Source: Spirochaetota bacterium (GTDB lineage Bacteria > Spirochaetota > B62-G9 > DRHN01). From it: DNA of 37,827 nucleotides. The DNA lies in assembly GCA_011049595.1 (NCBI GenBank), contig DRHN01000219.1:1-37827 (forward strand), given 5' to 3'. The position numbers were made by a program, and so were the translations under genes. This document shows positions 1 to 37,827 of the stretch, piece after piece; positions within the stretch are counted from its first letter, which is position 1; every line of letters begins with the position of its first letter. The notes below the pieces were generated by a model. It was not told the DNA's origin and ran no database searches. It saw only the letters and a program-made list of their open reading frames with translations.

Positions 1-136
1 ATTTATGACCTAACGATAGGGCCAGTACTTAAAGAAATAAACCAGATAAGCCGCGGGAATAGTGTTTGAGATCGTATGGCTTGCGGCTTATCTGGTTTAT
101 TTCTTTAAGTACTGGCCCTATCGTTAGGTCATAAAT
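1..136. repeat. Perfect 54-bp inverted repeat at the window edge
   Basis: Bases 1-54 are the exact reverse complement of bases 83-136, separated by a 28-base spacer (55-82). A run of eight T follows at 142-149. The repeat lies directly upstream of the symporter gene and starts at the very first base. A perfect 54-bp stem at a sequence end is typical of a fold-back (chimeric) read or an assembly edge, but it could be a real hairpin. I see no transposase or coding potential in it. Confidence 0.95.
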
Positions 137-195
137 ACAGCTTTTTTTTGCTTTTCAGGCAGAAAACATATCAGATTTTATTAAAGGAGGGGGAA

Positions 196-1671
196 ATGGA
201 AATCATTGCTCTGTCGGTATTCGGACTCGCAATTCTGGCATTGGCTGCTTATGGGTACAAAATATCGGCCAAAACAGCAGAGGATTATATGCTCGCTGGA
301 AGAACCATAGGTGTAGTTGTGATGTTCTTCTTTATCCTCTTTGCAATTTCAAGCAGCTGGACCTTTTACGGCTATCCCGGTTTTATATATCTAAACGGCC
401 CAGCTTACATCTATTTTATATGGGGGTCTGTAGCGGGTTTTGCCGCTTTATATATGTTTTTAGGCCCGAGGCTCTGGGCTATAGCGCGGATCAACCGCTT
501 TCTTTCACCTGTAGAGCTTTTGAGCGAAAGATACGAATCACCCTTTCTCAGGATACTGCTTTCAATAATGCTGCTTGCCTTCATAGTTCCCTATGTAGGC
601 ATCCAGCCGCTCGGTGTGGGGCTCGGGTTTCAGGCACTGACCGGTATGCCTCTCATGGTCGGCGCCCTTTACACGGTAGCTCTACTTATAATCCTCGTGC
701 TCCTCGGAGGAATGCGGATTGTGGCGTGGGTCAATATTTTTCTCGGCGCCGTTTACGCGTCCGCACTTCTGGGTTCTATCATCTGGATAGTCAACAGGTT
801 CATTCCGGGAGGTCTGCGGGGTGCGGTCGAATTCTTAAAAATTAATAACCCCGCAATGCTGAGCGCTCCGGGGCCTCAGGGATATTTTACTCCGGTAATA
901 ATCGGCGGCACTATGGTCGTCGGCCTTATGGCTTTCAGCTGGCCGCACATCGTCATCGGGGTCATGACTGCGAGAGACAAAATGCTTTTTAAATGGTTCC
1001 CTCTTCTAATCTTTATCTTCGGGGGATTGTTTTTCTACACCATGCCCTTTATATGGGGCTCGCTTATCGCACCCGTTGTGATGCCGGGTGTTGTCGGAAA
1101 AGCTGCGGCTGACAACATTGTCCAGACAATTATAACAACGCATTTACCAAGATGGTTCTCGGTGTACGTCCTCATGGGCGTAATAGCCGCTGCTATTTCC
1201 ACAGCGGCGGTGCAGCTTATGACTTCCAGTGTCATTGTTGCAAGGGACCTCATCCAGGGGTTTATAAAACCCGACGCTACGGATAAACAGATTATAGGAT
1301 GGGCCAGATTGTCAGTAATCGGCATTGTCATCCTCAGTCTCGGCGTTTCGCTCTGGAACCCGACAGCCATGGCCCTTTACCTTACAGACGTGACCATCCC
1401 GGGTTTTGCGCAGTGGGGGCCTGCGCTTGTAGGCGGTATACTCTGGAAACGCGGAACCAAGCAGGGGGCTATCGTGAGCACCCTTGTCGGTGTCGTGTAC
1501 CTTATAGCGGGTTTGATCTACCGTCCTCTTTTTGCGGGTTTTCATCCCGTGATGCCCACGATAATCGTCAATATGGTCCTTTACATAGTGATCAGTTTTC
1601 TGACAAAACGGCCCTCTGAAGAAATACAGTCAAGGTTTTTCGATGAGGTTGACGAATTTCTCGAAGCATGA
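196..1671 (+). CDS. Sodium:solute symporter (SSS) family protein
   Basis: A 491-residue polytopic membrane protein with about twelve or thirteen hydrophobic segments along its whole length and few charged loops. It resembles the sodium:solute symporter family, which couples Na+ entry to uptake of a small solute across the inner membrane. Near the N-terminus, TAEDYMLAGRTIG is the family-typical signature after the first helix. The later glycine-rich helices and the YERYESPFLRIL-type loop (here SERYESPFLRIL) also fit. I chose the ATG at 196 because AAAGGAGG lies just upstream (183-190); a longer reading to a TTG at 148 has no such site. Length is normal for the family. The substrate cannot be told from sequence. 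The neighbouring acyl-CoA synthetase pieces make a carboxylate possible, but that is inference. Confidence 0.85.
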   Translation: MEIIALSVFGLAILALAAYGYKISAKTAEDYMLAGRTIGVVVMFFFILFAISSSWTFYGYPGFIYLNGPAYIYFIWGSVAGFAALYMFLGPRLWAIARINRFLSPVELLSERYESPFLRILLSIMLLAFIVPYVGIQPLGVGLGFQALTGMPLMVGALYTVALLIILVLLGGMRIVAWVNIFLGAVYASALLGSIIWIVNRFIPGGLRGAVEFLKINNPAMLSAPGPQGYFTPVIIGGTMVVGLMAFSWPHIVIGVMTARDKMLFKWFPLLIFIFGGLFFYTMPFIWGSLIAPVVMPGVVGKAAADNIVQTIITTHLPRWFSVYVLMGVIAAAISTAAVQLMTSSVIVARDLIQGFIKPDATDKQIIGWARLSVIGIVILSLGVSLWNPTAMALYLTDVTIPGFAQWGPALVGGILWKRGTKQGAIVSTLVGVVYLIAGLIYRPLFAGFHPVMPTIIVNMVLYIVISFLTKRPSEEIQSRFFDEVDEFLEA

Positions 1672-1753
1672 TATTCTAACAGGATAGTGCAGGAAGCAAT
1701 AAAACGGATGACATTGAAGGAAAAATAAAAAGACTGTAAACGGAGTTACATTG

Positions 1754-3181
1754 ATGGCAGACAAATGGAGGCTGATATTCAACCCTGAAGGGGACGTAGC
1801 AGACCTGTTTGCATACCCTTCATCCCTGGTCGAAGGTAGAGTGGCGGGAAAGTACCTGCTTGGCAGCGGCACTCTGCCCGACACGATAGTAGTGCAGGGG
1901 ATAAAAAAGAAGGGTATACTGGTAGGCGCCGACGTACGCGTTGACAGGGAGGTTGCCAGGAAAAACGACATAGATGTTGCCGCCTATCCCAGAAGCGGCA
2001 GGGGCGGCGCGAAAATGGCTGACACGATTTCCTTAAAGGAGCTGCTTCTCAAGTCCTCGAAAAAATTTACCGCCGAGGCAGCGGACCCTGACGAACCCGC
2101 AGTTTTGCTGTACACTTCCGGGACAACCGGTAAGCCCAAAGGTGTAAAGCTCTCTTTTAACAATTTCATGGCGGAAAGCAGGGTTGTGGAGCACGTCCTC
2201 TCTGTAAATCAGGAAGACCGCATAATCGCCGTGCTCCCGATGTTTCACGTTTACGCTATGGCCGACGCTCTTCTGCTCTTTTTATACTTCGGGTGCAGCC
2301 TGATAATGATCCCCCAGTACAGCCCGGCTGAGCTTTTAAGGAACATCTCGGAACTAAATGCCACTCTGCTCATCGCAATACCGTCCATGTACATTCACCT
2401 GCTCCAGATAGCAAAAAGCAGAAATGTAAAAATCCCGAAATCCCTCAGATACAGTTTTTCAGGAGGCGCACCCCTGCCGCTGAGTATAATAAAAGAGTTC
2501 GTGGAAGTATTCCAGACAACCATCTCGGAGGGATATGGGCTTACTGAAACAACATCCGGAGTATCATTCAACACATCCGGAGAGAGGTACAAGGCCGGAT
2601 CGATCGGGCCTGCCGCCCCTGGTGTCGAGATGAAGATATTCGACGAGGATGACAACGAACTGAAACCGGGGGCGGAGGGCGAAATTGTTATAAAAGGGGG
2701 AGTCGTTACAAAAGGCTACTATAATCTACCTGAAGAAACGGAAGAAGCCATGCGCGGCGGCTGGTTCCACACGGGCGACTTGGGCTATGTGGATGAAGAC
2801 GGATATTTTTTCATAACCGACCGCAAGAAAGACATCATAATCAGGGGTGGTTTTAACATCTCCCCCCGCGAGGTCGAGGAAACGCTGTTTACTCACAGCA
2901 AGGTTATGGATGCTGCAGTTATCGGTGTACCTGACAAAAGTCAGAGGGAGACAGTCAAGGCATTTGTGGTGTTGAAAGAAGGAGAGAGCGCTGATGCAAA
3001 AGAAATAATCGATTTCTGTAAAGCCCACCTCTCGCCATTCAAGGTCCCTAAATTCGTGGATTTCAGGAAAACTCTTCCTAAAAGCGCGACCGGAAAAGTT
3101 CTCCGAAAAGAGCTCAGGGACGGTTATAAAGATGAAAGGCTCATCGAGAAGGACAATGATACGGGGGAGTTCCGGGATTAA
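1754..3181 (+). CDS. Chimeric protein: lipoate-ligase-like N-terminus joined to acyl-CoA synthetase C-terminal part
   Basis: 475 residues. From about residue 88 this is an ANL-superfamily acyl-CoA synthetase (fatty acid + ATP to acyl-AMP, then acyl-CoA). It has the P-loop YTSGTTGKPKG (120-130), GYGLTETTS, the hinge region TDRKKDIIIRGG and the catalytic lysine motif PKSATGKVLRK near the end. The first ~130 residues of such an enzyme are absent. Residues 1-87 instead resemble the start of lipoate-protein ligase A: WRLI at the N-terminus, GILVGADVRVDREV, then YPRSGRGGA in the place of the usual RR-x-[ST]-GGGA. The missing synthetase N-terminus sits in the next gene, and the missing ligase C-terminus follows it there. 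The junction is between K87 and M88 (about base 2014). CGGAG at 1741-1745 supports the ATG at 1754. Alone it is unlikely to be an active synthetase, unless it complements the neighbour in trans. Confidence 0.85.
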   Translation: MADKWRLIFNPEGDVADLFAYPSSLVEGRVAGKYLLGSGTLPDTIVVQGIKKKGILVGADVRVDREVARKNDIDVAAYPRSGRGGAKMADTISLKELLLKSSKKFTAEAADPDEPAVLLYTSGTTGKPKGVKLSFNNFMAESRVVEHVLSVNQEDRIIAVLPMFHVYAMADALLLFLYFGCSLIMIPQYSPAELLRNISELNATLLIAIPSMYIHLLQIAKSRNVKIPKSLRYSFSGGAPLPLSIIKEFVEVFQTTISEGYGLTETTSGVSFNTSGERYKAGSIGPAAPGVEMKIFDEDDNELKPGAEGEIVIKGGVVTKGYYNLPEETEEAMRGGWFHTGDLGYVDEDGYFFITDRKKDIIIRGGFNISPREVEETLFTHSKVMDAAVIGVPDKSQRETVKAFVVLKEGESADAKEIIDFCKAHLSPFKVPKFVDFRKTLPKSATGKVLRKELRDGYKDERLIEKDNDTGEFRD

Positions 3182-3713
3182 TTTTAAGTTATACCCGATG
3201 TTCAACAGGTACTTATTTACAGGACGATTTGCGGTTATCGGGTAAATTGCAAAAGACAAATTAAAAAAATAACCATGGTGCATTCTTTCATGTTGAGGAG
3301 GTTTCAGGAAAGTGTCAGAATATGCAAGCATAGGGCAAATACTCGAAGAAAGGGCAAAGAAAAATCAAAAAAAAACGGCCCTGTTCTTCGAAGGAAAAGA
3401 GATAAGCTATGATCAGCTCAACGGAAATGTGAATAAGCTGGCAAACGGGCTAAAAAGTCTGGGTATAGCAAAAGGCGACAGAGTGGCCATAATGCTTCCC
3501 AATATCCCGGAGTTTGTTTACTCTTTTTTCGCAATTCAAAAAATCAGTGCTGTTGCTGTCCCCTTTAACACCATGTACAAGGGAAGAGAGGTGACACACA
3601 TACTGAATGACAGCGGGGCCAGGGCCATAATCGCTCTCACTAACTTCGGTGGACTGCTAAACGAGATAAAGCCCGATGTCCCGGCCCTGGAGCACATAAT
3701 ACTGACAGGAGAA
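2015..3713 (+). other. Circularly permuted acyl-CoA synthetase block inside a lipoate-ligase-like gene
   Basis: Removing these 1,699 bases joins 1754-2014 to 3714-4211 in frame. That gives a 252-residue lipoate-ligase-like protein with segments in normal order. Closing the removed block into a circle joins 3312-3713 to 2015-3181 in frame. That gives a 522-residue acyl-CoA synthetase of ordinary length, plus the 130-base spacer 3182-3311, which carries its ribosome binding site. Both predicted parents have canonical length and domain order. The two junctions share no obvious homology: GAAA occurs at both (2011 and 3711), but in different codon phase. The exact breakpoints could shift by a few codons. 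This is inference from domain order, not an alignment. Confidence 0.6.
3192..3244. repeat. Short inverted repeat between the two chimeric genes
   Basis: TACCCGAT at 3192-3199 is the reverse complement of ATCGGGTA at 3237-3244, with 37 bases between. It lies in the 130-base gap after the first chimeric gene and before the ribosome binding site GAGGAGGT (about 3295-3302). There is no T-run, so it is not a standard terminator. An operator is possible, but eight bases could also match by chance. Confidence 0.35.
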
Positions 3714-4211
3714 AGGACTCTCCTTTTTGTGCAGCCTGAAAGCACCGTTTCGGTACAGATGGTTTATGAGAGCAGCTTCTTTAACAGTGTCGACGAAGCG
3801 TATAATAAAGTCGGGGAAATTCTGGTGGAGGTTTTTAAAAAGTTCGGTGTTGACGATGCCTGGTACAAGCACAGGGGCAGCGTGCGCGTAAAAGGCAGGA
3901 AAATAGCGAGCTTTATAGTTTCCAGTGTCGAAAACTTATCAATTATAAACGCGATCTGTTTTATGAGCAAGCTCGCTACGGACGAGTTTTTCAAGGTAAT
4001 ATGGGTACCTCCGGAGGTCAAAGACAAGGTTATCGAGCCTCTGACTTCGGTCGAAGAGATAACGTGCAACAGGCCCGACAACGAGGAATTCAAAAACGTT
4101 GTAACCGGGCTGTTTGGAGAAATGCTTGGAATAGAGATCGAAGAGGGGAAGTTAAAAAGGGACGAAATCTTCGGCTATGAAAAACAGAGGGCCCTTGCTT
4201 TTAAAGCTTGA
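3312..4211 (+). CDS. Chimeric protein: acyl-CoA synthetase N-terminus joined to lipoate-ligase-like C-terminus
   Basis: 299 residues. Residues 1-134 are the start of an acyl-CoA synthetase: an EERAKKNQKKTALFF-type opening, GDRVAIMLPNIPEF and VPFNTMYKGREV, ending at HIILTGE just before the nucleotide-binding P-loop would come. From about residue 135 the sequence is the C-terminal two thirds of a lipoate-protein-ligase-A-like protein. It shows a predicted helix ending FKKFGVDDAW, then VRVKGRKIASF, where K197 sits where the ligase's conserved adenylate-binding lysine is expected, then VPPEVKDKVIEPLTSVEEIT and a small C-terminal domain. The expected asparagine-aspartate before the lysine motif is not evident (HRGSV), so the ligase may be diverged even if reassembled. 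Start is GTG at 3312, with GAGGAGGT nine bases upstream. It complements the gene before it. Confidence 0.85.
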   Translation: MSEYASIGQILEERAKKNQKKTALFFEGKEISYDQLNGNVNKLANGLKSLGIAKGDRVAIMLPNIPEFVYSFFAIQKISAVAVPFNTMYKGREVTHILNDSGARAIIALTNFGGLLNEIKPDVPALEHIILTGERTLLFVQPESTVSVQMVYESSFFNSVDEAYNKVGEILVEVFKKFGVDDAWYKHRGSVRVKGRKIASFIVSSVENLSIINAICFMSKLATDEFFKVIWVPPEVKDKVIEPLTSVEEITCNRPDNEEFKNVVTGLFGEMLGIEIEEGKLKRDEIFGYEKQRALAFKA

Positions 4212-4220
4212 ACTTGTAAA

Positions 4221-4253
4221 GTGAATTGGTGACTATTTCGGGCTTGCCCGACT
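4221..4253. repeat. Partial copy of a dispersed repeat
   Basis: GTGAATTGGTG (4221-4231), then TCGGGCTTGCCCGACT (4238-4253). The same two words occur in the same order at 21424-21434 and 21460-21475, where a 25-base segment with an extra hairpin separates them. The second word is a small palindrome (TCGGGC-TT-GCCCGA). It follows the end of the chimeric gene and may act as a weak transcription stop. Confidence 0.6.
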
Positions 4254-4365
4254 GCAATAAAGCGTTTATTATTCTTCAAATACCGGCCGGCAGAAAGTGT
4301 CGATGCTGTTTTCTCACAAATAAGCAATCAACAAATGTAAAAATACATAACCTGGAGGCAGAAAT

Positions 4366-4812
4366 ATGAAGAAAGTAGCCATAGGGTGCGATCCGAACGC
4401 GGCTGGATTTAAAGAAATAATTATAAAACACCTGGAATATCTGGGGTTTGAAGCCGAAGATTACGGCAGTAACGACCCGATATACGCGAACGTGGCCATT
4501 AAAGTCGCCCAAGCTGTTGCCTCGGGAAAACATGAAAGAGGGATCCTGGTTTGCGGAACAGGGATCGGCGTGTGTATCGCGGCAAACAAGGTACCCGGTG
4601 CTTACGCCGCTCTCTGCTCCGACCCCTACTCTACCGAACGCTCGAGAAAGAGCAATAACGCGAACATCATGACCATGGGATCACAGGTAACAGGGCCCGA
4701 ACTGGCGAAAACCCTTGTTACTACATGGATGAACTCGGAGTACACGCCCGGGGGAAGGTCAGAGCCCAAGATCCGTCGCATATACGAGTACGCGAAGGAA
4801 AACCAGAAATAG
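4366..4812 (+). CDS. RpiB/LacA/LacB-family sugar-phosphate isomerase
   Basis: 148 residues, normal for the family, which interconverts aldose and ketose phosphates such as ribose 5-phosphate and ribulose 5-phosphate. Visible signatures are the N-terminal strand KKVAIGCDPNAAGFK, ILVCGTGIGVCIAANKVPG with the catalytic cysteine, and SNNANIMTMGSQVTGPELAK near the C-terminus. Two positions differ from classical RpiB. The first-strand D-H becomes D-P (residues 9-10). The histidine in the usual R-x-H-N-[DN]-A-N segment becomes serine (RKSNNAN). The substrate may therefore be a different sugar phosphate, for example a tetrulose or hexulose phosphate; I would not assign rpiB itself. GGAGG at 4353-4357 supports the ATG. 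A possible transketolase remnant lies just downstream. Confidence 0.85.
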   Translation: MKKVAIGCDPNAAGFKEIIIKHLEYLGFEAEDYGSNDPIYANVAIKVAQAVASGKHERGILVCGTGIGVCIAANKVPGAYAALCSDPYSTERSRKSNNANIMTMGSQVTGPELAKTLVTTWMNSEYTPGGRSEPKIRRIYEYAKENQK

Positions 4813-4959
4813 CACCTGAAAGCAAGCGGTTTGATTTGACCGTCCATATAAACTGTCAAGATGGCTTCTGATTGCATCGCAGGGTCACTGGGAAATGCGG
4901 CAAAAATCAGGGGTATTAACAGCCAACAATTGTGAAGATTCGACTTTTCGGAGGTAACC

Positions 4960-5121
4960 ATGAACATGTTAACACAGGGCCTCCTTATAAATCATTAATA
5001 TGTATTAAATTACTGCGACGTGCGTCAGAGCTGGCCTTATGAGGAACTGCTTGGTCTTTACGGCCTCAGGGCCTATCAGATCGCGGATTCGGTCATGGAA
5101 TTTCTTACGGGTTCTGCATAA
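4960..5121 (+). pseudogene. Decayed fragment, possibly the C-terminal tail of a transketolase
   Basis: This part of the 355-base gap after the isomerase holds an ATG (4960) with CGGAGGT upstream, but an in-frame TAA follows after twelve codons (4996-4998). The same frame then stays open to 5121. The stretch WPYEELLGLYGLRAY followed by QIADSVMEFLTG resembles the last helices of transketolase (pattern SGxYEELLxxYGLTAxxIAxxV). No other transketolase sequence is present. Closeness to an RpiB-like gene fits a lost pentose-phosphate gene, but the match is short. The rest of the gap (4813-4959) contains only a 24-codon open frame starting at 4861 with no recognisable content. Confidence 0.3.
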
Positions 5122-5167
5122 ATTAATCACCCGATCCACGATGACTCAAGAAATCGATATCAAGGTA

Positions 5168-5650
5168 CTACGCAGTTATCAGGCGCATCGGGCCGCCGGG
5201 GTTATTCCAGTTTTTACCGCGCTGCGCCCAAACCAGCGAAAACTCATGTTTGACCTCATCCCCGCCTTTTAGAAAAAACCGCATAACAGCTTTTTTGGGA
5301 AGGTCATCATTTTTTATTTCTCCCGCAATGGATTTATAGTACAGTTTTGTATCTTCCGTCAGGAAGTCCAACGCGGCGCCGACGAGGTTTTTGACAACCC
5401 CCTGATCGAGACATTTCCTGCACACTTCGATCATTGTTTTGAATACACCCAGCTTTATCGTCACAGTGTAGCTGCCGTTGCATTTAATATATGAAAGCGC
5501 GGGGGAAATCTTAATTTCCGAGGCTTCCTCATCCTGCTCCCTTATTACCACTTTCGCACCCTGCGGCTGAGTCCTAAAGGGCATGTCGTGGCTGCCGTTT
5601 TTTTTGTCCAGGGCAATTCCTGAAAGAATCATAAGAATATGTCTTTTCAT
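5168..5650 (-). CDS. Hypothetical protein, 160 residues
   Basis: I do not recognise this family. The start is the ATG at 5650, with AAGGAGG seven bases upstream; a reading back to 5722 adds a stretch without a start signal. There is a short hydrophobic run at the N-terminus (RHILMILSGIAL), but it is followed at once by charged residues and lacks a clear cleavage site, so it is probably cytoplasmic. A few cysteines occur (CNGSYT, and CRKCLDQG in the middle). The protein is mixed alpha/beta in composition, with a basic C-terminal part. It lies 192 bases downstream of addA on the same strand, beyond an AT-rich gap, so it may have its own promoter. The good ribosome binding site and lack of internal stops support a real gene. 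Confidence 0.65.
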   Translation of the reverse strand: MKRHILMILSGIALDKKNGSHDMPFRTQPQGAKVVIREQDEEASEIKISPALSYIKCNGSYTVTIKLGVFKTMIEVCRKCLDQGVVKNLVGAALDFLTEDTKLYYKSIAGEIKNDDLPKKAVMRFFLKGGDEVKHEFSLVWAQRGKNWNNPGGPMRLITA

Positions 5651-5842
5651 ATTAACCTCCTTGATCAGGTTTGCTCCAGATATTTTGCATCTTTTATGCC
5701 AAAGTATCAGAAAAAAAAGCATATTTATAATATTTTAACTCTTTATATTATTTTAATTAAAATAATCAGATTTTTGGGGGGAACAAAAGATATCATAATG
5801 TGTACATATTACCACAGTTTGTGTTCTATTTCACCAATCCTG

Positions 5843-8800
5843 TTACATACCGATCGGCCGGTTCCCATCGTTTTCTATATGAAAAACCCGCGCAAGCCTC
5901 CTATCATACACAGCGTCTGTAAAGTAGAGATATCCGCTGACCGGTAAACCCGGATACAATTTCATGAGAGATCTGCAATAAGTATCAATCTGGGTGCAGT
6001 AATACCGGGTAAGTTTATCCAGATCCTCTTCTGTTCCGACCCTGTTCGTTTTAAAATCCAGGATCTCTATTTCACTACCTATCACCAATTTATCGATCCT
6101 TCCGACAAAATTACGGTAGCTTTTTGACAGTGTGATAATTTCACTGTATGACTTTTTACCAAAATATTTTTCCATCCGTTTATCTGTCACAGTGTTTATA
6201 AGCGAAACCCTCGCAAGATCAACAGCTTTTTTTCTTTCTGAACTGGTAAAACCGGGGCCTTCACACGATAATGCATTCATAAGCAGTTCATCTATTTCTT
6301 CACCCTCCAGGGGTAATTTCTTTATCATTTCAACGGACCTGTGAAAGATCAAACCTTTGAGGAGACCGGTCCTTTGTGATTGTTTATCGGTATCACCGGG
6401 GTCCTGATGACTCTTTGAGTCCTGTAAAAGATCATCAAACTCTTTCCGGTACGCTGAAGTTTTTTGCGACGGTATCTGTACCCCAAATTTTTTAAAACTT
6501 TTCGCGCTTTCACCCTGAACATCAGGGCTCGGTACAGGCTTTCCGGTTTCGCTATCATAAAGACCCTCTTCGCTTTTGAATGACGGATCATACGATGAAA
6601 CTAAAACATCTCCTATGGATTTCCCCCTTCCGCCGGTCAGCGGAAGTACTATGAGGTTTTCCCTGGCTCTTGTCAGTGCGACATACAGTGTGTTGATCTC
6701 ATCTACTCTATAGCTCTTTTCCGTTTCCTCAAAAATCTTCATTATCTCCGCGGAATTTGAAAAATAAGTTTCGTAAATTGACCGTGCGATCGCGGCGCCT
6801 TTTAAATGCCCTTTTTCATCAACGTTAAAAATCAGAGAACCGTCCCGCCTGAACTTGAACGGCTGGGTCAAAAAAGGGACTATCACAGTGTGAAATTCCA
6901 GACCCTTCGAAGAGTGTATTGTCAGGAGACGGACACCCCTTTCTTCACTGATATTGATCGATAAATTTTCTTTATTCTGCTGCAGGTAATCTGCGAAATC
7001 GTAAAGTGTTACAGCGTCATATGTGTTTTCAAAGGTATAAGCGATCTCGTACAGTTTGAGAAGAACATCCGTTTTTCTTGGATATTTGTTCAGCACGTCG
7101 AACTCCTCATAAACCGCGCGGATAAATCCTGAAGGAGAAAGATAGTGAGAACGGCTGAGGAACCCTTCCAGAGTTTGATAAAGCCGGGGCCGTGACGAGG
7201 CGAACGCCCGCAAAGACAGCGCACCATTTTCATCCCTGCACATATCAAGGTCATCGAAGCTGAATCGGAATATCGGTGACCGCAGCAATCCGGCAAGATA
7301 TATTCCTTCACCGGGGCTGAGCACAAAATTTAGTATATTTACAATGTCCATCACGCTAAAATCTCTGTACATTTTACTCTTACCGACTGAAACATAGCGG
7401 AGTCTTTTTTTGATGAGACATTTTTCAATCTCTTCGATCTCACTGTTTTTTCTGCAAAGGACCGCGATGTCGTCCAGGTTGACCCCTCTTTCCTGCAGGA
7501 GCTTTATCCAGACGGCTGTTTTATCGACAAGCTCATCCCTGTCCCCGAATTGTCCTATGTAAACATAACCTTCATCGTTATTAGCTCTGCCGGGAGGTAA
7601 TGATTGCTCATCATATGAAAAGTTTGATTGCGGGTCCGCCTGAATATTATTGAACACCTTGTTTACGAAATTTAAAAGAACCGGAGACTGCCTGTAGCTG
7701 TATTTTAATTGTTTTTCGGGGATGGAAAGCTTGGTACGGACTTTTTCAAACAGCCATGGGTCTCCGCCTCTCCACCGGTATATCGACTGCTTCACGTCAC
7801 CGACATAAAACAGCTTCCCGCCGCGCGAAAGACCGTTTCGGACAATATATTCAAGAGCGTCCCACTCAAGCCTTGAGGTATCCTGAAACTCATCTATCAG
7901 TACATATCTGATCCGGGACCCTGTTCGATAGCCCAGATATTCAAAATCTTTCAGATCTGATAAAAATTCCGCGGCGCGCAGTTCGATATCAGAAAAATCA
8001 ATAGACTGTCCCTTTTTTTTAATTTCACTATAAATACTGTTTACATCCCTGTAAATATCCATCCATGTAGACATATAATAGCTCATCTGGGCCCGAAGAT
8101 AGTTTATTATTGACTCGCGAATAACCGAAAGAGTTTCTTTCAGTCGTCCGGCGCTTTGGGGTGTCAATGTATCGCATACCGATTTCAGGTATCTCACAAT
8201 CGGGCTTGCTTCGTCTCTTTGAAAAGGAGTAAGACCAATGAAACGATTTATATTTCTGTACTTCAGAAAATCATCGAGGCTGTTAATAAAAGATTGTATA
8301 TTTTTATTTTCTCCGTGAGATTCAATATATTTAGACATCAAAGCAGTCATATAATTTATCCTGCCTGTCATCGCCGAAGAAAAGAGGGCTTTCCTTCTTT
8401 TATTGAATTCGTCTTCAATGTTTTCATAATTAGCCCCACCCTCCACCATATTTTTCAAAGCATAGTATTTCGGGTCGACCTCTTCATATATCTCTTTAAT
8501 AATGCCGCCTGTGGATATCACCCTCCCACTGTAGCTCGAAACAAACCGGAATACTCTGTCAAGCAGAGTTTTATTGTGTGCGATTTTTCTATAAAACAGT
8601 TCAAGAGATTCAGAAACATTTTTCTCCTTTGTTATTTCATCGATAACAAAAATATCTCTCAAATAGCCGGTTTCCCCCGGAAAACACCGGATCAGCTTTG
8701 TAAAAAAACTGTGAATTGTAGATATCTGGAGAAGGCTGAACTGTTTTATGAGCTTATTCTTCAAAACCCCGGCCATGTTAATGATCTTTTCAGGCTTTTC

Positions 8801-9052
8801 TTTAAAAATTGCAGAAAAAAAAGCGGTTTCATCTTCATCCCTGTCGACAACAGCCTGCAGCCTGTCAAACAGCTTCCTGCGGATCTCATTCGCGGCCAGA
8901 TTGGTAAAAGTAATAGCAATTATCTCCGAAGGCCCGATCCCGTCCAGGAGCATGGTAATAAGCCTGGTTGTCAGCGCGAAAGTCTTCCCGCTACCCGCCG
9001 ATGCGCTGAGTGCAACCGATAAGTCAGGATCGTATATTTCGTCTGCGTTCAT
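5843..9052 (-). CDS. addA: AddA/RecB-like helicase-nuclease subunit
   Basis: 1,069 residues. This is the UvrD-type (superfamily 1A) helicase and nuclease subunit of the AddAB complex, which unwinds and trims double-strand DNA ends to load RecA for recombination repair. Helicase motifs are in order: Walker A ASAGSGKT (17-24), ITFTNLAANE, VLIDEFQDTS near residue 385, FYVGDVKQSIYRWRGGD, TIHSSKGLEFHTVIVPF, and YVALTRAREN near residue 796. A C-terminal PD-(D/E)xK nuclease is shown by EIEILDFKTNR near residue 999. Its ATG overlaps the stop of addB by four bases (ATGA), so translation is coupled. Length is a little short for AddA (about 1,200) but complete in motifs. RecB is the alternative name, but the partner is AddB-like, with its own nuclease motif and iron-sulfur cysteines. 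Confidence 0.92.
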   Translation of the reverse strand: MNADEIYDPDLSVALSASAGSGKTFALTTRLITMLLDGIGPSEIIAITFTNLAANEIRRKLFDRLQAVVDRDEDETAFFSAIFKEKPEKIINMAGVLKNKLIKQFSLLQISTIHSFFTKLIRCFPGETGYLRDIFVIDEITKEKNVSESLELFYRKIAHNKTLLDRVFRFVSSYSGRVISTGGIIKEIYEEVDPKYYALKNMVEGGANYENIEDEFNKRRKALFSSAMTGRINYMTALMSKYIESHGENKNIQSFINSLDDFLKYRNINRFIGLTPFQRDEASPIVRYLKSVCDTLTPQSAGRLKETLSVIRESIINYLRAQMSYYMSTWMDIYRDVNSIYSEIKKKGQSIDFSDIELRAAEFLSDLKDFEYLGYRTGSRIRYVLIDEFQDTSRLEWDALEYIVRNGLSRGGKLFYVGDVKQSIYRWRGGDPWLFEKVRTKLSIPEKQLKYSYRQSPVLLNFVNKVFNNIQADPQSNFSYDEQSLPPGRANNDEGYVYIGQFGDRDELVDKTAVWIKLLQERGVNLDDIAVLCRKNSEIEEIEKCLIKKRLRYVSVGKSKMYRDFSVMDIVNILNFVLSPGEGIYLAGLLRSPIFRFSFDDLDMCRDENGALSLRAFASSRPRLYQTLEGFLSRSHYLSPSGFIRAVYEEFDVLNKYPRKTDVLLKLYEIAYTFENTYDAVTLYDFADYLQQNKENLSINISEERGVRLLTIHSSKGLEFHTVIVPFLTQPFKFRRDGSLIFNVDEKGHLKGAAIARSIYETYFSNSAEIMKIFEETEKSYRVDEINTLYVALTRARENLIVLPLTGGRGKSIGDVLVSSYDPSFKSEEGLYDSETGKPVPSPDVQGESAKSFKKFGVQIPSQKTSAYRKEFDDLLQDSKSHQDPGDTDKQSQRTGLLKGLIFHRSVEMIKKLPLEGEEIDELLMNALSCEGPGFTSSERKKAVDLARVSLINTVTDKRMEKYFGKKSYSEIITLSKSYRNFVGRIDKLVIGSEIEILDFKTNRVGTEEDLDKLTRYYCTQIDTYCRSLMKLYPGLPVSGYLYFTDAVYDRRLARVFHIENDGNRPIGM

Positions 9053-11742
9053 TCTTCAAGCACCCTGCAAATATTAAAGTAAGGACAGTACCTGCAGACC
9101 TCATAATCGGCAGCAAGCGAAACCCTGTCTTTCATGTTAAATGCGCGGAAAAAACCGGCGAGATGATCTTCAAAATCTGTCAGGTATTGATCAATTTTAT
9201 CAAACCTGACAACCATCTCTATATCCTTTTTATCCATTAGATCATAATAACACAAACCTTCGATCGGGTGGTCCGGGCAGGTTTTTTTGAAAAGAAGACC
9301 GTAAAATCCCAGCTGTACTTCTATAAAATCTTTTCGGGCGAAATGAAGGGCATTCGCAGGCAGCTTGCCGGTTTTGTAATCAACGATAATGTACCCGCCT
9401 GTTGGTGTTCTGTCTACCCTGTCGATCCTTCCCTGGATAGTGTATTTATCAGGGTCTATGCCTATTTCTACAGAAAAACTTTTTTCTATAAATTCCCGGC
9501 AAATGCTGTAACCGTCATTAAAACGTGACAGATCGTTTTTCACCACCTGCAGCAGGCTGCTTTTTAAAATTTTCTTTGCCAGGGCCTCTTCATTCGTGTA
9601 AAAAGTCCCTTTTGGGAAATTGGCTTCAAAAAGTTCATCGAACTTTTTCCCAAAGCTTTCAAACCTGCAGGGTCGATCTATTTCATCAAGATCACGGTAA
9701 AGTTCGGTGAAGATCGAGTGGACCTTTAGTCCGACGAGGTTTAATTCGATCTTTTTCGAGAGTGTTTCCTCTTCGTCAATATCGAGAATCCTTCCAATAT
9801 AATATCTGGTCTCACATTTTTTTATCCTGTCAAGGTCCAGTCTGGAGAACCTGTTGATCAGACGGGGCAGTACCGCGGCTTGCCCCTCCTTTTTGACAGG
9901 CGCGGCATCCTCCCGAAAGGATCTTACAGGGACCGATAAAATATCCGGGCTCCTTGATTGGATCCTGTAATAATCTGCAATATGGTAATAAAACCTGCTT
10001 CTAACATCTATTTCTCCTGTTTTATCGTTTATAGAAACGAGATATGCGGATTCGGCGGAATCTAAAATTCTCAACAGGTAATAGAGCTCCAGGTCCTCCC
10101 TGTCCAGAAAAGTCGGGAGTTTCAGGTCTTTTCTAAGATTTAAAGACAATAGAATATCGTTCTTTGCCTTCGCCGGGAGAAAATTTTCATTGAAAGAAGG
10201 TAGTATTACCGACCTGAACCTAATGCCCCTTGACTCGAGCAGCCCGATGATCTGGATACCGCGGCTGTATTCTCCCAGAACAGGGTATTTATTCGATCTC
10301 ACCTGTTCTAAAAATATGTCAAAGGGCTTCTCTCTCACTTCGATCTCAAGATCCTGAAGATCCAAAGCCGTGTTTAGCAGCGTCTCCTTTACAATGTTAA
10401 ACTCATATGTTTTTCTGCTGGTCAGCCCCTTAAAAAGTTTATCGAGGTTATCGTAAAGTTTGTCGAAGTTTTCTGATTCATATATATCTTTTAGAACAAG
10501 AAATGCCTCCTGTAAATTACTGCCGCCCGGCAAGTCCCTTATGGTCTTCAACGGGACACGGAATGTCCTGTCTTTGATTATTTTCTTTTTTAAACTTGCT
10601 AAATCCGCGGGTGTCTCCTTAATGCCGGCAGCTTCCCTAAAAAGAGCATTCCTGCATATCTCAAGAAAGACCGCAGAGTCAAAATCTGAATTAAAAAATC
10701 TATCGACAAGGCTTAGAAGACTGTATAGCGGGCTTTTTTTGACCGGAAGACCCTCCGAATAATTGACTGCCATCCCTAAAGACCTCAACGAATCGTAAAG
10801 CATTTCGCAAAACATGGAATCTATGTTGATAACTGCTATTTCATGCGGATCCGCACCTGCTTCGATCTCTTCCCGTATCACGGAAAGAACAGTCATCAGC
10901 TGGATTATCCTTGAAGATACTTCAAAATAAACCAGGCCCTTTTTTTTATCCTGGACGGGGGGGGGGACACTGCCGGGTCCTTTTTTTAAATACCCGAGAA
11001 GCCTGGAAAAGTCATAGCCCGATGTATCCTGATATATTACACTCAGTTTTTCCTTCGCGTTATCAAACAGTCTTTTCTCAAACCCGGTCAGCGCGAGGGG
11101 TGACACAAGAATAACATTATCGTATTCATAAAAAAATGCGCCGATTTCCTTTTTTGTCACACTCTGAAATAAAAAACTGCGATCAAATACACACGCCTCT
11201 CTCTGGACACGCAAATACATGCTGTACAAATCCCGCAGCACACCAAAGTGCTTTTTAAAACCGGAGTAGTACTCCTTGAACCCGTTTTCGGACAAAAAAT
11301 TTTCAGAATAAAAGTGTTCTGATTTAAAAAACTCCCCTATAGAAAGCCCTTCAGCGTTAAGCTCATCAAACGCGCTCCAGACCTGCTTCGCTGTGCTCTT
11401 AAAAGAAGAAAAACCTGATAAGAAGCCCCCGGGGAACAGACTTTCGACGCTGTCGGTTTTTTTGCAGGCCCTGTAAAACATTGACAACCTCTCGCTATCA
11501 TTCGCTATCTGATGTCCGAGGAACGCGGTGATGCGGGATGTAAGTTCCGTGATGGTGAGCAGGGACGGGGACATCAGATCATCTGTGTTATACGCTTCCA
11601 TCAGTTGAAATGCGAAGTAGCCTTTGAATCTCTGGGAAGGACAGACAATGAGAGTTCGGGCAGTTTCAAAATCGGAACTTTTTACGTAAGATGCCGTAAA
11701 ACCGGCCGGGTTTTCCTCAAAATTCAGTTGAATGGGCTTCAC
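9049..11742 (-). CDS. addB: AddB-like helicase-nuclease subunit
   Basis: 897 residues. It is the second subunit of the AddAB double-strand-break resection enzyme. It carries a second PD-(D/E)xK nuclease (YIIVDYKTGKLP, near residue 786). Four cysteines fit the AddB iron-sulfur cluster: C643 (KKCETRYYIG) before the nuclease core, and C883, C886 and C892 at the end (CRYCPYFNIC). The N-terminal position where a Walker A might be found reads VCPSQRFKGYF and has no GKT/S, so this subunit is probably not an active ATPase, as in several AddB groups. It starts three bases after the preceding stop and its end overlaps addA, so the two are co-translated. A tract of ten C (coding strand; 10957-10966) falls in a Pro-rich linker and is a potential slippage site. 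Confidence 0.88.
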   Translation of the reverse strand: MKPIQLNFEENPAGFTASYVKSSDFETARTLIVCPSQRFKGYFAFQLMEAYNTDDLMSPSLLTITELTSRITAFLGHQIANDSERLSMFYRACKKTDSVESLFPGGFLSGFSSFKSTAKQVWSAFDELNAEGLSIGEFFKSEHFYSENFLSENGFKEYYSGFKKHFGVLRDLYSMYLRVQREACVFDRSFLFQSVTKKEIGAFFYEYDNVILVSPLALTGFEKRLFDNAKEKLSVIYQDTSGYDFSRLLGYLKKGPGSVPPPVQDKKKGLVYFEVSSRIIQLMTVLSVIREEIEAGADPHEIAVINIDSMFCEMLYDSLRSLGMAVNYSEGLPVKKSPLYSLLSLVDRFFNSDFDSAVFLEICRNALFREAAGIKETPADLASLKKKIIKDRTFRVPLKTIRDLPGGSNLQEAFLVLKDIYESENFDKLYDNLDKLFKGLTSRKTYEFNIVKETLLNTALDLQDLEIEVREKPFDIFLEQVRSNKYPVLGEYSRGIQIIGLLESRGIRFRSVILPSFNENFLPAKAKNDILLSLNLRKDLKLPTFLDREDLELYYLLRILDSAESAYLVSINDKTGEIDVRSRFYYHIADYYRIQSRSPDILSVPVRSFREDAAPVKKEGQAAVLPRLINRFSRLDLDRIKKCETRYYIGRILDIDEEETLSKKIELNLVGLKVHSIFTELYRDLDEIDRPCRFESFGKKFDELFEANFPKGTFYTNEEALAKKILKSSLLQVVKNDLSRFNDGYSICREFIEKSFSVEIGIDPDKYTIQGRIDRVDRTPTGGYIIVDYKTGKLPANALHFARKDFIEVQLGFYGLLFKKTCPDHPIEGLCYYDLMDKKDIEMVVRFDKIDQYLTDFEDHLAGFFRAFNMKDRVSLAADYEVCRYCPYFNICRVLEE

Positions 11743-11745
11743 TTT

Positions 11746-12687
11746 TTAGTTTCCGATGTAGGGTTTGACAAACTTTTTTATATACCCTTTAACGAGTGAT
11801 GCTGAAAACTCAAGCCAGCTCAAAATTGACTTCTGAAATCTATCGGTCGGCCTGATCATGTTTATGTCTTCTATGCTTATTTTTACAAATCTGTCTTTCA
11901 TTGTATCACCCCAAATATTTTTGCATTCCTTGAAAATCAAGGGGAAAAGCCTTCTTGCAATTCTTGAGCCCGGAAGGAGGTCCTTTTGTAGATCAAGCAA
12001 TTCAAAAGGCACAGCTGATTCTATGATGCCGGTATAAAGCCCGTTTCCGTGCCAGAGGTGATATGCAACGAATCTCTCAAAATTAAGGTGATAATTGTAG
12101 GTAATGAAATACAGATCTTTTGCGTGAAACATTTTTTCAAAAAGGAACATCTCTGTAAAAGGTTTTGTATGGACCGGGGTCAATAAATCTTCGATATAAT
12201 GGATCGCCCGCGCGGAGAATCGAACACCCCAGTACATGTCCCTCCTGTTGAACGCGATTTGAGCAAGATCGAAAAAGTGTAAAGCCATCCTGTGAACAAT
12301 TCCGGCCCTAAATAAGAACAACCCGTACCTCAAATGTCTGTACCCCTGGCTCCCACCGGTAAGTGCCTGAAGAGGTGATATTTTTAACCCGCTGTCCATA
12401 CCCCAGTCCGGTTCGGCAGAGTACAGAGAAAGGACCTGGATCAATGGTACTTTTCCTTTTTTCGGATAACTGTACTTTATAAAATCGGTATAGTACTCGG
12501 ATTCATCGTATCTGGGATCATCAGACGCTACAACCGGCCTCCCGCCTTCACGATTCGATAGTTCATAATCCCCGCATATCGGCCTGGTTTCTGTGCCCTT
12601 ATAATTGTATGGTCTGATCAGGATCTCCTCTTCACCGATACCGGCACAGCGGGCGCATATATATGTGAGAACGTCGTGGGCTATCAT
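11746..12687 (-). CDS. Zinc-dependent phospholipase C / S1-P1 nuclease-like protein
   Basis: 313 residues. The best signature is RFSARAIHYIEDLLTPVHTKP (residues 157-176 contain most of it), which matches the zinc-ligand segment of bacterial zinc-dependent phospholipase C and P1-type nucleases (H-Y-x-x-D-x-x-x-P-x-H). Further candidate ligands are H4 in the N-terminal MIAHD, D94 in EPDWGMD, and H132, H137 and D140 in HRMALHFFDLA. Such enzymes bind three zinc ions and cleave phosphodiester bonds. No signal peptide is visible, so it would act in the cytoplasm or at the membrane face. It shares one base with the upstream stop (TAATG) and ends three bases before addB, within one operon. The substrate is unknown. 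Membership of the fold is reasonably likely, the activity is not shown. Confidence 0.65.
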   Translation of the reverse strand: MIAHDVLTYICARCAGIGEEEILIRPYNYKGTETRPICGDYELSNREGGRPVVASDDPRYDESEYYTDFIKYSYPKKGKVPLIQVLSLYSAEPDWGMDSGLKISPLQALTGGSQGYRHLRYGLFLFRAGIVHRMALHFFDLAQIAFNRRDMYWGVRFSARAIHYIEDLLTPVHTKPFTEMFLFEKMFHAKDLYFITYNYHLNFERFVAYHLWHGNGLYTGIIESAVPFELLDLQKDLLPGSRIARRLFPLIFKECKNIWGDTMKDRFVKISIEDINMIRPTDRFQKSILSWLEFSASLVKGYIKKFVKPYIGN

Positions 12688-13631
12688 TACAGATCGAGTT
12701 TCTTCCGTACCGTTATCACATCAAGAGGGGGAACCGCGATATTTTTCAGCATATTGTCCCGTTTTTGAATGACATAGATCGCATTTTCCTGCTGGACCGC
12801 GTTTACAGCGCCGTATATGTTCGAAGCGTACAATACTCCCTCCACGGCCGCAAGCACACCGCCCAGCACATACTGGCGTTCATAAAAAGCATAGACCGTT
12901 AAAGCTGCAAAGGCTGTATTCAACAGAAGGCTTCGAGCGCCGTCCGCCGGTCTGCCTGCATAAAAATGCCCGAGCCCGGGCACAATTGAAAGTATTCCTC
13001 CGAGGACCGGGCTCTTGTCCCTGTGGTCCATTGCCTCTTTCAATTCGATTTCAAGCAGACTTTTCATCCTAATAGTGCCCGGATCGGAGTTTAAGGCTTG
13101 AAATTCGTCCAGCTCTTCGGAGGCTTTTTCCCATTCCAGGTTGTAAATGTAGCCCGCCGCAGACATAAAAATGACGTAATCGTTCAACTCCCGGTTCAGC
13201 CCGAGGTCTAAATTCACGCAGGAAACCTGCATCTGCTCCTTCTGGACCTGAAAATCATAAAACATTTTCTGTCTGAACATAATGTTAAGCGAATGAAAGT
13301 AAGACTCGCACAAAAGATCATGTGTGTCGGCAAGGTATGGGCTGCCTTCGAGGTGGTTCGAAAGGGCTGAAAGAGAGCCCAGGGCGCTGTTGTGCTTGCC
13401 TGTGTTGGCATAGGAGAGCGCCACGAGCAACCTTAAATAGCTCGAGTAAAGGTCCTCGGGGTTGTGATAAATAAACCTGTTCAGCTCGATAATCGCGCCC
13501 GGATAATTTCCCGTTTTGTAAAGATAAACAGCATACCCGAAATCATTTTCACCGAAAAGAGACACCGGCTGCATAAAGGGGATTATGCTCGACAAAAACA
13601 ATAACAGGATGCATCTTTTAATCAGGATCAT
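12687..13631 (-). CDS. Secreted/membrane protein with TPR-like region and TM2-like C-terminal hairpin
   Basis: 314 residues. An N-terminal signal sequence (hydrophobic RCILLLFLSSIIPFMQPVSLF) precedes a helical region of about 170 residues that resembles tetratricopeptide repeats (AVYLYKTGNYPGAIIELNRF, LLVALSYANTGKHNSALGSL). The C-terminal part, from about residue 200, is a glycine-rich pair of hydrophobic segments (GGILSIVPGLGHFYAGRPAD followed by a long membrane stretch), as in TM2-domain and related small membrane modules. The role is unknown. It is translationally coupled to a YidD-like gene upstream (four-base overlap) and to a phospholipase-like gene downstream (one-base overlap). This suggests a joint envelope function. 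A periplasm-facing repeat domain anchored by a C-terminal hairpin is the most I can infer. Confidence 0.65.
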   Translation of the reverse strand: MILIKRCILLLFLSSIIPFMQPVSLFGENDFGYAVYLYKTGNYPGAIIELNRFIYHNPEDLYSSYLRLLVALSYANTGKHNSALGSLSALSNHLEGSPYLADTHDLLCESYFHSLNIMFRQKMFYDFQVQKEQMQVSCVNLDLGLNRELNDYVIFMSAAGYIYNLEWEKASEELDEFQALNSDPGTIRMKSLLEIELKEAMDHRDKSPVLGGILSIVPGLGHFYAGRPADGARSLLLNTAFAALTVYAFYERQYVLGGVLAAVEGVLYASNIYGAVNAVQQENAIYVIQKRDNMLKNIAVPPLDVITVRKKLDL

Positions 13632-14020
13632 TTATAATAATCCATCCTGTTGAAGATATAGTTGTGATAAATGGGGTCCTTATACGTGCCTTTCGGACTG
13701 TTATATCTGTAATATTTCAATGAGCTTTGACCCTCTCGGTAAAACAGCCGGTCAATGGTCATAAGGGTCCCCCAGATAAAACCGTATTGACTGTGAGCTT
13801 CTTTATAAAACTGCGAACAGGTCGGTGTCAGCATACACCTCGGCCCATCCTTTGGTGATATATGCTTCTGGTAGAACGTAATTATGTTCTGGACCGGGTT
13901 TTTTACCGGAAACTTTTCAGAAACGACAAGTAGATCGAAGGCGGACTGCGTACCGGCATGGGAGAGGGCGGGGGAAATTGTTGTTATCAGTATGGTGAGT
14001 AAAAAAAAGCTGTTTCTCAT
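13628..14020 (-). CDS. YidD-like (DUF37) protein with N-terminal signal sequence
   Basis: 130 residues. The core IITFYQKHISPKDGPRC then TPTCSQFYKEAHSQYG and G-x-L-x-x-x-R-L matches the YidD family, called membrane protein insertion efficiency factor. The family's conserved cysteines and the SP-x-x-GPRC-x-x-x-PTCSQ signature are present. Classical YidD is about 80 residues, lacks a signal peptide and sits between rnpA and yidC. This version has an N-terminal hydrophobic signal (FFLLTILITTISPALSHAG), an extra linker, and an unrelated setting with a TM2-like protein. It probably represents a secreted YidD-like branch whose job differs from YidC assistance. It is the first gene of the five-gene operon ending in addA. 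No strong ribosome binding site is visible before its ATG. Confidence 0.8.
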   Translation of the reverse strand: MRNSFFLLTILITTISPALSHAGTQSAFDLLVVSEKFPVKNPVQNIITFYQKHISPKDGPRCMLTPTCSQFYKEAHSQYGFIWGTLMTIDRLFYREGQSSLKYYRYNSPKGTYKDPIYHNYIFNRMDYYK

Positions 14021-14077
14021 AAATAATATGTAATTCGATTTTGTAAAAAAATCAATAAAATAATTGCCATAAACCGC

Positions 14078-14115
14078 ACACGTGTACTATACTTTATGTA
14101 GAACAGTTGTATAAT
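14078..14115 (+). promoter_or_regulatory. Candidate promoter and palindromic operator upstream of the Crp/Fnr gene
   Basis: The 112-base gap between divergent genes contains TATAAT at 14110-14115, 17 bases before the regulator's ATG, and a perfect eight-base palindrome ACACGTGT at 14078-14085. No good -35 box is seen at the right distance, which would fit an activator-dependent promoter. Self-regulation by the adjacent Crp/Fnr protein is a guess. Confidence 0.25.
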
Positions 14116-14132
14116 ATCACCGGGAGAAAATA

Positions 14133-14768
14133 ATGGAAAAAAGTACTTTGTTTGAGAGGTTTGGGCAGACGATCGCGCCCGGCAGGGTAATCTTTCAGGA
14201 GGGGGATGCCGGTGACACGATGTACATCATTCAGCATGGGAAGGTAAAGATCACAAAAAGAGTCTCTGAAGTGGATAAAATCCTCATGGTACTGGAAAAA
14301 GGCGACTTTTTCGGTGAAATGGCAATAATACGTCATATCAAGAGAACAGCGACTGCCACCGCGGTAGATACCTGCGGGCTGCTCACCTTCAATAGAGAAG
14401 GTTTTTTGAATATGATCAGTAAAAACACAAATATCGCAATGAACATAATAGATAAGCTATGCCTCAGGCTTGAAATAGCGGACAACCAGATAAGGGACCT
14501 CGCTAAAAGGGATCTGAAATCTCTTGTTATCAGCGCCTTGAACGATCTGAAAAGGGCTTCCACGGCAACGGACCAGGATGGGAATGTCCTGGTTTTAACT
14601 TATTTGCACACGATAAACAATATCGCCTCACAGATAAACTCATCGGCAAAAGAAGTGGAACAGGTAATAGACAGTCTGGTCGATACCCGTTTTCTCGCGA
14701 TAGAGGGCCAAATGATCAAAATAGTAGACACGAACGAACTGGAAAAACTGGCAGGCTATCTTAAGTAA
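14133..14768 (+). CDS. Crp/Fnr-family transcriptional regulator
   Basis: 211 residues in the normal Crp layout. An N-terminal cyclic-nucleotide-binding-type beta barrel (about 15-125) has VIFQEGDAGDTMYIIQHGKV and GDFFGEMAIIRHIKRTATATA. It is followed by a long dimerisation helix and a C-terminal winged-helix DNA-binding domain (about 145-205; IASQINSSAKEVEQVIDSL as the helix-turn-helix). There are no cysteine clusters of the Fnr type, so it is not an oxygen sensor of that class. The phosphate-binding cassette keeps GE and the R-T pair, so cyclic-nucleotide binding is possible but not certain. GGGAGAA lies just upstream of the ATG. It is divergent from the YidD-AddA operon, and a RimI-like gene follows 19 bases later. 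Confidence 0.88.
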   Translation: MEKSTLFERFGQTIAPGRVIFQEGDAGDTMYIIQHGKVKITKRVSEVDKILMVLEKGDFFGEMAIIRHIKRTATATAVDTCGLLTFNREGFLNMISKNTNIAMNIIDKLCLRLEIADNQIRDLAKRDLKSLVISALNDLKRASTATDQDGNVLVLTYLHTINNIASQINSSAKEVEQVIDSLVDTRFLAIEGQMIKIVDTNELEKLAGYLK

Positions 14769-14787
14769 TTAGCGTTAAATATACAAA

Positions 14788-15294
14788 ATGGACTACCCTG
14801 GCTGCTCACCGTCAATCATGATCGAAAAAGACCTCGATGAGGTCATAAAGATCGAAAATTATGTATTCAAACGTCCGTGGACAAAAAACTTTTTCAGGCT
14901 CATCATCTCCGATATGAACAACTATGTGCTCTCCCTTAAAAAGGGGAATATTCTTATCGGTTACGGCGGCTATCACTCTCTTAATAAAGACGCAAACTTT
15001 TTATTTAAAAAAAATGAACACACGCGGATAATTCATTTAATAAATATCGCGATCTGCCCGGGTTTTCAACACAAAGGGTACGGGACTTTCCTCATGAACA
15101 GGCTTTTAAACAGCGCCCGGGCCCAAAAGAGAGATTACTGCTACCTCGAGGCAAGAGGGTCAAACTCAAGGGCCCTTTCGTTTTACAAAAAGTTCGGATT
15201 TTCTATTATCGGCATAATTGAAAATTATTACCCTCAGGAGAAGGAAAACGCCCTGGTTCTGGGAAAAAACCTCTTGAATATACCGTCTTTATAA
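14788..15294 (+). CDS. GNAT acetyltransferase, RimI-like
   Basis: 168 residues. A GNAT-fold N-acetyltransferase with acetyl-CoA-binding motif A IAICPGFQHKGYGTFLMNRL (pattern Q/R-x-x-G-x-G/A) and motif B LEARGSNSRALSFYKKFGF. This is the pattern of RimI, which acetylates the N-terminal alanine of ribosomal protein S18. The N-terminal EIENYVFKRPWTKNFF-like part (here KIENYVFKRPWTKNFF) also matches RimI (E-x-x-x-F-x-x-x-W). No clear ribosome binding site precedes the ATG at 14788, and an internal ATG at 14818 is possible. It follows the Crp/Fnr gene by 19 bases, probably in the same transcript. Other GNAT substrates cannot be excluded. Confidence 0.78.
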   Translation: MDYPGCSPSIMIEKDLDEVIKIENYVFKRPWTKNFFRLIISDMNNYVLSLKKGNILIGYGGYHSLNKDANFLFKKNEHTRIIHLINIAICPGFQHKGYGTFLMNRLLNSARAQKRDYCYLEARGSNSRALSFYKKFGFSIIGIIENYYPQEKENALVLGKNLLNIPSL

Positions 15295-15329
15295 TCTTAA
15301 AAATACAAAAAATCAAAAGGAAAAATATG

Positions 15330-16379
15330 TCAGGCAATTGTGACATCCTTGCTGAGATAAACATCCTGGATGGCGTTCATCAGTCGGGCCCCATCCTTCA
15401 TGGGTCTCTGAAATGCCTTTCTTCCCGATATAAGCCCCATGCCGCCCGCTCTTTTATTGATTACCGCTGTCCTGATAGCCTGTACGAAGTCATCCTTTCC
15501 CGAAGACCCGCCTGAATTTATCATACCTGCCCGGCCCATAAAACAGTTGACAACCTGATACCTCGTCAGATCGATCGGATGGTCGGATGTGAGCTCTGAA
15601 TACACTTTATCATGAGTTTTCCCGAAATTCATCGCTGTGAATCCTCCATTACATTCAGCCTGTTTCTGTTTTATGATATCCGCCTGTATAGTTACCCCGA
15701 GATGATTGGCCTGACCGGAAAGATCCGCTGAAAGATGGTAATCATTCTCTTTAGTTTTAAATGCGTTGTTTCTCAAATATGCCCAAAGGACAGTGAACAT
15801 GCCGAGACTGTGAGCGTATTCAAAGGCTCCGGAGATTTCCTGGATCTGTCTTCCGGATTCATCCGAGCCGTAGTATATCGTAGCCCCGATTGCCGCCGCG
15901 CCCATATGGAAAGCCTGGTCAACACTCGCGAAGAGTACCTGGTCGAATTTATTTGGATACGAAAGAAACTCGTTGTGGTTTATCTTTACTATGAACGGTA
16001 TTTTGTGGGCATACTTCCGTGATACAGAGCCTAAAACGCCAAGCGTAGAAGCCACGGCGTTGCAATTACCCTCGATAGCAAGCTTAACAATATTTTCCGG
16101 GTCGAAATAAATGGGGTTTGGCGCAAAAGCACTGCCCGCTGAGTGCTCGATCCCCTGATCAACCGGAAGTATCGACAGATAACCGGTCCGGCCAAGCCTG
16201 CCGTTGCTGATCACGGATTGAAGGTTCCTCAAAACCGATGCGTTTCTATCCGTGTGAACAAGCACCCTGTCGATAAAATCAGGTCCGGGAAGATGAAGCC
16301 TTTCTTTTGGTACTGTGCTGCATTTATGTTCAAGAAGATCCCTTGCCTCTTCTCCGAGGAGTTGTTCAATATCAATCAT
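15330..16379 (-). CDS. fbaB: Class I fructose-bisphosphate aldolase, DhnA/FbaB type
   Basis: 349 residues. It cleaves fructose 1,6-bisphosphate to dihydroxyacetone phosphate and glyceraldehyde 3-phosphate (glycolysis and gluconeogenesis), using a Schiff base. Visible signatures of the archaeal/FbaB type are [15 protein letters not shown] (71-85), the lysine region QADIIKQK with K237 as the likely Schiff-base residue, and the phosphate-binding loop [12 protein letters not shown]. Length matches E. coli FbaB (350). A run of G about six bases before the ATG can serve as ribosome binding site. The gene stands alone between a convergent acetyltransferase and murG, so it is probably a single transcription unit. 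Confidence 0.93.
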
Positions 16380-16554
16380 AAATGCCCCCTGGCTAATTAA
16401 TGAAGTTTTTAAAAACAGGATTATTCTTTCAGGATTATTTTTTATGGAAGAGCAAGTTTTATCAACTTGTCACAAAAACCCTTTATTCGTTAATGCTATT
16501 ACTTAAAACACAAAAATTCAATAGTTATTTTACCTTATCGTTAAAAGCCCGTTA

Positions 16555-17625
16555 TTAATTGCAATAGCCGATTATAATATCCGCGATCGACTTTTCCGCG
16601 CCGAACTTGAGGAGTGACCCGGCTCTCTCACCTATCATTTTAAGGCTTTTCCTGTCCGACAGGAGCCGGTTTATCAGTTCGTGCATGACGTCCCCGTTTA
16701 AATTTTCATCCCGGATGATAACTGAGGCCTGGTTTTTTTCAAAATATCTGGCGTTAGCTAACTGCTCACCCCTGCTCTTTGATTTTGGCAGAGGAACGAG
16801 AATCGAAGGTTTTTTCATGTATCCTATTTCAAAAATTGCTCCCGCGCCTGCCCTTGAGATCACTATATCCGCAGCTGCCGTGACATCACCTATTTCTTTT
16901 TCAATAAATTCCATCTGTACATATCTCTTCTTTCCTGAAAAATTATTGTCCAGGTTACCGCGGCCGTACTGATGGACAAGGTTAAAATTAAGTTCACCGG
17001 ATTTGCACATCTCATGTACAGCTTTGTTTATCGATGAAGCACCCTGGCTCCCCCCCATCACAAACACAACCGGCAGGTCTTCCTTAAAACCGAGATACTG
17101 GAGCCCTTTCTTTCTGTCCCCATTTTTTATCAGGCTCCTGACCGGATTTCCCGTATGAACCGTCCTCTTTAGGCTGAAATAATCCGAGGTCTTTTCAAAG
17201 GAAACGCAAATGACCTTCGCAAACCGCGCAATGATCTTTGTCGCAAGCCCCGGATCAATATCGCTTTCATGGGTCACTACAGGGACACGCAGCAGCCACG
17301 ATGCCACAACCGGCGGCACCGATACAAACCCCCCTTTTGAAAAAAGTACCGAAGGCCTGTGCCTTAATAAAATGAAAAAGGATTGAATAATACCGGTTAT
17401 AACACCGAGGACATCGGAAAAATTTTTTATAGAAAAATACCGCCTTAGCTTGCCGGTGTTGATCCCGAAAAAAGGCACATTTAACTTCCGGGCCCATTCC
17501 AGCTCTTTCCCGTGTTTTGCGCCGATCCAGATGATATCTATGGCGCCTCTTTTATTCAGCTCTTCAATTATTGCGGCATTTGGAAAAATATGCCCGCCGG
17601 TCCCCCCTCCTGTAATGGCTATCAT
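16555..17625 (-). CDS. murG: UDP-GlcNAc:undecaprenyl-PP-MurNAc-pentapeptide GlcNAc transferase
   Basis: 356 residues. MurG adds GlcNAc to lipid I to form lipid II on the inner face of the cytoplasmic membrane, the last cytoplasmic step of peptidoglycan precursor synthesis. The N-terminal glycine loop GGGTGGHIFPNAAI (6-19) and HESDIDPGLA mark the acceptor domain. GGSQGASSIN and SRAGAGAIFEI with the following proline-rich loop (VPLPKSKSRGEQLANA) mark the UDP-GlcNAc-binding domain. Length is typical. It is not in a division-and-cell-wall cluster here: the neighbours are an aldolase and, divergently, an adenosine-specific kinase. This scattering of murG is unusual among bacteria that keep a dcw cluster. 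Confidence 0.95.
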   Translation of the reverse strand: MIAITGGGTGGHIFPNAAIIEELNKRGAIDIIWIGAKHGKELEWARKLNVPFFGINTGKLRRYFSIKNFSDVLGVITGIIQSFFILLRHRPSVLFSKGGFVSVPPVVASWLLRVPVVTHESDIDPGLATKIIARFAKVICVSFEKTSDYFSLKRTVHTGNPVRSLIKNGDRKKGLQYLGFKEDLPVVFVMGGSQGASSINKAVHEMCKSGELNFNLVHQYGRGNLDNNFSGKKRYVQMEFIEKEIGDVTAAADIVISRAGAGAIFEIGYMKKPSILVPLPKSKSRGEQLANARYFEKNQASVIIRDENLNGDVMHELINRLLSDRKSLKMIGERAGSLLKFGAEKSIADIIIGYCN

Positions 17626-17743
17626 AACAGTTTCCCTTTTTGTGTTTAAAAATACTAATAATTTTTTCCTTTACATAAAACATAATTTCGTATAAAAATG
17701 TTTATTTATATGTATTATTAGTAAAACAATCCTGGGGGGAAAC

Positions 17744-18226
17744 ATGGATCTTAAATCGGTTAAAATCGATATGCCCGAAGGGGCAAATGTAATCATCGGG
17801 CAGGCACATTTTATCAAGAGTGTAGAAGATCTTTACGAAGCTGTTGTAAACACATCCGCTCAAATACAGTTCGGCATAGCGTTCAATGAGGCTTCGGGGC
17901 AATGCCTTGTACGCAAAGACGGCAACAGTGAAGAGCTTATCAAGCACGCCGTGAACGCTGCAATAAAAATAGGCGCGGGACATGTGTTTGTTATTTTTAT
18001 TAAAGAGGGGTTCCCTGTGAATATTCTTCCATCGATAAAGGCCACAAGAGAGGTAGCCGGAGTGTTTTGCGCGACTGCCAACCCTCTCGAAGTGCTGGTA
18101 GTTGAAACCAAACAGGGGAGGGGCGTAATCGGCGTTGTGGACGGATTTTCACCAAAAGGTGTGGAAAATGAAGAGGATATCCAGGAAAGAAAAGACCTTT
18201 TAAGAAAGCTCGGTTACAAAAGGTAG
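17744..18226 (+). CDS. Adenosine-specific kinase family protein (PF04008)
   Basis: 160 residues, typical for the family. Near-invariant stretches are visible: [68 protein letters not shown] and [17 protein letters not shown]. The family is found mostly in archaea and scattered deep-branching or anaerobic bacteria. A crystal structure gave it the name adenosine-specific kinase, but its physiological role is poorly known. GGGGGGAAAC lies just before the ATG. It is divergent from murG with a 118-base AT-rich gap, and converges on the UroD-like gene. Confidence 0.92.
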
Positions 18227-18298
18227 CTTGCCTTTTTATCAAGATATATTACAAACTTAAAGATTATAATTGGTTTTACAAATACAGTCGATAATCGA

Positions 18299-19456
18299 TC
18301 AATCCGGCATTAACGGATAATTTCCGAACTTTCTGACAGCTTGGGCCATGGCAACAATATTTCCCGGCGGAACATCCGGCTGAATTGCATGAACAGCCGC
18401 AGCGACATATCCTCCCCCTGGACCGAGGTCCTGTATGCGTCTTCGCACTTCGGATTCTACATCCCGGACATTGCCATGGGGCATCACATGCTGGGTGTCG
18501 ATACCGCCCCAGAATACAAGTCTCTCGCCGAACCGCTTTTTCAATTCAGCAGTGTCCCCCATGGCGGAAACCTGGACCGGGTTTATGATGTCGACCCCGA
18601 TCTCTATTAAATCTTCGAGAAGATCGACTATATTGCCGCAGGTGTGGTAGAATATCCTGGCGTCGGTTTTGGACTTGACAAAGTCAAAATATTTTTTATA
18701 CACGGGTTTTAACAGCTTACGGTAAAGCTCAGGAGAAAAAAGAAGCCCTTTCTGTGTGGCAAGGTCATCAGCGGTGCGGAACACCTGGATATAAGGCCCT
18801 GCTGCATCCAAAAAACGCCCCGTCCCCGCAATATTTATTTCAAGAAGCCTGGACATAAGCGCTGAAAAGAACGACGGATCCAGGACCAGGTCCATCAGCA
18901 GCCGGTCATACCCCCTCAGGCTGTACCCTAATTCCCAGAAACTCTTGAACTTGCTGTCGCCTAAAAGTGCGTATTCGGTTTCCTCGTAAAATGTTTTCGC
19001 GTCTCGTGCAAGACCGGCAGTACAGCCCGGGTCTTCAGGATCAGGCCACGGATAACTGTCCAGGTCCCCGATCCCGGCATCTGCAAGAGGATATTCCACG
19101 ACTTCATTGTAAAAACCGTTTTCGGCATAGTGAACCTCTTTCCAGGTTATTCCCCATATATCTTTGTAGGTCCCGGGGCCGGAAGCTGGCGGTTTCCAGT
19201 TCATTGGAGGTTTCATCGAAATCGACCGGCAGTCAGCCCCAAGCTGCCTCATGACACTCTCATCTAAACGGACTATCCTGTAATTCTTGCTCAGATACTT
19301 CGTGTCCCCGGTGTCCCCTCCTGTCCTCAGATAGCGTTTTAACTTTTCATAACCTTCAACAACGATCGAAGTGCTGCCTCCGCCTCCGATATCAAGGGGA
19401 ACACGATCCGGTTCCCTGTGGTTTATCGCGGCAAGAACGCGCTCCCTGGATGTCAT
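18299..19456 (-). CDS. Uroporphyrinogen decarboxylase (UroD) superfamily protein, probable corrinoid/methyl-transfer type
   Basis: About 385 residues. It has the (beta-alpha)8 fold signature of the UroD superfamily, with the common opening SRERVLAAINHREPDRVPLD. YHTCGNIVDLLEDL then GVDIINPVQ gives a His-x-Cys pair (H274, C276 counted from the first ATG) seen in zinc-dependent methyltransferase members such as MtaA/MtbA. True HemE (about 350 residues) begins differently, and no other haem genes are nearby, so methyl-group transfer to or from a corrinoid or thiol is more likely. No corrinoid protein is encoded here. I prefer the second ATG (19456), because the GGGGGAG run lies only one base before the first ATG (19465) but about ten before the second. 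Confidence 0.75.
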   Translation of the reverse strand: MTSRERVLAAINHREPDRVPLDIGGGGSTSIVVEGYEKLKRYLRTGGDTGDTKYLSKNYRIVRLDESVMRQLGADCRSISMKPPMNWKPPASGPGTYKDIWGITWKEVHYAENGFYNEVVEYPLADAGIGDLDSYPWPDPEDPGCTAGLARDAKTFYEETEYALLGDSKFKSFWELGYSLRGYDRLLMDLVLDPSFFSALMSRLLEINIAGTGRFLDAAGPYIQVFRTADDLATQKGLLFSPELYRKLLKPVYKKYFDFVKSKTDARIFYHTCGNIVDLLEDLIEIGVDIINPVQVSAMGDTAELKKRFGERLVFWGGIDTQHVMPHGNVRDVESEVRRRIQDLGPGGGYVAAAVHAIQPDVPPGNIVAMAQAVRKFGNYPLMPD

Positions 19457-19583
19457 TGCTGCCATGCTCCCCCCCGTGGAATTTTATTGTATAACATTTT
19501 ACCCGAGATTAAACCGAATTCAACCAGCGGCAAGTGTCAATGAAGTAAAGATACAGTCAAAAGAGGTTCCTCCAACAGAATTT

Positions 19584-21170
19584 TTAAATGTTCACATCTT
19601 TAATATCTTCAATGTTGAGCATTTTCATGATCTTGTTTTTTGCCTCGAGATAGCTGATAAAAGCTATTATTTCATCCGCAGTCTTGCACCGTAAAAGCCA
19701 TTCAAAATGCTCGATGTGTGAAAAGATCCTTGAAAGAGATTCAACCATCCTTTTATAAATTTCACCGAGGTATTCCGGGGCGAGGAACATAAACGCGATG
19801 TTAATAGGCATGTCATCGGACAGCTTCATATCTATTCCCCCGGGTGAAAGCCCTATTATTGGGACAATATCATCGGCAAAATCCCCGAAAGCGTGAAAAA
19901 ACACCATGTTCTTGTTTATAGGGGTAGTCACAACCTCCCAGTTCTCCTTGAGGGCCTTTTTTGCCTCCTCAGGGTCCGTGATCCTGCTTTTCCCTGCGGT
20001 AATCAGCTCATTAATAACTTCGGATTTTGTGCTGCCTTTCAACCTCGGAATAATGAGCTCCTTGTGAAACATCAGTGAGGCCGTATAAGGGAGGGGTTTT
20101 ACAAAATCCATGGCCGCTGCGTTTGATTGCTCCAACACGATGTTTCTCAGTTCCCGGTACTCGCGAATTGTGATCATAGGAGGTCTTTCTGTCCCCCAGA
20201 CTTTCTTCTTTTCCAATGAGTAGCCGTGTTTGACCCCTGTAATGATCTGCAGAGAATCCGAAATATCCTGAAAGATTTCTATTCTGCCCATATCATCCGC
20301 GCGCTGGAGAAGTATTTTCAGGATCCTGTATGACATGGACCTGAGAGCGTCAATACTCTGGTTTCTGTGGACCCTGACGTCAAGGTCACACTGGCCTATG
20401 AAATTCAGACCGTAAAGCCTGATTATGTCTATAAGATGTCCTGTTTCAACCCCGTAGCCTGTAAAAAAAGAAAGGTTCTCGAGCAGCTCTCTCCTCCCTG
20501 CGTACTCACCTGAAAGGGGCTGCGCAATGCCTGTCAGCTCGGGGAAAAGAAGATTGAAAAAAGGCCGAACAACGAGCTCGGTCACCCGCCCGCCTCCGGT
20601 GAAATGGAGCTCACCCTGAATACGGATAGGTCTTTTGTAAAATGCTTTTACATAGGAAATGTGAGGGAACTCAAGAAGGGGACCGACAAGCCCGAGCACG
20701 AACCTGGGGTGAATATTTGATATATCTGCATCGATCCAGCAGATAATATCGCCCTTGAGAAGATAGAGGCTTTTCCACAGGTTTTCCCCTTTACCGCGAT
20801 AGGACCTGTATTGAGGGAGAATATCAGAAGAGTAGCAAAAGTCGACACCCGCTTCCCGTGAGATATCCCCGGTGTTGTCCGTCGAGCCGGAATCCACGAC
20901 AGCGATCTCATCGATAAGATGGTACTTGTCCATGAGCTCTTTTTTCATGGTCGAGATTTCCCGCCCGATCGTTTTTTCTTCATTCAGCGTCGGAAAACAA
21001 AGGCTTATCGAACACCCGAGCTCATTCTTTTTTGTTACCAGTTTTTCGACATCATCAAATCTTGAATGATGGAACGTATTTCTATTCAACCACTCCTTTA
21101 TGTATGAAGGGTGTTCGGGATGTGTTGCTAACGATTCCTCCTCTTTTTTTGATCTAAAAAGAGAGGACAT
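19584..21170 (-). CDS. gpgS: Glucosyl-3-phosphoglycerate synthase fused to a PTS EIIA-like domain
   Basis: 528 residues in two parts. Residues ~50-335 are a GT81-type glucosyl-3-phosphoglycerate synthase, which transfers glucose from an NDP-glucose to 3-phosphoglycerate. Signatures are CFPTLNEEKTIG, VVDSGSTDNT (91-100), the metal-binding DAD (147-149) in WIDADISNIHP, GLVGPLLEFP, TGYGVETG and HRNQS. Residues ~368-515 resemble PTS EIIA of the fructose/PtsN class: STKSEVINELI, TTPINKNMVFFHAFGD with H426 at the expected phosphorylation position, SPGGIDM, and NIAFMFLAPEY. Stand-alone GpgS is about 300-330 residues. The EIIA-like part could let phosphorylation state control osmolyte synthesis (inference). 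AAGGGGGT precedes the ATG. It is divergent from a GH13_18 phosphorylase that probably degrades the product. Confidence 0.85.
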   Translation of the reverse strand: MSSLFRSKKEEESLATHPEHPSYIKEWLNRNTFHHSRFDDVEKLVTKKNELGCSISLCFPTLNEEKTIGREISTMKKELMDKYHLIDEIAVVDSGSTDNTGDISREAGVDFCYSSDILPQYRSYRGKGENLWKSLYLLKGDIICWIDADISNIHPRFVLGLVGPLLEFPHISYVKAFYKRPIRIQGELHFTGGGRVTELVVRPFFNLLFPELTGIAQPLSGEYAGRRELLENLSFFTGYGVETGHLIDIIRLYGLNFIGQCDLDVRVHRNQSIDALRSMSYRILKILLQRADDMGRIEIFQDISDSLQIITGVKHGYSLEKKKVWGTERPPMITIREYRELRNIVLEQSNAAAMDFVKPLPYTASLMFHKELIIPRLKGSTKSEVINELITAGKSRITDPEEAKKALKENWEVVTTPINKNMVFFHAFGDFADDIVPIIGLSPGGIDMKLSDDMPINIAFMFLAPEYLGEIYKRMVESLSRIFSHIEHFEWLLRCKTADEIIAFISYLEAKNKIMKMLNIEDIKDVNI

Positions 21171-21185
21171 TTATACCCCCTTTAA

Positions 21186-21216
21186 ATTATAGTATCAGTT
21201 TACCTAATATATGCAA
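21186..21216 (-). promoter_or_regulatory. Candidate promoter for the glucosyl-3-phosphoglycerate synthase gene
   Basis: On the minus strand a perfect TATAAT (21186-21191) lies 15 bases upstream of the ATG. TTGCAT (21211-21216) sits 19 bases further upstream as a possible -35 box. The long spacer and the very short leader lower confidence. Confidence 0.35.
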
Positions 21217-21283
21217 TATTTGCAAGAAAATAATGAATCACGAAAAATATGCGGAAGACATAAAACCACAACACCTGAATATA

Positions 21284-21494
21284 ATTAGTTTTTGGTGACA
21301 ACTCCGGGTTTTTACCTGGCTAATTAGTATTTTTTATTTAATAAAGTATTCTCAAGATAACTAATTATGAAAATATAAACAGTTAAATAGAACTAATTAG
21401 TCGCGATAAAGCGGCTCAATTTAGTGAATTGGTGCAACGTCGGTTTTCAACCGAAGTTGTCGGGCTTGCCCGACTTTAATCACCAAAAACTAAT
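21284..21494. repeat. Intergenic element with 15-bp terminal inverted repeats
   Basis: ATTAGTTTTTGGTGA at 21284-21298 is the exact reverse complement of 21480-21494. The 211-base interior has no open frame. It carries the palindrome CTAATTAG twice (21320-21327, 21393-21400) with near copies at 21281 and 21361. It also has a hairpin at 21434-21459 (CAAC-g-TCGGTT / AACCGA-a-GTTG) and the palindrome GTCGGGC-TT-GCCCGAC at 21459-21474. Parts recur at 4221-4253 and 31684-31713. It fills most of the 399-base gap between the divergent glucosylglycerate genes. A MITE-like or decayed mobile element is likely; no clear target duplication is seen. Confidence 0.6.
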
Positions 21495-21569
21495 AATCAT
21501 TTGAATTGTTCAACAAAAAACAGTTATACTTATTTTATTACGGCCTTACTGTAAATCAGGGAGAAACAG

Positions 21570-23258
21570 ATGACAAAAACCGAAAAATCTATTCGTGAAA
21601 AGCTTGAATTCCTTTACCGGAAAAAAGAAGCCCAAAAAACCTATGCCGGTGTGAACGATCTCCTTGCAAAATACAAAAAATCAATACCGAAAAAGAGCTT
21701 TGATTTTACAGAAAAAGATGTGGTGCTCATAACGTACGGGGACAGTTTCCTCAAACCGGAGGAAAATCCTTTAAAAACATTGGGAGATTTCCTCAATACC
21801 CGATTGAGAAGTCTTGTGACCATAGTACACATCCTTCCTTTTTTCCCGTATTCTTCGGATGATGGATTTTCCGTTATTGACTACAAAGAGGTCAACCCGG
21901 ACCTGGGAGATTGGGAGGACGTTGAGAGGCTGGGAAATAAGTTTTTTTTGATGTTTGACGCTGTGGTCAATCATATTTCAGCTAAGAGCAAAGAATTTCA
22001 GGGTTTTCTTAAGGGCGGACAAAAATATAAAGAGTTCTTTATTTCTGTCACAAAGGAAACGGATATTTCACGGGTTTTTCGTCCCCGCGCCCTGCCCCTC
22101 ACCACGCGGTTTGACACCGGACACGGACCTGTCGACCTGTGGACAACTTTCAGCACAGACCAGATAGATCTTAATTTCAGCAATCCCGACGTATTCCTGT
22201 TTGTACTCGATGTACTTCTGTTTTATGCCATGCACGGGGCATCGATGATACGGCTCGACGCAATTGCGTTTCTCTGGAAAGAGAGCGGAACTACAAGCCT
22301 TCATCTCCCCCAGACACACACCGTGATCAAATTGTACAGACAGATCCTGGAAATTGCAGCGCCGTATATAAAAATAATTACAGAGACAAATGTCCCGCAT
22401 AAGGAAAATATTTCCTATTTTGGGAACGGAAACGATGAAGCGCACATGGTCTACAACTTCGCTCTACCTCCGTTATCGGTTGACGCGCTTCTTACCGGCG
22501 ACGCCGGGACACTCACCGGATGGGCCCGGTCTCTGGAGCTGCCGGGTCAAAACACATACTTTTATAACTTTACGGCGTCCCATGACGGGATAGGTCTTTT
22601 GCCGGCCCACAATATACTTGCAATGGACAGGATACAGGGGTTGATCGATAAAACCGAAGAAAGCGGCGGCAGAGTAAGCTACAAAAGCAACGCTGACGGG
22701 ACAAAAACTGCGTACGAGTTGAATATTTCACTCTTTGACCTGCTTTCCGATTCCGGAAATGAGAGGGGGCTTGAGGTTTCTATAAAGCGTTTCACCGCAT
22801 CACAGGCGATTGCTCTTTCTCTTATCGGAGTACCCGCACTATACTATCATTCTATCATAGGTTCAAGAAACTACAACGAAGGGGTTGAAAAAACAGGTTC
22901 AAACAGGACGATCAATAGAGAAAAAGTATACATCGAAAATGTCATAAACGAATTGGAGATGGACGGCTCGACAAGAAAACTCGTGTTTCAGAGACTCGCG
23001 TCAATGATAAGAGCGAGACGTGATTTGCGGGCTTTCCATCCGCGGGGTAAACAAAATGTGCTTTCCCTGCGCCCGGAGATTTTCTGTCTTGAGAGGAGCT
23101 CTCCAGAAGGAGATGAAACCGTGTTATCACTGATCAATGTTTCCGGTAAACGGGTTGCGGTATCGCTTGATCATACCGGAAAAAGGGATGTTCTTTCCGG
23201 AAGAATATTTTCCGGTGAAATAAGCCTGGCCCCGTATGAAGTGCTGTGGCTGAAATAA
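21570..23258 (+). CDS. GH13_18 phosphorylase, probable glucosylglycerate phosphorylase
   Basis: 562 residues. It belongs to the sucrose-phosphorylase subfamily of GH13, which splits a glucoside with phosphate to give glucose 1-phosphate. The catalytic triad is visible: nucleophile D230 (MIRLDAIAFLWK), acid/base E272 (IITETNVPHKENISYFG) and D339 (TASHDGIG). The LPQTH, ETNVPH and GNGNDEAHMVYNF segments resemble the group containing glucosylglycerate and sucrose-6-phosphate phosphorylases rather than plain sucrose phosphorylase. The divergent glucosyl-3-phosphoglycerate synthase favours glucosylglycerate as substrate (inference from context). GGGAGA lies upstream of the ATG. It converges with the next gene across only 22 bases, where a weak AT-rich hairpin may terminate both transcripts. 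Confidence 0.85.
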   Translation: MTKTEKSIREKLEFLYRKKEAQKTYAGVNDLLAKYKKSIPKKSFDFTEKDVVLITYGDSFLKPEENPLKTLGDFLNTRLRSLVTIVHILPFFPYSSDDGFSVIDYKEVNPDLGDWEDVERLGNKFFLMFDAVVNHISAKSKEFQGFLKGGQKYKEFFISVTKETDISRVFRPRALPLTTRFDTGHGPVDLWTTFSTDQIDLNFSNPDVFLFVLDVLLFYAMHGASMIRLDAIAFLWKESGTTSLHLPQTHTVIKLYRQILEIAAPYIKIITETNVPHKENISYFGNGNDEAHMVYNFALPPLSVDALLTGDAGTLTGWARSLELPGQNTYFYNFTASHDGIGLLPAHNILAMDRIQGLIDKTEESGGRVSYKSNADGTKTAYELNISLFDLLSDSGNERGLEVSIKRFTASQAIALSLIGVPALYYHSIIGSRNYNEGVEKTGSNRTINREKVYIENVINELEMDGSTRKLVFQRLASMIRARRDLRAFHPRGKQNVLSLRPEIFCLERSSPEGDETVLSLINVSGKRVAVSLDHTGKRDVLSGRIFSGEISLAPYEVLWLK

Positions 23259-23280
23259 CAATTTTCTTTGCGGGAAAATG

Positions 23281-24630
23281 TTACCGCGGCTGCTCTTCTG
23301 TGTGCCGCCCACTATCCGGCTCGATTGCTTCAACGATACCTTCGAAATTAACAAGTATGCTTCTCAGTTTTCTTCTCAAGACCTCGTAGGAAAAAAACCT
23401 CGCGGCAAGTGCAAAATTATGTTCAGCCTGTTTCTCATAGGCCTGAGGACCTTTTTCAAGGAGATCATTGATTTTCTCGATAAGATCGTCGGTCACATAA
23501 CCTTCCATCTCGAGAACGTCAAATTTGTAAGGTTTGATGTCCATTACGTACGAAGAATACATATTTACGAGGATCGGTTTTTTAAAATATATCGCTTCGA
23601 TAAAAGCATTTCCAAAGCCCTCGTAGGTTGACGGATAGGAGATCAGGTCCGCGTGCGGGTACACATCCCACAATGTGTAGATTTTTTGTCCTTTTGGTGA
23701 TCGTCCTCTTTTATCGCTGATTATTTCCGGCCTGATTATAAGATCGACATTCAGGTGCTTCGCGTAATCTCTAATCCTTTTTTCATAGGCATCACCCTCA
23801 TCTCCGGCAGAGTGAGTGATAACCAGCTTTGCCCTGGGATTTTTCAACCTGCTTAAGACCTCGACTGTATGCTCAATACCCTTTCTTGCCACTATCCTTG
23901 TCGGCTGCAGAATAAAGATGTCGTCATCTTTAAGGCCGAGATCTTTTCTTACATCGATGTTGTAATGATTGATGCCCGATGGTTTCTTTTTAAAATCCAG
24001 CACGTTTGGTATGACAAAAGGCGAAAGCCCGGTGCGGTAGCTCAACTCACGCTCCGCTTCAGTGTTTATGACAACGTGCTGTATCGAAGGCAGGGAAGGG
24101 GGGAATGCCATCCGAAGCAGATCGGACACAGCGTTTACATAAAATCTTGGCCTTTCCCAGTAAAAGTCGTGGTGATGGGCAATTGTGGGTATACCGGTCT
24201 CAGCGATAAATTCCGTCAGGGCCAGACCGAGAGGTATATTCATGGGAATAGCAAGACAGTTTTCAGCAACGATCAGATCGATATTGAATTTTTTTGTAAA
24301 TTTATATAGAGCATTTTTAATTACTTTTCGTACAGAATGAATTGTTCCGGTTACACGTGATGTTCTCTTGTAAACTTTAAAACAGCTTTTCTGTATACGC
24401 TTGATTATCGGGTCTTCGAAATGAGCCTCAGGGACAATCATAACACGCTGTTTCTGCTTGTCGCAAAGGCCCGAAAAATAAAAACATTCGTACCCCATGC
24501 GTTTCATCACTCTGGCCCATTTTTCAGCTTCCAGCGAAACTCCGTCAGTGCCCTGGAAACGGGTAGCAACAAACCCGATATTTTCAATTTTTAGGTTGCC
24601 TGGGCCTTTGCCCCCGGTTTTATAGATCAT
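23281..24630 (-). CDS. GT4-type glycosyltransferase
   Basis: 449 residues. A GT-B fold retaining glycosyltransferase. The donor-binding half has FILQPTRIVARKGIEHTVEV, a beta strand KLVITHSAGD, and the E-x7-E motif in STYEGFGNAFIEAIYFKKP. The N-terminal acceptor half begins IENIGFVATRFQGTDGVSLEA with the usual glycine-rich loop. The acceptor is not shown. In this locus (glucosylglycerate synthase and phosphorylase on one side, a HAD protein and another glycosyltransferase on the other) a mannosyl- or glucosyl-transfer to glucosylglycerate, as in mannosylglucosylglycerate synthesis by a GT4 enzyme, is a reasonable hypothesis. A cell-surface or glycolipid role remains possible. It is the last gene of a four-gene minus-strand cluster, 43 bases after the HAD gene. 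Confidence 0.8.
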   Translation of the reverse strand: MIYKTGGKGPGNLKIENIGFVATRFQGTDGVSLEAEKWARVMKRMGYECFYFSGLCDKQKQRVMIVPEAHFEDPIIKRIQKSCFKVYKRTSRVTGTIHSVRKVIKNALYKFTKKFNIDLIVAENCLAIPMNIPLGLALTEFIAETGIPTIAHHHDFYWERPRFYVNAVSDLLRMAFPPSLPSIQHVVINTEAERELSYRTGLSPFVIPNVLDFKKKPSGINHYNIDVRKDLGLKDDDIFILQPTRIVARKGIEHTVEVLSRLKNPRAKLVITHSAGDEGDAYEKRIRDYAKHLNVDLIIRPEIISDKRGRSPKGQKIYTLWDVYPHADLISYPSTYEGFGNAFIEAIYFKKPILVNMYSSYVMDIKPYKFDVLEMEGYVTDDLIEKINDLLEKGPQAYEKQAEHNFALAARFFSYEVLRRKLRSILVNFEGIVEAIEPDSGRHTEEQPR

Positions 24631-24673
24631 CGAATCCCCGCTCTCTTACAGCAGCTGATGTAAAAATACAAAC

Positions 24674-25552
24674 TCACCGTTCTGACCAGGCATTTTGCCT
24701 ATTTAAATAATCGGGAATATCCGTCAAAGCAGTAACCACCAAGTCCGGGGTGAGTTTTAAACATCGCGTGTCATTTTTTCTCAAACGCAAAGACCTCCTG
24801 TCGCCGGCAAAAAGGGCTGTCTGAAACCCCACAGCATCCGCGGGATATATATCATTCAGCATATCATTACCGACATATAGAGTGTTTTGGGCAGTTATTG
24901 ACTTATCAGCTAAAACAATCTTTGCTTTTAAAAAAAGCCTTGTCGAAGGCTTTGCGTATTTGTGTTCAAATGAATAAAACATGAGATCACTTGAAAATCC
25001 AAGCTCCTCCGGATAAAATCCCGTAAATGCCTCGAACAGGATCGGGCTGAAAAACTGCGCGTTTGAAATAACACCCATTATGATGTTATTTTCTTTCAAA
25101 AATTTGAAAACTTTATTCAAACCCGGCATCGGCCACACAGGATTAAAAACAGATTCAAATTCCACCGAAAACCGCCTCGCAGGCGGCAGTTTGTCAAGCT
25201 CCAGGACTTTCATCCAGATCATGTCTATCTCCACCTCCGGATAATCGACCCCTGATTTCCGCAAACGGCCGTGCTCTTTTGCTATTTCTTCAAAATAACG
25301 CTTCTTTACCTCATCAGCATCTTTTTTTATACCGTAATTTTTCAGGAGCCTGCCGAGGACCAAAGGATGTATTTTTTCCCTGGAACCGGAGATATCACCG
25401 GACCCGCTGATAAAAAGAGTCCCGTATATATCAAAAAGAACAGCTCTTACAGGCTTTTTTAACCGGCCATGTATCTTTGACCCGGAAGCCAACGGCTTCA
25501 AAGGTTTCGCGTACTTTTTTATAATTTCTGTGAAAGGTATTTCTCTAACCAT
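24674..25552 (-). CDS. HAD-superfamily hydrolase
   Basis: About 292 residues. HAD motifs are in order: motif I AVLFDIYGTLF with the nucleophile at D41, motif II VISNAQ, motif III lysine in KYAKPSTRLF, and motif IV YVGNDMLNDIYPA. An alpha-helical cap lies between motifs I and II. Motif I reads D-x-Y-G-T. The second aspartate, the general acid in most HAD phosphatases, is replaced by tyrosine, as in dehalogenase-type members. A phosphatase role in glucosylglycerate synthesis (removing phosphate from glucosyl-3-phosphoglycerate) would fit the neighbours, but this substitution weakens it. I chose the ATG at 25552, overlapping the upstream stop by eight bases; a GTG at 25564 is possible. Translation is probably coupled to the preceding glycosyltransferase. 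Confidence 0.75.
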   Translation of the reverse strand: MVREIPFTEIIKKYAKPLKPLASGSKIHGRLKKPVRAVLFDIYGTLFISGSGDISGSREKIHPLVLGRLLKNYGIKKDADEVKKRYFEEIAKEHGRLRKSGVDYPEVEIDMIWMKVLELDKLPPARRFSVEFESVFNPVWPMPGLNKVFKFLKENNIIMGVISNAQFFSPILFEAFTGFYPEELGFSSDLMFYSFEHKYAKPSTRLFLKAKIVLADKSITAQNTLYVGNDMLNDIYPADAVGFQTALFAGDRRSLRLRKNDTRCLKLTPDLVVTALTDIPDYLNRQNAWSER

Positions 25553-26951
25553 ACGCTGAATCACATAGAAGAAGATAGGATTGCTGAGGCGTATTAAACG
25601 TCTCGAGAAGCACCTTTCTATTTATTGACTGGGTTACTTTTCTGTTTAAAACCTTATCATAAACCTTTAAAAGATTGTCCCTGTTCTTTTGAAGAGAATA
25701 CTCACTTTCGACAATTTTCTTATTTGTGTCGACTATCTCACGCTCATTGTCAGAAAAAACAATATTTTCTAAAAAAGGATTTATGTCAAGAACTTTTTTA
25801 TATTTTTTTCTGCTGTTTATTAAATTCAGCATGACCTGTTTCTGCAGGATGCCGTTCAGATACCCGAAATCAATACATCCCTCTTCTGTCAACTTCTGAA
25901 AATCTTCATCGATCTTCCAGTCTTCATAGGACATTCCGTATAGCCTGAGTTTTTCGATATAACAGTTTTGCCATTTTCGCGCAAAAAGATCTCTGTCCAT
26001 AAAATCAAGGGGGATGAGAATTTTTCTATAAAGATGGTCCAGCAATAATCCTTTTTTAAAAAAATCTGAACAAATGTCAGGCAAGAGTCTTCCGAAAAGC
26101 ATCCTTCCAATACCCCAGGGTTCGAGGTAGGTAAGCCCGAACCCCTCCTTGACACTGGTTGTTATCATACAGCAGCTCTTTGAAAGAACGGTTTCGTAAT
26201 CGTTATCCACACCCAGACGGAACAGAACCTTCAGTTTCTCGCTTTTTACAAAATCCATCCAGCCATGATAGCTCTGCCGGTCCAGCGGTGATGTGGGCTC
26301 GAGGGTGATCCCCACCTTCCTGTTATCCGCAATGAAAAGCGAGACCAGCACTGCCTCCCCAATATTTTTCCTCCTTATCGCGCGGATCGGGTATAGAATA
26401 ATATCTCTGTCTTTAATATCAGTCTTTATATTCAGCTGATGCACAGGGTTTGGTATATAATGCAGCCCCTCCTCCTTCAACCCTGATCTGATCAATACCC
26501 CGAAATCCCTCATGTTGATAACCCCGTAATGGCAGTCGGCCGGATACTCTTCGCTGCGATAGCCGTAAGGTCTGCCATCTTCAGCAAAATCGTGGATCTG
26601 AAGCAGGACTTTCTCACCCATGGAAATAAGCGCATTTATCACCTTTATAAAGTCTTTGTTTTTCCCAAGGATCGGATTGTGGACATGAAAAAGATCCGGG
26701 CCATCTTTCCATTCAGTGTGAGCGGCATTCATGATCGATCTTGCAATTGTGTCAGGCCTTGTGCTGTCATTTCTGTCTCTGTCATAAGAAATGGCCGGAA
26801 CAACGGTGAAAGGGAAAGGGCCCGGCCGGGACGGGGGTTCACCCACAACTGCAAGAGGTTCAACTGAAGCATTTAAGGATTTTACTTGCTCCTCAATAAC
26901 TTTGGTTACGCCTCCGGGCCGGAGGTGATGATGTAAATATACTATCTTCAT
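25545..26951 (-). CDS. Glycosyltransferase, GT4-like, with long C-terminal extension
   Basis: 468 residues. The N-terminus MKIVYLHHHLRPGGVTKVIEEQV has the GT4-type acceptor-domain opening with a glycine loop. The C-terminal half shows ILYPIRAIRRKNIGEAVLVS and a TTSVKEGFGLTYLEPWGIG segment in the place of the nucleotide-sugar-binding E-x7-E motif. The last ~130 residues are charged and helical (INSRKKYKKVLDINPFLENI onward), with no match I recognise. The ATG at 26951 begins seven bases after the acyltransferase stop; a longer upstream reading would overlap that gene and lacks any start signal. It is divergent in sequence from the other GT4 of this cluster. The sugar donor and acceptor are unknown; a role in the glucosylglycerate-related pathway is inferred only from position. 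Confidence 0.72.
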   Translation of the reverse strand: MKIVYLHHHLRPGGVTKVIEEQVKSLNASVEPLAVVGEPPSRPGPFPFTVVPAISYDRDRNDSTRPDTIARSIMNAAHTEWKDGPDLFHVHNPILGKNKDFIKVINALISMGEKVLLQIHDFAEDGRPYGYRSEEYPADCHYGVINMRDFGVLIRSGLKEEGLHYIPNPVHQLNIKTDIKDRDIILYPIRAIRRKNIGEAVLVSLFIADNRKVGITLEPTSPLDRQSYHGWMDFVKSEKLKVLFRLGVDNDYETVLSKSCCMITTSVKEGFGLTYLEPWGIGRMLFGRLLPDICSDFFKKGLLLDHLYRKILIPLDFMDRDLFARKWQNCYIEKLRLYGMSYEDWKIDEDFQKLTEEGCIDFGYLNGILQKQVMLNLINSRKKYKKVLDINPFLENIVFSDNEREIVDTNKKIVESEYSLQKNRDNLLKVYDKVLNRKVTQSINRKVLLETFNTPQQSYLLLCDSAYG

Positions 26952-26958
26952 GTCTTTT

Positions 26959-27666
26959 TTAGAGCACGTGCTCCTTCGGATTCTCCAGGATGCTTTTGAG
27001 CTCGGAAAGAAATAAAGCGCCTGTTGAGCCATCCACAGCCCTGTGATCACAGGAGAGCGTCATTTTCATTCTCTGCCCGATTCCGACAGCACCATCCTCC
27101 ACCACAGGGACCTCTCTTATCGCTCCGGTTGCCAGGATCATCGACTGAGGGGGGTTAATAATTGCAATACATTCTTCAATACCGAACATACCCAGGTTGG
27201 AAAGTGTGAATGTCCCCCCCATGCTTTCCCTGGGGCGCAGCTTCTTATTTCTGGCCTTTTCAACCAGCACACCGGATTCTTCACTTATATTAAAAAGAGT
27301 CTTTTCTTCGCAGTTTCTAACCGCGGGAGTCAAAAGCCCCCCTTCCACAGCAACGGCAAGACAGACATTTATATTTTTATAATATCTGATCCTGTCATCG
27401 ATATACGATACGTTGCATTCCGGGTGGTTCAGCATTACAAGAGCGACCGCTTTTATGATAATATCATTATAACTTATCTTAATAGTCCCGGAGGAATTAA
27501 GATCGTTTCTTAACTCGATCATATTTTTCATATCCGTGTCTACCGTGAGATAAAAATGCGGAATCGTAAGCTTGCTTTCCAGCAATCTTTTTCCAATTAC
27601 TTTACGCAGCAAAGGCGCGTTTTCTTCACTGTACTCCGGGGCTCCGTATATGTCAGCTTCACTCAT
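26959..27666 (-). CDS. E2-type acyltransferase catalytic domain without lipoyl domain
   Basis: 235 residues. It matches only the catalytic domain of 2-oxoacid dehydrogenase E2 (chloramphenicol-acetyltransferase fold): RKVIGKRLLESKLTIPHFYL at the start, GGTFTLSNLGMFG, INPPQSMILATGAI, and the active-site motif SCDHRAVDG with H208 and D212. A normal E2 adds one or more lipoyl domains and a peripheral subunit-binding domain at the N-terminus. Here the protein begins directly at the catalytic domain. No E1 or E3 gene is in the window. It is the first gene of the glycosyltransferase operon (AAGGAG before its ATG; next gene seven bases on). It may act as a free acyl-CoA-dependent acyltransferase, perhaps acylating the glycoside, or be the core of a complex whose lipoyl protein is elsewhere. 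Confidence 0.85.
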   Translation of the reverse strand: MSEADIYGAPEYSEENAPLLRKVIGKRLLESKLTIPHFYLTVDTDMKNMIELRNDLNSSGTIKISYNDIIIKAVALVMLNHPECNVSYIDDRIRYYKNINVCLAVAVEGGLLTPAVRNCEEKTLFNISEESGVLVEKARNKKLRPRESMGGTFTLSNLGMFGIEECIAIINPPQSMILATGAIREVPVVEDGAVGIGQRMKMTLSCDHRAVDGSTGALFLSELKSILENPKEHVL

Positions 27667-27963
27667 TGCAGTCTCCTTAGCGTTCCCTTTGATCTGTTTG
27701 CTTTTATTTCATTTACGCAAAATCAGGATTCCCAAAAGATATAGAAAAACTGATAAAGTGAAAAGTAACTTTTCATGATACATTCATAAATTGATATTAA
27801 AAAGTTATTGCAAAAAAAAGAAATGTGTGAGATTATGCTGTAAAAGCTAAAATGTGTATCTTAAAAGAAACCGGAACGTCGAAATGTGGTTTCGATTTTC
27901 AAAAGAAGTTTGAAATTCTTCAGGAAAATGCTATATTTAATATTATAAGGGGCAGGTTTCAAA

Positions 27964-28782
27964 ATGACCAAGAACGAGTTTCAAAAAAAAGTTATAGAGC
28001 TTTTAAAAAAATATCATCCAAATACAAGGATGAAGGAAAAGATAATTCCTTTGTTTTCCATAGTGGATAATCTGACGCAGGACGAAATGGGGGATGTGTA
28101 CAATATGCTGGAGGAGGCGATCGTTACCCAGAAGGAATCCGATAAACTTACAGTTAATCTGAATACCGTTTTTGCAGAGTTTAACCATACGATCCAGGAT
28201 GTCTCAAAAAGACTTTCTGAAATTCAGAAAAGACTTGAAAGTGAAAATAAACCTTCTCCCGATTTATCCGCCTCTGGGGTAAAAGAATTTTCCGGGTCGC
28301 GCAGCGTAAAGGAACTTTATAATATTAAACGTGGACCTACTATGAAATTTAACAAACATTCATTTCAGAGTGAAAAGCCCAGCTTCGGTTTAAAGTTGAA
28401 CAAACTTTTTTCGTCCTTTATAACCGAGTATGGGCCGGAAAATGTGACAATGGTTGTAAGTGATTCAATAATCTACGCGAACAATTTAATTTTAAGGGTA
28501 TCACTCAAAACCCAGGATGTCATCATAAGTTCTGCTAAATCAATAAAATTTTTTAAAACTCCCGGGAATGATAACTTTCTCATAACCGATAAACCCGAGA
28601 TCATCCCCTGCGGGAATGAAAAAAATTTTTATTTTAAATATATTACTTATGAAGATATCTTGCATCTCACGAACGGGAACTTTTTCAAGGTATTTCACAA
28701 AGATATTTTACAATACTATAAAAGACACGAGGTCGCAATTCCTCCCAAACTCAAAAAAGTAGGGTATTTCAAATTTGAATAG
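27964..28782 (+). CDS. Hypothetical protein with N-terminal coiled coil
   Basis: 272 residues, no recognised family. The first ~95 residues are charged and helical with heptad-like spacing (MLEEAIVTQKESDKLTVNLN, VSKRLSEIQKRLE), suggesting a coiled coil and oligomerisation. A low-complexity Ser/Lys linker follows (about 95-140). The C-terminal ~130 residues are a mixed alpha/beta domain ending in a basic tail. There is no signal peptide or membrane segment, so it is probably cytoplasmic. GGGGCAGGT lies upstream of the ATG. It stands alone, divergent from the acyltransferase operon across a 297-base AT-rich gap in which I see no gene, and converges on recR. Confidence 0.65.
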   Translation: MTKNEFQKKVIELLKKYHPNTRMKEKIIPLFSIVDNLTQDEMGDVYNMLEEAIVTQKESDKLTVNLNTVFAEFNHTIQDVSKRLSEIQKRLESENKPSPDLSASGVKEFSGSRSVKELYNIKRGPTMKFNKHSFQSEKPSFGLKLNKLFSSFITEYGPENVTMVVSDSIIYANNLILRVSLKTQDVIISSAKSIKFFKTPGNDNFLITDKPEIIPCGNEKNFYFKYITYEDILHLTNGNFFKVFHKDILQYYKRHEVAIPPKLKKVGYFKFE

Positions 28783-28827
28783 ACGGCTGCTGCTCTCTGT
28801 TTAAAACCGATCTATATCCTTTGGAAG

Positions 28828-28840
28828 CGCGGGCCCCGCG
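28828..28840. repeat. GC-only palindrome between convergent genes
   Basis: CGCGGGCCCCGCG is a 13-base palindrome around a central C. It is conspicuous in an otherwise AT-richer 112-base gap between the unknown coiled-coil gene and recR. It has no loop, so it cannot form an ordinary terminator hairpin. A protein-binding or restriction-type site is possible. Confidence 0.3.
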
Positions 28841-28894
28841 GCAACCCTGGCCTTTCGGGTCATTTAATCTTATCCTTTCAGCTCAATTGAATGA

Positions 28895-29491
28895 TCAAAT
28901 GGGGGTCCTGCCTGAAAGAGCTTTGGAAAGAGTAACCGCGTCCGCATATTCAAGGTCTCCCCCAACGGGAAGTCCGCTGGCGATCCTGGTTACTGAAACG
29001 CCCAATGGTTTTATCAATTTTGAAATATAAAGTGCTGTGACATCTCCCTCGATATTCGGGTCAGTAGCCAGGATTATCTCATCAACTTCGTTATTCTCGA
29101 TCCTTTTTATAAGCTCTTTGATCCTCAGGTCATCCGGGCCGACACCGTCAAGAGGGGAAATCACACCCATCAGTACATGATATACACCGTTATAGGTGCC
29201 GCTTTTCTCGACCGCCCAGATGTCCTTGGGCTCCTCAACAATACAGATGACCTTGCCATTCCGGCGTGAATTTGCACATATCTCGCAAAGATCACTCTCG
29301 GTAAAGCTAAAGCAAATTCTGCAAAATTTTACGTTTTTTTTAACCTCAAATAGCGCCTCGGCAAGATTTTTCGCAATCAGGGCGTCCTCTTTCAGTATAA
29401 AAAAAACGAGTCGTTCCGCGGTTTTTCTCCCGATTCCCGGCAATTTTGAGAATTCATGTATCAATCTGGAAATAGAGCCTTTTTGGTTCAA
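28895..29491 (-). CDS. recR: Recombination protein RecR
   Basis: 198 residues, the usual length. RecR works with RecF and RecO to load RecA at single-strand gaps. In order: the helix-hairpin-helix KLPGIGRKTAERLVFF, a four-cysteine zinc finger (CRICFSFTESDLCEIC), and the Toprim domain with CIVEEPKDIWAVE and ILATDPNIEGDVTALY. The C-terminal tail LPVGGDLEYADAVTLSKAL-type segment is intact. The start codon is TTG, immediately after the ybaB stop TAG, with GAGGTG nine bases before it inside ybaB, so expression is coupled. The gene order dnaX-ybaB-recR is one of the most conserved in bacteria. Confidence 0.97.
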   Translation of the reverse strand: MNQKGSISRLIHEFSKLPGIGRKTAERLVFFILKEDALIAKNLAEALFEVKKNVKFCRICFSFTESDLCEICANSRRNGKVICIVEEPKDIWAVEKSGTYNGVYHVLMGVISPLDGVGPDDLRIKELIKRIENNEVDEIILATDPNIEGDVTALYISKLIKPLGVSVTRIASGLPVGGDLEYADAVTLSKALSGRTPI

Positions 29492-29812
29492 CTAAAACGG
29501 CACCTCAAGACCGGGGATATTCAAACCGCCGGTTATTTTTGACATTTCGAGCTTTACCGTCTCATCCATTTTATGCATAGCATCATTTACAGCCGCGACC
29601 ACTAAATCTTCCAACATCTCTTTATCGTCAGGATTTACGACTTCCTTCGATATTTTTATCTCTACTACTTCATGCTTTCCGTTGACCACTGCTTTCACCA
29701 TGTCTCCACCGGCACTCCCTGCAGCTTCTTTGTTGACAAGTTCAGCCTGCATTTTCTTTATTTTTTCCTGAAGTTCCTGTGCCTGTTTTAAGAAGTTCAT
29801 ATTCAAACCCAT
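29492..29812 (-). CDS. ybaB: YbaB/EbfC nucleoid-associated protein
   Basis: 106 residues. YbaB/EbfC proteins are small dimeric DNA-binding proteins that coat the nucleoid. The family pattern is clear: FLKQAQELQEKIKKMQAELV (N-terminal helix), AAGSAGGDMVKAVVNGKHEVVEIKIS (glycine turn and strands), and LEDLVVAAVNDAMHKMDE followed by MSKITGGLNIPG. The ATG at 29812 shares its A with the dnaX stop (TAATG), and GGAGG lies six bases before it within dnaX, so translation is coupled. An internal ATG four codons later is less well placed. Confidence 0.95.
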   Translation of the reverse strand: MGLNMNFLKQAQELQEKIKKMQAELVNKEAAGSAGGDMVKAVVNGKHEVVEIKISKEVVNPDDKEMLEDLVVAAVNDAMHKMDETVKLEMSKITGGLNIPGLEVPF

Positions 29813-31392
29813 TAATTGCCTCCATAATTATTATTAGGTATGATCTCGCCTTTAAACACATCAATGACCTTGGATACCTCCGGGGAAAGAGGCGGGTCTT
29901 CTTTGCCGGGAGCCTTCCTGTTGTTAATAACAAAATTAACACGTATATCCAGCTGTAGTAATTTATTTATCTCTTTTTCGATAAACTTTTTTGTAGAATC
30001 TTCATTTACATGTTCATAGCTCAATCTTTCATTCTGCTCATAAGTCACCGTCAATAAATTGTTATCAAAATTATATTTTTTTGCCCTGTTTAGAAACTCA
30101 GCGATAGCCCGCCTTTTTTTTGAAAAATGTGAAATGATACGCTTGATCATGTCGGCGTTATCTTCTGAAGCGTTGCTTACATCTTTTTCCTCGTTATCTT
30201 CGGGGGGCGGAGTATTCTTTTTTTCATCGGCAACCTGGCCGCCGGCCGTAATTTTTTGTTTAAGTTCTTCAAGCCTCTTAATAAGTGATACAGGCTGAAT
30301 AATATCTTTATATCGGACCAGCTTTATTAAGGTGATTTCCAATAATTCACGTGCCAGGCCGCTGTTTTTTGTGTCAAGATAGGTCCTGGAAAGGAGCACG
30401 AGTATGTTGTTGATATCTTTTTTGGTAAAGGAAGAGAGAAAGGACTTCATAGTATCTATGTCCTGTTCCGGCAGATCTACCAGATTTGACGTTTCTTTGT
30501 CGGCCGCGAGAATGTAAAGGTTCCGAAAATATTCGATCAACCCGGTAACAAGGGTACTGACCTCCATTCCGTCACGCAGGAGCTTATCCAGCAGAGAAAC
30601 AGCTGTGCTGAAGTCTTCCCCGGCGATCGATCTCGCAAATTCGTGATATATATCATAGCTCGGTATCCCAAGCACATAAAACACATCTTCTTCTTTGATG
30701 GTTCCCTCGCAGTATGAGATCATCTGGTCCAGCACGGATTGAGCGTCCCTCATGGCGCCCACAGCGCTTTTTGCTATCCAGAAGAGCGCATCTTCCTCCG
30801 CTTCCATCGATACATCCCGAAGGACCTTTTTTAGCATTTTCACGATTTCAGGTATGGCTATCCGTTTGAAGACAAACTGCTGACATCTCGAGCGTATAGT
30901 CTGGGGAACTTTATTGATCTCTGTGGTCGCGAACATGAATATCACATGGGAGGGAGGCTCCTCCAGAGTCTTCAGCAGCGCGTTAAAAGCCTCAGATGTC
31001 AGCATATGAACTTCATCTATTATGTAGATCTTATACTTTGCGGCGGACGGAACAAATCTTATATTCTCGCGCAGCTGTCTTATCTCATCGATCCTTCTGT
31101 TTGACGCTCCATCTATTTCAACCAGGTCAAGAGACCTGCCTTCGGTGATCTCGGTGCAAAAGGTGCACTCATTACAGGGAGTGGGAGTAGGCCCGTTTTT
31201 ACAGTTGAGGGCTTTTGCGAATATCCTCGCGGCCGAGGTCTTACCTATACCCCTGGGGCCTGAAAAGATATAAGCGTGTCCTACCCTTTCTTTGAGAATA
31301 GCGTTTTTAAGAGTATTGGCTATATGTTCCTGACCGACAAGTTCTTCAAATACCTGCGGTCTGTATTTTCGCGCGGTTACGATGTAAGCCAT
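29812..31392 (-). CDS. dnaX: DNA polymerase III gamma/tau subunit
   Basis: 526 residues. DnaX is the AAA+ clamp-loader motor of the replicative polymerase. Visible are ARKYRPQVFEELVGQEH at the N-terminus, Walker A GPRGIGKTSAARIF, zinc-binding cysteines (CNECTFC and the preceding C), Walker B IIDEVHML, TLEEPPSHVIFMFATTE and the arginine-finger motif SRCQQF. Residues after ~370 form a charged, low-complexity linker, then a tau-specific C-terminal domain. At codons 390-392 the sequence GAA AAA AAG contains the A AAA AAG slippery heptamer in the 0-frame phase used for programmed frameshifting in E. coli dnaX, so a shorter gamma-like form is likely. The gene heads the dnaX-ybaB-recR operon, downstream of the SRP RNA. 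Confidence 0.96.
   Translation of the reverse strand: MAYIVTARKYRPQVFEELVGQEHIANTLKNAILKERVGHAYIFSGPRGIGKTSAARIFAKALNCKNGPTPTPCNECTFCTEITEGRSLDLVEIDGASNRRIDEIRQLRENIRFVPSAAKYKIYIIDEVHMLTSEAFNALLKTLEEPPSHVIFMFATTEINKVPQTIRSRCQQFVFKRIAIPEIVKMLKKVLRDVSMEAEEDALFWIAKSAVGAMRDAQSVLDQMISYCEGTIKEEDVFYVLGIPSYDIYHEFARSIAGEDFSTAVSLLDKLLRDGMEVSTLVTGLIEYFRNLYILAADKETSNLVDLPEQDIDTMKSFLSSFTKKDINNILVLLSRTYLDTKNSGLARELLEITLIKLVRYKDIIQPVSLIKRLEELKQKITAGGQVADEKKNTPPPEDNEEKDVSNASEDNADMIKRIISHFSKKRRAIAEFLNRAKKYNFDNNLLTVTYEQNERLSYEHVNEDSTKKFIEKEINKLLQLDIRVNFVINNRKAPGKEDPPLSPEVSKVIDVFKGEIIPNNNYGGN
30194..30223 (-). other. Candidate programmed -1 frameshift site in dnaX
   Basis: On the coding strand A AAA AAG (30223-30217) is in the X-XXY-YYZ phase. 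A -1 shift re-reads the last G and gives GAA TAC TCC GCC CCC CGA AGA TAA, stopping at 30196-30194 after seven extra codons. The product would be about 399 residues: the ATPase and collar domains without the tau tail. I see no strong downstream stem-loop; AGG occurs some 15 bases upstream. Transcriptional slippage on the seven-A run could give a similar result. Confidence 0.65.
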
Positions 31393-31492
31393 TCTTCAAC
31401 CCGGAGAAATATGATTATATTAAAATGATATGAGACCTTCACAGCTCATGCAGTATTAAATTTCTATCCCGGTGCCTGACAGCATCCGATCG

Positions 31493-31640
31493 GGGCTTAT
31501 TTCACAGTGCCTGCTCCAACCGGATAGCAAATTCACAAAAACAGAACGCTTGCCGTTGCTCCCTTCCGGGCCTGGCGGGGTTGAGCGACTGCCCTTTGAA
31601 TCGTACCCGGTTTTCACAGCAGGCACTGTGAAATAAGCCC
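31493..31640 (-). ncRNA. ffs: Signal recognition particle RNA (4.5S type)
   Basis: On the minus strand CCAGGCCCGGAAGGGAGCAA is the diagnostic domain IV of SRP RNA: a GGAA tetraloop closed by CCC/GGG (31561-31570) and the asymmetric internal loop that binds Ffh. Outside it, complementary segments continue as a rod: CCGGGTA pairs with TATCCGG, and GATTC with GAAT. The outermost 23 bases (31618-31640) are a perfect reverse complement of 31493-31515, so I set the gene ends there. The true ends could be further in. No Alu domain is seen, so it is the small bacterial form. It lies between tRNA-Ser and dnaX, a common bacterial arrangement. Confidence 0.85.
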
Positions 31641-31679
31641 AAACAAGGCACTGTGAAATAAGCCCAAACAAGGCACTGT
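31621..31679. repeat. 25-bp tandem repeat, 2.4 copies, at the 5' side of the SRP RNA
   Basis: A 25-base unit starting AGGCACTGTGAAATAAGCCC occurs at 31621-31645 and exactly again at 31646-31670, with a nine-base third copy at 31671-31679. The unit contains the 5' arm of the SRP RNA's terminal helix, so two additional pairing partners for the 3' arm (31493-31515) lie upstream of the presumed RNA start. It is not a CRISPR: units abut with no spacers. Confidence 0.9.
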
Positions 31680-31683
31680 TCAT

Positions 31684-31713
31684 ACTAAATTGAGCGGTTT
31701 CACCGCGACTAAT
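31684..31713 (-). repeat. Dispersed-repeat copy abutting the tRNA-Ser 3' end
   Basis: Read on the minus strand, these 30 bases (starting ATTAGTCGCGG, ending CTCAATTTAGT) match 21396-21425 at 26 of 30 positions. The match begins at the first base after the tRNA discriminator. It contains the hairpin GCGGT-GAA-ACCGC (31694-31706), which could help terminate or process the tRNA transcript. Part of the same repeat family occurs at 21.3-21.5 kb. Confidence 0.6.
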
Positions 31714-31801
31714 CGGAGAGAGTGGGATTCGAACCCACGGTACCTGGTTAAGGTACACACGCTTTCCAAGCGTGCTCCTTCGGCCCCTCGGACATCTCTC
31801 C
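31714..31801 (-). tRNA. tRNA-Ser (anticodon GGA)
   Basis: 88 bases. The acceptor stem GGAGAGA/TCTCTCC has discriminator G. The anticodon arm CACGC-TTGGAAA-GCGTG gives anticodon GGA. A long class II variable arm (GTACCT/AGGTAC) and T arm GTGGG-TTCGAAT-CCCAC identify serine. CCA is not encoded. It is followed on the same strand by the SRP RNA and dnaX. Confidence 0.97.
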
Positions 31802-31904
31802 GGCAGATCAAACAGCAATTTGAATATACAAAATCGTAATATAAAAATCAATCCAAACTATCAGCTCACTGGGGGTTAATAAAAGATTTCAGCCATTTCA
31901 CTAA

Positions 31905-33470
31905 TTATTCTATCTGGATTACCCTGTCTTTAATTATTTGAAATCGTGTTTCTTTATCATCATAGATCGTCAGGTTGTCGAAAACCAGAGTTTTTATTTT
32001 TCCTTGATTCGGAATAATAAAAAAAAGGTTGGCATTTTTGTGCGTCTTTTTTTCCTTATTGTACCTTCTCTTTTTAAGGACCAGAGTATAATCATTACCC
32101 CTGGGAAACTCGAATATGTAATTGTAGTCGATTTTTCTAAATATCACCTCATCGAGCTTTTTGAAGGTTTTCGGCTTTTTATAACCTGTTTCGTTGCCAT
32201 CACTGTCTACAAGAAATGCTTCTTCGGTTTTCTCGACCATAATAATCATTCTATCATTTTTAATCATTTCATCTTCAGCTGTGCCTATTAGATGTAAAAA
32301 ATCGTCCGGGGCAAAATCATAATTGTCTTCCCTTTCGACAGAAAAAATCATTTTTGGGTAACGGTATTTCTTTTTTGTAAGATCATACCATTTGATGATA
32401 TTGCTGTTCCCGGTAAACTGTATTATTAGGTTTTCAGCGTCCTCGCTGAAACCGTTATCATTCTGGTTTCTCTCCCAGTTGTTCGCGACAAGGAGTGTTA
32501 CATTATCTCTGTAGAGGTTTTCGAAATAACCGTATGCCGTCATCGAATGATGCATTTTTTTACTCAAATACCCCAGAATTATGGTATCTCCGCTGTTGAT
32601 ACTGCTTTTTACCTTATTCAGCTCCTCGCGTAAACCCTTGTTGTCCTGTTCTCCTGAAAGGTTTATTTTGCCCGATATGAAATTTGAAAAAACGATATCG
32701 TTTTGATTATAATCCATCTCTTTGATGATCTGCAGGTCACTTTCATCAATGCTGAAAGTATTCAGATAAGGGTATTTGATCCTCTCGGGGTATTTTTTAT
32801 AAAAGACCTCGCCGCCTGAAAAAGCGTAACATCGCCCTATGCTCCCTTTATAAATTGAGTACATCACATAGATCATCACGATCTCCCGGTCCTGAGTTAG
32901 CTCGCCGAACCTGTATTGTGCCCAATCTATCACTGTTTTTGAAACAAAATCTATCGCGTTTTCAAATTTGCCGTCGTTTGCAAAACTGAAATTATCCTCA
33001 CCCCACACAAAATCAGTAAAACCAATGACGAACTCTCTTAAAAAGGTCCCGTATTCCGTTTTTAAATAAACCGCAACATTATATTTACCCTGTTTTCTGT
33101 AAGGTATGCCGCGGAAAACGACCTTCTCGACATCCTTTTCTCCGGGCAAAGGTTCAAACTCAAGATCAATTACTCCATCATTTTCAAAATCGAAATATAT
33201 TTTTTCAACTATTTCCTCCCAGTCTTTGAGCACAAATTCCAGGATCAGTGGTGTTCCGCTGTGGCTTTCAATGTTTAAAAATACCTCTTTGTTTTTTAAA
33301 TCGTAAAGTTCGCCGTATTCATCCGGATTTTTTAACAGGATCTCCTGAGCAAAGGAGTCCAAAAGCCCAAAAAACATAAACAGCAAAACGCAAACGGTTA
33401 TCAAGACCCATCTGCAACTGCCGATTGATCTTTTTTCAGATCCCGGATATAATGGTATTTTCATTTGCAT
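31905..33470 (-). CDS. Exported protein with papain-like cysteine-protease signature
   Basis: 521 residues. The N-terminus has a signal sequence or membrane anchor (RWVLITVCVLLFMFFGLLDS, then FAQE as a possible cleavage region). The start is taken at ATG 33470, because CAGGTG lies upstream and earlier codons overlap valS. A beta-rich first half (DFENDGVIDLEFEPLPG looks like a PKD- or calcium-binding-type repeat) is followed by a segment with C214 in GSIGRCYAFSGGEV, H307/H308 in KKMHHSMTAYGYF and N330/N331 in LLVANNWERN. This is the Cys-His-Asn order and spacing of papain-fold (C1/C39-like) peptidases. The C-terminal part is beta-rich and lysine-rich. It would act outside the cytoplasm. The target is unknown and the protease call rests on motifs only. 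It follows valS by 22 bases. Confidence 0.65.
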   Translation of the reverse strand: MQMKIPLYPGSEKRSIGSCRWVLITVCVLLFMFFGLLDSFAQEILLKNPDEYGELYDLKNKEVFLNIESHSGTPLILEFVLKDWEEIVEKIYFDFENDGVIDLEFEPLPGEKDVEKVVFRGIPYRKQGKYNVAVYLKTEYGTFLREFVIGFTDFVWGEDNFSFANDGKFENAIDFVSKTVIDWAQYRFGELTQDREIVMIYVMYSIYKGSIGRCYAFSGGEVFYKKYPERIKYPYLNTFSIDESDLQIIKEMDYNQNDIVFSNFISGKINLSGEQDNKGLREELNKVKSSINSGDTIILGYLSKKMHHSMTAYGYFENLYRDNVTLLVANNWERNQNDNGFSEDAENLIIQFTGNSNIIKWYDLTKKKYRYPKMIFSVEREDNYDFAPDDFLHLIGTAEDEMIKNDRMIIMVEKTEEAFLVDSDGNETGYKKPKTFKKLDEVIFRKIDYNYIFEFPRGNDYTLVLKKRRYNKEKKTHKNANLFFIIPNQGKIKTLVFDNLTIYDDKETRFQIIKDRVIQIE

Positions 33471-33492
33471 CTTTGTTTCACCTGAATAATTA

Positions 33493-36171
33493 TTATTCCA
33501 GAGATTGCAGTATAGCTGAAATCTTCGTATGATTTTTTTTACCCGTTTCAAGACGATCTCTTTCCTTCTCAACAACCGAGCCGGGAGCTCTGCTGATAAA
33601 CTGACCGTTGTCAAGTTTATTCTCGCTTTTAGCGATCTCACCTTCCAGCTTCAGCAGTTCCTTGCTGAGCCTCAGCTTTTCCTTGTCAAAATCGATCAAC
33701 CCGGTCAACGGAAGGTACACTTCATAGCCGCTTCCAACGGCAAAGGCACTTTTTTCCGGCTTTTCAATTTCCGGACCGCAAACGATCTTCTCCAGTTTCG
33801 ATAAAAATATAACAACATCTTTGTTCTCTTCTATTACATCCCGGGTATATTCATTTTGTGTTTTTATCAGCGCGGCTGTTTTTAATTCCGGGGGTACATT
33901 CATCTCACCCCGGATGTTCCTGATATTATAGTTTATCTCTTTTAGAAGTTCTATTCTCTCTTTACTTTCATGATACATGTTGTTTTTATTAAAAACAGGA
34001 TATTGAGATATCATTATGCTTTTTTTTTCACCGTTTTCAGTTAGGCTGTGAATGAGCTGGAACACCTCTTCCGTAATAAAAGGCATAATCGGATGTAAAA
34101 GCCGCATGCAGCCCTCCAGGATCCTCAACAGCATCCCCGCGGCCCCGGACCTGTCATTCTCATCCTTACCGTACAGCTTTACCTTTGAAATCTCGATGTA
34201 CCAGTCGCAAAATTCATGCCAGAAAAATTCATAAATAAGCGATGAAGCATCATTAAACCTGTAGCCTTCCAGACACCCGGTCACTTTTTTTATCGTTTCC
34301 TCATAGACAGTCAGGATCCACCGGTCAGCGGTATCAAGCTCGCCGGGATCGATCACATCCTTTTTCATTATCGAGTATTTTTCTCCTTCTATAGTCCCCG
34401 AATCGATGTTCATCAAAATGTAGCGTGAAGCGTTCCATATCTTGTTTGCGAAATGCGAGCCTATATTAAATTTATCCATCGATAGAAGAAGGTTTTGTCC
34501 CATTGGAGTAATGTTCACTATTGTGTATCTCAAAGCGTCGGCACCGAACTTTTCCACAACCTCAAGAGGGTCGATACCGTTTCCTAGGGATTTACTCATT
34601 TTTCTCCCTTTTTCGTCCATAACTACACCGTGTATGTAAACATCCTTAAAAGGGACCCTGTCCATGAATTTCAACCCGCTCATGATCATACGTGCCACCC
34701 AGAAGAATAAAATCCCGGGATCGGTCACCAGAACACTTGTAGGGTAGTAATAGCCCAGATCGTCATTCTCATCAGGCCATCCCAGGGTCGAAAAAGGCCA
34801 AAGCTGTGATGAAAACCACGTGTCAAGGACGTCTTCATCCTGATGTATCGCACTGCTCTCACAAGCGCTGCAGCGTGATGGCTCCTCGACAGACGCGAAC
34901 ATTTCTCCGCAATCATCACAGTAGTAAACAGGTATCCTGTGGCCCCACCAGATCTGACGGGATATACACCAATCCCTTATACCGGTCATCCAGTTCATGT
35001 AAACCTTTTTCCAGCGGCCGGGATAAAAAACCGTATCACCGTTTTCAACGGCCTTGATCGCGGGCTCAGCCAGAGGTTTCATCCTGACAAACCACTGCTC
35101 GGACAGGTACGGCTCGATAACAGTGTGACAGCGGTAACAGTGCCCGATCTCATGCGTGTGCGGTTCCTGTTTGATAAAGGACCCTGTTGATTTCAATTTT
35201 TCAAGCACAGCCTCCCTGCACTCATACCTGTCCATTCCGACACAATCAGGTATCCCGTTTTCATTAACGGTGGCGTCAATATTAAATATATTTATCCGAT
35301 CAAGGCCGTGTTTTGTCCCGATCTCAAAATCAACGGGATCATGTGCCGGTGTTATCTTCAACGCGCCCGTCCCGAATTCAGTGTCAACATAATTATCGCC
35401 TATTACAGTAAGCTCCCGGCCCACAAGCGGCAGGATAACTGTTTTCCCTATATGAACATTATATCTTTCATCATTCGGGTTGACAGCAACCGCGCTGTCT
35501 CCAAGCATCGTTTCAGGCCTGGTGGTGGCAACGACAAGCCCCCCTTCCTCATCTTTGAAGGGGTATAAGATATAATATAAATTACCCTCTTCGGCCTCAT
35601 GCTCCACCTCTTCATCGGAAAGTGCGGTCTGGCATCTTGGACACCAGTTTATAATATACTTCCCCTTGTAGATCAACCCGTCATTATAAAGCCGTACAAA
35701 CACCTCTTTAACAGCGCGCGACAGCCCCTCATCCATTGTAAAACGTTCCCTGCGCCAGTCACAGCTCGCCCCGAAGTTCCTCAACTGCTTAATTATTGCA
35801 GATCCGTATTTCTCACGCCACTTCCATACCAGTTCGATAAAGGCCTCTCTTCCTATTTCGTGACGGGATTTCCCCTCCTTTGAAAGCTGCTTCTCAACAA
35901 CATTCTGAGTAGCAATCCCCGCGTGGTCCGTACCCGGAAGCCACAAAGTATTATAACCCTGCATCCTCTTCCATCGTATGATTATATCCTGAATAGTATT
36001 GTTAAGCCCGTGGCCCATGTGCAGGATGCCCGTGATATTCGGCGGCGGAATTACGATCGTAAAAGGCGAGTTTTCTTCATCCTTCTCTGAATGAAAAAGA
36101 TCATTTTCCTCCCAGTATTTGTACCACTTTTCTTCCACTTTTCGCGGATCATATGTTTTAGCTAGTTCCAT
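33493..36171 (-). CDS. valS: Valyl-tRNA synthetase
   Basis: 892 residues. It charges tRNA-Val with valine. Class I signatures: the HIGH motif as GILHMGHGL after IPPPNIT, KMSKS as KGRKMSKSLGNGIDP, and the editing-domain stretch TTRPETMLGDSAVAVNP. Two cysteine groups suggest zinc sites (CPRCQTALSDEEVEHEAEEG; CDDCGEMFASVEEPSRCSAC). The C-terminal ~65 residues form the usual ValS coiled coil ending in the tRNA-binding NGQFISRAPGSVVEKER segment. I chose ATG 36171, with AGGAAGG upstream, over a TTG at 36231. It is full length. It lies downstream of a BASS transporter gene and is followed by the exported cysteine-protease-like gene. Confidence 0.97.
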   Translation of the reverse strand: MELAKTYDPRKVEEKWYKYWEENDLFHSEKDEENSPFTIVIPPPNITGILHMGHGLNNTIQDIIIRWKRMQGYNTLWLPGTDHAGIATQNVVEKQLSKEGKSRHEIGREAFIELVWKWREKYGSAIIKQLRNFGASCDWRRERFTMDEGLSRAVKEVFVRLYNDGLIYKGKYIINWCPRCQTALSDEEVEHEAEEGNLYYILYPFKDEEGGLVVATTRPETMLGDSAVAVNPNDERYNVHIGKTVILPLVGRELTVIGDNYVDTEFGTGALKITPAHDPVDFEIGTKHGLDRINIFNIDATVNENGIPDCVGMDRYECREAVLEKLKSTGSFIKQEPHTHEIGHCYRCHTVIEPYLSEQWFVRMKPLAEPAIKAVENGDTVFYPGRWKKVYMNWMTGIRDWCISRQIWWGHRIPVYYCDDCGEMFASVEEPSRCSACESSAIHQDEDVLDTWFSSQLWPFSTLGWPDENDDLGYYYPTSVLVTDPGILFFWVARMIMSGLKFMDRVPFKDVYIHGVVMDEKGRKMSKSLGNGIDPLEVVEKFGADALRYTIVNITPMGQNLLLSMDKFNIGSHFANKIWNASRYILMNIDSGTIEGEKYSIMKKDVIDPGELDTADRWILTVYEETIKKVTGCLEGYRFNDASSLIYEFFWHEFCDWYIEISKVKLYGKDENDRSGAAGMLLRILEGCMRLLHPIMPFITEEVFQLIHSLTENGEKKSIMISQYPVFNKNNMYHESKERIELLKEINYNIRNIRGEMNVPPELKTAALIKTQNEYTRDVIEENKDVVIFLSKLEKIVCGPEIEKPEKSAFAVGSGYEVYLPLTGLIDFDKEKLRLSKELLKLEGEIAKSENKLDNGQFISRAPGSVVEKERDRLETGKKNHTKISAILQSLE

Positions 36172-36298
36172 AACAAAGCTGCCTTCCTTTAATCCGGGGT
36201 TTTCATATGACAATGGTGCAAAATTCAACAAAAGCTAATATAGTTCTATATTCATATCAAGGTTTTTCGATTTATCCGTGGGTTTCCTGATCCTTCAT

Positions 36299-37273
36299 CT
36301 AGGGGTTGTCGATACTTTTCTTGCGTAAATATCTTATGCTGATAGAGTAAAAAAATGCCGAAGCTGGGAACTGAGCGAGTATACTTGCAGCCACACCAAG
36401 CACTGCCTGGCTTTTAAAAGAGGTAATTGCCACCACCATTGCAACTGACAGGTTTTTTGATCCGTTCTGGTAAATCAAAGGTATTGCTGTTTCATACGGA
36501 AAATTGAAGAGCCTGGAAACAAATATGGCTAAAATAAAACAGACCGCATAATAACAATAAGCTGTCAAAACCCCCCAGATAATAATTACAGGATTGTTTT
36601 TTATAATTTCAGCCCGCAAAGCGACAGATATCAGAATTATAAATATCTCAATAATCCCGGAAACCGATGATAATGTTGGCTTGATCTTCTTCAAAACATC
36701 GATAGTAAAAATATTTCGAAAAATAAGTTTGATCAAACCTCCCAGAACAATTGGAATTACAATTAGAAACCCAATATTTGTTATCAAAATTCGAAAAGAA
36801 AAATATGAAGTATCTTCAAAGAGAAGCGGAAGCCCGAACGGCATAATTCCCAACGCAATAAAAGATGAAAAGGACTGAATTATAAGGGTCAGGATAATGT
36901 CACCCTCTAAAAAACTTGTCCACGCGGATAACATGGCATTCGGAGGTACTGTTGAGGAAATGATGATCCCTGTTCTCAAAAAATTATATTTTTGCGGTAT
37001 AATATACGAAACGGTATAAGCCATCAGTGGGGAGGCGATAAAAAGTATAAAGCTTACCAATAGGGGATATATGTAAAATTTAATTTTTAATAAACTGGAA
37101 AGGTTCGGAGGAAAAACCATGATAAAGATCATTAAAAAGGCAAGGGGGGTCAACAGAAACTCAAGCTTTACGACCCTCTCAGGGTTATACCGCCCCGCAA
37201 GATACCCCGCGACCATTGCGATAAAGACCCACAAAAGGATGTACTTTCTGACTGTTAAATTGAAATTATTCAT
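36299..37273 (-). CDS. BASS-family (bile acid:sodium symporter / ACR3-like) transporter
   Basis: 324 residues with nine or ten hydrophobic segments and short loops, typical in length for the bile-acid:Na+ symporter superfamily. Suggestive segments are PLAFLMIFIMVFPPNLSSLL, SSTVPPNAMLSAWTSFLEGD (the repeated gate region with small residues), and YQNGSKNLSVAMVVA near the C-terminus, where the family has its second discontinuous helix pair (G-x-K-x-x). Members export arsenite (ACR3) or import bile acids, pantoate or other organic anions. The ACR3 cysteine is not evident, so arsenite is unlikely but not excluded. It lies 127 bases upstream of valS on the same strand. The substrate is unknown. Confidence 0.75.
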   Translation of the reverse strand: MNNFNLTVRKYILLWVFIAMVAGYLAGRYNPERVVKLEFLLTPLAFLMIFIMVFPPNLSSLLKIKFYIYPLLVSFILFIASPLMAYTVSYIIPQKYNFLRTGIIISSTVPPNAMLSAWTSFLEGDIILTLIIQSFSSFIALGIMPFGLPLLFEDTSYFSFRILITNIGFLIVIPIVLGGLIKLIFRNIFTIDVLKKIKPTLSSVSGIIEIFIILISVALRAEIIKNNPVIIIWGVLTAYCYYAVCFILAIFVSRLFNFPYETAIPLIYQNGSKNLSVAMVVAITSFKSQAVLGVAASILAQFPASAFFYSISIRYLRKKSIDNP

Positions 37274-37320
37274 TTTTACAATAAATATGTTTTTGCGAAA
37301 AGCAAGTTTTATTCTGCACT

Positions 37321-37827
37321 TTAATCGACCATCCTGTCCTGAATTTTTCTAAAACTAAGGAGAAGATTATCTTTTAATTCGACATTTTCATATGTAATTG
37401 GGCTTCCTTTTTTAATGTCGGTTTTTAGCGCGGCGCCTTCGCAAAGCCCGAAGGGCAGCAGGTTGTCGTGACGGGCGTTATCGGTTTTTTCTATCCCCGC
37501 GTATACTGTAAACCCTCCGAGGCAGTCGATTTGACCCCCTTTTTCAAGGTCTTTTTTTGCGATTGTTATGACTTCAGTTGTCGGGGGGGATGCGGTTGAA
37601 ACAACGGATTTTTGGTGCAGAAAACCGGCAGCAACAGAAACAGGGACCTCGATGCTTGTGAGATGATAGGGCCTGTAAAATAAATAATCAGGGCCTTCTC
37701 CTAATTTAAGGTATCTCAGTGTGCTGTTAACGATCTTTCCCTCATGTCTTGCTACCAGGAAAACCCCGGGGGCCACGTCTCCAATTGCATAATCAATAAC
37801 ACCCTCGCTGCTCAACAACCCTCTCGA
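37321..37827 (-). CDS. Partial SAF-domain oxidoreductase (homoserine-dehydrogenase-like), C-terminal part
   Basis: At least 168 residues; the reading frame stays open through the right edge, so the N-terminal NAD(P)-binding part is missing. The visible part matches the C-terminal half of a family annotated as SAF-domain or homoserine-dehydrogenase-like oxidoreductases. GVIDYAIGDVAPGVFLVARH, LKLGEGPDYLFYRPYHLTSIE, IAKKDLEKGGQIDCLGG and NLLPFGLCEGAALKTDIKKG are characteristic; the last is the SAF module. The substrate of the family is not established. The gene is 47 bases upstream of the BASS transporter start, so the two may share a transcript, but the distance is not conclusive. Confidence 0.8.
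   Translation of the reverse strand, partial: SRGLLSSEGVIDYAIGDVAPGVFLVARHEGKIVNSTLRYLKLGEGPDYLFYRPYHLTSIEVPVSVAAGFLHQKSVVSTASPPTTEVITIAKKDLEKGGQIDCLGGFTVYAGIEKTDNARHDNLLPFGLCEGAALKTDIKKGSPITYENVELKDNLLLSFRKIQDRMVD

Follow-up and report, generated by a model that had tools for sequence, protein, structure and literature searches.

What might be encoded by two neighboring genes that each carry one part of each of two unrelated enzymes? This question is raised by two adjacent open frames, on the same strand and each with its own start, in a 37,827-nucleotide contig (DRHN01000219.1) of a Spirochaetota bacterium, referred to here as the window. As listed in Table 1, ORF1 and ORF2 each combine a part of a lipoate-ligase-like domain (LplN or LplC) with a part of an acyl-CoA synthetase (AcsC or AcsN). 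Joining the ligase-like parts at 2014/3714 gives a virtual protein of 252 amino acids, and joining the synthetase parts at 3713/2015 gives one of 522 amino acids, in frame in both cases. AcsC contains the motifs YTSGTTGKPKG (2111-2143) and EGYGLTE (2528-2548), the A8 motif (from 2819), and the A10 lysine (3095-3097); LplN ends in RSGRGGAK, the equivalent of the lipoyl-binding RRSGGGA loop; and LplC has the equivalent of the catalytic lysine at 3900-3902. We note that the breakpoints 2014/2015 and 3713/3714 have no repeat or microhomology of more than 6 bases in common, and a misjoined assembly at these sites therefore lacks a repeat basis.

Table 1. Coordinates of the chimeric genes, their parts, and the associated transport genes in the window
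Feature	Description	Position	Strand	Basis or remark
ORF1	Chimera LplN:AcsC, 475 amino acids	1754-3181	+	Pfam and NCBIfam matches; kept in relatives
ORF2	Chimera AcsN:LplC, 299 amino acids	3312-4211	+	GTG start; ribosome site GAGGAGG ahead
LplN	N-terminal part of lipoate-ligase-like catalytic domain	1754-2014	+	hhalign against genuine ligases
AcsC	C-terminal part of acyl-CoA synthetase, starting shortly ahead of the P-loop	2015-3181	+	NF004837 146-526/531
AcsN	Initial 134 residues of the same acyl-CoA synthetase as AcsC	3312-3713	+	NF004837 6-144/531
LplC	Second part of lipoate-ligase-like domain	3714-4211	+	PF21948
Symporter	Sodium:solute symporter (SSS family), first large gene of the module	193-1671	+	PF00474, E 1.6e-24
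Small membrane protein	C-terminal tail (IVWLAAYLVYFFKYWPYR*) of a ~77-amino acid membrane protein	71-127	+	Frame-2 translation; opens the operon

The two genes together hold one complete acyl-CoA synthetase

In Pfam searches, ORF1 matched AMP-binding at positions 151-384 together with AMP-binding_C, and ORF2 matched AMP-binding positions 1-113 followed by PF21948 (LplA-B_cat; E 3e-5). Against the 531 positions of NF004837, with the halves matched separately, residues 3-141 of ORF2 corresponded to positions 6-144 and residues 89-462 of ORF1 to positions 146-526, and AcsN and AcsC tiled the model without overlap and with a gap of one position. Between them, the two genes thus encode a full acyl-CoA synthetase, of which essentially nothing has been lost or doubled. 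Further, the virtual synthetase aligned with intact synthetases over ~520 columns.

Across 33 genomes, the P-loop on ORF1 (TSGTTGxPKG) is near-invariant, with one Ser position at 96%, and the A5 (EGYGLTE), A7 (TGD), A8 (DRKKD...GGxNISPRE), and A10 lysine (PKxxTGK) motifs, also on ORF1, are invariant or at least 90% conserved. Despite these invariant catalytic motifs, neither chain of the 33 pairs has the full domain set: no single polypeptide carries a complete ANL N-terminal domain, of which 1-113 lie on ORF2 and 151-384 on ORF1, and the AMP-binding domain is split likewise in 9 of 9 further genomes. When the synthetases of these 9 host genomes were compared, the ordinary ones were whole, fragments and frameshifts aside, and only the module pair was split, at AMP-binding ~125/151. 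In a tree whose intact sample comprised 18 sequences, all from Spirochaetota, the chimeric synthetases formed one group apart from the intact ones (support 98/99), a grouping as would be expected of a single origin. The virtual protein resembles ANL acyl-CoA synthetases (NF004837/PRK06187; PF00501 and PF13193) in all catalytic motifs, in its length, and in aligning with them from end to end, but it differs from them in being divided over two polypeptides, in permuted order, with another half domain attached to each half. Separately, an acyl-CoA synthetase with a long C-terminal extension (locus L013) was examined as a candidate fused ancestor and rejected, as its extension, inspected by eye, contains no ligase-like sequence.

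The other two halves resemble a lipoate-ligase catalytic domain

The first-pass annotation of this DNA had proposed an alignment of the virtual parents to family profiles as a check. For the ligase, the joined protein gained a PF03099 match at residues 70-163, spanning the junction, and LplC exceeded the PF21948 cut-off in several relatives, but LplN alone is too weak for Pfam. All 12 of the 12 joined ligases matched PF21948 (best E value 2.5e-10). In hhalign comparisons with genuine lipoate ligases, the joined halves gave an E value of 1.4e-12 over 221 colinear columns, LplN 2.4e-4, and LplC 9e-10; a PDB sequence search with the ligase part found no ligase. Judged from these alignments, the ligase relationship of the joined halves appears remote (~20% identity) but consistent. 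The parentage assigned to the four pieces in the first-pass annotation is thus borne out by the NF004837 tiling and the colinear ligase alignment. The in-frame exchange and its sites, as described there, stand with the two virtual proteins, and the statement that neither product is complete alone agrees with the division of the AMP-binding domain over ORF1 and ORF2.

The residues E27GR..GKYxL, R80, and G82 of LplN are invariant in 33 genomes, as is the catalytic-lysine equivalent, K150 of the joined ligase (GxK[IL]A). The lipoyl-binding loop RRSGGGAVxHDxGN, however, is incomplete: the first part (RxGRxGA) is kept, the crossover follows, and the second half is missing. Because the loop is interrupted at the crossover, the HG motif that follows the lysine is lost, and ordinary LplA/LipB-type proteins are also present in 11 of 11 host genomes tested, we favor a role as a structural clamp; the ligase-like domain probably does not work as a ligase.

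The joined halves have in common with lipoate-protein ligase catalytic domains (PF21948/PF03099) a colinear, domain-wide similarity and the catalytic-lysine equivalent, but here the exchange interrupts the lipoyl-binding loop, the HG motif is lost, and the domain is spread over two chains. Bipartite LplA-LplB ligases and the permuted Lpl(BA) are a precedent for a ligase made of two polypeptides, the domain order of which can be permuted (PMC10332631), and the pair described here is similar in both respects. In LplA-LplB, the split separates the catalytic from the accessory domain (PMC10332631), whereas in the present pair it cuts through the catalytic domain and is common to a second, unrelated enzyme; ORF1 and ORF2 are not separate catalytic and accessory-domain chains.

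The exchange is conserved over 14 families of Spirochaetota

With a profile of LplC, the pair was found in other Spirochaetota families and then in 42 of 395 genomes from the class to which one of these families belongs. Altogether, 47 of ~549 Spirochaetota genomes examined, representing ~24 genera and 14 families, carry the chimeric pair with gene order and junctions unchanged, and two of these hosts are single-contig genomes, each 99% complete. Because the pattern recurs in 47 genomes, a chance arrangement is excluded. Full-length homologues of ORF1 in other genera of the window's family are 67-74% identical, those of ORF2 likewise, and identity among same-junction pairs goes down to ~45%. 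In a profile scan of the fetched loci, the symporter was followed by LplN:AcsC and then by AcsN:LplC in every case in which the contig ends allow the order to be read, apart from the decayed or frameshifted copies described below. Pairwise dN/dS was 0.00-0.12 in all four halves, which are under strong purifying selection. Further, the distances of AcsN correlated with those of AcsC, on the other protein, at r 0.85, compared with r 0.72 for LplC, on its own chain.

The sensitive profile searches covered Spirochaetota, and among the Spirochaetota genomes scanned we found no intact parent genes or intermediates, no close intact ligase, and no genome in the ancestral state. A scan of 84,980 named genomes, which used patterns from one family only and is too narrow to prove absence elsewhere, returned four loci, all from uncultured Spirochaetota (JAUVYC010000185.1, CP070841.1, DRHE01000404.1, and JAFGTF010000022.1), and missed divergent members that are now known. 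Chimeras were not found on plasmids or viral contigs, nor did we find a description of a chimera of this kind in open papers.

Decayed or frameshifted copies of the module were seen at loci L067 (genome G360), L111, L118 (G490), and L136 (G548), and the module is therefore not essential everywhere and can be lost. At L046/L111 (HyVt-362), a single frame at L046:3235-4332 runs through what is left of the symporter region and on through AcsC, AcsN, and LplC, as the result of an internal deletion that leaves neither LplN nor the P-loop; this copy is either a decayed gene or an assembly collapse. In the single-contig record CP070841.1 (G004), a run of N interrupts each of the two ORFs, which are separated by 1.2 Mb (L069:7556-8530 and L070:7358-8143), and this scaffold seems to be misjoined inside the module.

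A sodium:solute symporter accompanies the pair

The symporter matched PF00474 with 87 bits (cut-off 22.8), and its best scores were with pantothenate and proline symporters. Among 296 Spirochaetota genomes, eight carry the symporter, all eight together with the chimeric pair, and no symporter relative without the pair was found in this set. In nearly all cases, the symporter gene is itself preceded by a further gene: directly upstream of it, 30 loci (e.g. L065:9924-10157 and L064:9109-9405) encode a two-segment membrane protein of ~77 amino acids ending in ...YFFFFWPYR, which matches no Pfam or NCBIfam family above cut-off and is a likely partner of the symporter. The window holds only the tail of this protein because the contig starts there with a palindromic end: within window 1-136, the opening sequence recurs in inverted orientation (88%), and its first ~50 letters are an artifact of this palindromic contig end. 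The remainder is on another contig of the same genome (C106), which matches window 50-123 on the minus strand; the two contigs abut.

An SSS symporter with a small membrane protein just upstream resembles ActP/YjcH and MctP, carboxylate symporters of the same composition. The module has both components in common with these systems, but its symporter scores far too low for either family, with 55 bits against a cut-off of 625 for MctP and 25 bits against 750 for ActP. The simplest reading of the gene content is that the module may serve the uptake and activation of a carboxylic acid. At the pair loci, we found no conserved neighbors beyond the four-gene module and no recurring gene for a lipoylated protein; genes for RpiB and transketolase lie downstream in the window's family and are not general. 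Elsewhere in the window, the genes for a bacterial small SRP RNA and a tRNA are neighbors on the minus strand (31515-31612 and 31714-31801), beside dnaX (29815-31392), and a single ORF (19584-21170, minus strand) has the uncommon domain composition of a family 2 glycosyltransferase with a PTS EIIA-type domain behind it.

The predicted structure supports assembly of the halves

In one relative (G129), both genes are in one frame, 3 bases apart, and a single chain results if the stop is replaced by serine. The AlphaFold2 prediction of the pair, made as a tethered single chain rather than as a multimer (771 residues, 59 rows), gave a pLDDT of 85.2 and a pTM of 0.79, and ORF2 alone (32 rows) gave 76.5 and 0.51, respectively. 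Inside the joined chain, the ORF2 residues averaged a pLDDT of ~91, compared with 76.5 alone, and both crossovers were placed in loops between strands. The model supports the view that the halves may assemble with each other. Foldseek aligns structures in sequence order and is therefore unable to trace the permutation; it registers the AcsC half alone, and the matches listed for the joined model and for ORF2 were all synthetases.

A putative obligate heterodimer and its alternatives

The arrangement, its conservation, the purifying selection, the intact motifs, and the constant linkage to the symporter are direct observations. We strongly infer that ORF1 and ORF2 assemble in trans, and we consider it likely that, as a whole, they are the subunits of one obligate heterodimer that would activate an imported carboxylate. 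AcsN of ORF2 and AcsC of ORF1 would rebuild one complete AMP-forming acyl-CoA synthetase, and LplN of ORF1 and LplC of ORF2 would rebuild one lipoate-ligase-fold domain, with the chains crossing twice, at a surface loop of each domain, and with the ligase-like domain as a built-in clamp, degenerate and structural. Immediately after import via the neighboring two-component Na+ symporter, the carboxylic acid would be converted to acyl-AMP and then to acyl-CoA.

An interlocked enzyme whose two parents have traded halves for good, so that each depends on the other, and in which both sites work, the synthetase activating the imported acid and the ligase fold handling or transferring the acyl group, would be of a kind not previously described, and we regard it as unlikely. 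We are somewhat more doubtful of a bifunctional heterodimer in which the synthetase makes lipoyl-, octanoyl-, or acyl-AMP, the ligase fold passes the acyl group to a protein, and the symporter is a vitamin-type SSS importer; such an enzyme might, with the same doubt, be likened to the mitochondrial lipoate-activating enzyme and lipoyltransferase. The invariance of the lysine equivalent (GxK[IL]A) and of several arginines, the purifying selection on the ligase part, and the best scores of the symporter, which are with pantothenate and proline symporters, would fit this explanation, but the exchange sits in the lipoyl-binding loop, the second half of which (within GGGAVxHDxGN) is missing, the HG motif is gone, ordinary LplA/LipB-type proteins occur in every one of the 11 genomes tested, and no lipoylated-protein gene recurs beside the pair. 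It is similarly improbable that the chimeras are two separately acting enzymes, each with its own new function and no common synthetase. There are indeed two genes with their own starts, and each domain half is a substantial folding unit; however, the synthetase motifs are invariant across both proteins, the synthetase halves tile exactly, and the fold of ORF2 is predicted much better with its partner.

The first-pass annotation had favored a single insertion of a 1.7-kb circle carrying the synthetase gene into the ligase gene. The geometry of the window alone fits a recent, non-functional insertion that left two broken genes, but the same junctions occur in 47 genomes down to ~45% identity, dN/dS is far below 1, and no intact ancestor is nearby; we consider such an event very unlikely and, with the junctions fixed under purifying selection, refuted. 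What survives of this proposal is an ancient insertion of a circularized synthetase gene as one possible origin of an exchange now spread over ~24 genera and 14 families. The observed order would be explained equally well if neighboring genes had swapped their 3' halves. That the tiling is exact (144/146) speaks against unrelated fusions on separate occasions. A fault of assembly, which had also been raised, has a negligible probability: the window's genome is fragmented (521 contigs, 7.7% contamination), and its first ~50 bases are artifactual, but independent assemblies of other genera, including the single-contig genomes, have the identical architecture, which refutes it, and ordinary synthetases are assembled whole in the same genomes. 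Full-length homologues with the same chimeric order had been named beforehand as favoring a real two-subunit enzyme, and their presence in 47 genomes points to the heterodimer.

Significance

Overall, we conclude that the swap of halves is old and strictly conserved and that the two proteins probably work interlocked. Taken singly, gene fission, domain insertion, and circular permutation are already known; here, they come together in two unrelated enzymes that have reciprocally traded halves, an arrangement that has become fixed across much of a phylum. After such a swap, neither gene can be lost and the two have to be expressed together, and the pair offers a natural test case for the emergence of obligate hetero-oligomers. 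With standard profiles, both proteins appear only as synthetase fragments. If the complex is confirmed, it would offer protein designers a natural split enzyme with a double crossover and would allow a four-gene uptake-and-activation module to be assigned in Spirochaetota.
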